A stretch of DNA of 64,000 nucleotides, from contig MKTC01000025.1 of NCBI GenBank assembly GCA_001897535.1, positions 1 through 64,000 of the forward strand. Reading direction: 5' to 3'. This stretch comes from Bacteroidetes bacterium 37-13. Its GTDB lineage: Bacteria; Bacteroidota; Bacteroidia; Chitinophagales; LD1. This document shows, one piece after another, positions 1 through 64,000 of this stretch. The translations under genes were made by a program, and so were the position numbers. The notes under the pieces are model-generated. The model did not search any database and was not told where the DNA came from. It was given only the letters and a program-made list of their open reading frames with translations. Within the stretch, counting starts at the first letter, position 1; each line of letters starts with the position of its first letter.

Positions 1-2
1 AC

Positions 3-1688
3 TTCTCCGCTCCTACTGTTTGCAATAGCACAGCTACTAATTTTACTGACCAAACAGTTTTAAAAACAGGAACAATTGTTCAAAATTATACATGGAATTT
101 TGGTGATGGAAATACTGCTACCGGTGCATCTGCTACAAATACTTATTCTACAGCAGGAAATTACAATGCCAAATTAGTTTTAGATTATGGCAACAATTGC
201 TTTGATTCTGTGAGCAAGCAAGTAACAGTTGAACAAAATCCAACTGCCGCATTTACTGCTAACACTGTGTGCGAAAGGAATTATACTAATTTCAACAATA
301 ACTCCTCTCCTGCCGGATTTTCTTCATTATGGAATTTTGCAGATGGTAACACTGATACAACTTTGAACCCTTCGCATCTTTATGCAAGCAACGGAACTTA
401 CTTGGTAAAATTAGTAGTTACAACTGCTGCGCAATGTACAGATTCTATTACCGATACCATTTCAGTTCTTCCGGTTGGCAAGGCGTTGTTTACTGTTCTT
501 CCTGTTTGTTTAGGAGAGCCAACACAGTTTGTAAACAACATAGATACTGTAACTTATCCGGTTTCAAACTTCGATTGGAATTTAGGAAACGGCACCACAT
601 CTAATAATTCAAACCCACAACTTACTTACAGTACAAGTGGAAACTTTAATATTTTACTTATTGCCAACTTTGCAAATGGTTGTGCAGATACAGCTTATGG
701 AAGCACTTCGGTGTTTGAAATTCCTGCATTCACTTACCAAACTAAAAATGTAAGTTGTTTTGCGCAAAATGATGGAGAAATTACACTCAATTCTACTGCC
801 GGCAAGGCACCGTTCAATTTTATTTGGTCTCCGGCACTTAGCAACAATTCGGTGCAGCAAAACTTAGCAGCAGGAGATTATTTTGTTACTTTCTCTGATG
901 CCAATAATTGCAGCGATACTTTAAGCACTATTATCACGCAGCCCGATTCGCTTAGTTTATATGTTGCCTTAGATTCTATTTCTTGTTTTGGCAGAAACGA
1001 TGGCAAACTTCGTGCTTTTGTAACAGGCGGAACTCCTCAATACAGCTATGTTTGGAGCAATGGGATAAATATTTCTGAAAATAAAAACTTGAGCGAAGGC
1101 AACTACCAACTCACCGTTACCGATGCTAATTTGTGTGAGCTAATAAGAAATATTTTATTGCCAAATCCAGCAAGATTCAATGTGCAACTAAAAGAAATTG
1201 ACACTATACAATTAGGTGAAAGTATCACGTTACAGCCAACTTACAATTATTCAAACATTACAAATTGGCAATGGACTCCGGCAACAGCTTTAAATTGTAT
1301 TGATTGCGAAAATCCTGTTGCCAATCCATACAACGATATTGTTTACACCGTTTACGCCACAACCGAAAAAGGTTGCTACGACTCAGCATTTACTGAGATT
1401 ATTGTAGAACACACACCTGTAGTTTATGTGCCGAATTTGTTCACGCCAAATGGCGATGGGTTAAACGATGTGGCAATGGTTTATGCCAATAATGTGCGCG
1501 ATTTAAACTTCCTAATCTTTAATCGCTGGGGCGAAAAAGTGTATGAAGGTCACAATATTACCGAAGGTTGGAATGGCATTTATGCAAACAAATTGCAAAA
1601 TCCTGAAACATACGTTTATGTGGTTACCGTTACTTTCTTAGATAATAAAACCGTAACAAAAACCGGAAGTGTTACTTTGGTGAAGTAG
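3..1688 (+). CDS. PKD / SprB-like repeat protein with T9SS type B (gliding motility-associated) C-terminal domain; 5' truncated by window edge
   Basis: Frame is open from base 3 (FSAPTVCNSTATNFTDQ...), so the listed 210 start is internal. PKD motifs (WNFGDGNT, WNFADGNT), two SprB-like repeats (SCFAQNDGEI, SCFGRNDGKL), C-term VPNLFTPNGDGLNDVA...FNRWGEKVYE...GSVTLVK. Confidence 0.9.
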   Translation, partial: FSAPTVCNSTATNFTDQTVLKTGTIVQNYTWNFGDGNTATGASATNTYSTAGNYNAKLVLDYGNNCFDSVSKQVTVEQNPTAAFTANTVCERNYTNFNNNSSPAGFSSLWNFADGNTDTTLNPSHLYASNGTYLVKLVVTTAAQCTDSITDTISVLPVGKALFTVLPVCLGEPTQFVNNIDTVTYPVSNFDWNLGNGTTSNNSNPQLTYSTSGNFNILLIANFANGCADTAYGSTSVFEIPAFTYQTKNVSCFAQNDGEITLNSTAGKAPFNFIWSPALSNNSVQQNLAAGDYFVTFSDANNCSDTLSTIITQPDSLSLYVALDSISCFGRNDGKLRAFVTGGTPQYSYVWSNGINISENKNLSEGNYQLTVTDANLCELIRNILLPNPARFNVQLKEIDTIQLGESITLQPTYNYSNITNWQWTPATALNCIDCENPVANPYNDIVYTVYATTEKGCYDSAFTEIIVEHTPVVYVPNLFTPNGDGLNDVAMVYANNVRDLNFLIFNRWGEKVYEGHNITEGWNGIYANKLQNPETYVYVVTVTFLDNKTVTKTGSVTLVK

Positions 1689-1793
1689 TAACCGTTACCT
1701 CCTTTGTACAAATATATAGCAATTCCCAATATTTAGAATTGCTTTCTAATCTATCACAACTAATTTTTCTAACTTGCGGCTTTAATTTTTCCT

Positions 1794-2975
1794 ATGGAAA
1801 TAGATATTGATATTTTTGAAAATACAGAAGCTGCTTTTGCTGCTAAAAACAATACGGCACTTAAAGAAGCACAAGTTCTTTTTAAACTCATGGGAAACAA
1901 CTCTTTGGTGAGTTTGGGCGCTAAAGCTGCCAATTTTGCTTTAAAGTTGCACTTGCCTGTTACACCGCTTTTTCGCATCACTGTTTACGAACAATTTTGC
2001 GGTGGCGAAACTTTTGATGAGTGCAAAAAAACAATTAAAAACTTGAGTAGCTATGGCGTTTCTGCCATGTTGAATTACGGAGTTGAGTTAAAAGAATGTG
2101 AAAATGATTTCGATATTGCAGTTGAAGAAAACTTAAAGGCAATTGATTTTGCAGGAAAGAATAAATCTGCAAATGCAGTATGTATAAAACCCACAGGACT
2201 CGGACGCTTAGCACTTTTTGAAAAAGCACAATCAGGCAATAAATTAACCAAAGCGGAAAGCGAAGAACTGCAAAGAGTAAAAGACCGTTTTCATCGCTTA
2301 GGCAAAGCTGCAGTTGTTTCAAATATTCATTTATACATAGATGCAGAAGAAACATGGTTTCAAAATACTATTGATGAAATAGTGGAAGAAATGATGGCTT
2401 TGTACAATACAAAAAAACCAATAATTTACAACACGGTTCAGCTTTATAGAAATGATAGATTGGCTTATTTGAAAAAAGAAATAGAACGCGCTAAAACTCA
2501 AAATTATTTCTATGGAATTAAGTTAGTTCGCGGTGCTTATATGGAAAAAGAAAATGAACGTGCCGAGCAAAACGGTTATGCTTCACCAATTCATAAAAAC
2601 AAAAAAGGAAGCGACAAAGACTACGATGCAGCAGTTGAATTTTGTATTGAAAATATTGAAAATACAGCCTGTTGCATTGCCACACAAAACGAACAAAGTT
2701 GCTACTTGGCTGCTAAAAGTTTAGCCCAAAAGAAAATTCCGTTTAATCATTCACACATCTGTTTTTCGCAGCTTTACGGCATGGGCGATAACATTACTTT
2801 CAACTTGGCAAAATTGGGATTTAATGCCTACAAATATTTACCTTACGGTCCTGTGAAAGATGTAATTCCTTATTTAATACGCAGAGCACAAGAAAACACC
2901 TCTGTGAACGGACAAATGAGCCGTGAATTAAAACTTATACAACAAGAAATTGAACGAAGAAAAAAGCGCGGTTGA
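1794..2975 (+). CDS. Proline dehydrogenase family protein
   Basis: PRODH features: GVSAMLNYGVE, VCIKPTGLGR, YFYGIKLVRGAYMEKE, YLPYGPVKDVIPYLIRRAQENTS. Confidence 0.9.
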   Translation: MEIDIDIFENTEAAFAAKNNTALKEAQVLFKLMGNNSLVSLGAKAANFALKLHLPVTPLFRITVYEQFCGGETFDECKKTIKNLSSYGVSAMLNYGVELKECENDFDIAVEENLKAIDFAGKNKSANAVCIKPTGLGRLALFEKAQSGNKLTKAESEELQRVKDRFHRLGKAAVVSNIHLYIDAEETWFQNTIDEIVEEMMALYNTKKPIIYNTVQLYRNDRLAYLKKEIERAKTQNYFYGIKLVRGAYMEKENERAEQNGYASPIHKNKKGSDKDYDAAVEFCIENIENTACCIATQNEQSCYLAAKSLAQKKIPFNHSHICFSQLYGMGDNITFNLAKLGFNAYKYLPYGPVKDVIPYLIRRAQENTSVNGQMSRELKLIQQEIERRKKRG

Positions 2976-3819
2976 GATTATTGAACCTAAGCAACAGCGC
3001 TGGGTAATTCATCTCTCTTATTTCGGAAATAAATATAGCGGTTGGCAAGTACAACCAAATAGCGAAACAGTGCAAGGCGTAATTAACGCAGCGCTGCGAA
3101 AACTGCTTCGCCACCCGATTGCTTCAATGGGTTGTGGCAGAACAGATACCGGAGTTCATGCTAAGCAATTTTACATGCACTTTGATAGCGATAGTATTAC
3201 CGATATTGAGAATTTTAAATTTCGCTTAAACTGTGTTTTGCCCGAAGATATTGCCGTTCATGAAGTATTAAAAGCAAAGGAAAGAACAAACACACGTTTT
3301 AACGCTACTTCAAGAAGCTACGAATATTTTATCCATTTCCATAAGAATGCTTTTTTGAGTAGATACAGTTTGTTTCAAGGTTTTTACCCAATCAATTGGA
3401 GTGATATTGAAGCAGCTTCGGAAATACTTTTGCAGGTAAAAGACTTTACTTCGCTTTGTTTGCCCAGCGAAGATTTCAAAACCAATATTTGCCATATTGA
3501 ACATGCTCGTTGGGATGTAATTGACTCTTTTGAGAAAGTACTAAAACCTTTCGAAAAAGACTGTTTATATCCATCACTTACAACGCTGCAAACTCAAGAT
3601 TTCGGAGTGCGATTTACCATAACCTCAAACCGTTTTCTACGTGGCATGGTTCGCACCATTGTTGGCACATTGCTTATGGTTGGAAAAGGAAAAATTTCTG
3701 TTCAAGAATTTAAAGATACCGTAGCTAACCAAGCTAAATTTCGTATGCAACTTTCTGCACCACCACAAGGTTTGTATTTATCGCAAGTAAAATATCCTGA
3801 TGGCTATCCAATTCAATAG
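2950..3819 (+). CDS. truA: tRNA pseudouridine(38-40) synthase TruA
   Basis: YFGNKYSGWQVQPNSETVQGVINAAL, catalytic-region GCGRTDTGVHA; overlaps PRODH 3' end by 26 bp. Confidence 0.92.
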   Translation: MNEEKSAVEIIEPKQQRWVIHLSYFGNKYSGWQVQPNSETVQGVINAALRKLLRHPIASMGCGRTDTGVHAKQFYMHFDSDSITDIENFKFRLNCVLPEDIAVHEVLKAKERTNTRFNATSRSYEYFIHFHKNAFLSRYSLFQGFYPINWSDIEAASEILLQVKDFTSLCLPSEDFKTNICHIEHARWDVIDSFEKVLKPFEKDCLYPSLTTLQTQDFGVRFTITSNRFLRGMVRTIVGTLLMVGKGKISVQEFKDTVANQAKFRMQLSAPPQGLYLSQVKYPDGYPIQ

Positions 3820-3902
3820 TCTAAGTGCTTAGATTATTCATAAAAAAATAGCTAAAAAAAATTAGGTTTGCGATAAAGAAAACGGATAGCACAGCGAAAG
3901 AA

Positions 3903-4772
3903 ATGGCAAAAAAGCGCATCAATAAAAATAGTAACACGCTCAAAAACCGTTATCGTTTTGTTGTATTGAACGATGAGACTTTTGAGGAAAAATTTGCGCT
4001 TACACTTACCCGAAACAATGCTTTTGTATTTATCAGCACCATTGTGGTAGTTCTAATTGCGCTCACCAGCGCTGCAATTATTTATACACCTTTAAAATAT
4101 TTCATTCCCGGTTTTGGAGATTACAACTACCGCAGCCAAATACTTCAACTTCAATTTAAAGCCGATTCAATAGAAAATCGCATTCAAGCCAGAGAAGAAT
4201 GGCTTGCTAATGTCAATAAAGTAATGAGAGGAGAAATTGATACCACCATTCCAAAAGCACCGCAGAAAACAGAAGCAAAAGTTGAAAAAGTAAAAGGACC
4301 TTCAAAAGCAGAAGAAGAACTAAGGAAAATAGTTGAAGAGGAAGAAACATTTTCTTTAAGCTACAATGCAGCTTCCATAAACGAAGAATTGGAAGAGTTA
4401 AAGCAAATTCATTTTATAGCACCGGTGAATGGTTTTGTAACCGATGATTTTAATTCTGCCAATGCACATTTTGCATTAGATATTGCCACCAATAAAGATG
4501 AGCCGGTGAAAGCAATTTTAGATGGAACTATCGTGAGTGCCAACTTTACTTTAGACGGTGGATATACCATTGCTGTTCAGCATAAAGATAATTTAATAAG
4601 TTTTTACAAGCATTTAGGCACTATTTTAAAGAAAACGGGTACATTTGTACGAGCAGGAGAAGTAATTGGTATTGTAGGTAACACGGGTGAATTGACTAAC
4701 GGCACACATCTCCATTTTGAAATTTGGAAGAACGGAAAGCCAATAAACCCACGAACAATTATCCCTTTTTAG
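3903..4772 (+). CDS. M23 family metallopeptidase, membrane anchored
   Basis: N-terminal TM segment; C-terminal LytM/M23: HFALDIATNKDEPVKAILDG...HLGTILKKTGTFVRAGEVIGIVGNTGELTNGTHLHFEIWKNGKPINP. Confidence 0.9.
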   Translation: MAKKRINKNSNTLKNRYRFVVLNDETFEEKFALTLTRNNAFVFISTIVVVLIALTSAAIIYTPLKYFIPGFGDYNYRSQILQLQFKADSIENRIQAREEWLANVNKVMRGEIDTTIPKAPQKTEAKVEKVKGPSKAEEELRKIVEEEETFSLSYNAASINEELEELKQIHFIAPVNGFVTDDFNSANAHFALDIATNKDEPVKAILDGTIVSANFTLDGGYTIAVQHKDNLISFYKHLGTILKKTGTFVRAGEVIGIVGNTGELTNGTHLHFEIWKNGKPINPRTIIPF

Positions 4773-4792
4773 TAATTAAAACCTTACTAACA

Positions 4793-5194
4793 ATGTTTAA
4801 TAAAAAAGATACCACACAAGACAAATTAGCCATTCAAAAGGCAATGACCATGTTTGGGCAAGGCACACAAATTGAAGGCAATGCTAATTCCGATGGCGAT
4901 ATTAGAGTTGATGGCGAAGTAAAAGGTTCGCTTACTTCAAAATCTAAAATTGTGCTTGGCGTTACCGGAATTGTAAATGGCGATATCTATTGCCAAAATG
5001 CAACAATCGAAGGAAAAGTTAATGGCAATATTTACGTTTCAGAATTATTGATTCTCACAAAATCAGCATTAGTAACTGGAGATATTCAACTTAAAAAATT
5101 AGTGGTTGAAGAAGGTGCGCGTTTCTCCGGCAAATGCAGCATGGGAAATTTAAAAGTAAATAGAAACGAAGAAAATTTAGCAAAAGCGCTATAA
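4793..5194 (+). CDS. Bactofilin (polymer-forming cytoskeletal protein)
   Basis: In-frame ATG at 4793 preferred over 4724; G-TQIEGNANSDGDIRVDGEVKGSL...GNIYVSELLILTKSALVTGDI bactofilin beta-helix pattern. Confidence 0.88.
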   Translation: MFNKKDTTQDKLAIQKAMTMFGQGTQIEGNANSDGDIRVDGEVKGSLTSKSKIVLGVTGIVNGDIYCQNATIEGKVNGNIYVSELLILTKSALVTGDIQLKKLVVEEGARFSGKCSMGNLKVNRNEENLAKAL

Positions 5195-5199
5195 GAAAT

Positions 5200-5766
5200 A
5201 TGGCTACGTTTTCAATTCACTCATTATGGAAAGATTGGAAAGAAGTAGTTTACTTTCTTGGCAAAGTAGTTTTAATCTATGGCACTTGGCGCATCATAAG
5301 ATATTTTGGCGACACCTATCCCAATTTTTTATTTGGAGGTTGGGCAGCAGCTTATGAGTTTGTTGCACAAAAGCTTGTGCAAGGCGCATCAATTATTCTT
5401 ACAGTTTTAGGATATACACATGAACACTACGGCAGAATATTGATTATTGAAGGAACAAGAGGCATTCGCGTGGAGAATTTATGTGTTGGATTTCCTTCCT
5501 TCTTTATCTTTTCAGGTTTAATTTTAGGATTTGGAAATAATTGGCGCGATAAAATTTGGTATATTCCTTTAGGTGTTTCCCTTATCTATCTTATCAATAT
5601 CGGCAGAATTCTTGCGCTTGCCCTATTCCAAATTTATTCAACTAAATATTTCGATTTAGCGCATAATTATTTTTATGTGTATATCACCTACGCTTTAATT
5701 TTTATTCTCGTAGCTTTTTGGATGGAAAAATTAGCCTATAAAAAGCACAATATTTCAGCATCATAA
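5200..5766 (+). CDS. Exosortase/archaeosortase family protein
   Basis: Multi-TM; VENLCVGFPSFFIFSGLI (Cys), LINIGRILALALF (Arg), FDLAHNYFYVYITYALIF (His) match the Cys/Arg/His spacing of exosortases. Confidence 0.8.
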   Translation: MATFSIHSLWKDWKEVVYFLGKVVLIYGTWRIIRYFGDTYPNFLFGGWAAAYEFVAQKLVQGASIILTVLGYTHEHYGRILIIEGTRGIRVENLCVGFPSFFIFSGLILGFGNNWRDKIWYIPLGVSLIYLINIGRILALALFQIYSTKYFDLAHNYFYVYITYALIFILVAFWMEKLAYKKHNISAS

Positions 5767-6257
5767 TGAATACCAAAACAGTACTGCTTCAATTATTTCA
5801 AGAATTTATTTGGTGGGGAATTACTGCTGCAATTTGCGTAGCAGTTTTATATCCAATCACTTCAAAGATGGACTATCAATATGTAGTTTTAAATTCGTTT
5901 TTTATTGTAATCGGAATTACTTCTTTGCGATACTTTCTATTTTTCAATTCACTATTCTTTCTACAAAATGTATGGGTTCGGTTTGGCATTTTTGTTACAA
6001 ATCTAATTCTATGGATGGTAGTAATAAATAAGTACGAAAGCATGTTTCAAGTACTTGATATTTTTGACACCTCTCAATTAGGAAAACCATTGGTATTTCT
6101 TTCAATAAGCGCTCAAACAGAATTGATGAAATACATCTATCAAGAAATTTTACTTTCAGGACTTTGCGCACTCATCGGTTTAGTGTTTTTAAACTTACGA
6201 ATTGTTGGATCTTATTGGCGCGTTGCAAAAATCCGCTTCACTGCAAGAATGCAATAA
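5766..6257 (+). CDS. Small multi-TM protein, probable exosortase-associated partner
   Basis: ATG overlaps the last base of the upstream stop; about 4 hydrophobic segments; no recognised enzyme motif. Confidence 0.6.
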   Translation: MNTKTVLLQLFQEFIWWGITAAICVAVLYPITSKMDYQYVVLNSFFIVIGITSLRYFLFFNSLFFLQNVWVRFGIFVTNLILWMVVINKYESMFQVLDIFDTSQLGKPLVFLSISAQTELMKYIYQEILLSGLCALIGLVFLNLRIVGSYWRVAKIRFTARMQ

Positions 6258-6321
6258 AAACCTTCTGCTATTTTTTTTCAATTTGTAAATAAACTTTAAC
6301 GCAAAATGTTTTCAATAAACT

Positions 6322-6329
6322 TATTTTCG
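6322..6329 (+). promoter_or_regulatory. Candidate -7 element TATTTTCG upstream of TPR gene
   Basis: TAnnTT(T/C)G-like element 42 nt before ATG 6372. Confidence 0.4.
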
Positions 6330-6371
6330 CCAACTTAATCGTAAAAAGCAATTATCAATAACAACAAAACA

Positions 6372-7946
6372 ATGACTAAATCATTTTATGCTGCTGCGTT
6401 TACATTCATTACTTTTTCAGTAAGCGCACAAACTATTCAAGAAGCACAAAAGGAAATTGAAAACGAAAACTTTTTCAAAGCAAAAACGCTTTTACGCAAA
6501 ATGTTGGCAGATCCTGCAAGCGATAAAAGTTCTATCAACTATTATTTAGGGAATGCTTATTTAAAAGATGATGACAAAGACTCTGCAAAAGTATTTTACA
6601 ATGCTTCGGTAGCGGCTGCTGAAAGCAAATCTGCCATTGCAAATGTTGCCGCAGGTCGCTTAGCACTTTTGGGAAATAAAAAAGAAGAAGCTAAAACATC
6701 TTTTGACCGCGCTCTGCAATTAACTAAATATAAAAATGCAGAAATACAATATCAAATTGGCGATGCGTATTCTTCTGCTCCGGAAAAAAACTTACCGGAA
6801 GCAATTAAGGCTTTTGAAGAAGCATCACGTTTAAACCAAAAAAGCGGTATTTATTTAATTGCTTTAGGCGATGCTTATTTAGAAAATAACGAAGGTGGAA
6901 AAGCACTTAGCAAGTATGAAGCAGCACGCGATTTAGATCCCAAAAATGCTTTGGCATTATTAAAAGTTGCTCGCGTAAACCGTGCAGGAAAAATTTATCC
7001 TGATGCCATAACTGCTTATGAAAGTGCTATTCAGGTTGATCCTAATTTTGCAGTTGCCTACAAAGAACTTGGTGAAACATATTACCTAAGCAAGCAATAC
7101 GATAAAGTAGCTCCAATGTTCAAAAAATATGTGGAATTAAACAGCGATGATGCTGAAGCTAAAACAAAGTACATCGCCTTTTTGTTCCAAACAAAAGACT
7201 ATGAAAATGTGGCAACAGAAGCACAAAAAGCTATTGCAGCAGAGCCTAATAATTATATCTATTACAGAATGGCAGCATTCGCTAACTACGAGTTAAAACG
7301 CTACAAAGAAGGCTATGAAGCTGCACAAAAATTTTGGGCGTTAAACGATAAAAAAGTTAAGCCTATAGACTATGTTTATTCTGCAAAATTGGCTTCGTTG
7401 ATGGGCGATACCACCCAAGCAATCAATTATTTTACTACTGCATTGCAGAACGACTCAAACGATTGTGAGTTAATAGGAGAATTTGCAAAAGCACTTTATT
7501 TCGCTAAGCGCTATCCTGAAGCAATTACACAATACAACACTAAAGAAACAAAGTGTGGCTCGCTTGCAGCTTTAGATATTTTCAATTTAGGAAGAGCCTA
7601 TTTTTTTAATAAAGATTATGTGAATGCAGATACCACATTTGCAAAATTTATTGCCAGAACCCCTTCCACACCTGAAGGTTATTTATGGCGTGGGAAAAGT
7701 GCTGCATTTATGGACGATGCCACTAATCCTAAGTTTTTAGCAATGCCATACTATCAACTTTTTATTGATAAATTTAGCGCAGACCCAGCTAAAAATAAAA
7801 AGGGTTTGATAGAGTCTTATATTTATTTAGGCTCTTACTACGCATCTAAAAACGAGTTAAATACAGCAAAAGAAACTTTTAATAAAGCACTTGAGCTTGA
7901 TCCTAGTGATAAAGACGCGCAAGAACTTTTAAAAATGTTGAAGTAA
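6372..7946 (+). CDS. Tetratricopeptide repeat protein, secreted
   Basis: Signal peptide MTKSFYAAAFTFITFSVSAQ; many TPR motifs. Confidence 0.88.
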   Translation: MTKSFYAAAFTFITFSVSAQTIQEAQKEIENENFFKAKTLLRKMLADPASDKSSINYYLGNAYLKDDDKDSAKVFYNASVAAAESKSAIANVAAGRLALLGNKKEEAKTSFDRALQLTKYKNAEIQYQIGDAYSSAPEKNLPEAIKAFEEASRLNQKSGIYLIALGDAYLENNEGGKALSKYEAARDLDPKNALALLKVARVNRAGKIYPDAITAYESAIQVDPNFAVAYKELGETYYLSKQYDKVAPMFKKYVELNSDDAEAKTKYIAFLFQTKDYENVATEAQKAIAAEPNNYIYYRMAAFANYELKRYKEGYEAAQKFWALNDKKVKPIDYVYSAKLASLMGDTTQAINYFTTALQNDSNDCELIGEFAKALYFAKRYPEAITQYNTKETKCGSLAALDIFNLGRAYFFNKDYVNADTTFAKFIARTPSTPEGYLWRGKSAAFMDDATNPKFLAMPYYQLFIDKFSADPAKNKKGLIESYIYLGSYYASKNELNTAKETFNKALELDPSDKDAQELLKMLK

Positions 7947-7951
7947 TAAAA

Positions 7952-8521
7952 ATGATTCTTCCGATTGTAGCTTATGGCGATGCCATACTTAGAAAGCGTG
8001 GCGAAAACATTGACAAAAAATATCCTGAATTACAGAAGTTAATTGACGATATGTTTGAAACAATGGAAAACGCCAGAGGTGTTGGTTTGGCTGCTCCACA
8101 AATAAATAAATCAATACGTTTGTTTGTGGTAGATAGCACCCGAATGTCAGATGATGACGAGGGAGAAGTAGGTTCACCAGATGGAATTAGAGAAGTGTTT
8201 TTAAACCCAAAACTTTTTGATGAAACCGGAAAAGAATGGGCTTACGAAGAAGGTTGCTTGAGTATTCCCGGAGTGCGCGAAAATGTTACTCGTTTAGACA
8301 CTATTTCAATTCAATACTACGACCGCAATTTCGACTTCCATGAAAAGACTTTTGATGGGCTTACTGCGCGTGTAATTCAACACGAATACGACCATATTGA
8401 AGGGAAACTTTTCATAGACCATTTAAAGCCGCTCAAACGTACTTTGCTAAAGGGAAAATTAGATAATATCTCTAAAGGGAAAGTGAGCGTGGATTACAAA
8501 ATGCGCTTTCCAAAAAAATAA
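7952..8521 (+). CDS. def: Peptide deformylase
   Basis: GVGLAAPQI, EGCLSIPG, QHEYDHIEG motifs. Confidence 0.97.
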   Translation: MILPIVAYGDAILRKRGENIDKKYPELQKLIDDMFETMENARGVGLAAPQINKSIRLFVVDSTRMSDDDEGEVGSPDGIREVFLNPKLFDETGKEWAYEEGCLSIPGVRENVTRLDTISIQYYDRNFDFHEKTFDGLTARVIQHEYDHIEGKLFIDHLKPLKRTLLKGKLDNISKGKVSVDYKMRFPKK

Positions 8522-8526
8522 AAAGC

Positions 8527-9309
8527 ATGCAAGCACAAGCGAAATTTAAAGTGGCGTTAGTGCAAGCAAATATACATTGGGAAAATGTTCAAAAAAACAT
8601 TGAGCATTTCAATGAACTATTAAAGCAAATTTCGGCAGTAGATTTAATTGTGCTGCCGGAAATGTTCACCACAGGATTTTCTATCAATACCGAACTTGCA
8701 AAAGAAAATAGCACTATTGCTTTGCCTTGGCTGCAAGCAACAGCAAAAGAGAAAAATGCTGTAATGTGTGGAAGCGTTATTATTGAAGAAAGTCAATCAT
8801 TTTACAATCGCCTTTTTTGGGTTGAACCAAGTGGAAGAATCTCCACTTACGATAAGCGTCATCTGTTTTCACTTAGTGAAGAACCAAAGCACTTTTCAGC
8901 AGGAAAAGAGCGCTTAATAGTAGAGTATAAAGGTTGGAAATTTTGTCCGCTGGTTTGCTACGATTTGCGCTTTCCCGTTTGGAGCAGAAACCAAGATAAC
9001 TATAACGTTTTACTGTACATAGCAAGTTGGCCACAAAAGAGAGATTTTGCATGGAACACACTTTTGCCTGCACGTGCCATAGAAAATCAAAGCTACGTAA
9101 TTGGCGTAAATAGAATTGGAATAGACGGAAATGGACTTTCCTATTCAGGCAACTCGGCAGTTTATGATGCTTTAGGGGAAAAGTTATTTTCAAATTCTGT
9201 TCATCAAGAAAGTATTAAAATTGCAACATTAGATTTTGCTTCACAACAAAAAATTCGTACAAAACTTCCTTTTTTAAACGATAGAGATTCTTATTCAATT
9301 TCTGAATAG
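8527..9309 (+). CDS. Nitrilase / omega-amidase family carbon-nitrogen hydrolase
   Basis: VLPEMFTTGF (Glu), YDKRHLFSLSEE (Lys), LVCYDLRFPVWSRN (Cys). Confidence 0.92.
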   Translation: MQAQAKFKVALVQANIHWENVQKNIEHFNELLKQISAVDLIVLPEMFTTGFSINTELAKENSTIALPWLQATAKEKNAVMCGSVIIEESQSFYNRLFWVEPSGRISTYDKRHLFSLSEEPKHFSAGKERLIVEYKGWKFCPLVCYDLRFPVWSRNQDNYNVLLYIASWPQKRDFAWNTLLPARAIENQSYVIGVNRIGIDGNGLSYSGNSAVYDALGEKLFSNSVHQESIKIATLDFASQQKIRTKLPFLNDRDSYSISE

Positions 9310-9312
9310 TAA

Positions 9313-9339
9313 CAAAAAAGCCACCCAAAAAGAGTGGCT
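9313..9339 (-). terminator. Rho-independent terminator of icd
   Basis: On minus strand: AGCCAC...GTGGCT followed by TTTTTTG, just after the icd stop. Confidence 0.7.
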
Positions 9340-9368
9340 CTTGAATAAATATTTAAGCAAAAAATTGC

Positions 9369-10697
9369 TTAGAAATTCTTAATGATTTGATTGCCAAATT
9401 CACTGCATTTTACTTCTGTTGCACCTTCCATTAAGCGAGCAAAATCGTAAGTTACGTGCTTACCAGCAATAGCGCCACTCAATCCCTTGTGAATTAATTT
9501 AGCAGCTTCGTCCCAACCTAAATACTCAAACATCATAGCGCCAGAAAGTATCACAGAACCTGGATTTACTTTATCTAAATCAGCATATTTTGGAGCTGTA
9601 CCGTGTGTAGCTTCAAAAATAGCATGTCCGGTTACGTAGTTAATATTTGCTCCAGGAGCAATGCCAATACCGCCAACTTGTGCTGCTAAAGCATCGCTTA
9701 GGTAATCACCATTTAGGTTTAATGTAGCAATTACATCAAAATCTTCCGGTCGGGTTAAAACTTGCTGCAAAGTGATGTCTGCAATAGCATCTTTTACTAA
9801 TAATTTACCCGATGCCAAAGCTTGTTTTTGCTCTTCGTTTGCAGCCGCTTCACCTTTTGCCTTTTTAGTTTTTTCCCACTGGTTCCAAGTGTAAGTTTGG
9901 TCTGCAAATTCAGTTTCTGCAAGTTGGTAGCCCCAATCGCGGAATGCTCCTTCAGTAAACTTCATAATGTTTCCTTTATGAACCAAGGTTAAGCTTTTAC
10001 GTTTTTGCGTTAGAGCAAACTCAATAGCAGAGCGGATTAGGCGCTGTGAACCAATTTTTGAAACGGGCTTAATTCCTATGCCTACACAAGTATCAAAATC
10101 GGCATCTTTTAAACGAGCAATTTTCAAATAGTCTTTGCCGCGTTTTTTATCGCTAAAGCGAATTTTATTATACTCTTTCTCAAATTTTTTCTTTAAGAAT
10201 TTAAGAATTTCGTTTGCTTGTTCGCTACCTCCTGCATATTCAATTCCAGCATAAATATCTTCGGTGTTTTCACGGAAAATTACCATATCAACAGCTTCCG
10301 GTTTTTTTACCGGAGAAGGTGTGCCAGTATAATATTTCACCGGACGAAGACAAACATATAAATCTAAAATTTGACGTAAAGCTACGTTCAAAGAACGGAT
10401 TCCTCCTCCTACCGGAGTAGTAAGCGGACCTTTAATTCCCACCAAATATTCTCTAAATGCATCTAAGGTCTCTTCTGGCAACCAATTTCCTGTTTTGTTG
10501 AAAGCTTTCTCGCCTGCAAGTACTTCTTTCCATTCAATTTTCTTTTTGCCTTTGTATGCTTTTTCTACTGCTGCATCAAGCACTTTCACAGATGCGTGCC
10601 AAATATCCGGACCTGTTCCATCTCCTATAATAAAAGGAATTACCGGATTGTTAGGCACTTTTAATTTGCCACGGCTTATTGTAATTTTTTCTCCCAT
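9369..10697 (-). CDS. icd: NADP-dependent isocitrate dehydrogenase
   Basis: [88 protein letters not shown]. Confidence 0.96.
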
Positions 10698-10914
10698 CTT
10701 GGTTTGTTTAATGTTAAAATAATTTCGTTTAAGTTTTATGCAAGACGCGAACCTAAAATGATTTTTCGAAAATTGAAATCAATATAAATGCCTAAATTCA
10801 AAAAATATGTTTTAATAGCAGCTAACCTCACAAAAAGTTTAAAATCATTTCGCATAGAAACAAATGTGCAGAACTATTAAAACTGCCTATTGCATATTGA
10901 ATACTTTAGCTCGC

Positions 10915-11547
10915 ATGAAATCTTTTGAGAAGTTGCTTCAGAACAATAAAAATTGGGCAAGTGACAGAATAAAAAACGACCCTGGTTTTTTTAATCGTTT
11001 AGTGAATCTTCAAATGCCTGAATTTTTGTGGATAGGTTGCAGCGACAGCCGCGTTCCGGCAAATGAAATTACCGGCACCAATCCCGGAGAAATTTTTGTA
11101 CATCGCAATATTTCAAACCTTGTGATACAAAACGATTTAAACTTGCTTAGCGTACTGCAATATGCGGTTGAAGTATTGCATGTGAAACATATAATTGTGT
11201 GTGGACACTACGGCTGCGGAGGCATTAAAGCCGCAATGGATAATATTAGCATGGGCGATTTAGATAAGTGGCTAGTGAATATAAAAGATGTTTACAACCT
11301 GAATAAAAGTGAAGTTGATGCTATTGAAAATGAGGAAGAACGATTGAACCGAATGGTTGAATTAAATGCCAAACATCAACTGCTGAATCTTGCAAAAACA
11401 ACAATTATCCAAAAGGCTTGGAAACACAATAAAATGCCGCATTTACACGCTTGGGCTTATAGTTTATCTGATGGCGTGTTAAGAACAGTTTTTGATATGC
11501 CTCCGGGTTCTCCAATTGATAAAATTTATGAGTTCGATAATTTGTAA
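10915..11547 (+). CDS. can: Beta-class carbonic anhydrase
   Basis: WIGCSDSRVPANEI, CGHYGCGGIKAA; start MKSFEKLLQNNKNWA at 10915 preferred over 10864. Confidence 0.94.
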   Translation: MKSFEKLLQNNKNWASDRIKNDPGFFNRLVNLQMPEFLWIGCSDSRVPANEITGTNPGEIFVHRNISNLVIQNDLNLLSVLQYAVEVLHVKHIIVCGHYGCGGIKAAMDNISMGDLDKWLVNIKDVYNLNKSEVDAIENEEERLNRMVELNAKHQLLNLAKTTIIQKAWKHNKMPHLHAWAYSLSDGVLRTVFDMPPGSPIDKIYEFDNL

Positions 11548-12415
11548 GCTAAGCTACAGAAAGCTGTTTAGCATTTTTTCTTTCTTAATTTTAAGTGAGA
11601 TTTTGCTTTCTCAAACTGGCAACTTTGTAGTAGAAGGTCATAGAGGTGCAAGAGGTTTATTTGCAGAAAATACCATTGAAGGTTTTAAGCAAACTTTAAA
11701 GTTAGGCGTACATGTTTTAGAAATGGACGTAGTAATTTCTAAAGATATGAAAGTGGTAGTGAGCCACGACCAATGGTTTAAGAAAAATATTTGCGAAAAT
11801 GTAACGGGTTCAAAAAAGAAATACTATCTCTATTCGATGAACTACAACGAAATTCGCACTTTTGATTGTGGTTCAAAACACAACAAAAAGTTTCCACAGC
11901 AAAAGAATTTTGCTGCGCCCAAACCCTTACTTAGTGAATTATTGGATAGCTTAGAGCAATTTGCAAAGCGTGAAAATTTACCGCTTCCGTTCTATAATAT
12001 TGAAATAAAATCCACCAAGAAAGGAGATGGCAAAATTCACCCAAAAGTTGAGGTTTACACCAAATTAGTTTATGATGAAATTTCTAATCATCATGTTGTA
12101 ACGCGTACCAATATTCAATCTTTTGATGTGCGACCTTTAGAAATAATGAAGCAATTAAATTCTAATCTTTCTATTGCTTTACTATCGCTAAATATAAGTG
12201 GCGCAAAAAAGAGCTTGAAGAAGCTAAGTTTTAAACCGAATACTTATAGCCCGCTTTATTTATTTACACACAAGCAAACAGTTAACTATTGCCACGAGAA
12301 CGGTCTAAAAATTATTCCCTGGACAGTAAATAGCCCTAAAAAAATGCTAAAAATGAAATCGCTTGGCTGCAATGGAATTATTACCGACTATCCCAATATT
12401 GCGCTAAAATTATAG
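11528..12415 (+). CDS. Glycerophosphodiester phosphodiesterase family protein
   Basis: VEGHRGARGLFAENTIEGFKQTL, VVSHDQWF, IIPWTVNSPKKM; start choice 11528 uncertain. Confidence 0.9.
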   Translation: MSSIICKLSYRKLFSIFSFLILSEILLSQTGNFVVEGHRGARGLFAENTIEGFKQTLKLGVHVLEMDVVISKDMKVVVSHDQWFKKNICENVTGSKKKYYLYSMNYNEIRTFDCGSKHNKKFPQQKNFAAPKPLLSELLDSLEQFAKRENLPLPFYNIEIKSTKKGDGKIHPKVEVYTKLVYDEISNHHVVTRTNIQSFDVRPLEIMKQLNSNLSIALLSLNISGAKKSLKKLSFKPNTYSPLYLFTHKQTVNYCHENGLKIIPWTVNSPKKMLKMKSLGCNGIITDYPNIALKL

Positions 12416-12563
12416 ATTTTCGTAGCTTTATGAAGTTAGAAGTAAGCATTATTAAAAAAACAATACTTCTTGTGAAATTTTAATTTACATTTTACTTTGT
12501 TGCCTTTTCAAATTGAGCGTTAGCCATATTTACATAAATGTGTAAGGCGCAACTATATTTAAA

Positions 12564-14441
12564 ATGATAAATAAAGGACTTCCAATTTCTGCTTCGTTAG
12601 AACAATCCAACCCAAATAAAAACCATTCTCTCAATAATACTTATAGTAAAAAGCGCGCTTTTATTCTTGCTGTATTAGCCACTATTATTGGCGTATGCGT
12701 TAGTATAATTGCTAAGGCATTGATTTATTTAATCAATTTCATTACAAATGTTTCCTTCTTCTGGAATTTTTCGATAACACATTCAAGTCCAACAAACAAC
12801 AACTTAGGTTGGTGGGTTATTTTAATTCCTGCCATTGGCGGTTTAATTGTTGGGTTAATGGCACTTTATGGTTCAAAAGCAATAAGAGGCCACGGCATTC
12901 CCGAAGCAATGGAACAAATTCTTACAAATCAAAGCAAAATTAAACCTTCCATAACATACTTAAAACCAATATCAGCAGCAATTTCTATCGGTTCCGGTGG
13001 TCCTTTTGGCGCTGAAGGTCCAATAATTGCAACAGGTGGAGCCTTAGGTTCCACAATAGGTCAGCTACTAAAAATTACACCTAACGAGCGGAAAATATTA
13101 CTCGCTGCCGGAGCTACTGCGGGAATGGCTGCAATATTCGGAAGCCCTGTTGCTGCAATACTTTTAGCGATTGAACTTTTGCTTTTTGAGTTTTCGCCAC
13201 GCTCTTTTATTCCTGTTGCGATAGCTTGTATTACCGGAGCAGCAGGGCATCATTTTTTATTCGGAAGTAATGTGTTTTTCCCATTGCAAAATCCAATTGG
13301 AGTAGCTTCAAATGCAGCACTATTTTTTTATGGAGTAATGGGAATTGTAGTCGGATTTTTATCCATTGCTACAACCAAAATTGTTTACCGGATAGAAGAC
13401 ACTTTTGAAAAACTTCCGATACACTGGGCATTGTGGCCCGCAATTGGCGGTGTAGCCGTTGGTGTTATCGGCTATTTCGATCCGCGAACTTTAGGCGTTG
13501 GCTATGAAAATATTACAGATGTTCTTTCAGGCAATATGGCAATTTCACTTGTTGCTTCTCTTTGTCTTTTGAAATTTGTTTCTTGGGCAATTTCACTTGG
13601 CAGCGGCACTTCCGGAGGTACTTTAGCGCCATTGCTAACTATTGGCGGAGCAATTGGCGCTTTAATTGGCACACTTGGCATTTATCTTTTCCCCGAAGCA
13701 GGAATTTCAATTTCGTTGGCTGCTTTAGTTGGCATGTCAGCACTGTTTGCAGGCGCATCACGCGCTTTTCTCACATCAATTGTGTTTGCATTAGAAACTA
13801 CCGGTGAGATTCATGCCTTTCTTCCACTATTAGCAACTTGCACCGGTTCGTTTTTGGTTTCCTACTTTTTGATGGATAACACAATTATGACAGAGAAAAT
13901 ATCTCGCAGAGGTGTGTTTACACCAAACTCTTACGAGCCTGATATTTTAGAAAGAATAAGAGTAGGCGATACTTTAGAAGAAGAAGGAATTGTGATAAGC
14001 GACAAAATGAAAACAGGCGAAGTAAAACATTGGGTTGAACAAGAATCTGAATTGCAAAGCAACTATTTTATTATTGCTACCGAAGCAGGTGAGTACAAAG
14101 GTTTACTAAGTTTAAGCACTTTATTAAATTCATTACATCAACCTGATACTGAAGTTGGTGAATTGGTAAAACGCAGAGGCACGTTTATTCGCGCAGAAGA
14201 CAACCTAAAAACTGCTATGCAGCTAATGGCAAAAGAAAATGTAGATATTCTTCCAATTATTGCAGAACAAAAAATTATCGGAGTATTATCGTTCAATAAT
14301 ATTTTATCTGTTTACAAAGAAAACCTGGAAGAAAATGAAAAGAGGCAAGTGCAAATTTCTATAAACCGACAACGACTTAAAATTTTAGTAAAAGGTCATA
14401 AATTAGTTTCGTTGGTTAAAAGAAAAAACAGTAATGCTTAA
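12564..14441 (+). CDS. ClC family chloride channel with C-terminal CBS domains
   Basis: GSGGPFGAEGPII (ClC GKEGP-type), GSGTSGGTLAP, C-terminal CBS pair. Confidence 0.94.
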   Translation: MINKGLPISASLEQSNPNKNHSLNNTYSKKRAFILAVLATIIGVCVSIIAKALIYLINFITNVSFFWNFSITHSSPTNNNLGWWVILIPAIGGLIVGLMALYGSKAIRGHGIPEAMEQILTNQSKIKPSITYLKPISAAISIGSGGPFGAEGPIIATGGALGSTIGQLLKITPNERKILLAAGATAGMAAIFGSPVAAILLAIELLLFEFSPRSFIPVAIACITGAAGHHFLFGSNVFFPLQNPIGVASNAALFFYGVMGIVVGFLSIATTKIVYRIEDTFEKLPIHWALWPAIGGVAVGVIGYFDPRTLGVGYENITDVLSGNMAISLVASLCLLKFVSWAISLGSGTSGGTLAPLLTIGGAIGALIGTLGIYLFPEAGISISLAALVGMSALFAGASRAFLTSIVFALETTGEIHAFLPLLATCTGSFLVSYFLMDNTIMTEKISRRGVFTPNSYEPDILERIRVGDTLEEEGIVISDKMKTGEVKHWVEQESELQSNYFIIATEAGEYKGLLSLSTLLNSLHQPDTEVGELVKRRGTFIRAEDNLKTAMQLMAKENVDILPIIAEQKIIGVLSFNNILSVYKENLEENEKRQVQISINRQRLKILVKGHKLVSLVKRKNSNA

Positions 14442-14443
14442 TT

Positions 14444-16906
14444 TTAGAAAGATATGATTACTTTTATATTGATACTTCTTCCCATGTTGTAAATACCCAA
14501 TTTCCCATTAGGTGAGTTTTGGTAATATTCAAAATATTTTAGGCGGCTTAAATGAGATTGGTATGCTTTGTCGAGTAAATTATTTACTTGAAAAACAAAC
14601 TGTACTGTTCTATCTTCACTCAAACCAAGCGAGGCAGAAATACCTAAATTAAGTAGCCAATAAGCAGGCGTAAATGTTTCTGAATTGTTTAATCCCAAGT
14701 ATCTATTTTGACTTGCATTATACTCTAATCCAAAACTTGGCAATATTGAAAACGTGTGCGATTTTATTTTACTAAACTTCACCAAATACGAAATATTACT
14801 TGTGAATTTTAATGGAGGAATTAGCGGCAAATATTCTCCATTTATTTTCTTGCCTTTGTATTGTTTATTCCTATTCATTCCATAAATCAAACTAAGACTA
14901 CTTTCTAAATTAAATCCACTCAGCTTTTCAGGATGAATTGCCAACCAAAATTCTCCACCATAAAGCTGTGCCTTCGATTGCTTATATTGATATGTTCTGT
15001 TTCCTTGTGCATCAACAATTGCATTTCCCTGAGCATCGGTAACTAAACTTAAATAGATATAGTTTTGAATGTTATTATTAAAGGCATTCAACTCAAATGA
15101 AACATCAGTAAAATTTCCCAGTATTCCTAAATCTTCTTGTAGCGAAAACTCGGGATTAAAATTTCTATTTCCCAAATAGATAATATGCGCACCAGGATCA
15201 AGTCCATTACTTGCCATTTCAGTAATGTTTGGCGCGCGATACGCTCTTCCAATATTAGCCTTTAGTGTAATTCCTTTTGCTGCCTTAAAACTTAAACCTA
15301 AACTTGCCGATATGCCATGAAATATTTTTTTGTTTGCAGCATATTGTAAAGTTGAATTTGCAGTATCAGGGAAAAAAGCCTGCTGCATAAAGCCAGTGTG
15401 AGGATTGGTTGAAACATAAAAATCTTTCCATTGCACATTTCGCAAATCATATCTAATTCCTCCGCTGATACTCCATCTTTTGTATTTCCATTTTCCAAAT
15501 GCAAAAAATCCTCCTTCGTATAAAGCATAATTGGGGATTGGAAAATCAGTAGCTTTTTTATTTTTATTAAACTGCAACATTCCATTTGCGCCTACTGAAA
15601 TTTCAAAATTGTAAAACTTTGGGAGGTTGTATTTTATACCATAATTTACTGTGTTTAGCTGTACAAACATTCCGGGTAAATCAACATACTTTATATGCGT
15701 AAATTCCTTTCTTACGTTTTGTTGAAACCCTAAAACAACATCTATACTTCCCTTTTCAACTTTATAGAAACTTTGTACAAAAACTCTATAATGCTGAATA
15801 TGTTGCGACAGAATTGGAATTTTATACGCCTGTAGTTCTTCAGAAGAAACTAAAGGTCTATTCTTTAAGTCGTCTTCATTATTGTCAAAAATCTGTTTGG
15901 TAAATTTTCTAGAAAGCGAGTCTCTACTTCCATCTGGAATACCTTGCTTATTATCGTATAAAGTGAAACTAAAACGCGTATAACCTTTTGAGGAATGATG
16001 CCCAAAACGGAACGAAAAATTCTTCTCACTAAAGTTTGAAAGGTAAACTCTATCATCAATTGAGTTTCGATAATTTTGAGCTGCTCGATAAGAACCATTT
16101 AATGAAAGTAAAAAACGGCTATCGCTATATTCAGTATTTAATCCGCTTCCGACTAAATTGTTATTGCTTTGATATTCAGTTGTAAATCTTCCATGCAATT
16201 TTCCATCTTGTTTATCAGGAATGAATGAAGACAGACTAATTACGCCAGCTAGTGCATCTGAACCATACATTAAACTTGCGGGACCTTTTACCACTGCTGC
16301 ATTTGCAATGTTGTAGTAATCAACTTCTAAACCATGTTCATCGCCCCACTGCTGCCCTTCTTGTCGCATTCCATCATAGAGTGTTAAAACTCGGTTGTAG
16401 CCTAAACCACGAATAAATGGCTTAGAAATATTAGGGCCGGTTTTTAAAACATTTAATCCGGGCGCGTTGTTCGCTAAAATATCAATGATATTACTTGCCG
16501 ATGATTGTTCAATTTTAGCTTGCGAAATCGGAAGTATTGGAATTGGATTCTCTTTTAACAGAGTTGCTTTTGAACTTTCGGAAATAACAATTTCATTAAG
16601 ATTATTCGAATGCTCTTTTAATTGAATATTAACGATTAAATGTTCTCCATTTAATAAAGTAACTGCTTGGTTAAAAGTTTCAAAACCTAAAAAAGAACAA
16701 GTAAGTAAATAACTTCCGGGTTTTACATTTTCAATATTATACTTTCCATTTTTATCTGTAATTGCTGAATAAGACATTCCTTTTAAACCAATTATGGCAA
16801 ACTCAATTACACTCCTTCCAAAAGTAACGCTGCCTGAGATTCTTGCAGATTCAGCATTCACAGCATTTACAATAAAAATCAACATAAGGAAAGCAAAATT
16901 TCGCAT
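14444..16906 (-). CDS. TonB-dependent receptor with carboxypeptidase-like N-terminal domain
   Basis: CarboxypepD_reg-like domain, plug (IDILANNAPGLNVLKTGPNISKPFIRGLGYNRVLTLYDG), C-terminal beta barrel; signal peptide from MRNFAFLMLIF. Confidence 0.92.
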   Translation of the reverse strand: MRNFAFLMLIFIVNAVNAESARISGSVTFGRSVIEFAIIGLKGMSYSAITDKNGKYNIENVKPGSYLLTCSFLGFETFNQAVTLLNGEHLIVNIQLKEHSNNLNEIVISESSKATLLKENPIPILPISQAKIEQSSASNIIDILANNAPGLNVLKTGPNISKPFIRGLGYNRVLTLYDGMRQEGQQWGDEHGLEVDYYNIANAAVVKGPASLMYGSDALAGVISLSSFIPDKQDGKLHGRFTTEYQSNNNLVGSGLNTEYSDSRFLLSLNGSYRAAQNYRNSIDDRVYLSNFSEKNFSFRFGHHSSKGYTRFSFTLYDNKQGIPDGSRDSLSRKFTKQIFDNNEDDLKNRPLVSSEELQAYKIPILSQHIQHYRVFVQSFYKVEKGSIDVVLGFQQNVRKEFTHIKYVDLPGMFVQLNTVNYGIKYNLPKFYNFEISVGANGMLQFNKNKKATDFPIPNYALYEGGFFAFGKWKYKRWSISGGIRYDLRNVQWKDFYVSTNPHTGFMQQAFFPDTANSTLQYAANKKIFHGISASLGLSFKAAKGITLKANIGRAYRAPNITEMASNGLDPGAHIIYLGNRNFNPEFSLQEDLGILGNFTDVSFELNAFNNNIQNYIYLSLVTDAQGNAIVDAQGNRTYQYKQSKAQLYGGEFWLAIHPEKLSGFNLESSLSLIYGMNRNKQYKGKKINGEYLPLIPPLKFTSNISYLVKFSKIKSHTFSILPSFGLEYNASQNRYLGLNNSETFTPAYWLLNLGISASLGLSEDRTVQFVFQVNNLLDKAYQSHLSRLKYFEYYQNSPNGKLGIYNMGRSINIKVIISF

Positions 16907-16944
16907 TGCATAAAATATTAGTTTTGTCGGCAAATATAATAAAG

Positions 16945-16963
16945 TTAGGTTAGTCTAAAATAA
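16945..16963. promoter_or_regulatory. DtxR/IdeR-type operator candidate
   Basis: TTAGGTTAGTCTAAAATAA; 16/19 identity to the DtxR-type consensus TTAGGTTAGCCTAACCTAA; lies between divergent TonB receptor and DtxR-family gene. Confidence 0.65.
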
Positions 16964-16981
16964 TAATGAAAATAATTTACT

Positions 16982-16989
16982 TACTTTTG
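16982..16989 (+). promoter_or_regulatory. -7 element TACTTTTG
   Basis: TAnnTTTG, 4 nt before ATG at 16994. Confidence 0.55.
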
Positions 16990-16993
16990 TTAG

Positions 16994-17653
16994 ATGATTT
17001 TGTCTCAAACAGAAGAAAACTATTTAAAAGCGCTCTTTCACCTCACGAATCGAAATGGTGAACAAGCAGAAGTTGGCACAAATGAATTAGCCTCCTTCTT
17101 AAATGTGAAGCCAGCATCAGTAAACGATATGCTTAAGCGATTAAGAGAAAAAGAATTGGTAGAAAATGAACGCTACGGGAAAATTTTCTTAACCAATTCA
17201 GGACAAAAAATTGCAGTGCAAATAGTGCGAAAACACCGCTTGTGGGAAACTTTTCTCTATAAAAAACTCTCTTTTAGTTGGGATGAAGTTCACGAAGTGG
17301 CAGAGCAATTAGAACACATCAATTCTCCAAAACTAATTGAACAATTAGAGAAATTTTTAGACTACCCTGAATTTGACCCGCATGGCGATGCAATACCAAA
17401 TGCTAAAGGCGAAATTAAACTCCAAAAGCGAACAACACTCTCCGAAGTTGAGTTAGGGAAAAGTTGTAAGCTAATTGCTGTAAAAGACAGCAATGCAGAT
17501 TTTCTGCAATACGTATTAAAAGTAGGTTTAGAATTAGGAAGCAAAATTAAAGTATTAAACCGCCAAGAGTTTGATGGTTCATTAGAAATTGAAATAAAAA
17601 AAAACGTGTTATCTGTGAGTCAAAAGTTTGCTGATAATGTATTTGTGGAATAA
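16994..17653 (+). CDS. DtxR/MntR-family metal-dependent transcriptional regulator
   Basis: MILSQTEENYLKALFHL...LNVKPASVNDMLKRLREKELVENERYGKIFLTNSGQKIAVQIVRKHRLWETFL...EHINSPKLIEQLEKFLDYPEFDPHGDAIP. Confidence 0.95.
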   Translation: MILSQTEENYLKALFHLTNRNGEQAEVGTNELASFLNVKPASVNDMLKRLREKELVENERYGKIFLTNSGQKIAVQIVRKHRLWETFLYKKLSFSWDEVHEVAEQLEHINSPKLIEQLEKFLDYPEFDPHGDAIPNAKGEIKLQKRTTLSEVELGKSCKLIAVKDSNADFLQYVLKVGLELGSKIKVLNRQEFDGSLEIEIKKNVLSVSQKFADNVFVE

Positions 17654-17663
17654 ATCCTTAGCA

Positions 17664-18068
17664 ATGAAAAAATTCACTTTTGTTTTGTTGATTGCCGTTT
17701 TATTAGTCTTTGCACTACTCACTATTTTCATGACTAATTCCGTTATCTTTGACCTGTTTGGCATAAGAGAAAAGGAGGGAAACTTTGTACCATTTGTGGT
17801 TTGGGCAAATTGGTTTTGCGGCTTTTTGTATTTAGCGGCTGCCTATGGTTTAGCCAAGAAAAAGGAATGGACAATTCAAGTACTTTCTATTGCATTAGCA
17901 GTTTTAATTATCACTTTCACAGGTTTAGTGTTTTACATTTATACCGGAGGAATTTATGAAACCAAAACAGTTGGTGCCATGCTATTTAGAATTGCAGTAA
18001 CTTTAGCATTTGCATTCCTTGCGCGCAATGCAATCAACACAAATTTTAAGGCAAACAAGCAGAAATAA
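17664..18068 (+). CDS. Hypothetical multi-TM protein
   Basis: Hydrophobic segments; start MKKFTFVLLIAVLL preferred. Confidence 0.65.
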   Translation: MKKFTFVLLIAVLLVFALLTIFMTNSVIFDLFGIREKEGNFVPFVVWANWFCGFLYLAAAYGLAKKKEWTIQVLSIALAVLIITFTGLVFYIYTGGIYETKTVGAMLFRIAVTLAFAFLARNAINTNFKANKQK

Positions 18069-18070
18069 AA

Positions 18071-18094
18071 AAGGCTTCAATTGCTTGAAACCTT
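18071..18094. terminator. Candidate bidirectional hairpin terminator
   Basis: AAGGCTTCAA-TTGC-TTGAAACCTT between convergent CDS and tRNA. Confidence 0.5.
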
Positions 18095-18103
18095 TACTTT
18101 GAG

Positions 18104-18177
18104 TGATTCGGATTGGATTCGAACCAATGACCCACAGCTTAGAAGGCTGTTGCTCTATCCAACTGAGCTACCGAACC
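18104..18177 (-). tRNA. tRNA-Arg(TCT)
   Basis: 74-nt cloverleaf: GGTTCGG acceptor / CCGAATC A; anticodon loop CTTCTAA; T-loop TTCGAAT; -7 element TATGTTTG at 18189-18196. Confidence 0.95.
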
Positions 18178-18419
18178 ATTTGGGGGCGCAAACATACAAT
18201 TTACAGCGAATTTTAAAAATATTGACTGAATAAAATAGCGCCCAAAAGTTGTAAATGCTTCTTACTTGTTACTGAAAATCGTTGCAGCTAAACTTTAAGT
18301 CGACTAAGATATTTACGAAAAAACATTTCTATCTAAAAAACATTTATAGTGTTAGGTGGTTTTATTTTTTTAAGCATAGCATTGCTATTCACTTTACTGA
18401 AAACAAAAATCATACACAC

Positions 18420-19349
18420 ATGAAAACAATTTTCAAAAACCAAGAACGGCAATCTTTTTTTGAAAGAGAAGGCTACACTACATTTCCACTGCTAAATCAA
18501 GATGAAGTAAAAACATTGCTCAACTTATACCAATCATTGGATTTGGAATCATCAAAAAGGCAAGGCTTTCACGTAGTGATGGATAATGGTAACAAAGAAA
18601 TGGTACGCCAAGTTCGCGATAAAATTTGGCAAATTACATTGCCGCGTTTTGATGAACATTTGCAGGATTACAAATCGCATGTAGCCACTTTTGCAATTAA
18701 AGAAGTAGGCAACACCGGAATTACTCCGCCACATGCCGATTGGAGCTTTGTAGATAAAGAAGAAGAGGGCTATTTTTCTACAAGCTGCTGGATTGCTTTA
18801 ATGGATATGACTCCGGAAAATGGTTGCATGAGTGTGGTTCGCGGAGGAAGCCACAAATTATTAAACAATTACCGCCCCTCTCCTTCTCCTCAAATTCCTG
18901 TGCCGTTAGGAAGTTTAGCTTTCGATATTTTTCCATATACACAAACAATAGAAATGAAAGCCGGAGATGTGCTCATTTTCGACAATAGAACTTTTCATGC
19001 TTCGCCACCAAACACTTCTAGTGCAGTGCGCGTGGCGGCAGGCGTTGGTATCACACAAAAAGACGCGCAACTTGTTCATTATTATGTAAAGCCTGATGGC
19101 TCACTCAAGAATTTGCTCAAGTACAATGTGGACGAAGATTTCTATATGAAATACAGCAATTCCGACCTTTCAAAATTATATGATGAAGGTAAATTGATTG
19201 ATGGATACGGTACACCAACCGAACTTACTTATGAATTTGAAAACATTAGTGGAACTGAAATAAAAGAAAAACTTCTTGCCTTAGGCAATGCTTATGATTA
19301 CAGCATGGCAAACCGCTTAGCTTCGCTGTTTGGATTGGCACAGAACTAA
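18420..19349 (+). CDS. Phytanoyl-CoA dioxygenase (PhyH) family protein
   Basis: PPHADWSF (HxD), WIALMDMTPENGCMSVVRGGSH, DVLIFDNRTFHASPPNTS; start MKTIFKNQERQSFF preferred. Confidence 0.88.
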   Translation: MKTIFKNQERQSFFEREGYTTFPLLNQDEVKTLLNLYQSLDLESSKRQGFHVVMDNGNKEMVRQVRDKIWQITLPRFDEHLQDYKSHVATFAIKEVGNTGITPPHADWSFVDKEEEGYFSTSCWIALMDMTPENGCMSVVRGGSHKLLNNYRPSPSPQIPVPLGSLAFDIFPYTQTIEMKAGDVLIFDNRTFHASPPNTSSAVRVAAGVGITQKDAQLVHYYVKPDGSLKNLLKYNVDEDFYMKYSNSDLSKLYDEGKLIDGYGTPTELTYEFENISGTEIKEKLLALGNAYDYSMANRLASLFGLAQN

Positions 19350-19401
19350 TACCGAAAGGATATCCTTAATAGACCAATAAAATTGTTCTAAACGGCTATC
19401 A

Positions 19402-19419
19402 TCCCGATAGCTATCGGGA
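19402..19419. repeat. 18-bp perfect palindrome TCCCGATAGCTATCGGGA
   Basis: Exact inverted repeat in the intergenic region between convergent genes. Confidence 0.75.
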
Positions 19420-19471
19420 GTATTTTTCGGCAAAATTTCCATCTATTTTAAAAATCATTTTCGTATAACAT

Positions 19472-20011
19472 TTATTTTTCTCCTCCCGTGCCTTTAAATT
19501 GATCTTCGGTATAGCGAAAAAGCACATTAAAAGTTGTAAGCGAACCATAAATGCGCGTAATGTATTGTTGAAGTTCTACTTTCTCTTCATCAGTAAGTTT
19601 TTTATGCGCATTTATTTGCTGTTCCATCACTCTTAGCCTATCGCGCACCATCACTATTTTATGAAAAAAAGTTTCAATTGGAATTTCTTTTGGTTGTAAA
19701 TCATCGCTACCCGGTTTCATAATTAAAGTGCCACCCATCCATTTGTTGCCTAACTGTATTTTTTCTTCGGCACCATATTTATGCTCCAAAACTTCAGCTA
19801 CAGCTTGTTTTAAATCTTCAATAGTGAGTGGTGCAGCATCAGTTTCAATTTTTTCGAGAGCGGTTAAGCCCTCAAAATCGCGAGCAATACCGCGTGTTGC
19901 ACCTTCTTCTAAAAAATAAATGGTGTAATATTCTGCATCTAAATTTACCACCACACCTTTGCCATATTTTGGGTGATCTACCCTTGAGCCAATTCCGAGA
20001 TTGCTATCCAT
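19472..20011 (-). CDS. Conserved protein with N-terminal Tudor-like domain
   Basis: RVDHPKYGKGVVVNLDAEYYTIYFLEEGATRGIARDFEGL resembles the UvrD/PcrA C-terminal Tudor fold; remainder unassigned. Confidence 0.6.
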   Translation of the reverse strand: MDSNLGIGSRVDHPKYGKGVVVNLDAEYYTIYFLEEGATRGIARDFEGLTALEKIETDAAPLTIEDLKQAVAEVLEHKYGAEEKIQLGNKWMGGTLIMKPGSDDLQPKEIPIETFFHKIVMVRDRLRVMEQQINAHKKLTDEEKVELQQYITRIYGSLTTFNVLFRYTEDQFKGTGGEK

Positions 20012-20055
20012 AGTTTTCTTGTTTATTTTGCGATGTTAGCAAATACAATGGATTT

Positions 20056-20508
20056 ATGAGAGCAGTAATTCAACGGGTGAGCCATGCCGCTGTGCGAATT
20101 GAAGGACACCTTAAAGCCGAAATAAAAGCAGGCTTGTTAGTTTTAATTGGGTTTGAAGCCGAAGATAATGTAGAAGATATTGCTTGGATGAGCCGAAAAA
20201 TTACAGCACTCCGCATTTTTAATGATGAAAATAATTTAATGAATTTAAGTGTAAAAGATATTTCAGGTGAAATATTAGCAGTGAGTCAATTCACACTTTT
20301 TGCTTCATACAAAAAAGGAAATCGCCCTTCATTTATTGATGCAGCAAAACCTGAAATTGCCATTCCGCTTTATGAAAAATTTTTATTGCAGTTAGAAATC
20401 GATTTAGGTAAACCAATTGTAAGTGGCACTTTTGGTGCCGATATGAAAGTTGAACTTTTAAACAATGGTCCGGTAACTATTGTGATAGACAGTAAAAATC
20501 CTGAATAA
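20056..20508 (+). CDS. dtd: D-aminoacyl-tRNA deacylase
   Basis: MRAVIQRVSHAAVRI, SQFTLFASYKKGNRPSF, GPVTIVIDS. Confidence 0.97.
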   Translation: MRAVIQRVSHAAVRIEGHLKAEIKAGLLVLIGFEAEDNVEDIAWMSRKITALRIFNDENNLMNLSVKDISGEILAVSQFTLFASYKKGNRPSFIDAAKPEIAIPLYEKFLLQLEIDLGKPIVSGTFGADMKVELLNNGPVTIVIDSKNPE

Positions 20509-20513
20509 AAAAG

Positions 20514-20881
20514 TGGAGCTGGCGGGGATCGAACCCGCGTCCGGCTAAGGTAGAAATAGACCCTCTACATGCTTAGTTACTTATTGCTTTTCGTGCTTGC
20601 GGCAGGTTAAGTAATCCCACCAACCGAAGCCTTACAACCGTTAATACGCAACTTGGCAAGTGGATGAATCTTGCACAAGGCGACACCGAGTTTTGGTTGC
20701 CAGCGCGCTGTGTACGGTGTCTCAAGCGCGGGGCAAATGGTACTTAACCTCTAAGATTAAGCAGCCATGGCGTAGTTATATTCGCCAATTAAAAAGAATC
20801 TGTAAATGGATTATCGAGCTACTTACACGCTCGGCATGCCGGTTTACTTATACTGCTTCCCGTCAATTCCATGTCAGCCCC
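20514..20881 (-). ncRNA. ssrA: Transfer-messenger RNA (tmRNA); tag ends GEYNYAMAA*
   Basis: 5' GGGGCTGACATGGAATTGACGG pairs with 3' GGTTCGATCCCCGCCAGCTCCA; tag ORF GGCGAATATAACTACGCCATGGCTGCTTAA; -7 element TATCTTTG upstream (20919-20926). Confidence 0.95.
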
Positions 20882-20985
20882 ATTGAAAATTAAACTAATC
20901 TTCTGTCAAAGAACACTGCAAAGATAATTATCTCTGCTAAAGGTTTAAAGTTACATTCGCCATTTTATTTTCAGCACTTCCAAAA

Positions 20986-21654
20986 ATGAAAATCTTATTA
21001 GTTTGTAACAATCGAAACCTCATTGAAGAAACCATTAATTACTATCAAGAAAAAGGGAAAAAAGTTAATGAAAATTCAATACTTTTTCGTTTACACAATA
21101 TTGAAATTTTAGAAACCGGAGCAGGCGGTTTTCGGGTAAGCCAAAGAATTACAGAAACAATTACAAAAGACCGTTTTAACTTAACTTTAAAGCTAAGTGA
21201 ATCTTATGGTTTAAGAGAAAATATTGAAGTGGGAGAAGTGCTAAATGTAATCCGCGATTTTCCTGCCACCGATGGTGAACTTTTAGAAAATGATTTTACA
21301 GACCTTTATGACCAGCAACTTTTTAATATTGAAGAACCTCCGCACCAATTAGGCGGTTTGGTGAATAAAACCAACAGCTACATGAATATTTTTCTACCCT
21401 ACAAAAAAGTATTTGGTATCACAGCCAGTATAAGTTCAAAAAACGAAATGCTGCGTAAAATAAGGATAAACAAGTACAAGCCGCATATTGAAACTGCCGA
21501 TGGTTTATATTTTTCTTACCCTTGCTTGCTTAAAAGAATAAGTTTTTACCACCTTGCTGCCGTAACTGAAAATTTGGTAACGGGCAAAAAAAATGCACCT
21601 TTGGCAACCACAGAACTTAATACACAATTGATTGATATTATTCAAAAATTATAG
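20986..21654 (+). CDS. Divergent futalosine hydrolase / nucleosidase-like protein
   Basis: Size and layout resemble MqnB-type nucleosidases (KILLVCNN N-term; HQLGGLVNKTNSYM; C-term ADGLYFSYPCL...LAAVTENL) but catalytic motif altered. Confidence 0.5.
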   Translation: MKILLVCNNRNLIEETINYYQEKGKKVNENSILFRLHNIEILETGAGGFRVSQRITETITKDRFNLTLKLSESYGLRENIEVGEVLNVIRDFPATDGELLENDFTDLYDQQLFNIEEPPHQLGGLVNKTNSYMNIFLPYKKVFGITASISSKNEMLRKIRINKYKPHIETADGLYFSYPCLLKRISFYHLAAVTENLVTGKKNAPLATTELNTQLIDIIQKL

Positions 21655-21659
21655 AAATT

Positions 21660-22196
21660 ATGGAAGCTACTACCGTTTCGGCACATTTAAAACAGTACCA
21701 AGAAAACCAAGTAAAAGTAGATGCGGAATTTATTCGCTTGGTGAATAATGGCTTACTTTTTCGCCTATTTCTATTACAAAAATTACCAATGGGTTTTATT
21801 GCCGGTTTGCGCGTAAAATCTATTTCAGCCGAGAAATGCGAAATTTCAGTTCCCTACAAATGGTTAAATAAAAATCCGTTCAGAAGCACCTATTTTGCTG
21901 TACTTTCAATGGCGGCAGAAATGAGCAGCGGTATGATTAGCATGATGGGAACTTTTAAATCTAAACCATCGGTTGCGGTTTTAGTAACTCGAATTGAAGC
22001 CGATTTTCAAAAGAAAGCAACAGGAATTACCACTTTTACTTGCAATGAAGGCAAAAAAATAAGAGCTGCAATTGAAGAAGCAGTTGCCACAGGCGAAGGA
22101 ACATCTTGCACTACCACTTCTACCGGGATTTCAGAAAATGGAACAGTTGAAGCTGTTTTTCGCGTAACTTGGAGTTTCAAAATGCGAAAAAACTAA
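21660..22196 (+). CDS. DUF4442-like hot-dog fold protein
   Basis: GFIAGLRVKSISAEKCEISVPYKWLNKNPFRSTYFAVLSMAAEMSSG pattern. Confidence 0.7.
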   Translation: MEATTVSAHLKQYQENQVKVDAEFIRLVNNGLLFRLFLLQKLPMGFIAGLRVKSISAEKCEISVPYKWLNKNPFRSTYFAVLSMAAEMSSGMISMMGTFKSKPSVAVLVTRIEADFQKKATGITTFTCNEGKKIRAAIEEAVATGEGTSCTTTSTGISENGTVEAVFRVTWSFKMRKN

Positions 22197-22270
22197 ATCT
22201 TTGCAATAAAAATTTTGCGAAAAGAAATTGTTTTCTATCATTGCCTTATTACATAATAAACTTTCGTTCT

Positions 22271-22651
22271 ATGGCGCGTAAAAAATTTACTTTAGAATAT
22301 ATTATCAATTCTTCTCCGGCAATTCTTTTTGAATTTGTAACCGACCCATCTTCGCTTGCACAATGGTTTGCCGATTACTGCGATGCACAAGAAGATGACT
22401 ACATTTTTGGTTGGAATGGTCAATACCAAAAAGCTGAATTATTAGAAATTTTGAATGACGATTATGTAAAATATCGCTGGTTAGATTCTCCAGAAGATGA
22501 ATACTTTTCGTTTAAAGTTTACAAAAGTGAAATTAGCTTTGAAACTGTTTTGGAGGTTACCGATTTTGCCGACCAGAAGGAAATAAAAGATGTTTCAAAT
22601 CTTTGGGATAAGCAGATTGACGATTTGAGATACGCAATTGGAGCATCATAA
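22271..22651 (+). CDS. START-like / SRPBCC domain protein
   Basis: MARKKFTLEYIINSSPAILFEFVTDPSSLAQWFAD; start at 22271 preferred. Confidence 0.75.
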   Translation: MARKKFTLEYIINSSPAILFEFVTDPSSLAQWFADYCDAQEDDYIFGWNGQYQKAELLEILNDDYVKYRWLDSPEDEYFSFKVYKSEISFETVLEVTDFADQKEIKDVSNLWDKQIDDLRYAIGAS

Positions 22652-22699
22652 ATATTTACTGAAAGCACATAGCATTAACTACTTAACAATCAATATATT

Positions 22700-22725
22700 A
22701 AAAGAAGGCTTTTATGCTTTCTTTT
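22700..22725 (+). terminator. Candidate terminator hairpin
   Basis: AAAAGAAGGC-TTTTAT-GCTTTCTTTT. Confidence 0.45.
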
Positions 22726-22735
22726 TCTGTTTTAT

Positions 22736-23362
22736 ATGCAAGCAATACAAAAATATTTTCCAAATTTATCCCATGTTCAATTAGAGCAATTACAAAAATT
22801 GCCTTCACTTTATGCAGAGTGGAATGCAAAAATCAACGTAATTTCAAGAAAAGATATTGAGAATTTTACAGAACATCATTTGTTGCATTCACTATCAATT
22901 GCAAAATATATTCAGTTCAAAGATGGAACTAAAATAATGGATTTAGGCTGCGGAGGCGGCTTTCCGGGAATTCCGCTTGCTATAATGTTTCCTCAATGTA
23001 GATTTCATTTAGTAGATTCTATTGCCAAAAAGTTAAAGGTGGCTCAAGCAGCTGCCGATGCCATTGGGTTGAAAAATATTTTCATATTTCATTCCAGAGC
23101 CGAAGAAATGCCTTACCAATACGATTTCGTAGTGAGCCGCGCTGTGGCTCCTGTAAATGACTTACTCAAATGGACTCAAAAAAAGTATTTACCTAAAAGT
23201 CAAAATATTGTTCCAAACGGCTTAATTTGTTTAAAAGGTGGCAACTTGGAGCAAGAGTTAGAAGATGTGAAACCACTTCAGCAAGTACCTTTACAAAAGT
23301 GGTACAGCGAACCCTATTTCGCAGAAAAATTTCTACTACATATTAAGTCCAAATGGACTTAA
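22736..23362 (+). CDS. rsmG: 16S rRNA (guanine527-N7)-methyltransferase
   Basis: WNAKINVISRKDIENFTEHHLLHSL, IMDLGCGGGFPGIPLAI, VVSRAVAPVNDLLKW. Confidence 0.96.
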   Translation: MQAIQKYFPNLSHVQLEQLQKLPSLYAEWNAKINVISRKDIENFTEHHLLHSLSIAKYIQFKDGTKIMDLGCGGGFPGIPLAIMFPQCRFHLVDSIAKKLKVAQAAADAIGLKNIFIFHSRAEEMPYQYDFVVSRAVAPVNDLLKWTQKKYLPKSQNIVPNGLICLKGGNLEQELEDVKPLQQVPLQKWYSEPYFAEKFLLHIKSKWT

Positions 23363-23433
23363 TATAAAAAGCAAGCTAAATTAAAAATAAATGAAAATTA
23401 CGATTAAACTTGCTTCAATTTAACAAGATAGCC

Positions 23434-24471
23434 ATGTTTTATATTCATCAAAGTGCTTGTATTTCGCCACAACAAACCTTTGGAGTACCGCTCTTTAATG
23501 AACTTGTAGCTTACGAAAACAATCAACTTCATGCCATAGAGCCAAAATATGAAGGTATTCCACCGGCTCAAATTCGCAGAATGGGGCAAGCCTTGCGAAT
23601 GGGTGTTGGCAGTGGTTTAAGTTTACTAAAAAATAACATTGTTGATGGCATAATTATTGGCACGGCAAATGGTGGAATTGAAGATAGCATAAGCTTTTTA
23701 AACCAAATTGAAGAATACGAAGAAGGCAGATTAACACCTACACATTTTGTGCAAAGTACATTTAATGCCATTGCGGGAATGTTAGGCTTAATCATGAAAA
23801 ATAAAGGCTATAATGCCACACATGTTCATCGAGGTTTAGCTTTTGAAAATACTGTTTTAGATGCTTATATGTTGCTACAAGAAAATGCTGACACACAATA
23901 TTTAATTGGAGCAGTTGATGAAATTTCTGTGAGAAATTATCACATGGAATCTATTGCAGGTTGGTACAAAAAGGAACTGATAAAAAGTAGCGAATTACTC
24001 GAACATATTTCAACAGGAATGTTACCTGGTGAAGGCGCTGCCATGTTTTTGGTAAACAACAAGAAACAAAATGCAGCAGCAAAATTATTAGCAGTTGCTC
24101 AATTTCATTCAACCAATAGCAACGAAACTTTTCAAACATTGAAAAGCTTTTTAGAACAATACAAAATTGAATTAGATAGTATTGATTTATTCGTGAGTGG
24201 CAACAATGCTGATGCTCGTTTTCAAGAATGCTATTTGACAATAGAAAATGAATTTGCGTCAAAGCCAATTGTGCATTTCAAAAAAATGTTTGGCGATTTC
24301 CAAACGGTGAGTGCTTTAGCTTTATGGCTTTCGGTGCAGTTGTTTCACACGAATAAAATACCGGATTTTATGCTTAGCAATAATGCAAATTCCAGCGAAA
24401 CAAAGCGAATACTTATCTATAACAATTATCGCGGAGAGCAGCACAGCTTCTACGTTTTAGAGCGTGTTTAA
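23434..24471 (+). CDS. Beta-ketoacyl synthase-like protein lacking the catalytic Cys motif
   Basis: Thiolase-fold KS features (VDGIIIGTANGGIEDSISFL, FVQSTFNAIAGMLGLIM, YLIGAVDEIS, MLPGEGAAMFLV); nucleophile region reads THVHRGLAFENTVLDA. Confidence 0.72.
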   Translation: MFYIHQSACISPQQTFGVPLFNELVAYENNQLHAIEPKYEGIPPAQIRRMGQALRMGVGSGLSLLKNNIVDGIIIGTANGGIEDSISFLNQIEEYEEGRLTPTHFVQSTFNAIAGMLGLIMKNKGYNATHVHRGLAFENTVLDAYMLLQENADTQYLIGAVDEISVRNYHMESIAGWYKKELIKSSELLEHISTGMLPGEGAAMFLVNNKKQNAAAKLLAVAQFHSTNSNETFQTLKSFLEQYKIELDSIDLFVSGNNADARFQECYLTIENEFASKPIVHFKKMFGDFQTVSALALWLSVQLFHTNKIPDFMLSNNANSSETKRILIYNNYRGEQHSFYVLERV

Positions 24472-24500
24472 CCACTAACAAACTCCGAATATTACTGCAC

Positions 24501-24956
24501 ATGAAAGATGCTTGGAATATATTGTTACGCTATTGCAGTTATCAAGAAAGATGCAAGAGCGAAGTGATTAAGAAAATGCAGCAAATTGAATTGCCACAAA
24601 ATGAATTTGAAAAATTACTCAGCAAATTAGAAGAAGCCAATTTTGTAAATGAAAAGCGCTACACAAAAAGTTTTGTAAACGGGCGATATAAAAACAAAGG
24701 CTGGGGATTGATAAAAATAAAACGAACGCTTCTACAAAAAGGGATAGACACAAATTTGATTGAACAAGTAATTTCAGAAGAAATAGAAACTGAAGATTAT
24801 ACCCAAAAAGCACAAACTATTGCAGTAAAAAAATGGAAATCAATAAAAGGAAAAACACTTTTAGAAAGGCAAGCAAAACTCAAAATGTTTCTCATGCGAA
24901 AGGGCTTTGAATTTTCTACCATTCAAGAAGTGATACAAAGCGATATTTTTCGTTAA
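24501..24956 (+). CDS. recX: RecX family regulatory protein
   Basis: LLRYCSYQERCKSEVIKKM, NEKRYTKSFVNGRYKNKGWGLIKIKRTLLQKGI. Confidence 0.9.
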   Translation: MKDAWNILLRYCSYQERCKSEVIKKMQQIELPQNEFEKLLSKLEEANFVNEKRYTKSFVNGRYKNKGWGLIKIKRTLLQKGIDTNLIEQVISEEIETEDYTQKAQTIAVKKWKSIKGKTLLERQAKLKMFLMRKGFEFSTIQEVIQSDIFR

Positions 24957-24996
24957 ACACTTATTTAATACACTACTTAAAATTACATTCGCATAA

Positions 24997-26808
24997 GTGA
25001 GGTTTAATTTCCTAATACTCTTTTTTATAGCTTTCATAGCCGCAAGTGCGCAACCTGGGCGCGATGAAGCATTGGCAGCAAGTTATTTACAAGAAGGAGA
25101 ATACGAAAAAGCAGTAGAACTATACCAGCAACTTTGGGAGAAAAACGATAACAGTCCTAAATTTTACATTCCTTATTTTAAATGCTTAGTAGCTTTAAAA
25201 AAATATAGCGATTTAGAGAAGGTAGTAAAAAAAGAAATAAAAAAATTCTCATATATTCCGCAATACAATGTTGATTTAGGCTATGTTTTTACACTGCAAG
25301 AGCAAGCAAAAAAAGCAACAGAGCAATACGATAAGTTAATAAAATCGCTACCGCCAAACGAAAACTATATTAGAGAATTAGCAACTGCTTTCGAAGGTTA
25401 TCAAAACTACGATTACGCAATTCAAACCTACGAAAAAGGCTCAAAGTTATTTAACAACAGAATGGTTTTTGCCATGCCTTTAGCCATTGCTTATGATGCA
25501 AAAGGTGATATTATAAATGCGGCAAAACAATACATCACTTTTGTTGAATTGCAGCCCGGACAAGCACAAGTAGCCAAAAACACCATCATGCGTTCGCCAA
25601 ACATCAGTAAGTTGTTTAGTGAAATAGAAACGCAACTCTATGCCAAACTTCAACGCGGAAATGGCGATGAATGGCTCAATGATTTTTTGATTTGGATTTA
25701 TATTCAAAACAAAGATTTTGAAGGTGCAATGGAACAAACCAAAGCCATTGATAGAAGAAAAGGCGAAAACGGTTTTCGGGTTTTGAACATGGCAAGAATG
25801 GCTCAAGCAGAAGATGATTTTGATGTAGCAATTAGCGGCTACGACTATATTTTAAAAAAAGGAAAAGACACTCCGCTTTATTTTGTAGCACGAACAGAAA
25901 TGCTAAACTGTCGCAAAGCAAAAATTGCAAAACACATCAATTTTTCACAAGCTGATGTAGAAAATCTAAAAGCTGATTATGAGAATTTTATCTCCGAATC
26001 CGGCAGAAGTTACCAAGCCGCGCAAAGCATGAAAGAATTGGCGGAATTAGAAGTTTTTTACTTGCATGATATTCCTGCAGCCATAAAAATTTGCGAAGAA
26101 CTTTTGCAAATGAATAACATACCGCAGCAATTGAAAAACCAAACAAAATTACTTTTGGGCGATTGCCTTTTAATTGATGGCGATGTATGGGAAAGCTCAT
26201 TGCTTTATGGTCAAGTAGATAAACAAGAAAAGGACTCTCCTTTGGGTGAAGAAGCGCGATTTAAAAACGCAAAACTCAGCTATTTCAAAGGCGATTTCGA
26301 TTGGGCACAAACACAATTGGAAGTACTGAAAGCCTCTACAAGCGAACTTATCAGCAACGATGCCATCAATCTTAGCGTTTTCATTATTGATAATTTAGGG
26401 TTAGATTCCATCACCACACCTTTAGAAATGTTTGCGCAAGTAGAATTGCTTTTATATCAAAACAAATTAGATGGAGCAAACAGCAAATTAGATTCAATAA
26501 AATTGCTTTATCCGGGTCATGCTTTGTATGATGATATTCTCTACACACAAGCAAAAATTTACTGCGACAAAAAAGAATTTTCAAAAGCCGTTCCGCTCTT
26601 AGAAGAAATAATTAAAAACTATAAAACAGATTTAAAAGGTGATGATGCCACATTTCTTTTAGCTGAAATAAATGAGCAATATTTGAACAATAAAGAAAAA
26701 GCTCGCGAGCTATACCAATCCATCATTACCGACTTTGAAAACTCATTGTTGGTTTTAGATGCCAGAAAACGATTTAGAATTTTACGAGGCGATAAAATAT
26801 CAGAGTAA
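24997..26808 (+). CDS. Tetratricopeptide repeat protein, secreted; GTG start
   Basis: Signal peptide MRFNFLILFFIAFIAASAQ; TPR repeats throughout. Confidence 0.85.
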   Translation: MRFNFLILFFIAFIAASAQPGRDEALAASYLQEGEYEKAVELYQQLWEKNDNSPKFYIPYFKCLVALKKYSDLEKVVKKEIKKFSYIPQYNVDLGYVFTLQEQAKKATEQYDKLIKSLPPNENYIRELATAFEGYQNYDYAIQTYEKGSKLFNNRMVFAMPLAIAYDAKGDIINAAKQYITFVELQPGQAQVAKNTIMRSPNISKLFSEIETQLYAKLQRGNGDEWLNDFLIWIYIQNKDFEGAMEQTKAIDRRKGENGFRVLNMARMAQAEDDFDVAISGYDYILKKGKDTPLYFVARTEMLNCRKAKIAKHINFSQADVENLKADYENFISESGRSYQAAQSMKELAELEVFYLHDIPAAIKICEELLQMNNIPQQLKNQTKLLLGDCLLIDGDVWESSLLYGQVDKQEKDSPLGEEARFKNAKLSYFKGDFDWAQTQLEVLKASTSELISNDAINLSVFIIDNLGLDSITTPLEMFAQVELLLYQNKLDGANSKLDSIKLLYPGHALYDDILYTQAKIYCDKKEFSKAVPLLEEIIKNYKTDLKGDDATFLLAEINEQYLNNKEKARELYQSIITDFENSLLVLDARKRFRILRGDKISE

Positions 26809-26815
26809 TTCACAC

Positions 26816-28843
26816 ATGAGAAATATCCTTATACTACTTTCTGTTCTTCTATTCGTTGCAAGCTGCAAAACTAACAGCACTATCATAAAAAATGGTGAAG
26901 ATGCTTACGAAAGAAAGCTTTACAGCAATGCTGCACAACTTTTAGAAAGCGAATTTAGGGCAGAAAAAAATCCGATAAAGAAACAAGCAAAAGCAATGCT
27001 TTTAGCTTCCTCACATGAGAAAAATAATGAACCAATTAAAGCAGCAAACTGGTATAAAAAAGCTTCAGAAGAAAGTGGAAATGCCACAGCGGAAGCCTAT
27101 TTCAAATTAGGGCAAATGCTTAAAATGCAAGAGCTTTACGATAGCGCCATCGCTATGTTTAAAATGAGCAATAAAACCGGAGGCGGCTTCAATACTCGTA
27201 AAGAAATTAAAAGCAGCAGAGATGCTATAAATTGGCAATCAGATTTTACACGTACAAAAGTTTACAACCTTGAAAATATCAATTCAACATACAGCGATTT
27301 CTCTCCTGCTATTTTAAGCGGGAAATTACTTTTCACTTCCTCTCGCCCCGCAGCGGAAGGCGATGCCATAAATGGCTGGACAGGCGAAAAATTTGGAGAC
27401 CTTTTTATAGCAGGAAAAACATCTTCCGGCACATTTGCCAATCCTATTCCTTTTAGTAAAGAAACCAATACTGTTGCGTATGAAGGCACTGCAACATTTT
27501 CTGCCGATGGCAAGAATATGTTCTTTACACGTTGTCAAGCAGCTGAAAAAGCCAACCAATATTGCCATATATTTTTCTCTACTTTCGATGGTATAAGTTG
27601 GAGCGAACCACAACGATTGGAATTGTTTCCTGATAGCTTTAATGTTGGGCAACCCACCATATCAAAAAGTGGAAAATTATTAGTTGTTTCAAGTGATTAC
27701 AATGGCTTTGGAGGAAAGGATATTTTTTATTTTACCAAAAATGATACCGGCTGGAGCAAGCCCGCAAACGCAAGCGGCACCATCAATACAACTTCTGATG
27801 AAATGTTTCCATGGTTAGATGATAAAGACAATTTATACTTTGCCTCAAATGGTTTTTCGGGTATGGGCGGCTTAGATATTTTTAAAGCACAAAGAACAAA
27901 AAACGGTTGGGCATTAGCAGAAAACTTGAAAGCGCCAATCAATTCCGGTGCCGATGATTTTGGTTATATCATCGAAAAATATCGTCCACTAAACGATAAA
28001 GACACCATACTTAAAAGCGGCTATTTTGCTTCATCAAGAAAAGGCGGCAAAGGTAGCGATGACATTTACAGATTTGAAGAACTCTGGCTAAATGAATATG
28101 AAGTAAAAGGTAAAGTGCTTGCTAAGAAATTTGAGAGTCCAGAAAACCCTGAAAGTAAAGTGCTGGGATTCGAACCGCTACGGTTGGCAAAATGTATTTT
28201 AAAAACAACTCAGGGCGATTCTATTAGCCAATTTGTAACAGATACTTCCGGCACGTTTTTCTTTTCACTACAACCTAATACAAGCTATGTAATTTATGCT
28301 TCAAAGAATGATTACTTTTCAAACACAGCAAATGTTTCAACGATTGGAAAGAAAAGCCGCGATACCATTTTGATTTCGCAATATGTAGAAATTGAATTGG
28401 AGAAAATTTTCACTTCAAAAGAAATTGTAATTCCTAATATTTACTACGATTACGACAAAGCAACACTTCGCCCTGAATCAAAAATAATTCTTGATTCACT
28501 TTTCGCCTTCTTCAAAATAAATAATGCCATAAATATTGAAATTGGTTCGCATACCGACAGCCGCGGTAGCGATGAATACAACTTGAAATTATCTCAAGCT
28601 CGCGCTCAAAGTGTGGTAGATTATTTAATTGAAAAAGGTATTGATAAATCGCGCTTAGAAGCCAAAGGATATGGAGAAACTCGCCCTGTGAACGGTTGTA
28701 TAAATGGAGTAAATTGCACAGAAGAAGAACATCAAAAAAACCGAAGAACCACATTTAGAGTTACAGCAACCAATTTCTCTTTAGAATCTATTGAACCAAC
28801 CCAAATAAAAGTGGATCCCAAGCCAGAAGATGAGGAAGAGTAG
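26816..28843 (+). CDS. PorE-like lipoprotein: TPR, PD40/WD40-like, CNA-B-like and OmpA domains
   Basis: Lipobox LLFVASC; TPR block; ILSGKLLFTSSRP / GKNMFFTR / NLYFASNGFSGMGGLDIF PD40 motifs; OmpA C-term NIEIGSHTDSRGSDEYNLKLSQARAQSVVDYLIEKGI. Confidence 0.85.
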   Translation: MRNILILLSVLLFVASCKTNSTIIKNGEDAYERKLYSNAAQLLESEFRAEKNPIKKQAKAMLLASSHEKNNEPIKAANWYKKASEESGNATAEAYFKLGQMLKMQELYDSAIAMFKMSNKTGGGFNTRKEIKSSRDAINWQSDFTRTKVYNLENINSTYSDFSPAILSGKLLFTSSRPAAEGDAINGWTGEKFGDLFIAGKTSSGTFANPIPFSKETNTVAYEGTATFSADGKNMFFTRCQAAEKANQYCHIFFSTFDGISWSEPQRLELFPDSFNVGQPTISKSGKLLVVSSDYNGFGGKDIFYFTKNDTGWSKPANASGTINTTSDEMFPWLDDKDNLYFASNGFSGMGGLDIFKAQRTKNGWALAENLKAPINSGADDFGYIIEKYRPLNDKDTILKSGYFASSRKGGKGSDDIYRFEELWLNEYEVKGKVLAKKFESPENPESKVLGFEPLRLAKCILKTTQGDSISQFVTDTSGTFFFSLQPNTSYVIYASKNDYFSNTANVSTIGKKSRDTILISQYVEIELEKIFTSKEIVIPNIYYDYDKATLRPESKIILDSLFAFFKINNAINIEIGSHTDSRGSDEYNLKLSQARAQSVVDYLIEKGIDKSRLEAKGYGETRPVNGCINGVNCTEEEHQKNRRTTFRVTATNFSLESIEPTQIKVDPKPEDEEE

Positions 28844-28947
28844 CTAATTTTGAAATTATATATAATTCAAGAAATCTTACCTGAAGATATTTTATGTACT
28901 AAAGTAATTTTACTTTTGCCATACACTCAATAAACAAATCAAGAACT

Positions 28948-29376
28948 ATGAAAAAAATCAATCTTCTCATAGTAGTATTCGTTTCTACATTAGTTTTATT
29001 TTCTGCATGTAAAAAAAGATGATAATGAAAACCCAGTAACAGAGCAAGGTTTTTTTATGGAGAAAATGATACTGCAACACTTACCAAAGCCGATAGCGCT
29101 TATGCAACTAATGCGTACCACACTATTATTGCAAAGAAAAACAACAGCACCGTTGTAGAAATAAATAGCACAGACCTTAAAGTAGGTACATACGCAATAA
29201 TATCATCAGAATTTAGCTTTACATATATAAAGAATGGAACACTATGAAATGCCACATCGGGAACATTAAAGATTACCAAAAATGATGGCAGCAAATTATC
29301 AGGAACTTATAATGCTTCTGCCGGAGGAACAATATATGTTATAACTGGCAAGTTCAATGATGTAGCAATTCGGTAA
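28948..29376 (+). pseudogene. Degraded small lipoprotein gene
   Basis: MKKINLLIVVFVSTLVLFSACKK then +1 in A7 (29011-29017), -1 in T7 (29050-29056), then FYGENDTATLTKADSAYATNAYHTII...TYIKNGTL*NATSGTLKITKNDGSKLSGTY... Confidence 0.75.
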
Positions 29377-29555
29377 AAAAATAACGAATAACATTCGATT
29401 TAGTTACTAAAAAAGTGGTTTGTGTGCATTGTATTCAAAGCGCATAAATAATTGATTGCATCATATTAAAGTCTATCAAACGCAAATTTACGCTCATAGA
29501 TGAATGATATAAAAGCAGTGCGTTACCACAAATACAAAATCAATTTAGAGGTCAT

Positions 29556-29585
29556 AATTTTAATTTTCCTCCGAAAATTAAAATT
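29556..29585 (+). terminator. 13-bp A/T-rich perfect hairpin, possible terminator
   Basis: AATTTTAATTTTC-CTCC-GAAAATTAAAATT. Confidence 0.35.
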
Positions 29586-29600
29586 TATTGAATATTATAT

Positions 29601-29608
29601 TATTTTTG
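29601..29608 (+). promoter_or_regulatory. -7 element TATTTTTG upstream of DEAD-box gene
   Basis: Matches TAnnTTTG; implies a ~200-nt leader. Confidence 0.45.
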
Positions 29609-29818
29609 CGCGGCTTTTTTAAAAGCTCAACACCGAAAGTGGTATGCTTAACAGCAAATAAACCCACGGAAAAATTCCCAAAGCGCACCGGGCAGCGAAG
29701 ATGAAAGCTCAGTATGCTTTGCATCTTTAGCGATAAATGTCTGAAATTTTCAGGCTTTACTATACGTGTGTTTAGTTTTAAGGGAAGCCTAATTTTTAAT
29801 TAATTTATTAAACTTTTT

Positions 29819-31744
29819 ATGGAAAAATTTAAAGCATTAGGGCTTAGCGAAACTACGCTTAGCGCCCTAGAAAAAAAGGGTTTTGAAGAACCCACACCAA
29901 TTCAAGCGCAAACCATTCCGTTACTACTTAGCGGCCAGCGCGATATTGTGGGGCAAGCACAAACCGGAACCGGAAAAACTGCGGCTTTCGGCTTGCCACT
30001 TATTGAACTTTTAGACGACAGCAACAAAAAAGTTCAAGCGCTAATTTTAGCGCCAACACGCGAACTTGCTATTCAAGTAGCAGAAGAAATCAACTCTTTC
30101 CGCGGGGAAAAGAAACTATTTGTATTGCCTGTTTATGGCGGACAAAGCTACGATCTACAAATTCGCGGATTAAAGCGCGGAACTCAAATTGTGGTTGGAA
30201 CTCCAGGTAGAATTAGAGACCACATCGAGAAAAGGACTTTGGACTTATCGCATGTAACGCATGTAGTTTTAGATGAAGCTGATGAAATGCTAAATATGGG
30301 ATTTCAAGAGGAAGTAGAAGAAATTTTAAAATCAGTTCCGCAAGAACGCAGAATGCTGCTTTTTAGTGCAACAATGCCAAGCGCCATTTTAAAATTGGCA
30401 AAGCGCTTTATGCACGAATACGATTTAATTGAAGTTAAGAAAGAGCAACTAACTACGCCACTTACAGAACAAATTTACTTTGAAGTGAAAGACCATGAAC
30501 GTTTTGATGCTTTGTGCAGAATTATTGATGTACAACCTCAATTTTACGGTATCGTATTTTGCAGAACAAAAGTAGAAACCGATGATGTAGCACGCAGATT
30601 AGGCGATAGAGGTTATGATGCAGATCCAATACATGGCGACATTACACAAGCACAACGTGAAAAAGTATTACGTGCATTTAAAACTAAAAAAACACGCATC
30701 TTAGTGGCAACCGATGTGGCTGCTCGCGGTATTGACGTGAATGACTTAACGCACGTAGTAAACTTCCATTTACCACAAGATCCAGAAGCTTATGTTCACC
30801 GCATTGGAAGAACTGGAAGAGCAGGAAAAGAAGGCACTGCCATTACTTTTATTTCACCAAGTGAATTGCGTGGCTTATTGTTTATTCAAAAAATTGCAAA
30901 AGCAAAAATTAAGAAAGAAAAGTTGCCGAACGCAAAGCAAGTAGTGGAAACCAAAAGGGAGAAAATGAAAAGCGAATTACGTTCTTTACTAAACGAAAGC
31001 AATTTCGAAAGCTACTCTGAATTAGCAGGAGAATTGATGAACGAAGGTGCCAATGCACAAAACTTAATCGCAGCACTTTTGCAATACAGCTTTGGTGATG
31101 AACTAAAAGAAGACAACTATCGTGAGTTGCAAGAATTCAACAGCAGTGTTGATATGAAAGGTATTACACGTTTGTTTGTAGCCAAAGGTAAAATGGACGG
31201 TATGAACGCAAAATCTTTGGTTGATTTTCTATCGCACGAAAGTGGTATCGAACCATCACAAATTAAAGATGTGCAAGTACTTGAAAAATTTTCATTCATC
31301 AATGTACCATTCTTAGAAGCAGAACAACTTTTAGCTGTTTTTGAAAAGAATAAACGCAGCCATAAATCTCTAATTACAAGAGCCAAAGAAAAAGAAAATG
31401 GCGGCTTTGGCGGTGGAGGAAGACGCGAAGGTAAATTTGAAAAAAGAAGAAGCGATAAACCTGAATTTGGTAATCGAAAGAGGGAATTTGCATCGGGGAG
31501 CGATAAACCTGAATTTAGCAAGAGAAAGAGAGACTTTTCATCGGGTAGCGACAAGACTGAATTTGGCAATAGAAAAAAAGAATTTTCTTCTGCTGCTCCT
31601 GAGAAAAAAAGACGTGAAAACAAAAACGTTGATTACTTAGATAGCGCTCCTAAAAGAGAACCAAGACCAAAGAAAGAAGTTCGCAAAGAAGATAGTAAAC
31701 CAAAATCCTCTTTCTCTTTCTCTGATGATGATTTATCTTGGTAG
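29819..31744 (+). CDS. DEAD/DEAH-box RNA helicase with C-terminal RNA-binding domain and basic tail
   Basis: AQTGTGKT, PTRELAIQ, VLDEADEML, SATMP, HRIGRTGRAG; DbpA-type RNA-binding C-terminus. Confidence 0.96.
   Translation: MEKFKALGLSETTLSALEKKGFEEPTPIQAQTIPLLLSGQRDIVGQAQTGTGKTAAFGLPLIELLDDSNKKVQALILAPTRELAIQVAEEINSFRGEKKLFVLPVYGGQSYDLQIRGLKRGTQIVVGTPGRIRDHIEKRTLDLSHVTHVVLDEADEMLNMGFQEEVEEILKSVPQERRMLLFSATMPSAILKLAKRFMHEYDLIEVKKEQLTTPLTEQIYFEVKDHERFDALCRIIDVQPQFYGIVFCRTKVETDDVARRLGDRGYDADPIHGDITQAQREKVLRAFKTKKTRILVATDVAARGIDVNDLTHVVNFHLPQDPEAYVHRIGRTGRAGKEGTAITFISPSELRGLLFIQKIAKAKIKKEKLPNAKQVVETKREKMKSELRSLLNESNFESYSELAGELMNEGANAQNLIAALLQYSFGDELKEDNYRELQEFNSSVDMKGITRLFVAKGKMDGMNAKSLVDFLSHESGIEPSQIKDVQVLEKFSFINVPFLEAEQLLAVFEKNKRSHKSLITRAKEKENGGFGGGGRREGKFEKRRSDKPEFGNRKREFASGSDKPEFSKRKRDFSSGSDKTEFGNRKKEFSSAAPEKKRRENKNVDYLDSAPKREPRPKKEVRKEDSKPKSSFSFSDDDLSW
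31451..31594 (+). repeat. 3 x 48-bp in-frame tandem repeat in helicase tail
   Basis: SDKPEFGNRKREFASG / SDKPEFSKRKRDFSSG / SDKTEFGNRKKEFSSA. Confidence 0.85.
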
Positions 31745-31778
31745 AATATCCTAATTGATTTAATTAGAATTATCATAA

Positions 31779-31808
31779 AAAACGGGCTACTTTTCAGTAG
31801 CCCGTTTT
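31779..31808. terminator. Bidirectional Rho-independent terminator
   Basis: Perfect 13-bp stem AAAACGGGCTACT-TTTC-AGTAGCCCGTTTT between convergent genes. Confidence 0.85.
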
Positions 31809-31815
31809 AGTTTTG

Positions 31816-33444
31816 TCATTTTAGTAACGAGTTGTCATTTTGTTCTAGCAACGTTTCTAAATTTTGCACATTGGTGTTTGGTTTTACAGGAATATTATCC
31901 ATTGCATATTCTGCAAAAGTGGTGATGGTAAGTGAAGGATTTACACCCAAATTGCAAGGCATAATGGAACCATCTAAAACATAAAAATTATCGTACCCAT
32001 GAACTCTAAAAAATTCATCTACCACACCTTCTTCTTTTGTTTTTCCCATTGGGCAACCGCCAAGAATGTGAGCTGTAGAAGCTAAGCCCATCGTGATTTC
32101 AGTAACTGCATTCATTGGCACTCCATTTACTTTTTCTGCATAGCGCATCAGCGCTTCTTGCCCTATTGGGATAAAGGTTGGCACACGTTGATTGGAGTCG
32201 TTTACCATACTTATGCTTTTGCCAAAAATTCCTTGCTTCAATTTTATACGCATGGAGTTTTCAAGCGTTTGCATAATTAAAAATATCACGCTGTTCTTTG
32301 CCGGAGCTTTAGTGAAAAGTAATTTAAAATAAGTAAGCGGATGTTTAATGATTTGCCCAATCATTTTGGCAGTTCTCACTGCCGGAGTTCCATTGCCAAC
32401 AGCTAAAGTTCCCAAGTGCATTAGCGCACCACTACCATCACCAAATTTACAAATTTCAATCTGTGTATTTTCATCGGGTGAAAACACACGAGAAATTGCC
32501 AACCCGTTATTCAGCTTCACATTTGCACCACCAACGCCACTCAGCATTTCGCTATTGGTTAAAATATTTTCTCCCAATTTGTCTGATAGATTAGCAAGCG
32601 TTTTGTGTTCATATTTTTGTTTTAAAAGTAAATCCATAGTGCCTAAAACTCCGCCACTCACTACCAAACCTTTGCTTTTAAACACTCGTTTATTTTTATT
32701 AAAAAAAGAAGTAGAGCTTTCGGTATGTATAATGTATTCTCCGTTTATATTTTCAATTTTAGTAACTATAGTTTCTGCCTCAATTTTTGCGCCAAAAGTA
32801 TTTTCTGCCAGCCATAAATAATTTTTATCTAAAGTATTTTTTGCTTCGTAGCGGCAACCTGTCATGCAGGCTGCACATTCAATGCAGCCTTTGCGCTTCG
32901 GTCCTAATCCATTAAAATATGGGTCTGTTGCTTTTTCTGTATCCCCAAAATATACACCCACACCATCTACACTTTTATAAGTGTTTTCGTAGCCCATATC
33001 TTTCGCTACGTCTTTAAGCACCAAATCTTCAGCATTATCTTTATTGTACTGCGTAGTACCAAGCATAAATTTTGCTTTTTTAAAATAAGGCTGCAACACA
33101 GTTTTCCAATCTTTAAAATGGCCCCAAATAGGATTAGTATAAAAATTTTCTTTGGGCATCATGTGCGTGTTGGCATACACTAAAGAGCCTCCGCCTACTC
33201 CTACCCCACTGAGTACAAATACTTCTTTAAAAAAAGTAAGTTTTTGAAACCCAAACCAATGAAGTAATGGTAACCATAGGTACTTTGGCAAATTCCAATC
33301 TGTTTCAGGAAAGTCAGTCGCTTTCCAACGTTTGCCCTTTTCTATTACTAAAACTGAATATCCTTTTTCTGCTAAACGCATGGCGCTCACGCTGCCTCCA
33401 AAACCGGAACCGATAACGATATAATCAAACTCTTGCTGCTGCAT
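31816..33444 (-). CDS. GMC-family FAD oxidoreductase (cholesterol-oxidase-like)
   Basis: DYIVIGSGFGGSVSAMRLAEKGYSVLVIEKG; GCIECAACMTGCRYEAKNTLDKNYL; HILGGCPMG; DGSIMPCNLGVNPSLTITTFAEYAM. Confidence 0.92.
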   Translation of the reverse strand: MQQQEFDYIVIGSGFGGSVSAMRLAEKGYSVLVIEKGKRWKATDFPETDWNLPKYLWLPLLHWFGFQKLTFFKEVFVLSGVGVGGGSLVYANTHMMPKENFYTNPIWGHFKDWKTVLQPYFKKAKFMLGTTQYNKDNAEDLVLKDVAKDMGYENTYKSVDGVGVYFGDTEKATDPYFNGLGPKRKGCIECAACMTGCRYEAKNTLDKNYLWLAENTFGAKIEAETIVTKIENINGEYIIHTESSTSFFNKNKRVFKSKGLVVSGGVLGTMDLLLKQKYEHKTLANLSDKLGENILTNSEMLSGVGGANVKLNNGLAISRVFSPDENTQIEICKFGDGSGALMHLGTLAVGNGTPAVRTAKMIGQIIKHPLTYFKLLFTKAPAKNSVIFLIMQTLENSMRIKLKQGIFGKSISMVNDSNQRVPTFIPIGQEALMRYAEKVNGVPMNAVTEITMGLASTAHILGGCPMGKTKEEGVVDEFFRVHGYDNFYVLDGSIMPCNLGVNPSLTITTFAEYAMDNIPVKPNTNVQNLETLLEQNDNSLLK

Positions 33445-33559
33445 AATATCTATTTACATTCCCGTAAAGCTAACAGCAAATTATGGATATGAAACAGTTT
33501 TTAAAACAAAAATATTTTTGAATAAAAACCTACCGCACTACAGATACAAACCAAATAAA

Positions 33560-34588
33560 TTACAAAGCGCTATTTGTTTTATCATACTCGTAAACTGAAT
33601 AAACTACAGTTTCGCCAACTGCTTTTAAAGTATTTTTATCAATAGCTTTTATATCATCTTGATGTGTGTGCCAATACCAACCAAAGCCGCTTGCAGAATT
33701 TGGATCGTGATGAATAATATCAATGGTTGGAATTTTTGCAATTTCATTAATGTATTTATGATCATCTACAATTGGCTCTGTAGCTTGGTTGGAAAAATAA
33801 CTTCCGTGTCCCAATATTTTCGCATTGTTCCAAACACGATCTAAAACCCAACCTGCATAAGCAGCAGAGGTTCCCTCACGAGTGAAAATTGCACCAGGCG
33901 CACCAACCATATCTAACAAAATTCCGAAATCAGCTTTGTAATCTGGCACATGCTGGCTACGACTCCAATGCTGCGCTCCCAAACAGTATGAGTCTGGAAC
34001 ATAGCCATTATAATCTGCCGGCTGTCCATAATCTTCGCTATCTAAAAACAAAAAATCAACGCCAATATTTTCTAATTTTTGTGTGCGCATCACCCTTAAT
34101 GCTTCTAACAAAACAGCTACACCGCTTGCGCCATCATTTGCTCCGAGAATTGCTTCGTTTTTTCGCTCTTTATCTTGGTCGGCAAAAGGGCGAGTATCCC
34201 AATGCGCTGTAAGCAAAATGCGCTTTTTAGCAGTAGGATTTAATGACGCAACAATGTTTGTAGATTTAAGTACAGTGCCATCGTAGGCTGTTACTTCATA
34301 TTTTTGTACGTGATAAGTATCTGAATGCTTCTTAGCAAACTCTATAAGCCATGCGGCACAAGCTTCGTGCTCTTTTGTGTTTGGAACACGCGGGCCAAAA
34401 CTCAATTGTTTTTCAATATACGCATAAGCAGAATCGCTACTAAAAGTGGGAACAGTAATTTTAGGTTGAGGAGTTTCAATCACTGCATCTGTAGTTTCTT
34501 CTGTTTGTTTTTTTGAAAACCAATTGCATGAAGAAATAAAACAAACGGTGATAAAAACTGAAATATAAATTTTGAATTTAGATTGCAC
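33560..34588 (-). CDS. M28-family / glutaminyl-peptide cyclotransferase-like lipoprotein
   Basis: Lipobox CFISSC; FGPRVPNTKEHEACAAWL, LLTAHWDTRPFADQD, GANDGASGVAVLLEALR, FLDSEDYG. Confidence 0.9.
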   Translation of the reverse strand: MQSKFKIYISVFITVCFISSCNWFSKKQTEETTDAVIETPQPKITVPTFSSDSAYAYIEKQLSFGPRVPNTKEHEACAAWLIEFAKKHSDTYHVQKYEVTAYDGTVLKSTNIVASLNPTAKKRILLTAHWDTRPFADQDKERKNEAILGANDGASGVAVLLEALRVMRTQKLENIGVDFLFLDSEDYGQPADYNGYVPDSYCLGAQHWSRSQHVPDYKADFGILLDMVGAPGAIFTREGTSAAYAGWVLDRVWNNAKILGHGSYFSNQATEPIVDDHKYINEIAKIPTIDIIHHDPNSASGFGWYWHTHQDDIKAIDKNTLKAVGETVVYSVYEYDKTNSAL

Positions 34589-34642
34589 TTGTATTCTATT
34601 TTATGTTTGATGTAAAGGAATAAAAATATAGTAAACTCTATT

Positions 34643-35008
34643 TTAAATCTTTATTAAGTCTGTTAGCATTTTGTTTTTATTAGTGGTTGAAGTTAGCGTT
34701 AAGCGTATGCTATCTTTTACTGAAAACAAATAAAATTTATCTGCAATTTGGGTATCGCTTTTACAGTAAAACCACAAACTATCTTTTGCAATTTTAAAAT
34801 TGCCACTTTCGCTATTTCCAAAAATATTTGAAGTGTAATTTCCACTTTTCGTAAACTCAATAAAAGAACCATATAACAAAGTACTATCAAAAGAAACACC
34901 ATTTATTTCCATTGAATTAAGCCTCCATTTTCCCGCTAAATTTGTTTTACTATTTGTAGAGCAAGCAGCAAGAAAGAGTAAAAAAAAGATGTAAGAAATG
35001 AACCGCAT
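34643..35008 (-). CDS. Small lipoprotein, lipocalin-like
   Basis: Lipobox LFLAAC; LAGKWRLNSMEINGV start of lipocalin-like barrel. Confidence 0.65.
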   Translation of the reverse strand: MRFISYIFFLLFLAACSTNSKTNLAGKWRLNSMEINGVSFDSTLLYGSFIEFTKSGNYTSNIFGNSESGNFKIAKDSLWFYCKSDTQIADKFYLFSVKDSIRLTLTSTTNKNKMLTDLIKI

Positions 35009-35409
35009 TATTTGCCTCGTACAAATTGAATGGTGAGTGTTTGACCTTGCAAAGTAGTTTTTACAAATAGTGAATCATCAGTTAGTTTTAAAACCTTGTA
35101 ACGCTGCTCGCCATCTGCATCAGTATGCACCAAAACAGAATCTGCGCTGTTCAATTTCCAAGTTCCTTTTTCATCTTTAATTGAATGTGAGTGATACTTT
35201 TTATCTGTATAATAATCTATGCTGAAACTTTGCCGAAGCGCTTCAAGATTAGATTCTATTATTGGTTTATTTTCAGGAGAAATTTCTATTTCATACAATA
35301 TGTTGCTAAACTTCCAATTACCAACAAGTAATTTTTCCGGTGATTTTTGAGTGCAGGAAAATAGACTGAGAGTCAAAAATATAAACAGTAAGGTCTTTAA
35401 GTTTTTCAT
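35008..35409 (-). CDS. Small lipoprotein, lipocalin-like
   Basis: Lipobox LSLFSC; LLVGNWKFSNILYEIEI; start/stop overlap with neighbour. Confidence 0.65.
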   Translation of the reverse strand: MKNLKTLLFIFLTLSLFSCTQKSPEKLLVGNWKFSNILYEIEISPENKPIIESNLEALRQSFSIDYYTDKKYHSHSIKDEKGTWKLNSADSVLVHTDADGEQRYKVLKLTDDSLFVKTTLQGQTLTIQFVRGK

Positions 35410-35470
35410 TTAAAAAAGCAATAATTTGCGAAGGTAAAAGGATTGATAAATATTTTATGCTAACAAAAGA

Positions 35471-35498
35471 AAAAGGGCTGCATTGCTGCAACCCTTTT
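35471..35498 (-). terminator. Terminator hairpin
   Basis: AAAAGGGCTGCA-TTGC-TGCAACCCTTTT next to stop of the T9SS protein. Confidence 0.7.
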
Positions 35499-35520
35499 CT
35501 TAAAAAAATTATAGCAAATA

Positions 35521-36831
35521 TTACTTAGCTACAAAGAATTTTGTTTTACCAACGATAGCACCTTGTGCATTTTGTAAAGTTACAAAATAAGTACCAACGC
35601 TTAATGTGCTTACATCAACTGAAGTTTTACCAGAGAAAGAAGAAGCTAATACTTTTCTTCCGCTAAGGTCTGTTACATTCAATGAACCGTTTTGAATATC
35701 AGCAACAATGTTTAATGCTGAACTTGCAGGATTTGGAAATGCTTTTACATTGATTAAATTGAAATCAGCAATTCCAGCTGGGTCGTTAACTCTCACTCTC
35801 AAGAAACTGTTTGAAGTTAATCCTGTTGTAGAAGTTAATTGGTAGTAAACAGTATCAAATCCAACGTAGTTATTCATTGGAGTGTAAGTGATATTGTTTC
35901 CGCTTTTTGCAGCAGTACCGTGAGCAGTTGTAGTACTAATTGTTCCTAATGAAACTGTAGCAGCACCATCGCAATCTTCATCATTAGCTAAAACATTAAC
36001 TGTGATTGGAGTGTTTTTGTTTGTAACAGTATCATCTTGGCGAGCAATTGGATTGATTACATAATTACCTGGAGCAAGTGTATAAGCTACATCATCAACC
36101 AACAATTTGCTTCCTGCAGGAATGGTAGCACCACCGCTCAAAGAACTGAATAAACTTTGTAATGCAAATAAGTTGCTAGATGCTAAGGCATAAGTAAGGC
36201 TATCTGGCACATCGCAAGAAGAGTAAACAAAAGGCACAGTAAATTTTTTGTATCCGTTTGTTGCACCATTAATAAACTGAGCAGCAGTAGCAACTACATC
36301 AGTTCCTTTTCTTAATACAGCTAAAAGTAATGCAGAGTCGCCTGTTACAGGAGTGTAATCAGCATAAACTGAAAAGCTATCTAAACGACCAGTAACTGGA
36401 ATTCCACTTCCAGGTAAGCTTGTTGGAGAAAATCCTCCACCGCCCATTAAATCGGCAACACTAATTTTAAATTCACCACTAATTACGAAACCGGGAATAC
36501 CTGTTTGCATTCCAATTACTGGAATTGTAATGTTTTTAGTTTCAATTTGTGCGGCAAAAGAACCAGTGTTGGCAGTATTAGATTTGGTAACCATAATTAC
36601 ACCACCCGGACCAGGTTCAAAAGTATCTGCACCGGTAATGTAGTTTACAGAAGTCCAATCAATTGGGTCTTCAAAACTAAAAGTGTCTGTTAGAATAATT
36701 CCTGATTGATTTACATTCAAAATTGAAGTATCATTTTTCCAATTTTCGAAGCCGGCATTGGGCACTGTTTGTGCATTTGCTGTTGTGGCTACTAAACCAC
36801 CCAATAAGCTGCCGAGTACAAGTTTTCTCAT
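35521..36831 (-). CDS. T9SS type A sorting domain protein with Ig-like/cadherin-like segment
   Basis: C-term VKAFPNPASSALNIVADIQNGSLNVTDLSGRKVL...VGTYFVTLQNAQGAIVGKTKFFVAK; NTPITVNVLANDEDCDG. Confidence 0.88.
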   Translation of the reverse strand: MRKLVLGSLLGGLVATTANAQTVPNAGFENWKNDTSILNVNQSGIILTDTFSFEDPIDWTSVNYITGADTFEPGPGGVIMVTKSNTANTGSFAAQIETKNITIPVIGMQTGIPGFVISGEFKISVADLMGGGGFSPTSLPGSGIPVTGRLDSFSVYADYTPVTGDSALLLAVLRKGTDVVATAAQFINGATNGYKKFTVPFVYSSCDVPDSLTYALASSNLFALQSLFSSLSGGATIPAGSKLLVDDVAYTLAPGNYVINPIARQDDTVTNKNTPITVNVLANDEDCDGAATVSLGTISTTTAHGTAAKSGNNITYTPMNNYVGFDTVYYQLTSTTGLTSNSFLRVRVNDPAGIADFNLINVKAFPNPASSALNIVADIQNGSLNVTDLSGRKVLASSFSGKTSVDVSTLSVGTYFVTLQNAQGAIVGKTKFFVAK

Positions 36832-36933
36832 GTTGTTTTTCGTTGTTTTTTGTTTTTTAATGAATGAGATATGCGAAGATAGTAATCGCTTTAATTTTTT
36901 GTTCTTTTCTTTGTTAAAATAATATCAATAAAA

Positions 36934-36957
36934 AAGGCTACCAATTAAAGTAGCCTT
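36934..36957 (-). terminator. Terminator hairpin of peroxiredoxin gene
   Basis: AAGGCTAC-CAATTAAA-GTAGCCTT with A-run on + strand (T-run on minus strand). Confidence 0.75.
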
Positions 36958-36977
36958 CTCAAAATAATATTCCGAAT

Positions 36978-37448
36978 TTATTTAAGTGATTGTAAAACTG
37001 TTCGGGCAGCTTCAAAGTTTGGCAAATCGTGTGGATCGGCCATCACTTCAGCATAGCGAACTACGCCTTCTTTATCAACTACAAAAATTGCTCTTTGTGC
37101 AATTCCCTCAATTCCAAAAGCAAATTTTTCAATCACCACGCCATAATCTTTAATTACTTTTTTAGTAAAATCTGAAAGTAAGTCAAATTCATATTTCTGC
37201 TTTGCTTTAAATTCACCTAAGCTAAAAATGGAATCTACAGAAATACCTAAAACCACCGCATTTAGATTATCGTAATCGCTTTTGTGGTCGCGTGCATTGC
37301 AAAGTTGCTCTGTGCAAACGCCTGTAAATGCTAATGGAAAAAAGTTTAAGAAAACATTTTTCCCTTTAAAACTACTTAGTGTAACCTCTTTTTTTTCTGT
37401 ATTAAAGAGCGTAAAATCTGGAGCTTTTTCTCCTACTTGAATAGCCAT
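36978..37448 (-). CDS. Peroxiredoxin (AhpC/TSA, AhpE-like)
   Basis: MAIQVGEKAPDFTLFNTEKKEVTLSSFKGKNVFLNFFPLAFTGVCTEQLC; start at 37448 preferred. Confidence 0.92.
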   Translation of the reverse strand: MAIQVGEKAPDFTLFNTEKKEVTLSSFKGKNVFLNFFPLAFTGVCTEQLCNARDHKSDYDNLNAVVLGISVDSIFSLGEFKAKQKYEFDLLSDFTKKVIKDYGVVIEKFAFGIEGIAQRAIFVVDKEGVVRYAEVMADPHDLPNFEAARTVLQSLK

Positions 37449-37491
37449 AATTATATTGTTTTTTTTTAAGTTAGAAAATACGTATTTAAAA

Positions 37492-37863
37492 TTAAATGCC
37501 TCCGGGTGGCACTTGAGCAAATTGTAGTTGTTCTTCGTTTGAAACAAGCCTAAACACCTTTACTGAGCCGTCTTTTTGAGTAAAAGTAATATCTGCACTA
37601 CTTTCTTCAAACCAATTAAAATTCACGGTTTTATTATCAATATTTTTTGCCACAACTTCAGTAGAAAGTTGTCCTTCTTTAAAGCTATATGCTTTAATTT
37701 TAATTATCACCTTCCAAGGGTCGGTTGGCAGCACTCTGTTGGCTTCAATATCTACTTTCACTTTGCCACTTGGTGATAATCGTTCCATGTGCGCAGTAGT
37801 TGGGTAGTCGCAAGAAGAAAGCAACACGAGCATTACCACAAAGCAAGAAAAATATATTTTCAT
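37492..37863 (-). CDS. Hypothetical lipoprotein
   Basis: Lipobox VLLSSC; end overlaps upstream of peroxiredoxin. Confidence 0.65.
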   Translation of the reverse strand: MKIYFSCFVVMLVLLSSCDYPTTAHMERLSPSGKVKVDIEANRVLPTDPWKVIIKIKAYSFKEGQLSTEVVAKNIDNKTVNFNWFEESSADITFTQKDGSVKVFRLVSNEEQLQFAQVPPGGI

Positions 37864-38348
37864 TATTCTACAATTACGCCTTTTGCAACAAATACCAATT
37901 CTTTTTTGGGTGTGTTTATCGCTTCAATTTCTTCTTTAGATTTTCCAGCATCTTCAGCATAGTGGCGCAGCATATCTACCGAAGTTGTTTTTACTTTTGC
38001 TTCGCCTTGTGCATAAAAAGTTTTTCCGGGAGCATCTTTCGGCACAAAAAAACCATAGTCCTTAAATGTCATGCGCATTTGTTTGCCATCGCCTAAATCT
38101 ACGGTGAGCCAGCAGCCTTTCACTTGGCACACCTCGTTTATCTTTCCGGTTATTTTAAAACTTTCTTTTTCCTTTCCTTCCATTAAACTTGGAAGCTCTT
38201 TGGCATCAATTGCTTTCGATTTTGAAATTTTTTCACCAAAGGTTTGCGCCTTCGCTTTCTTGGCAGATTTGTTGCCCTCGCTTGCAAAAGCCACTACATT
38301 GATAAATGCTAAAATTGCAATAAAGAATGTTTTCATAAAATACTTCAT
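37863..38348 (-). CDS. DUF4920-like secreted protein
   Basis: TFGEKISKSKAIDAKELPSLMEGKEKESFKITGKINEVCQVKGCWLTVDLGDGKQMRMTFKDYGFFVPKDAPGKT. Confidence 0.75.
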   Translation of the reverse strand: MKYFMKTFFIAILAFINVVAFASEGNKSAKKAKAQTFGEKISKSKAIDAKELPSLMEGKEKESFKITGKINEVCQVKGCWLTVDLGDGKQMRMTFKDYGFFVPKDAPGKTFYAQGEAKVKTTSVDMLRHYAEDAGKSKEEIEAINTPKKELVFVAKGVIVE

Positions 38349-38361
38349 AGCTTGTTGGTTT

Positions 38362-39609
38362 CTACTTAGGCGAAAATAAGATTTTGAAATAAAACTTTGG
38401 GTCTTTAAGCTTAGAGCGCAAATCAATATCTTCAAACATACTCATGATTGCTTCGCGCAAAGCCTCGTTTCTATTAGCTTTTTTCACCACAAAATTAAAA
38501 AGCAAAGGAAAGTTAATAAGCCTTTGCATACTATAACTCAACTGCAATTCTTTCCATAAACGTTGGTAAACCTGTTTGTCGTAATCGGTTAAAATTGTAC
38601 TACTAAAATTATTTTGCTGAATACAAATTTCGGCTTGCTGCGCAGCGTACATTCCGCTCAAAAGTGCGTTGCCAATTCCTTCACCGGTAAATGGATCTAT
38701 CAGCATTGCGGCATCGCCACAAAGCATATAATTATCGCCTGAAAGTTTGCGTTTTTTTGAACCTAATGGTAATCCATACAACTTCACATTGTCTTGCAAT
38801 TCAGCATTAGCAAAACGCTCCTTAATTTGTGGTTCTGATTCAATAATTTCAAAAAACAGTTTCTTTAAATTTATATTTTTTGAATTTAACTTATCGGCTC
38901 GTATTCCAATTCCCACATTGGCTTCACCATTTGGTAAAGGGAAAATCCAAAAATATCCTGGCAATGCTTTATGAATAAAATGCAGTTCTATGAAGCCTTC
39001 TGCATCTAAATTTTGAACATTTTTATAGTACGCCCGCAAACCAAAACAATTATGTTCTGGTTCAGTTTTTAGCATCGCAATTTGCTTAGCAAAAGCAGAG
39101 TGTGCACCATCGGCAGCAATAAAAAGTTTTGAAGAAAAAACGTTGTCATTTTTATCTCTTGCATCAATACCGTTTTGGGTCCGAATAAAAGAACGCAACT
39201 CGGTATTTTCATGTATAGAAATAAGCGGATTTTGTTTTGCTTTTTCAAATAGAAAGTCATCAAAATCTATACGTTTCATAATGAAGCCTGGCGCATTTTT
39301 TAATGCACTTTTGTTCTTTGAAAACGGAATGCGAAGCGGTTCTCCATTTGGCGCAACAAAAGTAACGCCCCAAGAGTCTATAGCTGTAGAGTTTTTTACT
39401 AATTCATCAATAATTGAAGCATCTAACTTTTTGAATACTTCCAATGCTTTTCCACTCAGCGCATCACCACATATTTTATCGCGTGGAAATGTTGCTTTAT
39501 CAACCAAAGTGCAGGAAATTCCTTGCTTTGCAAGAAACAAAGCCGCTGCTGTTCCGGCAGGCCCCGCACCTGAAATAAGAATTTGTGTATCTATTTTTTT
39601 AATAGTAAT
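38362..39609 (-). CDS. FAD-dependent oxidoreductase, geranylgeranyl-reductase-like; non-ATG start
   Basis: Frame continues upstream of the listed ATG (39540) to give (M)TIKKIDTQILISGAGPAGTAAALFLAKQG; later CGDAAMLIDPFTGEGIGNALLSG. Confidence 0.82.
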   Translation of the reverse strand: MTIKKIDTQILISGAGPAGTAAALFLAKQGISCTLVDKATFPRDKICGDALSGKALEVFKKLDASIIDELVKNSTAIDSWGVTFVAPNGEPLRIPFSKNKSALKNAPGFIMKRIDFDDFLFEKAKQNPLISIHENTELRSFIRTQNGIDARDKNDNVFSSKLFIAADGAHSAFAKQIAMLKTEPEHNCFGLRAYYKNVQNLDAEGFIELHFIHKALPGYFWIFPLPNGEANVGIGIRADKLNSKNINLKKLFFEIIESEPQIKERFANAELQDNVKLYGLPLGSKKRKLSGDNYMLCGDAAMLIDPFTGEGIGNALLSGMYAAQQAEICIQQNNFSSTILTDYDKQVYQRLWKELQLSYSMQRLINFPLLFNFVVKKANRNEALREAIMSMFEDIDLRSKLKDPKFYFKILFSPK

Positions 39610-39613
39610 AGAA

Positions 39614-40231
39614 TTAAGGAATGTTCATGAATTTGTGCTGCTGCAAAGAAATTCTCCATTGCGGATTTCGTTGCGCGTAATCAATAATAAGCGGGAGGTT
39701 TTCTTCCATATTACTCCATTCCGGCTGGAGAAAGAGCATGCAATTTTCATTTGCCATTTTAGCATTCTCTTCTGCCCATCGCAAATCGTTTGGGTGAAAG
39801 ATTACAACCTTTAATTCACTTGCTTTTGCAAGGCTCTCAGGCAATGGTTTTTTAAATCGCTTTGGCGAAACGGTTATCCAATCCCAAGTGCCGGAAATTG
39901 GATAAGCACCTGAAGTTTCAATATGTAATTTTATATTGTGTGAATGAAGTAAATCTGTGAGTGATTGCAATTGGTGCATAGCCGGCTCACCGCCTGTAAC
40001 AACACATGTTTTAGCGTTTTTACTTTCGATAAATTCAAGCATTTTTTCAATGCTTACTTTAGGGTGAATATCTACATTCCAACTTTCCTTTACATCGCAC
40101 CAAGTGCAGCCGACATCGCAGCCGCCCAAACGTAAAAAGTATGCTGCCGCACCGGAATAAAATCCTTCACCTTGTATGGTATAAAAATGCTCCATTAAAG
40201 GTAGCAAAATTTCACCCTCTTGTATCTTCAT
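39614..40231 (-). CDS. queE: 7-carboxy-7-deazaguanine synthase (radical SAM)
   Basis: FYTIQGEGFYSGAAAYFLRLGGCDVGCTWCDVKESW, VVTGGEPAMHQL. Confidence 0.94.
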   Translation of the reverse strand: MKIQEGEILLPLMEHFYTIQGEGFYSGAAAYFLRLGGCDVGCTWCDVKESWNVDIHPKVSIEKMLEFIESKNAKTCVVTGGEPAMHQLQSLTDLLHSHNIKLHIETSGAYPISGTWDWITVSPKRFKKPLPESLAKASELKVVIFHPNDLRWAEENAKMANENCMLFLQPEWSNMEENLPLIIDYAQRNPQWRISLQQHKFMNIP

Positions 40232-40232
40232 T

Positions 40233-40781
40233 TTACAGCTTAAAAAGAAATTCTTGCACAGGTGAATTTACAAGTTTAAATAATGGAGATTCACTTAGTG
40301 GAATTAGCCATTTCTTAACTAAATCCTCTTTAGTTTTTACTAAATTATTGAATACCAAAGATGAGTCGCTTATATTCCCATCAGCATAGGCATCAGCGGC
40401 CTCCGCTAGCGTAAGTATTCTTATTTCACCATCTTGAAGTAGATATAGCAACTGACGATTCATAAAATCCGCATCAAATTCCTTTCCTAATTTTTTTATC
40501 CAATTAGTGGAACTATCTATGGTACAACCACCGGTGGCAACCATTTTTTCATCGGCTGCCAACACTAAAAAACAATTATGCAGCAATGCACCATCGGCAT
40601 ACATTTGTACTTTATGCGAAGTCCACTGAGAGGCAAACTCTTTTGCTAATTCCTTTATTTTGTTACTTTCTTCTGAAGTAAACAAACGATTAGCGCCATA
40701 AATCCATACGCTTGAGTGTAGTGGTAATTTTTCAGCAAATACGTTTTCTTCAATCAAGAATTTTTCTACGTTTTTATTCAT
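40233..40781 (-). CDS. Conserved Bacteroidota protein of unknown function
   Basis: MNKNVEKFLIEENVFAEKLPLHSSVWIYGANRLFT; no Walker motifs visible. Confidence 0.6.
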   Translation of the reverse strand: MNKNVEKFLIEENVFAEKLPLHSSVWIYGANRLFTSEESNKIKELAKEFASQWTSHKVQMYADGALLHNCFLVLAADEKMVATGGCTIDSSTNWIKKLGKEFDADFMNRQLLYLLQDGEIRILTLAEAADAYADGNISDSSLVFNNLVKTKEDLVKKWLIPLSESPLFKLVNSPVQEFLFKL

Positions 40782-40871
40782 TTCTATTTTTTTATGTGAT
40801 AAATGACAATTCCCTGACAATTTAAAGTAAGATAGTTTTCACTTTCGCCCCGCAAATTTAATTCAACATTT

Positions 40872-42128
40872 ATGAACAAAGTACTACTTTCAATTTTATT
40901 AGCAGGAACAACTCTTGCACAAGCTCAAACAACCTTTAATGATACGGTTTCTCTTTCAAGTTCTTACAAAGATGCAGTTTATTACAAACTTAGTGATGGC
41001 AGCCAAAGTTCAGTATTAAATACAGATTGGCATTTGGCATTTTCTGTTCAAAAAGTACAGTTTCCAAAAAATACATTACAAGCCGTAACGCTTCGCTACA
41101 ATGGTGGAAGCAACTTAATAGTTTCACAAAAAGCATTTAACGATACTGCGTTTTTTACAGGTGATACAGTTGGCTATTCAACCTTCACAAAACTTTATGA
41201 TTCTGACAGTGATATTGATACTGGTGCTTTCAACAATGGCTTGAATATTTCTCAATTCGATTACGGTTGGGGAGTTTACAACACTACAACAAAAAATATT
41301 CACGGTAGAAATATTTTCTACATCCAATTAGCCTCAGGAATTAAAAAGTTTAGAGTGGTGGACTTGGCTTTCGATACTATTTGGCAAGTGCAATATGCTA
41401 ATTTAGATAACAGTAATTTGCAAACAGTTTCAATTCCTAAAAGACCTTACTTAGGTAAACTCTTTGCTTACTTAAATTTAGAAACAAATGCAGTTACAGA
41501 CCGTGAACCCAATGCTGCAAACTGGGATTTATTGTTCCATAAATATGCTGCATTAGATGTGCCGGGAATTGAAGTTTATCCAAGCACCGGAGTTTGGAGC
41601 AACAAAGGCGTAACAGTTGCTAAAGCATATCCGGTTGATGTAACTTCAAACGATTATTCAGGCTTTACTTTTAGCAAAAGCTTGAGAGGAATTGGCAGAG
41701 ATTGGAAAGATTATGTTGCACCAAACTGGATTGTGGCAGATTCAGTTTCTTACTTTGTAAAAACAAAAGATAATGCTATCTATAAACTTGTGTTCACAGG
41801 TTTCAAGGGTAGTGCAACCGGAAACATTTTCTTTAGCAAAACTACAGTGCAAACGCCTACTGCAATTGGTGAAGTTTCTAATTTAAAAATTGCTTGCTAT
41901 CCAAATCCTGCATCATCAACGCTTACAGTTATTGCAGATAACTTAAACAATAACGCAATATTTAGCTTAACTGATATTTCAGGTAAGCAAGTGCTTTTTA
42001 GCCAACTAAACGAGACAGGTTTTAAAGCATTTCAATTTGATGTAAGCAATTTGGCAAACGGACTTTACATCGCTACTTTAAACCAAAACGGAAACAAAGT
42101 TCAACAGAGAATTGTTGTAAATAAATAG
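40872..42128 (+). CDS. T9SS type A sorting domain protein, possibly HmuY-like
   Basis: DAVYYKLSDGSQSSVLNTDWHLAFSVQ; C-term IACYPNPASSTLTVIADNLNNNAIFSLTDISGKQVL...NGLYIATLNQNGNKVQQRIVVNK. Confidence 0.8.
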   Translation: MNKVLLSILLAGTTLAQAQTTFNDTVSLSSSYKDAVYYKLSDGSQSSVLNTDWHLAFSVQKVQFPKNTLQAVTLRYNGGSNLIVSQKAFNDTAFFTGDTVGYSTFTKLYDSDSDIDTGAFNNGLNISQFDYGWGVYNTTTKNIHGRNIFYIQLASGIKKFRVVDLAFDTIWQVQYANLDNSNLQTVSIPKRPYLGKLFAYLNLETNAVTDREPNAANWDLLFHKYAALDVPGIEVYPSTGVWSNKGVTVAKAYPVDVTSNDYSGFTFSKSLRGIGRDWKDYVAPNWIVADSVSYFVKTKDNAIYKLVFTGFKGSATGNIFFSKTTVQTPTAIGEVSNLKIACYPNPASSTLTVIADNLNNNAIFSLTDISGKQVLFSQLNETGFKAFQFDVSNLANGLYIATLNQNGNKVQQRIVVNK

Positions 42129-42152
42129 CACTTAAAAAGTGTAATAAATTAC

Positions 42153-42182
42153 AAAAAGGGCTAATTTTTATTAGCCCTTTTT
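42153..42182 (+). terminator. Rho-independent terminator
   Basis: AAAAAGGGCTAAT-TTTT-ATTAGCCCTTTTT followed by T. Confidence 0.85.
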
Positions 42183-42207
42183 TAGTTAATATTGCGAGAA
42201 AAAGATA

Positions 42208-42669
42208 ATGAATATTACACGATTTAATGTGCGGATTTATGGTGTTTTAAAAAATAGTTTAAATCAAATTTTGGTGAGTGATGAACTTGTAAAAAAAGGC
42301 TCACTACGTGTTACAAAATTTCCCGGTGGCGGCTTAGAATTTGGTGAAGGCCTTCGCGAAGCATTGCAGCGTGAGTTTTTTGAAGAAACCCAAGTAAAAG
42401 TACAAGTGAAAGAACATATTTATACTTCCGATTTTTTTGTACCTTCTGCATTTGATAATGATAGCCAAGTAATTGCGGTTTACTATTGGGTTGATTGCCT
42501 AGAATGGCAACAAATAAAAGTTACTGAAAAAAAGTTTGATTTCAATGTACCCAAAGGAACTGAAACAGAGAGTTTTAGATGGGTTGAAGTACATGAAATG
42601 AAAAACGAAACAGATATTTCATTACCAACAGACGCAGCAGTTTTAAAAATCATTACATCGCTATTCTAA
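42208..42669 (+). CDS. NUDIX hydrolase
   Basis: GGGLEFGEGLREALQREFFEETQ Nudix box. Confidence 0.93.
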   Translation: MNITRFNVRIYGVLKNSLNQILVSDELVKKGSLRVTKFPGGGLEFGEGLREALQREFFEETQVKVQVKEHIYTSDFFVPSAFDNDSQVIAVYYWVDCLEWQQIKVTEKKFDFNVPKGTETESFRWVEVHEMKNETDISLPTDAAVLKIITSLF

Positions 42670-42792
42670 GTTGCTAATTTTAAGGAAAGGCAATTTTTTA
42701 TTTTTCCTTTTCAAGAAAAAACTACTTTCGTGCGCTTTTTGGCTTTGGCATTAAAGCATATTGTTTCACGAAACGCACGGGAATGAGCAATT

Positions 42793-43737
42793 ATGATAAC
42801 TTACCTAAAAAAGCAGAACGGCAGTTTTCAACAACTTGCCGCTTTAGAACCGGGCTGTTGGATAAATCTATACGGTCCATTTAACAACGAGGAAGTTCAT
42901 CAACTTTCTGAAAAACTTTCTATCGAATTAGACTTTATAACCGACTCTTTAGACGTAGATGAGCGCTCGCGCTATGAAAGCGAAGATGGAGTGGATTTGA
43001 TTGTACTGAAAACTCCGGTTAGAAATACCGGCATCACAGATACGGAAGCTATTTACATTACCATTCCAATTGGTATTATTCGCACGGCAGAAAATATTAT
43101 TACCATTAGTCCATATCGTAATCCGGTAATAGATTATTTTATGGAAACACCGCCAAAGAGTTTCACCACAAATGATGTAGAAGCGTTTATTCTAAACATA
43201 TTTGAACGAAATGTGATGATGTTTCAAGACTTTTTGAAGAACTTAAATAATAGGCGTTACGCTTATGAAAAAGAACTTTATTACAGTTCAAGAAACGAAG
43301 ATTTGGCAAACTTATTGAATATTCAAAAGAGTCTTATTTACATCGTTACGAATATTAGAAGTAATGAATTGATGATGATGAAAACGCAACGAAGCAATTT
43401 CTTGCGCCTTAAAGATGAAGAGAAAATAGACTGGCTCAGCGATATTGTAATTGAAAATTCGCAAGCGCTTGAAATGAGCGAAATGTACAGCAATATCTTA
43501 AATGGCACGATGGATACTTTCGCAAGTATCATAAGCAATAATTTGAACGGAGTAATGAAGCGACTCACTTCTGTAACCATCGTGCTAATGGTGCCAACAC
43601 TCATTGCAAGTTTCTACGGCATGAACGTTGCATTGCCATTAGAAAGTAATCCTTATGGCTTTATTATCATATTCGGCTTTACCATTTTAATGACTTTGGT
43701 AATGGCTTGGTATTTTGTAAAGAGAAATTGGTTTTAA
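42793..43737 (+). CDS. corA: CorA-family magnesium transporter
   Basis: C-terminal YGMNV signature in LIASFYGMNVALPLE; two TM helices. Confidence 0.92.
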   Translation: MITYLKKQNGSFQQLAALEPGCWINLYGPFNNEEVHQLSEKLSIELDFITDSLDVDERSRYESEDGVDLIVLKTPVRNTGITDTEAIYITIPIGIIRTAENIITISPYRNPVIDYFMETPPKSFTTNDVEAFILNIFERNVMMFQDFLKNLNNRRYAYEKELYYSSRNEDLANLLNIQKSLIYIVTNIRSNELMMMKTQRSNFLRLKDEEKIDWLSDIVIENSQALEMSEMYSNILNGTMDTFASIISNNLNGVMKRLTSVTIVLMVPTLIASFYGMNVALPLESNPYGFIIIFGFTILMTLVMAWYFVKRNWF

Positions 43738-44624
43738 GATAGGAAAGATCCTACTCTATTCTTTAAACTTTCTCCGGCAAGACTATTTTCTTCTTGGTGC
43801 CATTGTTGGTTCCCATATTTGCCTGAAGGATAACCTGATGCAGAAAGCGACAGTACTTGAACGGCTTTTTTAAGTTTACCAAGTAAATGAAAGCTTAAAG
43901 TTTCGCGCAAACCACCTTCACCAAGGTGTTCTTCTATAAAAATTACTTTTCCGGTGCGCTCAATGCTTTCAATTAGCGCATCGGGAATTTCTATTACCGG
44001 AAAAACACTTAAACACCAAAAGTCTAATTCTGCATACGCATTCACAATATTTTGAAGAACAGGCCCTGTGCCAATTACAGTAGCTTTCTCACCTTTCTTT
44101 AAATGCCGCCACGCTGCAAATTCCGCTACTTCAAAATCAAACTTTGCAGCTAAGTTCATACGTAAATAATTAGGCGAAGAATCTTTTACCATAAACGAAA
44201 TTGCTTGTACCACATCTTCCGCAGTTAATGGCACAATCACTTTCATATTCGGCAACATTCTAAGTGCGCCAATATCTTCTAAACAGTGATGTGTTGCGCC
44301 CATAATTCCATAGCCATAGCCACCACCATTGCCTACTAATTTTACCGGAAGGTTGTGCAAACACACATCATTGCGAATTTGTTCATACGGGCGAAGCGCC
44401 ACAAATGGCGCAATGCTATACACAAAAGGAATAAAACCTTCATGCGCAAGTCCGGCAGAAACTGTTATCATATTTTGTTCTGCAACACCTGCATTGATAA
44501 ATTCTTCTCCAAAAACTTCCATCACTTGTTCTAATGCCATATAACCCAAATCTCCGGTTACAAACACCAAGTTGTCATGCTTCTTTTTAGCTTCTATTAT
44601 TGCTAATGCAAACTCTTTTCTCAT
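43734..44624 (-). CDS. Transketolase, C-terminal subunit
   Basis: FVTGDLGYMALEQVMEVFGEEFINAGVAEQNMITVSAGLAHEG. Confidence 0.92.
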   Translation of the reverse strand: MRKEFALAIIEAKKKHDNLVFVTGDLGYMALEQVMEVFGEEFINAGVAEQNMITVSAGLAHEGFIPFVYSIAPFVALRPYEQIRNDVCLHNLPVKLVGNGGGYGYGIMGATHHCLEDIGALRMLPNMKVIVPLTAEDVVQAISFMVKDSSPNYLRMNLAAKFDFEVAEFAAWRHLKKGEKATVIGTGPVLQNIVNAYAELDFWCLSVFPVIEIPDALIESIERTGKVIFIEEHLGEGGLRETLSFHLLGKLKKAVQVLSLSASGYPSGKYGNQQWHQEENSLAGESLKNRVGSFLS

Positions 44625-44629
44625 TTCAA

Positions 44630-45448
44630 TTATTTAATTAAAGTTTGCTGATAATGCAATTCTATTTCAGCGTTTATGGAATCAAACATATTGTCTTTCA
44701 TTGGTAAATAGTGGCTATCGAGTTTATCTTCAAACTGTTTCCAACTTCTGCCTTTTATAGTATTACAAATTACGGCAATTGGCTTTGTTGCTTCATTAAA
44801 ACTATCCTTAACCTTTTCGAAAGAATTAAAATCGTGTCCGTCTGCTTCAAGCACTTCAAAACCAAATGCTTTTAATTTATCGGCAAGCGGCTCCATTTGC
44901 ATCACATCTTCTGTTCGTCCAAACCCTTGTAATTTATTTCTATCAATAAACCAAACTATATTTTTTAGTTTTTGGTGAACAATAAACAATGCCGCTTCCC
45001 AAGTGCTGCCTTCGTTTAATTCACCATCGCTGCAAACGCAAAAAACTTTTTTGCCATTCTTCTTTAATTTTGAAGCCAAACCCAAGCCGGCTGCAATGCT
45101 CAAACCGTGCCCTAAACTTCCGGTAGCAAAAGGAATTCGCTTTATTTTTCCTGCCGGAGGATGCGCTGCCAAATAAGTGTTGTTCTTATAGTAAGTTTCA
45201 ATATCCGATTGAGAAAGTGTGCCATCTTCTGCCAATAAACTATATAGCGAAGCTGCTGCATGACCTTTTGATAAAATAATTTCATCAGTTTCATTCATCC
45301 AGCCAAAACGAATGAATGTAAGTATTTCAGCGCACGAAAGTGATGAACCAATGTGTCCTGCATTTGCAGCTTGGTACATTTGCAAAAAACGCTTCTTGAT
45401 ATTTAGCGCATTTTGCAACAAATCGTTATGCTTTTCTTTTTGTAACAT
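44630..45448 (-). CDS. Transketolase, N-terminal (TPP-binding) subunit
   Basis: AANAGHIGSSLSCAEILTFI, GSLGHGLSIAAGLGLASKL, CSDGELNEGSTWEAALF. Confidence 0.92.
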   Translation of the reverse strand: MLQKEKHNDLLQNALNIKKRFLQMYQAANAGHIGSSLSCAEILTFIRFGWMNETDEIILSKGHAAASLYSLLAEDGTLSQSDIETYYKNNTYLAAHPPAGKIKRIPFATGSLGHGLSIAAGLGLASKLKKNGKKVFCVCSDGELNEGSTWEAALFIVHQKLKNIVWFIDRNKLQGFGRTEDVMQMEPLADKLKAFGFEVLEADGHDFNSFEKVKDSFNEATKPIAVICNTIKGRSWKQFEDKLDSHYLPMKDNMFDSINAEIELHYQQTLIK

Positions 45449-45543
45449 ATTGCAATGATAGAAAATAGCTTATTTAGCAGCCAACAAATATAACTTACTA
45501 TTCAATTTTTAGTGTCAATAAACTTTAAGAAAAACAACTTTTT

Positions 45544-46725
45544 ATGTACACCATTCAAGAAAGACTTCAAAAGGAACTAAACGAAATTATCTCTTCAGGC
45601 TTATTTAAAAAAGAAAGAATAATTGCTTCGCCACAAGCAGCCGTAATTACTGCAAACGGGAAAGAAGTAGTAAATTTTTGCGCCAATAATTACTTAGGAT
45701 TAAGTTCAAACGAGCAAGTGATAAAAGCTGCACACCAAGCCATTGATACACACGGCTACGGTATGAGCAGTGTTCGTTTTATTTGTGGCACACAAGATTT
45801 ACACAAAGAATTAGAAAAGAAAATTTCAGAATTTTTAGGCACCGAAGATACCATACTTTATGCAGCAGCTTTTGATGCTAACGGAGGTGTTTTTGAACCA
45901 CTTTTTAATGAAGAAGATGCCATCATTTCCGATGAACTAAATCATGCTTCGATTATTGATGGCGTAAGGCTTTGCAAAGCTCAACGCTTCCGCTACAAAC
46001 ACGATAACATGAGCGATTTAGAAACACAACTGCAAGCAGCACAAAACACACGTTCAAAAATTATAGTTACCGATGGCGTTTTCAGTATGGACGGCACTAT
46101 TGCTCAGTTAGATAAAATTGTTGCTTTAGCAGAAAAATACAATGCCATGATAATGATTGACGAATGTCATGCTTCCGGCTTTATGGGCAAAACCGGAAGA
46201 GGTACACACGAGCATTGCGGTGTAATGGGAAAGATTGACATTATCACCGGAACTTTGGGCAAGGCATTAGGTGGAGCAAGTGGTGGTTTCACTTCAGGTA
46301 AAAAAGAAATTATTGAATTGCTAAGACAGCGTTCTCGCCCATATTTATTCTCAAATACGTTAATGCCGGCTATTGTTGGCGCTTCAATTGCGGTACTAAA
46401 TATGCTTAGCGAAACTACCGCTCTGCGCGATAAACTGGAGCAAAACACTTTACTTTTTAGAAGTAAAATGCAAGCAGCAGGTTTCACCATAAAACCGGGC
46501 ACGCATCCAATTGTTCCTGTTATGTTGTTTGAAGCAGAATTGGCGCAGCAATTCGCAGCAAAATTATTAGATGAAGGTATTTATGTAATCGGTTTCTTTT
46601 TCCCCGTGGTGCCAAAAGGACAAGCGCGAATTAGAGTTCAACTGAGCGCAGCACACGAAACTGAACATATCGAAAAAGCAGTTGCGGCATTTACCAAAGT
46701 TGGAAAAGAGCTTGGAGTTATTTAG
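45544..46725 (+). CDS. kbl: Glycine C-acetyltransferase (2-amino-3-ketobutyrate CoA ligase)
   Basis: [75 protein letters not shown]. Confidence 0.95.
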
Positions 46726-46781
46726 GGTATAAAAAGACGTACCAATAGTTTATGGTTGAACACAAACATATTGTTGGCACA

Positions 46782-47345
46782 CTAAGTTTTACTCATTTTT
46801 ATCTTCCACATTCCTCGTAAATCGCCAAGTTTATAGCCAACAGCTTTATCATTTGGATATTTTTCTTTAATAATTTTTTGAGTGCTTTCAGCAATATCTA
46901 ATTCACTTCCGTGGCATTTAATACAAGTTGGCATGGCAATAGAAATTGGTTTGTAAAAATAGATTTCTCCACTACTCGTTTTCTCAACAAAACTTGCCTT
47001 TTCAGATTTTATCTTCTGCCAAGCTAAACTATCAATCTCCGTTGCAATTGCATTGTTTGTGTTCCTGTTTCTATCGCTCAGGCGCGAGATAAAAACCTTA
47101 AATTCATTAGCTGCGCTATCCGTTAAAGTCATTGCATTTGTATTGCAAAAATCAACTGCGTAACCAGTTCCACCTTGCTGAATAGCGCTTGAAACATTTT
47201 GCAACAATAGCTTTTGTGCTGCTGCAGAAATGCTATCACCAAGCGCTACAAAATTTACCTTCTCATCATTACTTAAAGGCGTTTGCTTGCTATTGCAAGA
47301 AGCCAATGCAGCGATTATCGCTAAAAACAATATACTCTTTTTCAT
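46782..47345 (-). CDS. DUF3365 / Tll0287-like haem-domain lipoprotein
   Basis: Lipobox AALASC; C-terminal MPTCIKCHG CxxCH motif. Confidence 0.78.
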   Translation of the reverse strand: MKKSILFLAIIAALASCNSKQTPLSNDEKVNFVALGDSISAAAQKLLLQNVSSAIQQGGTGYAVDFCNTNAMTLTDSAANEFKVFISRLSDRNRNTNNAIATEIDSLAWQKIKSEKASFVEKTSSGEIYFYKPISIAMPTCIKCHGSELDIAESTQKIIKEKYPNDKAVGYKLGDLRGMWKIKMSKT

Positions 47346-47425
47346 ATTCAATTTACTTTTCGCATTGCAAAATTCGTTCAATTAGTTTTGCTACACAGCT
47401 ACTTAGGTTACACAAGCATTAGCCA

Positions 47426-48316
47426 CTACACCAAGATAGATTTATCTAATCCTTGCAAGCCTCCTGTATGAACTAAAACTACAGAAGATTTTTCTTTGAA
47501 ATACTTCTTCTTTGCTAAATCAATTACTGCCAACAACATTTTAGCAGTGTAAACTTGCTCTACTAAAATTCCGGTTTCACTATAAAATGTTTGAATGAAT
47601 TTGCGCAATTCATCAGTTGTTTTGGCATAGCCACCAAAATGATAACCAGTTATTACTTCAAAATTTTTATCGCTCCCAATTAATTTTTTAATTGAATTAG
47701 TGAGTTGGTCTTCGCCTTTTAAAATTGAAATACCAACAGCTTTTTGCGATGGTTTTATTTTACTTGCTAAGCCCGCTAAAGTTCCTCCTGTGCCGCATGC
47801 TGTAACAATGTAATCAAAATCTGCTTCAATTAAATTTAGCACCTCTCCTACTCCTTTCACTGCTAAATTATTAGTGCCACCTTCGGGAACAAAACAATAT
47901 TGAGGAAACAATTTTTGCCATTCAGCAAGTTGTGCTTCTTCATTTTTTTTTCGATAATCTTCACGGCTTACAAAATGCAACTGCATATTTTTTTCCTGAG
48001 CAAAAAGTAGCGTATGCGACAACTGCTGCGGATTTGCACCCGCAACAATTCCAATACTTTTTATATTTAATAAATTTGCGGCTGCCGCTGCCGAATAAAT
48101 ATGATTTGAAAATTGTCCGCCAAAAGTTGCAATTCCTTCATAATTATTTTCGATAGCATATTGCAAATTATACTTTAGCTTAAACCATTTGTTGCCATTC
48201 ACCCTTGGGTGAATTTCATCTAAGCGCAATAGCGAAACTTCAATGTTATTTTCCGCAAATGAAGTATTAAAAATCGGCTGCAATCGGGGTTTCACAAAGG
48301 TTTCAAACAGCGTCAT
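47426..48316 (-). CDS. PLP-dependent ACC deaminase / D-cysteine desulfhydrase family
   Basis: LRLDEIHPRVNGNKWFKLKYNL, FGGQFSNHIYSAAAAANLL, VTACGTGGTLAGLAS. Confidence 0.9.
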   Translation of the reverse strand: MTLFETFVKPRLQPIFNTSFAENNIEVSLLRLDEIHPRVNGNKWFKLKYNLQYAIENNYEGIATFGGQFSNHIYSAAAAANLLNIKSIGIVAGANPQQLSHTLLFAQEKNMQLHFVSREDYRKKNEEAQLAEWQKLFPQYCFVPEGGTNNLAVKGVGEVLNLIEADFDYIVTACGTGGTLAGLASKIKPSQKAVGISILKGEDQLTNSIKKLIGSDKNFEVITGYHFGGYAKTTDELRKFIQTFYSETGILVEQVYTAKMLLAVIDLAKKKYFKEKSSVVLVHTGGLQGLDKSILV

Positions 48317-48954
48317 TTTATGGTGGTAATGCCTTTATTAAATTCAGTTGAAAGCAATTCTTTTAAGTAGTTAAAATCGTCTTTATTTCCAATAAAATCA
48401 AACTGTTTCGTATCCAATAAAACAACTTTTAATTCGGGCATTTGCCTAAAATAATCTAAGTATGCTTTTTGAATATTCTCTAAATATTCGCCCTTTATAT
48501 TTTGCTCATAACTTCTGCCGCGCTTTTTTATATTTCTAAGTAAGTCATCAACCGAAGCATATAAATAGAAAACCACATCAGGCTTCGGCAGTGTAGGCAA
48601 CATAATATTGAACAACATTCTGTAAAGTTTTAGTTCATCATCTTTTAAATTGTTGCCGGCAAAAACTAAACTCTTATGAAAAATAAAATCGCTCACTGTA
48701 ATTGAATTAAAAAGCGAATTATTTTGCTGAACCAAAAATTCCTTTAATTGCCGATAGCGCTCAGCGGTAAAGTACAGCTCCACCGAAAAACCATAACGCT
48801 CAGGCTCTTCATAAAATTTCGCTAAAAAAGGATTATCGGCAAACTGCTCCAACAGCAAATTGGCATTATATTCTTTTGCCAATTTTTGCACCAATGAAGT
48901 TTTGCCCGCACCAATACTTCCTTCAATAGAAATGTAGTTGTAAAGCAAATTCAT
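48313..48954 (-). CDS. Deoxynucleoside kinase family protein
   Basis: YISIEGSIGAGKTSLVQKLAKEY P-loop; start MNLLYNYISIEG preferred. Confidence 0.9.
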   Translation of the reverse strand: MNLLYNYISIEGSIGAGKTSLVQKLAKEYNANLLLEQFADNPFLAKFYEEPERYGFSVELYFTAERYRQLKEFLVQQNNSLFNSITVSDFIFHKSLVFAGNNLKDDELKLYRMLFNIMLPTLPKPDVVFYLYASVDDLLRNIKKRGRSYEQNIKGEYLENIQKAYLDYFRQMPELKVVLLDTKQFDFIGNKDDFNYLKELLSTEFNKGITTIK

Positions 48955-49349
48955 CAATAAAATTTTATGAGTGTGCTTCCCCATCCGTAGCTTGGCAAGT
49001 AATCGTTTTCAAAGCTCTTCACTAATGGATGCTTGCGAAGCATTTTATGTATTTCTTCTTTCAATGTTCCCTTCCCGAAACCATGCACTACTCTCAGTTC
49101 CATTTTTCTGGCAGCAACAGCAGCATCAATGCTTCTTTCAACTTGTTCCAACTGTAACATCAGTGCTCCGGTAGCATCAATTTTATATCCTTTCACATCG
49201 CTTTGGCTTAAATGCAAATCAACCACATCAGCAGTATTGTGAAATGTTTTATTACTGGCAGCCGGATTAGCAGCACCCATCATAAACATTTTTAAAACAT
49301 TGGTATTGATTGAACCTTGTGAAGGTGTTTTTTTCTTCTTCTTAGACAT
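48954..49349 (-). CDS. Smr domain protein
   Basis: VVDLHLSQ...ELRVVHGFGKGTLKEEIHKMLRKHPLVKSFEND. Confidence 0.9.
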   Translation of the reverse strand: MSKKKKKTPSQGSINTNVLKMFMMGAANPAASNKTFHNTADVVDLHLSQSDVKGYKIDATGALMLQLEQVERSIDAAVAARKMELRVVHGFGKGTLKEEIHKMLRKHPLVKSFENDYLPSYGWGSTLIKFY

Positions 49350-49566
49350 GATTTTCTCCGTAACGGTCGAAAATAAAAAAAGGCTGCGAAACATTTAAGG
49401 TTCACAGCCAAACAAAACGGACAGAACGAAAATCTTTATCGGCAATAAGTACTGTTTTGATAGCGCAATGCACTAAAAATAATAATTCTAATTACTGCCA
49501 TTAACCAAGCAGCTAACCCGAAAACAAAACTTAAAAACAATACTTTCACCATAATCTAAAAAAATG

Positions 49567-49706
49567 CTGTTGGAGCAGGACTCGAACCTACAAGAGGCGG
49601 TTAGCCAAAGCAAGCATTGAAGTTTTCCTCAACGCTTGCCGGGTTTATTCCGTTTTCCTCACCCACGAGACCGGTGGGTATGTTTGCCAAATTCCATCAC
49701 CCAACA
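49567..49706 (-). ncRNA. tRNA-like RNA: class II body with ~70-nt insert at the variable arm
   Basis: Acceptor TGTTGGG/TCCAACA (G73), D-arm GATGGAATTTGGCAAACAT, CCCAC-CGGTCTC-GTGGG arm, insert with 11-bp hairpin GCAAGCGTTGA/TCAATGCTTGC, T-arm GTAGG-TTCGAGT-CCTGC. Confidence 0.6.
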
Positions 49707-49723
49707 ATTTTAAGAACACGATG

Positions 49724-49731
49724 CAAATATA
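49724..49731 (-). promoter_or_regulatory. -7 element TATATTTG for the tRNA-like locus
   Basis: TAnnTTTG, 17 nt upstream of predicted RNA 5' end. Confidence 0.5.
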
Positions 49732-49831
49732 ATAGCTTATACCATTCATTGTATAAAATGTTACGAATTGAATAAAAAATTACATTATATTCAATATTTA
49801 TTTATTTTTGAAACATAAAACATAATTTAGA

Positions 49832-50329
49832 ATGGAAAAACAGCTTCTTGATTACGAAATTGATAATACAGATATTCAGTTATTGAATATTTTACAAACA
49901 AATGCTTTCACACCATTCACCGAAATAGCAAAAGAATTATACGTTTCTCCTGGCACAGTGCACGTGCGCATGAAAAAACTTACCGATGCCGGTATCGCAA
50001 AAGCCCCGCAAATACAAATAGATTTGCCTAAAATGGGTTACGATATCACTGCGTTTATTGGTGTTTACCTCAACAAAAGCGATATTTACGAAAGCGTTGT
50101 AAAAGCATTGAAAAAAATTCCGGAAATAGTAAGTTGCCACTACACAACAGGAAACTATAGTTTGTTTTTAAAAATTCACTGCCGCGACACGCAACATTTA
50201 AGAACCGTTTTACACGAAAAAATCCAAAAAATTGAAGGAATAAACAGAACCGAAACTTTAATTTCTTTAGAAGAAAGTTTTGTTCGTAACTTAGAACTTC
50301 CGTTAAAGAAAACACAACACAAAAAGTAA
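49832..50329 (+). CDS. Lrp/AsnC-family transcriptional regulator
   Basis: DIQLLNILQTNAFTPFTEIAKELYVSPGTVHVRMKKLTDAGI HTH plus RAM-like domain. Confidence 0.92.
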   Translation: MEKQLLDYEIDNTDIQLLNILQTNAFTPFTEIAKELYVSPGTVHVRMKKLTDAGIAKAPQIQIDLPKMGYDITAFIGVYLNKSDIYESVVKALKKIPEIVSCHYTTGNYSLFLKIHCRDTQHLRTVLHEKIQKIEGINRTETLISLEESFVRNLELPLKKTQHKK

Positions 50330-50354
50330 TTGTTCAATTAAATCCCAACACAAA

Positions 50355-51353
50355 ATGAGAGCCATAATTTTAAAAGATAAACTGCAAGCACTTGAAGAAG
50401 TAGAGTTTGAAAAACCAAAGCCTACTGCCGATGAAGTTTTAGTAAAACTATATGCCGCAGCCTTTAACCACCGCGATCTTTGGATACAGAAAGGGCAATA
50501 TGCGGGGCTAAAATTTCCAATTATTTTAGGCAGCGATGGCTGCGGAAATATTGAAGCCGTTGGCAGCAATATTCCCAATCATTTAATCGGGAAAGATGTA
50601 ATTATCAATCCTTCTATTGCTTGGGGAAATAATGAAAAAGCACAATCAAAAACATACAAAATTTTAGGCTTACCGGATAACGGAACTTTTGCAGAATACG
50701 TTACCGTTCCTGCCACAAATATTCACGAAAAACCTGCACATCTTTCTTATGAAGAAGCCGCTGCACTTCCGCTGGGAGGACTCACTGCTTTTCGCGCGCT
50801 TTTTAGCAGAGCAAAGTGCCAAGCAGAAGATAAGGTACTTGTTACCGGAGCTGGCGGTGGTGTTGCGCTTTTTGCCATTCAGTTTGCACTTGCAGCAGGC
50901 GCACAAGTTTATGTAACTTCCGGCAGTCAAGAAAAAATTTCTAAAGCAATAGAACTTGGTGTAAAAGGTGGAGAAAACTACAAAAACGAAGATTGGTATA
51001 AAAACTTAAAAATAGCAGCAACAGGTTTTGATGTGATTGTGGATAGCGCAGCAGGTGAAGGTTTCGAGAAGTTGGTTGATTTGGCAAATCCGGGAGCAAC
51101 TATTGTTTTTTATGGCGGCACCACAGGAAATATCAACAACTTAAATCCTCAAAAAATCTTTTGGAAACAACTAAATATTTTAGGTTCTACAATGGGCAGC
51201 AACAGCGATTTCAACAGTATGTTACAGTTCGTTTCAAAACACAAAATAAAGCCTGTAATTGATAAAGTTTTTTCATTAGAAAGAGCGCAGCAAGGCTTAG
51301 AGCGAATGGCGCAAAAAGAGCAATTCGGAAAAATCGTTTTAAAGATTGCCTAA
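50355..51353 (+). CDS. Zinc-binding dehydrogenase / quinone oxidoreductase-like MDR protein
   Basis: AAFNHRDLWIQKGQYAGLKFPIILGSDGCG, VLVTGAGGGVALFAIQFALAAGAQVYVTSGS. Confidence 0.93.
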   Translation: MRAIILKDKLQALEEVEFEKPKPTADEVLVKLYAAAFNHRDLWIQKGQYAGLKFPIILGSDGCGNIEAVGSNIPNHLIGKDVIINPSIAWGNNEKAQSKTYKILGLPDNGTFAEYVTVPATNIHEKPAHLSYEEAAALPLGGLTAFRALFSRAKCQAEDKVLVTGAGGGVALFAIQFALAAGAQVYVTSGSQEKISKAIELGVKGGENYKNEDWYKNLKIAATGFDVIVDSAAGEGFEKLVDLANPGATIVFYGGTTGNINNLNPQKIFWKQLNILGSTMGSNSDFNSMLQFVSKHKIKPVIDKVFSLERAQQGLERMAQKEQFGKIVLKIA

Positions 51354-51362
51354 GAAACTTTT

Positions 51363-52364
51363 TTAGCTATTTGACAAATCAATTTCTGTGTTGTCGCCAA
51401 TATTCAAACTCTGTGTAAAGCCTTTTATAGAAGCATCAGAGCCAATGAGAGAACTGCGCAGCGTTACGTTTTCAAGCTTAGTATAATTACCTACAATAGA
51501 ATTTTGAATTATTGAAGATTGAACAACTGTTTGCTCGCCAATAGTAACATTGGGTCCAATAATGGAAGAAGAAATTGTTGCACCTTCGCCAATGCTCACT
51601 GGAGGAATAATAATAGAGTTTTCGCAACTGCCTTTGTGTACCGCTAAATCACCAAATTTGCGCAACAAAATGGCGTTTGTTTCAAGCAAAATTTCTTTTT
51701 TACCCAAATCGAACCATTGCGTAACTTTATAGCTATTAAATTTCACTCCTTCTTCTATCATTCGCTGTAGCGCATCAGTTAAGTGAAATTCATTTCCGGA
51801 GCGCTTTCTTCCAGCAATATTTTGCTCTAAGGATTCAAATAAATGTTGGGTTTCAAAAATAAAATACAAACCTACTAAAGCCATATTCGACTTCGGTATA
51901 GTTGGTTTTTCTATCACGCTGCGAATGGTTTCATCAGCATTTAATTCCGCTACGCCAAACAAGCGCGGGTCTTCTACTTTCTTAATACACAAAGTAGAAA
52001 CTTCACCATGAAAAAGTTCGCTCACATCAGCATCTGTAATCGTATCGCCCAATTGAATCACCAAAGGTTCGTTTAAGTTGATGGCACTTTTAGCACAATA
52101 AATTGCATGCCCCATTCCTTCGGGCGTTTCTTGCATCACAAAATGCGCTTCTATTTCAGGAAAATTCTGCTCAACAAATTCCCTTATTTTATCGCCTAAA
52201 TAGCCAATTACAAACACAAAACGTGTAACGCCATTTTCTTTTAAATTCTCTATAATAAAAGAAAGAATAGGCTTGCCTGCAACAGAAATAAGCACTTTGG
52301 GTTGCGTATAAGTAAGTGGTCTAAGATGTGTTCCAGCACCCGCTACGGGAATTATTGCTTGCAT
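51363..52364 (-). CDS. Sugar-nucleotidyltransferase (glucose-1-phosphate thymidylyltransferase-like)
   Basis: MQAIIPVAGAGTHLRPLTYTQPKVLISVAGKPIL; C-terminal left-handed beta-helix repeats. Confidence 0.92.
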   Translation of the reverse strand: MQAIIPVAGAGTHLRPLTYTQPKVLISVAGKPILSFIIENLKENGVTRFVFVIGYLGDKIREFVEQNFPEIEAHFVMQETPEGMGHAIYCAKSAINLNEPLVIQLGDTITDADVSELFHGEVSTLCIKKVEDPRLFGVAELNADETIRSVIEKPTIPKSNMALVGLYFIFETQHLFESLEQNIAGRKRSGNEFHLTDALQRMIEEGVKFNSYKVTQWFDLGKKEILLETNAILLRKFGDLAVHKGSCENSIIIPPVSIGEGATISSSIIGPNVTIGEQTVVQSSIIQNSIVGNYTKLENVTLRSSLIGSDASIKGFTQSLNIGDNTEIDLSNS

Positions 52365-52368
52365 ATTG

Positions 52369-52376
52369 CGAATATA
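52369..52376 (-). promoter_or_regulatory. -7 element TATATTCG
   Basis: 4 nt before ATG 52364 on minus strand. Confidence 0.5.
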
Positions 52377-52614
52377 GCAGGAAGTAAATTGTATAGCTTA
52401 CAAAAAATTAAAATCCTATACTTAATTGTACTTTTAAGTTGTAACAACATTAAAGCTCACTTTAATTTTCTAAAAAAAATACAAGTTTACCCCTTGCGCT
52501 TTGTTTAATGTGGTGTTATATTTACAAGAAATGAGGCTTCCCCTGCTTTAAACATAAGTCTGAAAGTGTTTAAAACAATAAGAGAACCTCAGGTCTGAAA
52601 CTAAACTGAACAAG

Positions 52615-55600
52615 ATGAAAACATTATTAACCTTATGTGCTGCTTTGAGCTGCATTACAACCTACTCGCAAATTGCGGTTACAGGTTCTAATGATGCCAC
52701 AGCATTAGCCCAATCTTTAGCCGGAAATGGCGTTAGTATTTCTAATGCAACCATTACTGCTGCCAATAATTCATCAGGCTCTTTCTTTGCCAATAACAAT
52801 ACCGATTTAGGTATTCAAAATGGCGTTGTGCTTAGCACAGGTAGAATTTCAGACATTTCAAAAGGAGCAGATGCAGGACTTTCAAAAACAGGAGCAACTT
52901 ATAATAATAAAGCAGCAGGCGATGCACAACTTCAAGCAATTGTTGGGGTTCCAACTTACAATGCTTCTGCACTTACTTTCGATGTGGTGCCAACTGGCGA
53001 CCAAATCACATTCCGCTACGTATTTATGTCTGAGGAATATCCAGATTATGTTTGTGCAAACTATAATGATATTTTTGCATTTTTTGTGAATGGACCGCGC
53101 CCTTCACAGTTAGGTGGAGGAAACTATGTAAATAAAAATGTTGCCATTGTTCCAGACACAAATTTACAGGTTGGGATAAACACAATCAATTCAGGCGTTT
53201 CCGGTCCATATTCTACATTAGCAGGATGCCAAGGAACTAATACTGCATATTACAGAAGCAATGCAGGAAATGCTTATATTGTGTATAATGGAAGTACTGT
53301 TGTTTTAACTGCAACTATTGATGTAATTCCATGCGCTACTTACAATTTTAAATTGGCGATTGCCGATGTAAACGATGAATTTTACGATTCAGGTGTGTTT
53401 ATTGAAGCGGGTTCTTTTATTTCTAATCGCGCAACATTAAGCACTGTTTATTCGCACGCTGGCTACACAACAGCTTTTGAAGGCTGCTCAAATGCTTCAG
53501 TAAAATTAAACTTTACAGAACCTTTTTCAGGGCATAATGTCATTAAATATCAAATTTCAGGCAGCGCAACAAATGGTATAGATTACCAACATATTGCAGA
53601 TAGCATTATTGTACCAATTGGCGCAATGTCTGCTACAATCAATATTATTCCAATTGCAGATAATTTAAACGAAGGAACTGAAACCGTTACCATTTCTTTA
53701 ATTGATGCTTGCACACAACAATCTTATGCGCAAACAACGGTATCAATCAACGATACACAGAATGTAAGCATTTCTGCAAACAAACTTCAACTATGTGCGA
53801 ATGAAAGTACCACATTGAATGCTTCAGGAACAATGAGTTACAGTTGGTCTCCTGCAACAGGATTAAGCAGCACCAACACAGCACAAACTGTTGCCAATCC
53901 TGCTTCGAGCCAAACTTATATTGTAACCGGCACAACAGGAAATTGTATTTCAACAGCAAATGTTTTAGTTGAAAAAAGCAATATTTCTGTTAGTGGAAAT
54001 GCGGTTTCCGCTTCTTGTGGAAACACTAATGGTTCAACAATAGATTTAACCATTACCAATGGCAAACCAAACTATACTTTCGCTTGGAATGACGGCATAA
54101 CTTCACAAAATAGAAATAACCTTGCAACCGGAAATTACAGCGTTACCGTAACCGATGCTTTGGGTTGTTCAGCAGCTTCAAATTTCACCATAAATTCTAC
54201 CGGAGGAAGTGCTATAAATATTTCATCACAAATTACAGATGCTACTTGCGGAAAAAGCAATGGTGCTATTGCATTGAATACCAGTGGTGGAAGTGGAAAT
54301 CTTTCATACGCATGGAGCAATGGTGCGCAAATTCAAAATTTACAAAATGTAGTTTCCGGAAATTATAGCGTAACTGTAACTGATGGGAACGGCTGCTCTA
54401 AAACTTCAGCTTTTGTAATTGGTGATTCTCAAAACATGCAAGTGAATATTACTAAAACAGATGTAAGTTGCTTTGGCGGAAACAATGGAACTGCAATAGC
54501 TACGGCAAGTGGTAATGGAAACTACACTTACACTTGGTCTAACGCACAAAATGGAACTTCAATAGGTAATTTAACTGCCGGAAATTATACTGTAACTGTG
54601 CAAGATGCTAACCAATGTTCAGCAACTGCAAGTATTACAATTGCACAGCCAACAAGCGCTATTGCGGCATCATTTACCAAAACAGATCTAAGCTGTGGAA
54701 GTACAAATTCAGGCAGTGCAAATATTACTGTATTCGGTGGAACACCAAACTATAATTACACTTGGAATGTGCCAACAGTTTCAGGAAATAGCGCAAGCAA
54801 TTTAGAAGCCGGCAATTATGAAATCACCATTACAGATGCAAAAAACTGTAATGCTTTTGTAACTTTCATTATTAACGATGCTGAGGGTTTAGCTTTAGAC
54901 AGCACTTCAACAGCAGTTTCATGTTTTGGAGGAAACGATGGCACAGCAACTATTGCGGCTATTGGTGGTAATGGTAGCTACACCTACGTTTGGAACAACC
55001 AAAGCACAGTTTCAACCATAAACAATGTAACTGCCGGAAGGTATTTTGTAACTGTAACTGATGCTAATGGCTGCACAGGAGCAGCAAGTGTTTCTGTGAG
55101 CCAAGCTCAAGAATTATCTGTAACTGGAGTGAATACAAATGCAGGATGCAGCGCATTAGGTTCTATAGATATTACAGTAAATGGTGGAAATGGTGGATAC
55201 CAAGCTTTGTGGAATGATAATGCTACACAACAAGATAGAACAAATTTACAAGCAGGAAATTATTCAGTAAAAATTACGGATTCTAAAGGCTGTACTGCTG
55301 CTTATAGCACAACTATAAGCCAAAATCTTTCTTTACAATTAGCTGTACAATCTACTGTGCCTTCTTGTTTTGGAGTGAATGATGCTACTGCTTCTGTAGC
55401 TGTTACCGGTGGAGATGGTAACTATTCTTTTATTTGGTCAAATAACGTTTCTGTGTCTTCTTCTGCTTCTAATTTATCAGCAGGTTTATATACTATTACG
55501 GTAACCGATGGAAAAGGTTGCAGTTCTGTTGAAAATTTTTCAATTGCTCAACCTGCTTCATTTTTAGTAACTGCAACTCCAACTCCAAACACTTGTTTTG

Positions 55601-56586
55601 GCATTGCTGACGGAGCTGCGTTGATTGTTGCCAACGGTGGTGTTGCTCCTTTTCAGTATTCAGTTGAGTTAGTAAATAGTTCATCTCCTATCAATCGTGT
55701 TACAGGTGAGTTTACGGAACTTTCAGCAGGAAGTTACATAGTAAATGTTAAAGATGCTAATGGTTGTTCTGCTCAATCAAACTTCCAAATTAAAGCTGCA
55801 AGAGAAGATGAATTATCTTTTGAAACTAAAGCTACATCTTGCTTCACAGCTTCTACACACGATGGCAGTTTCCAAGCAATTGTACTTTCAAACGAAAATG
55901 CGCCTTACCAGTTTTCAATTAACAATGAAACTTTTTCTAACCATACTTCTTTTGAAGGCATGGCTGCCGGAACTTACTTCGTAAGCAGTAAAAACAAAAA
56001 TGGTTGCGTAGTTAACCACCAAATTACTGTTGAAGCTGCTAAAGAGTTTTCAGTAGAATTACCAACTGATACTATTCGTGCTGAAATGGGACAATCAACA
56101 GAACTTTCAGTTACTACCGACTTAAACAATGCGGTAATTGAATGGAACGCAGCAATTCAACCAAGTTATTTAGATTTTGCAAATGGTAACGAAACTCCGG
56201 TTAGCACTACTCCTTTTACAAATGAATACGAAGTAAAAGTTTACGATGCGAACAATAAAAGTTGCTTTAAAACTGCAAACATTGTAATTGCTGTTGCAAA
56301 CGAAATGGTAATGCCAAATGCTTTCACACCAAATGGCGACAATGTAAATGATAGAATTTATCCAATATTCAACAATGCAAATGTTCGTGTTACAGATTTT
56401 AGAATTTACAATAGCTGGGGACAAATGGTAAGCAACGATGTTGAGCAAGGTTGGGACGGTAACTTTAATGGTTCAGAACAACCAAACGGAACTTTCACTT
56501 ACTTTATTTCTTACGAAAGAACAAACACACAAACCGGAAAATCTGAAACAATTAGAAAAGACGGCACTTTAACTTTAGTGCGTTAA
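52615..56586 (+). CDS. Large adhesin: choice-of-anchor L-like domain, Calx-beta-like segment, SprB repeats, T9SS type B C-terminal domain
   Basis: N-term NATALAQSLAGNGVSISNATITAA...GVVLSTG...FRYVFMSEEYPDYVCANYNDIFAFFVNGP; nine SprB-type repeats; C-term MPNAFTPNGDNVNDRIYP...FRIYNSWGQMV. Confidence 0.92.
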   Translation: MKTLLTLCAALSCITTYSQIAVTGSNDATALAQSLAGNGVSISNATITAANNSSGSFFANNNTDLGIQNGVVLSTGRISDISKGADAGLSKTGATYNNKAAGDAQLQAIVGVPTYNASALTFDVVPTGDQITFRYVFMSEEYPDYVCANYNDIFAFFVNGPRPSQLGGGNYVNKNVAIVPDTNLQVGINTINSGVSGPYSTLAGCQGTNTAYYRSNAGNAYIVYNGSTVVLTATIDVIPCATYNFKLAIADVNDEFYDSGVFIEAGSFISNRATLSTVYSHAGYTTAFEGCSNASVKLNFTEPFSGHNVIKYQISGSATNGIDYQHIADSIIVPIGAMSATINIIPIADNLNEGTETVTISLIDACTQQSYAQTTVSINDTQNVSISANKLQLCANESTTLNASGTMSYSWSPATGLSSTNTAQTVANPASSQTYIVTGTTGNCISTANVLVEKSNISVSGNAVSASCGNTNGSTIDLTITNGKPNYTFAWNDGITSQNRNNLATGNYSVTVTDALGCSAASNFTINSTGGSAINISSQITDATCGKSNGAIALNTSGGSGNLSYAWSNGAQIQNLQNVVSGNYSVTVTDGNGCSKTSAFVIGDSQNMQVNITKTDVSCFGGNNGTAIATASGNGNYTYTWSNAQNGTSIGNLTAGNYTVTVQDANQCSATASITIAQPTSAIAASFTKTDLSCGSTNSGSANITVFGGTPNYNYTWNVPTVSGNSASNLEAGNYEITITDAKNCNAFVTFIINDAEGLALDSTSTAVSCFGGNDGTATIAAIGGNGSYTYVWNNQSTVSTINNVTAGRYFVTVTDANGCTGAASVSVSQAQELSVTGVNTNAGCSALGSIDITVNGGNGGYQALWNDNATQQDRTNLQAGNYSVKITDSKGCTAAYSTTISQNLSLQLAVQSTVPSCFGVNDATASVAVTGGDGNYSFIWSNNVSVSSSASNLSAGLYTITVTDGKGCSSVENFSIAQPASFLVTATPTPNTCFGIADGAALIVANGGVAPFQYSVELVNSSSPINRVTGEFTELSAGSYIVNVKDANGCSAQSNFQIKAAREDELSFETKATSCFTASTHDGSFQAIVLSNENAPYQFSINNETFSNHTSFEGMAAGTYFVSSKNKNGCVVNHQITVEAAKEFSVELPTDTIRAEMGQSTELSVTTDLNNAVIEWNAAIQPSYLDFANGNETPVSTTPFTNEYEVKVYDANNKSCFKTANIVIAVANEMVMPNAFTPNGDNVNDRIYPIFNNANVRVTDFRIYNSWGQMVSNDVEQGWDGNFNGSEQPNGTFTYFISYERTNTQTGKSETIRKDGTLTLVR
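53980..56040 (+). repeat. Nine degenerate SprB-type repeats (~75 aa each) encoded in tandem
   Basis: Recurring SC-G-NDGT...Y-W-n...NL-AGNY-VTVTDA-GC pattern. Confidence 0.85.
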
Positions 56587-56638
56587 AAATTTCCCTCCTT
56601 TTCTTTTGCTTATGGTGAGCAAAAGTTTCTATGGATAA

Positions 56639-56669
56639 AAAAGCGGGCTGCATTACACAGTCCGCTTTT
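56639..56669 (+). terminator. Rho-independent terminator
   Basis: AAAAGCGGGCTG-CATTACA-CAGTCCGCTTTT. Confidence 0.75.
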
Positions 56670-56724
56670 GTTTTACAAATAGTTTTTGCTTGTAACTTAT
56701 CAAAGAAATATTTAAAGAACATTA

Positions 56725-57594
56725 TCAATGCCCAATCGGAAACACATTCGATGACTCGCGCAGTGCTGCTTCAAACGCATTTAAGTTGAATTTTTCTCCG
56801 AATTTTTCAGCATGAAAATAATTGATTAAATTTTCGGTCGGCATGTTTCCAATTAGTTCATCTTTTGCCATTGGACAGCCACCATAACCTTTAATTGCAG
56901 TATCAAACCTTCTGCAGCCGTTGTTATATGCAGCGTCAATTTTCACTCGCCAATTATGCGGAGCAGTATGTAGATGCGCGCCAAATTCTAAATCATGGCG
57001 CGAAGGAATAAGCATTGAAAAAAGATATGAAATATTTTCCGGTGTTCCTATGCCGATAGTATCACTTAGCATAAACGTTTTAATACCAAATGCAGAGAGT
57101 TTTTCAACCCATTGTGCTACAATTTCAGGGCTGTAGGGATCATTGTATGGATTTCCAAAACCCATAGAAATATAGATAATTACTTCTTTCTTAGATTTAT
57201 CAGCCAAAGTTTTTATCGTTTCCACGCGTTCTAAAGCTGTATTGATATTGGCATGTGTATTTCTAATTTGAAAAGTTTCGCTCACAGAAAATGGAAAGCC
57301 GAGATATTTTATTTCATCAAAAGCACAGGCATCGTTTGCGCCTCGTTCATTGGCAACTATCGCAATGAGCGAAGCAGAGTTTTCATCTAATTCCAATCCT
57401 TTTAAAACCTTTGCTGTATCAGCCATTTGCGGAATCACATCGTGCGAAACAAAACTTCCAAAGTCTATAGCATAATATCCAACTTTCAATAATTTATTGA
57501 TGTACGCAATTTTATTTTCTGTAGGAATAAATTGCTTTATGCCCTGCATCGCATCTCTGGGGCATTCGGTAAGTTTAATATTCGTTTGTTCCAT
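56725..57594 (-). CDS. Hydroxymethylglutaryl-CoA lyase-like protein
   Basis: LTECPRDAMQGIKQFIPTENKIAYINKLLKVGYYAIDFGSFVS; MLSDTIGIGTPENI; GAHLHTAP; GGCPMAKDELIGNMPTE. Confidence 0.9.
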   Translation of the reverse strand: MEQTNIKLTECPRDAMQGIKQFIPTENKIAYINKLLKVGYYAIDFGSFVSHDVIPQMADTAKVLKGLELDENSASLIAIVANERGANDACAFDEIKYLGFPFSVSETFQIRNTHANINTALERVETIKTLADKSKKEVIIYISMGFGNPYNDPYSPEIVAQWVEKLSAFGIKTFMLSDTIGIGTPENISYLFSMLIPSRHDLEFGAHLHTAPHNWRVKIDAAYNNGCRRFDTAIKGYGGCPMAKDELIGNMPTENLINYFHAEKFGEKFNLNAFEAALRESSNVFPIGH

Positions 57595-57675
57595 TTTTAC
57601 GCCTGCAAAATGAACAACATTTTTTAGCTAACAAAGTACCTTTTTTTTATTTCTTTCGTACACGCTAAAAAACTC

Positions 57676-58596
57676 ATGAATAAACTATCAATAAAATTAA
57701 AGTGGCAGGTGCTTCGCACGCGTTTGTATTTAGAAAAAATTTATTGGAAAAATTTTAGAACTGCTGCGGTACTTTTAATACTTCTAGTTGGTTCTTTGCT
57801 TGCTTGTTACAATTTGTGGGGAGCAGAAAATATTTGGTATGCTTTAGCCGCTGCCAATGGAAACGCTTTGCATTTTTGCGAACTAAATAGAATTGATGCG
57901 TTAATAAAACAACCTTCAAACACATGGAGCAATTTGGCGTATATTCCCGTTGGATTAGCTATTGTATCGCTTGGTTTTGCAGATTTAAGGCAAGGTATGG
58001 AACGCAGAAAATGCGAGAATTTTTTAGTTCGCTATCCTATTTTTTCTATCATATTTGGATTTAGCACTTTGTATGTTGGCTTAGGCAGTTTTTTGTATCA
58101 TGCTTCACTTACTTCCTATTTTCAAAAGCACGACCAAATGGGAATGTATGCTTTGGTTTTAACCATATTAGCATTTAGTGTTTATCGTATTTTCCCAACC
58201 ATAAAACTTTTTGGAAAGTGGAGAAGCTTCCATTCAATTGGTTTGGTTTTAGCCGGAATTTTCTTTGTATATATTTTTGCAGAATGGAGTAAAATAAATA
58301 TCAATACGCTATTTCCAATTTTGATTATTTCTGTTTTTGCTTTGCACATTTACTACGAAATATTCATTAAAAAATCAGTGGCGTTTTCAAAATATATGCT
58401 TGGCGGTTTTGCTTGTTTGGCAATGGGCTATATTATTTGGATGCTCGACCGTTCGCATGTTGTTTGTTCACCTGAAAGTTGGTTTCAAGGTCATGCAGTT
58501 TGGCATATTCTAACCGCAGCAAGTGCTTTATTAGTTTATATGTATTACAGAACCGATACTGCTCCTGTACCTGAAAAGCTAAACAATAAAGTGTGA
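57676..58596 (+). CDS. Ceramidase-like (CREST-type) multi-TM protein
   Basis: HFCELNRIDALIKQPSNTWSNLAYIPVGL, YVGLGSFLYHASLTSYFQKHDQMGMY, FQGHAVWHILTA: Ser/His/Asp/His-His arrangement. Confidence 0.75.
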   Translation: MNKLSIKLKWQVLRTRLYLEKIYWKNFRTAAVLLILLVGSLLACYNLWGAENIWYALAAANGNALHFCELNRIDALIKQPSNTWSNLAYIPVGLAIVSLGFADLRQGMERRKCENFLVRYPIFSIIFGFSTLYVGLGSFLYHASLTSYFQKHDQMGMYALVLTILAFSVYRIFPTIKLFGKWRSFHSIGLVLAGIFFVYIFAEWSKININTLFPILIISVFALHIYYEIFIKKSVAFSKYMLGGFACLAMGYIIWMLDRSHVVCSPESWFQGHAVWHILTAASALLVYMYYRTDTAPVPEKLNNKV

Positions 58597-59504
58597 TAAC
58601 GCTTATTGAAGTTCCTCAACATTTTTCACCTTTTTTTTACGCGGCTTTAGAAGAATGGCTTGTAAGAAATTGCGATTGTTTCAATACTGATTATTTATTG
58701 CTTTATGTAAATAAAGATTGTGCCGTAGTTGGTAAAAACCAATGTATTTACAAAGAACTAAACTTCAATTATTGGTTTAATGAATCAGCAAAAGTAGTGC
58801 GAAGAGTGAGTGGTGGTGGCACTGTTTTTCACGATAGTGGAAATCTGAACTTTGCCTTTATTTCTAAGTTTGAGGAATGGAAAGTGAATAACTATAAACA
58901 CTTTAACGAGCCCATTCGGCAACACTTAAACTTGCTGCAAATACCTGCTCAATTTAATGCCCGGAACGATATGGTTGCCAATGGCAAAAAAATATCCGGC
59001 AATGCACAATTTACCGATAGGAAAAATATTATTAGCCACGGAACACTTTTAGTAAATTCTGATTTAGCCAAAATGAGTGCGGCATTAAAACATAATTCTT
59101 ATCAAGTAGAAACTAAAGCCGTAAGCTCTGTGAGAAGTGAAGTGGCAAATATTTCTTCATTCAATAATGCGCTAACTAATGTTGAAGATATTAGAAATGA
59201 GTTAGCAGAAAAGCTTTGCATAAGTTCTTACAGTTTAAACCATACAGAAATTGAAGAGATAACACAACTTCAAAAAGAGAAATATGAGACTTTGGAATGG
59301 CGTTTCGGGCGCTCTCCGGATTGCGAAATACAAACACACACTTTCTCAATTTCAATCGCTGCCGGTATTGTTTCACAAGTTAAATATGAATCTCCGGAAT
59401 TTACATTTTTAGAGAAAATAGTTGGCATTCCTTTTTTTAAAGATGAGCTTTTAAAAAACATTTCAAGTTCTGAACTTGAAAAAATGTTAGAACATTTACG
59501 ATAA
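58593..59504 (+). CDS. lplA: Lipoate-protein ligase
   Basis: VVGKNQCIYKELN, VVRRVSGGGTVFHDSGNLNFAFI, NDMVANGKKISGNAQF. Confidence 0.94.
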   Translation: MITLIEVPQHFSPFFYAALEEWLVRNCDCFNTDYLLLYVNKDCAVVGKNQCIYKELNFNYWFNESAKVVRRVSGGGTVFHDSGNLNFAFISKFEEWKVNNYKHFNEPIRQHLNLLQIPAQFNARNDMVANGKKISGNAQFTDRKNIISHGTLLVNSDLAKMSAALKHNSYQVETKAVSSVRSEVANISSFNNALTNVEDIRNELAEKLCISSYSLNHTEIEEITQLQKEKYETLEWRFGRSPDCEIQTHTFSISIAAGIVSQVKYESPEFTFLEKIVGIPFFKDELLKNISSSELEKMLEHLR

Positions 59505-59622
59505 CTATTGCTGCTATTAGTAAGTTATTGTGCTTTAACGTCCACTTCTTATACTGAAAAAAATTATTTGACATTATTACGAAATAATACTTTTGACTCA
59601 AAATTAGCCAAACACATATTGC

Positions 59623-60592
59623 ATAAAAAAAGTATTTAAAATTATTGGAGCAATCTTCTTCCTTATTTTACTTGGCGTTTTCAGTTTTGCAGGCTACATC
59701 AACTTTTCAGATTTACCAAAGTATGAAACAGAAAAAATCAATTTCCCAAAAGTAGAAGTTACTCCGGATTTAGTTGCCAATGGAGCAAAAATTGCTTCGG
59801 TGCAATGCAACCATTGCCACATGGGAGAATACGGCAAATTAAGTGGAAAAATTAATGTAAGAAATTCCAAAAGATTTTGGAACAATATATTCCAAAAATA
59901 TCACTCATGACAATGAAAAAGGAATAGGAAAATGGAGCGATGCCGACATTGCACACTTACTAAGAACCGGTTGCAAACCTGAAGGCTCTTACTTGCCAAT
60001 TTATATGCCAAAGTTTCCCCACTTGAGCGATTACGATTTAAAATCGGTAATTGCTTATTTGCGCAGCGATATGCCTCTTGTACAAGCTTCTAGCAATGAA
60101 GCACCCGAATCTAATCCCTCATTTTTAGTGAAATTTTTGTGCCGCGTAGCATTTAAAAAATTGGACTATCCAAAGCAAGAAATCAGCATGCCAGACACTA
60201 ATAATTTAGTAGCTTATGGAAGATACCTCACTGTTGGGCGCTACGACTGCTGGACTTTCCATAGCTCTGATTTCAAAACTTTAGATTTTGTTTCACCGGA
60301 AAAAACTCCTGGATATTGTAGCGGTGGAAATACACTAATAACGCCAAGTGGAAGTTCAATCTTCTCAGCCAATATTACACCCGATGAAAAAACAGGCATT
60401 GGCACTTGGATCGAAGAAGATTTTAAAAATGTGATGCACTCACTCATTAGAAAAGATGGCAAAGCTCTACGAGCGCCAATGTTAGCTTACAATGGATTAA
60501 CAGACAATGAAATAAAAGCTATTTGGCAGTATTTGCTCACTGTGCCTAAAGTTAGCAATGAAGTAAATAGACAATGGGATAGTAAATTGTAA
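59623..60592 (+). pseudogene. Di-domain cytochrome c, disrupted
   Basis: ATA at expected start (ATA AAA AAA GTA TTT), CNHCH haem site, frameshift near 59868-59875 restoring PKDFGTIYSKNITHDNEKGIGKW, second haem site degraded to CWTFH. Confidence 0.75.
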
Positions 60593-60594
60593 AA

Positions 60595-61308
60595 CTATTT
60601 TGCCCAAACATTGTATTTGAGAATACACCATATTGCGCGAAAGCCATCGCGCCAACCAATTTTTTTACCTTCTTCGTAAGTTCTGCCATAGTAAGAAATT
60701 CCTACTTCGTAAACACGCACTTTTGGGTAGCGGCTCATTTTTGCAGTTACCTCCGGCTCAAACCCAAAACGTTGCTCTTTTAAGTCGAGCGATTTTATTA
60801 CTTCACTTCTAAAAAGTTTGTAGCAAGTTTCCATATCTGTAAGGTTTAAATTGGTAAACATGTTACTAATGAATGTAAGAAATTTATTGCCGATAGTGTG
60901 CCAAAAAAACAAAATGCGATGTGGCTTTCCACCAATAAAACGGGAGCCGTAAACTACATCGGCAAAACCATCTAAAACAGGTTTCAATAAAACATTATAT
61001 TCATTTGGATCATATTCTAAATCTGCATCTTGAATCACAATAAAATCACCTTTGGCTTCTGCAATTCCGGTGTGTAATGCTGCACCTTTGCCTTTATTGG
61101 TTTCGTGTTTTCTATATTGAATACTTAATTCAGGATTTTCTTTAGTGTAGTTTAATATTGCATTTTCAGTTTTATCAGTCGAGCAATCGTTCACAATAAT
61201 TATTTCTTTGTTTATTCCGTTTAATAGCTCAACATTTTTTATTTTATTCAAAATAAATGCGATGGTGTTTGCTTCGTTAAAAGCCGGAATTACAATAGAA
61301 AGCATCAT
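60595..61308 (-). CDS. Family 2 glycosyltransferase (dolichol-phosphate mannosyltransferase-like)
   Basis: [46 protein letters not shown]. Confidence 0.94.
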
Positions 61309-62384
61309 AAGAACTTATCTAAACCTGCAACTTTTAAATCTACCGTTATTTGTTTTATTTCTTGCTCTTGCGAACGCTCGCAAATAAGCAAAACATCTCC
61401 TGAGTCAATTACACACAAATTTTCAATACCTTGTAATACTACAAGTTTATCGTTTGAAGCAACAATCATATTATTTCGAGCATCGTAAATTTTTACGTTT
61501 TTACCTTTTACCGCATTGCCCAAATAATCTTTTTCATAAACTTCAAAAAGTGAGTCCCAAGTTCCAATATCGCTCCATTCAAAATCGGCAGGAATGGTAT
61601 AAACGTTATTTGCTTTTTCCATTAAACCATAGTCAATTGAAATATTAGTAACAACGGAATAAGCTTTTTCAATAAACTTTTTTTCTGCTGAAGTATTGTA
61701 AACTTCACTTGCGTCTTCAAAGGCATCAATCACTTCAGGTAAGTATTTATGGAATGCTTTTAAAACAGTTTTTGCTTTCCACACAAACATGCCGGAGTTC
61801 CATAAAAAATCACCACTATCTAAAAATGTTTGCGCAATCTCCAACGAAGGCTTTTCGGTAAAAGTTTTCACCTTATGAAATCCTTCATCTTCCACTGCTT
61901 CCAAATATTGAATATAGCCATATCCTGTTGCAGGTTTTGTTGGTTTCACACCAATAGTTACCAGCACTTCTTGCTTAGCTGTAAATGCTAAACATTTGCG
62001 AATAATTCTTAGAAATTTATCGTTTTGCAGAATCAATTGATCCGATGGCACAATTACAATATTGGCATCTTTATCTTGCGACACAATTTTATCGCAAGCA
62101 TAAGCAATGCAAGGCGCTGTATTTCTGCGCACCGGTTCTTTAATAATATTTTCTTTGGGTAAATCCGGCAATTGCTCCATCACTTTCTTCTCATACATTT
62201 TTGAAGTAACGATGTAGAAATTTTCAACGGGACACAAAGGCAACAATCGCTCAACTGTGAGTTGCAAAAGTGTTTTACCAACATTTAAAATATCTAAAAA
62301 TTGTTTTGGTTGCGCTATTCTGCTTTTTGGCCAAAAGCGGCTTCCTATTCCGCCTGCCATAATCACAACGTAAGTGTGGCTCAT
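61305..62384 (-). CDS. manC: Mannose-1-phosphate guanylyltransferase
   Basis: [69 protein letters not shown]. Confidence 0.94.
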
Positions 62385-62547
62385 TTTATACTTATTATCT
62401 TATTATTCGTTTTTTGTGAGCGCGAAAGTAAAGTTCTTTGTTTGGTATTAAAATTTTAATTTCGACACCCTTTTAAAAAAGGCATAATTAAAAATAATTG
62501 CACTTTAAAAGATTTGATATATCTTACACAAAAATAAATAAACAGCT

Positions 62548-64000
62548 ATGCGAGTTGATGAGCAAACGCTAACGGAAGCTTTACAAGAAAATTTTGGCTT
62601 CAATCAATTTAAGGGTACACAAGAGCAAATTATCCGCTCTGTTTTAGACGGAAGAGACACTTTGGTACTTATGCCAACCGGAGGAGGAAAATCGCTTTGC
62701 TATCAACTTCCCGCAGTAATTCAGGAAGGTGTTGCAATTATTATTTCCCCGCTTATCGCACTAATGAAAAATCAGGTGGACTTGGTTCGGAACTATTCTG
62801 CCAAAGATGATATTGCACACTTTTTAAATTCTTCGCTAAACAAAACCCAACGCACTCAGGTGATTAAAGATGTACACGATGGCAAAACCAAATTGCTATA
62901 CGTGGCTCCGGAAACACTAAACAAAGATGAAACCGTTGAAATATTTTCGGAAGTGAAAGTAAGTTTTATTGCAGTGGACGAAGCGCATTGTATTTCGGAG
63001 TGGGGACACGATTTTAGACCTGAATACCGCAGAATTCGCGAGGTAATAACAAGATTGGGCGCTAATATTCCAGTAATGGCGCTTACTGCAACTGCCACAC
63101 CAAAAGTTCAAAGCGATATAATTAAAACGCTTGAATTGCGCGAGCCAAACATTTTTATGTCGAGCTTTAACCGTCCCAATCTTTACTATGAAATTCGCAC
63201 TAAAAAGAACCCAACGCTTGCCGTAAAAAACATGGTGCAGTTTATTAAGCAGCGCCCTGGCAAAAGTGGAATTGTGTATGTAATCAATAGAAAAACTGCC
63301 GATGATTTAGCAAGTGTTTTGCGTGTAAACGGTATAAAAGCAGATGCTTATCATGCCGGATTAGACACTAAAAAGCGTGCAGGAATTCAAGATGCTTTCT
63401 TAATGGAAGAAATTGACGTAATCGTTGCTACCATTGCATTTGGAATGGGAATTGACAAGCCGGATATTCGATATATCATTCACTACGATATTCCAAAATC
63501 ATTAGAAAACTATTACCAAGAAACCGGGCGTGCCGGGCGTGATGGTTTAGATGGAGAATGTATCACTTACTTTAGCTATAAAGATATTTCTAAACTCGAA
63601 AAGCTATTGCGCGACAAAACTGTTGCTGAGCGCGAAAGAGGTTTGCAATTAGTAAACGAAACTGTTGCCTATATTGAAGATTCTGGCTGCCGCAGAAAAT
63701 TTTTACTGCATTACTTCGGTGAAGAATTTGCCGAAAGCGGTTGCAATTGCATGTGCGATAACTGTCGCCATCCAAAAGAAAAAATTGAAGTACAGAAACA
63801 CGTTCAGCAAGCTATAAAAGTAATTCAAGCGGTAAAAGAAAACCACGATTTGCCTTATGTTGTAAAACTAATTACAGGCAAAAAAGTAAAAGAAGTTACC
63901 GATTTTAAGTACGATAAGCAAGAATGGTTTGGCATTGGTGCAGATTACGATGAAGCATATTGGAATGCTGTAATTCGCAACGCCATGATGCGCGGTTTAA
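62548..64000 (+). CDS. recQ: RecQ-family ATP-dependent DNA helicase, 3' truncated by window edge
   Basis: ATG at 62548, open to window end; LMPTGGGKSLCYQLP, VDEAHCISEWGHDFRPEYRRI, GIVYVINRKTADDLA, QETGRAGRDG; not in the ORF track. Confidence 0.95.
   Translation, partial: MRVDEQTLTEALQENFGFNQFKGTQEQIIRSVLDGRDTLVLMPTGGGKSLCYQLPAVIQEGVAIIISPLIALMKNQVDLVRNYSAKDDIAHFLNSSLNKTQRTQVIKDVHDGKTKLLYVAPETLNKDETVEIFSEVKVSFIAVDEAHCISEWGHDFRPEYRRIREVITRLGANIPVMALTATATPKVQSDIIKTLELREPNIFMSSFNRPNLYYEIRTKKNPTLAVKNMVQFIKQRPGKSGIVYVINRKTADDLASVLRVNGIKADAYHAGLDTKKRAGIQDAFLMEEIDVIVATIAFGMGIDKPDIRYIIHYDIPKSLENYYQETGRAGRDGLDGECITYFSYKDISKLEKLLRDKTVAERERGLQLVNETVAYIEDSGCRRKFLLHYFGEEFAESGCNCMCDNCRHPKEKIEVQKHVQQAIKVIQAVKENHDLPYVVKLITGKKVKEVTDFKYDKQEWFGIGADYDEAYWNAVIRNAMMRGL

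Follow-up and report, generated by a model that had tools for sequence, protein, structure and literature searches.

The minus strand of the window (the whole stretch of 64,000 nt of Bacteroidetes bacterium 37-13 DNA analysed here) holds a 140-nt locus that looks like a tRNA at both ends and has a long insert in between. This raises the question of whether the locus is a decayed tRNA gene or encodes an expressed structured RNA and, in the latter case, what such an RNA might do. The tRNA-like RNA spans 49567-49706 (-), position 1 of the RNA corresponding to 49706 and G73 to 49567; its parts, given below in window coordinates, all lie on the minus strand.

The tRNA-like fold and its variable arm

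The preliminary description, made from the sequence, had named an acceptor stem with G73, a D-arm of the ATG..CAT kind, an anticodon arm and a T-arm, and all of these elements are present at the locus. The acceptor strands TGTTGGG (49700-49706) and TCCAACA (49568-49574), the latter followed by G73 and by C74 (49566), were paired in 100% of the aligned cells, with changes on both sides in five of the seven pairs. The D-arm (49680-49697) is of the tRNA-Leu type, its ATG and CAT strands enclosing G18 and G19, which were found in 78/78 copies. The anticodon arm CCCAC-CGGTCTC-GTGGG (49662-49678, loop 49667-49673) presents G34, U35, C36 and C38 as tRNA-Asp does, together with G33 and U37, and the T-arm GTAGG-TTCGAGT-CCTGC (49575-49591) preserves T54, T55, C56, G57 and A58, invariant in 78 copies. 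The RNA has the 7-bp acceptor, D, anticodon and T arms of the canonical tRNA cloverleaf (Rfam RF00005), and the acceptor/T branch was 7+5 in all aligned copies.

The extended variable arm (49594-49660), of about 67 nt, is structured and completes a class II tRNA-like fold. It is composed of a GAGG/CCTC stem, an ANNN bulge, a CGG/CCG stem, an internal loop and an apical hairpin (49605-49643). The GAGG..CCTC stem and the 11-bp hairpin had already been pointed out and both exist in the window RNA; the second stem, CGG/CCG, which covaries, and the invariant ANAAA/CYAA internal loop extend that account, as do the Asp identity set, the linkage to an AsnC-type regulator and the phage copies considered below. 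The 5′ strand of the internal loop, AATAAA (49644-49649; consensus NANAAA), contains an A-N-A-A-A series invariant in 78 copies, and its 3′ strand, CTAA (49601-49604; consensus CYAA), has C, A and A invariant in these copies. The predicted folding of the window RNA was better than that of dinucleotide shuffles (z -2.71), and the RNA scored 140.3 bits with covariance model R1, which is the score of a training member, since R1 was trained on family copies that include the window copy.

The pairs of this structure covary. In alignment A3 (79 copies, 77 distinct), which was aligned to the covariance model and is hence biased toward the structure, 98.6% of the pair cells were paired, 19 of the 29 pairs had compensatory changes, both-side changes were observed in 295 cells, and variable-arm helices 4 and 5 covaried. 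The covariation score of A3 was 0.411 vs 0.165 in shuffles (0/500) and at most 0.104 for slid partners. An independent MAFFT alignment of the window's family (A2) agreed, with 98.6% paired and compensatory change in seven pairs.

The apical part of the variable arm evolves fast, ranging from 6 to 83 nt across copies. In 106 of 203 extracted inserts, about half of them and nearly all phage copies included, the apex is a GGTNGACCA-hairpin domain, whose closing G-C pair was conserved in 61/61 representative inserts and the next pair in 50/61; the window's genus has a plain apical hairpin instead. An intron in a tRNA-Leu was ruled out as the nature of the insert, given that the conserved stems and internal loop persist in copies with 6-nt apical inserts. 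Kissing-loop dimerisation via apical palindromes, which are mostly GTCGAC from the GGTCGACCA loop, is not claimed, their enrichment being weak (20/122 vs 11 expected).

Among known RNAs, tRNA-Leu shares with this one the sequence and size of the D-arm, the T-arm, the promoter type, an uncoded CCA with C74 and a long variable arm two nt ahead of the T-stem. The body is considered to be of the Leu type because an ordinary tRNA-Leu was the second R1 match in the window genome (C10:116032-116115), and the D-arms of the genome's tRNA-Leu(gag/tag) are nearly identical to that of the RNA. The RNA differs from tRNA-Leu in its acceptor TGT..ACA, its 67-nt structured variable arm and a GUC-type loop with U37 in place of a Leu anticodon, and it carries G73 (78/78 copies) rather than A73. 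With tRNA-Sec and allo-tRNAs (PMC7609411) it has in common a long variable arm and deviations from the canonical tRNA fold, whereas its branch is the ordinary 7+5 and not 8+5, 9+3 or 8+4, it has no UCA anticodon, and its variable arm is far larger. Similarly to tmRNA, beside which it is carried by phages, it has tRNA-like ends closing a structured insert; unlike tmRNA (RF00023), it keeps an anticodon arm, which has covarying pairs, it has no tag reading frame and its insert lies in the variable arm. The window's tmRNA is located elsewhere (20513-20881). T-box leaders and viral tRNA-like structures also involve tRNA-related recognition outside elongation, yet the RNA has a gene to itself, with a separate promoter and, for many copies, a terminator, and is not placed in an mRNA or at the end of a viral genome.

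Distribution among Bacteroidota and phages

Within the genus, 3/3 genomes had homologous DNA, as did 24/30 within the family. Covariance model R1, built from 22 family copies, matched 204 of the 299 genomes of the order, about 171 of them strongly after removal of 33 weak matches (E above 1e-15), those listed being of ordinary-tRNA length. In a phylum-wide sample, matches above 85 bits came from 16 genomes of the same class outside the order and three outside the class, with a clear gap between these strong matches and the tRNAs, which scored 53 bits or less; strong R1 matches extend to orders of Bacteroidota beyond this one and to one further class. When the GTDB collection was scanned with a sequence pattern, at least 120 stretches were retrieved, and every record among the matches listed belonged to Bacteroidota, with Chitinophaga, Dyadobacter, Cyclobacterium, Algoriphagus, Saprospiraceae, Marivirga, Fulvivirga and others represented. 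Tandem arrays of two to six copies were also observed.

ARAGORN made no call at the RNA in the window or in 30 loci from homologue searches, and Rfam 15 gave no match at the window RNA at E≤10 and none at the RNA copies in 18 diverse-homologue loci at E≤0.1. No plasmid matched the window copy, and a plasmid-borne origin was accordingly set aside. No earlier description was found in the literature searched, which lay mostly outside subscription journals and preprints. The RNA therefore appears to be previously uncatalogued; its homology to tRNA is clear, and it is best described as a tRNA paralogue. As a separate observation, the Rfam sRNA Flavo-1 had a near-threshold match (40.7 bits, cut-off 42) at L135:433-500, about 800 nt upstream of an RNA copy.

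Its rejection by ARAGORN and Rfam is what a tRNA pseudogene or a chance fold would lead one to expect. This reading, of negligible probability, is ruled out by the covariation and the phylum-level conservation, and a chance fold in particular is settled by the homologues counted above in genus, family and order together with the compensatory changes. The preliminary description had proposed covariance and conservation as a check, which returned strong compensatory covariation and widespread homologues, and its preference for a structured RNA over a decayed tRNA is borne out.

The RNA is also carried by 33 IMG/VR contigs. On contigs of 35-170 kb it lies inside phage tRNA arrays, in several cases beside a phage tmRNA, and phage-type proteins were recognized on three sampled contigs, namely a portal protein (L279), an ATP-dependent DNA ligase with an endonuclease (L305) and a primase/helicase-like protein (L293). 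Searches of named phages with the window copy and two viral copies gave no match; a third viral copy had a sole named-phage match, to an uncultured phage of 636 kb that carries an RNA copy among its tRNAs. The accessible portion of a huge-phage study, in which tRNAs were identified with tRNAscan-SE and tmRNAs with ARAGORN, holds no mention of such an RNA (PMC7162821).

Some further features of the phage contigs were recorded. Phage tmRNA genes adjoin the RNA in L285, L304, L306, L294, L301 and L289, with tag peptides ending in ADYAVAA. An extra short hairpin is found in the D-loop of the phage copies L294:1468-1626, L285:646-804, L304:1298-1456, L306:7558-7716, L281:2953-3110, L301:7143-7311 and L289:671-839. 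RNA-carrying phage contigs also have other aberrant Leu-like tRNAs (L286:9980-10112 and 4588-4706 (-); L307:3170-3298 (+); L309:5951-6099 (+)), with the acceptor AGTCAGG..CCTGACT, A73 and long inserts in the D, anticodon or variable regions, which possibly constitute a second family of phage tRNA-like RNAs.

Gene anatomy and the divergent regulator

As had been noticed at the outset, the Bacteroidota –7 element TATATTTG (49731-49724), of the form TAnnTTTG, lies 17 nt upstream of the RNA, and a T7 run (49564-49558), the presumed terminator, follows it. A boxA-like GTTCTT leader motif (49712-49717) stands between promoter and RNA and also occurs upstream of the genome's genuine tRNA genes, many of which have TAnnTTTG and/or a GTTCTTT leader; the promoter that had been claimed is in this way of a kind common to genuine tRNA genes. 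Across copies, TAnnTTTG was found within 75 nt upstream in 34/78 vs 3.2 in shuffles. For GTTCTT within 45 nt upstream, the figures were 18/78 vs 0.8 in shuffles. The nucleotide after G73 is C in 78/78 copies, as in genuine tRNAs. Downstream, terminator hairpins with a T run were detected at 16/78 copies vs 0 in shuffles, and T5 or longer within 60 nt at 50/78. Judged from these motifs, the anatomy is that of a tRNA gene and not of an mRNA leader.

Divergently from the RNA, at 49832-50329 (+), lies the only PF01037 gene of the window genome, which encodes a Lrp/AsnC-family regulator of the AsnC type. AsnC is its best NCBIfam match, with 159.5 bits against a curated cut-off of 227 for AsnC itself (PRK11179 / NF008384). 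The regulator is the only recurrent neighbour of the RNA: it adjoins the RNA in 37 of the 51 loci compared, drawn from at least eight families, and was divergent in 37/37, the two genes being separated by a median of 141 bp. Other families of the class also preserve the pair (G438, G502), as does a genome of another class (G562). When 27 RNA-negative genomes were searched, most had no orthologue of the regulator or distant paralogues only, and six kept an AsnC orthologue that lacked a neighbouring RNA. Genomes of family f18, in which the RNA occurs in arrays, encode the regulator at a separate location. No second partner gene recurred widely beside the RNA or the AsnC gene, the other flanking genes being variable. 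The motif TTGCAA recurs between the two genes, and as a candidate operator it is inseparable from the –33 promoter element.

On the other side of the RNA, a hydrophobic 38-aa ORF (49552-49436 (-)) starts 14 nt after its end in the window, and similar single-pass ORFs of 37-41 aa lie within about 125 nt downstream in most loci of the window's family.

Aspartate identity, decoding positions and possible function

Aspartate identity in bacteria rests on the strong determinants G73, G34, U35, C36 and C38 and further on G10, G1-C72 and G2-C71, and G1-C72 has been reported to help AspRS position the 3′ end (PMC9976931). The five strong determinants and G2:C71, which the RNA shares with tRNA-Asp(GUC), are invariant in 78 copies, a count that leaves out the copies fetched by DNA pattern, since that pattern fixes the loop. 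The RNA differs from tRNA-Asp(GUC) in its class II body, A10 (71/78 copies), U1-A72 (78/78), U37 and the failure to keep U33. Eighteen further copies from other orders had GUC in 16 cases, UUC in one and CUC in one, R1 having been trained on GUC copies and so favouring their discovery. The two Glu-type triplets at 34-36 occur in L149:1501-1610 (UUC) and L154:1501-1615 (CUC).

The varying positions of the anticodon loop are 32, 33 and 37. Position 33 is U in 63 of the 78 copies, C in nine and G in six, and position 37 is U in 72, C in three and G in three, never A; the U33 and purine 37 of canonical decoding are not maintained. The absence of U33 reported in the preliminary description applies to the window's genus and, elsewhere, to a minority of copies, and it does not hold as a general feature. 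The genome also encodes a normal tRNA-Asp(GTC), according to a tRNA set derived from an Rfam search (150/265 candidates scored) and ARAGORN, and the loop of the window RNA differs from the loop of this tRNA (CTGTCAC) at 33 and 37 only. We infer that the RNA remains recognizable to AspRS and has given up decoding: with the strong AspRS determinants kept, the RNA is most probably charged with aspartate, and with U33 and purine 37 abandoned it would act outside ordinary decoding, the drift at 33 and 37 favouring a non-decoding tRNA.

Taken as a whole, the evidence favours, at an even chance of being correct, a tRNA paralogue that is transcribed independently, is probably aspartylated, does not decode and is controlled by the AsnC-type regulator, and which phages carry as well. 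Such a gene would have originated from a tRNA-Leu-type body and would be transcribed from its own tRNA-type promoter, the transcript maturing as a tRNA by RNase P cleavage, 3′ trimming and CCA addition. The product is predicted to adopt the L shape of a class II tRNA, with a variable arm that was turned into a long structured extension, which might serve as a platform for the RNA's own partner. The divergent AsnC-type regulator, sharing the intergenic region, most likely sets the RNA level in response to an amino acid. The charged RNA could divert or supply aspartyl-RNA, in the role of a sink, a sensor or a donor that serves Asp/Asn metabolism or a tRNA-dependent enzyme, and phages may bring this activity with them through the copies in their tRNA arrays. 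The fold, its covariation and conservation, the synteny and the phage carriage come out of the computations, and from these the maturation, charging, lack of decoding, regulation and function are inferred. Several points go against this explanation. A10 replaces G10 and U1-A72 replaces G1-C72, so charging with Asp could be weak, and AspRS might clash with a variable arm of such length. The presence of U33 in most copies leaves some room for decoding; two of the other-order copies have UUC or CUC at 34-36; the AsnC neighbour is missing in the arrays of f18; and an AsnC orthologue persists in six genomes that lack the RNA.

The main rival, unlikely on balance, is an uncharged decoy or sponge, whose tRNA-like shape would bind AspRS, a tRNA-cutting nuclease or a regulator. 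Conservation of the AspRS contact bases without the decoding bases agrees with a decoy, its carriage in phage tRNA arrays would fit a decoy that counters tRNA-targeting defence, and tandem arrays of up to six copies would fit titration. However, the presence of G73 and C74, together with an acceptor of all 7 bp in which compensatory changes occur, suggests that the 3′ end is kept for CCA addition and charging, and deep chromosomal conservation with one regulator exceeds the needs of a phage decoy. A genuine elongator for the Asp codons GAC/GAU, whose variable arm would be exceptionally large, is a reading that we regard as improbable. It would account for the intact cloverleaf, the GUC anticodon, the frequent U33 and the position in phage tRNA arrays, yet no copy has A at 37, 15/78 copies, those of the window genus included, have C or G at 33, and the same genome has a normal tRNA-Asp(GTC).

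Equally doubtful is charging by SerRS, owing to the class II body with G73, or by LeuRS, giving a Ser- or Leu-carrying RNA. The Leu-like body counts in favour of this reading, but the reading offers no explanation for the invariance of G34, U35, C36 and C38. A73 is the Leu discriminator for LeuRS, and the RNA lacks it. Serine identity depends mainly on the variable arm and G73, the anticodon being ignored (PMC9976931), which favours Ser charging, although U1-A72 departs from the Ser acceptor set. Finally, the RNA might act in cis on a neighbouring gene, as a T-box-like leader or attenuator, in keeping with the small hydrophobic ORF often found downstream in the window's family. This possibility is disfavoured and very improbable, given the terminators that some copies have behind their 3′ ends, the variable gene content downstream, and the copies in tandem arrays and phage tRNA clusters.

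Returning to the aspartylated paralogue, the RNA may tentatively be viewed, at somewhat below an even chance, as representing a new functional class among bacterial RNAs, in which a tRNA paralogue accepts aspartate without decoding, its variable arm being an independent structured domain, with its own AsnC-type regulator and a place in the tRNA/tmRNA arrays of large phages. An RNA conserved in many Bacteroidota and phages appears to have evaded tRNA finders and Rfam, and its carriers include the cultured genera Chitinophaga and Dyadobacter, which makes the claim directly testable. If the RNA is charged with Asp outside decoding, it would represent a new use of aminoacyl-RNA, in metabolic sensing, tRNA-dependent modification or translation control, tied to a Lrp/AsnC regulator, and would offer a reason for phages packing it among their tRNAs and tmRNA.
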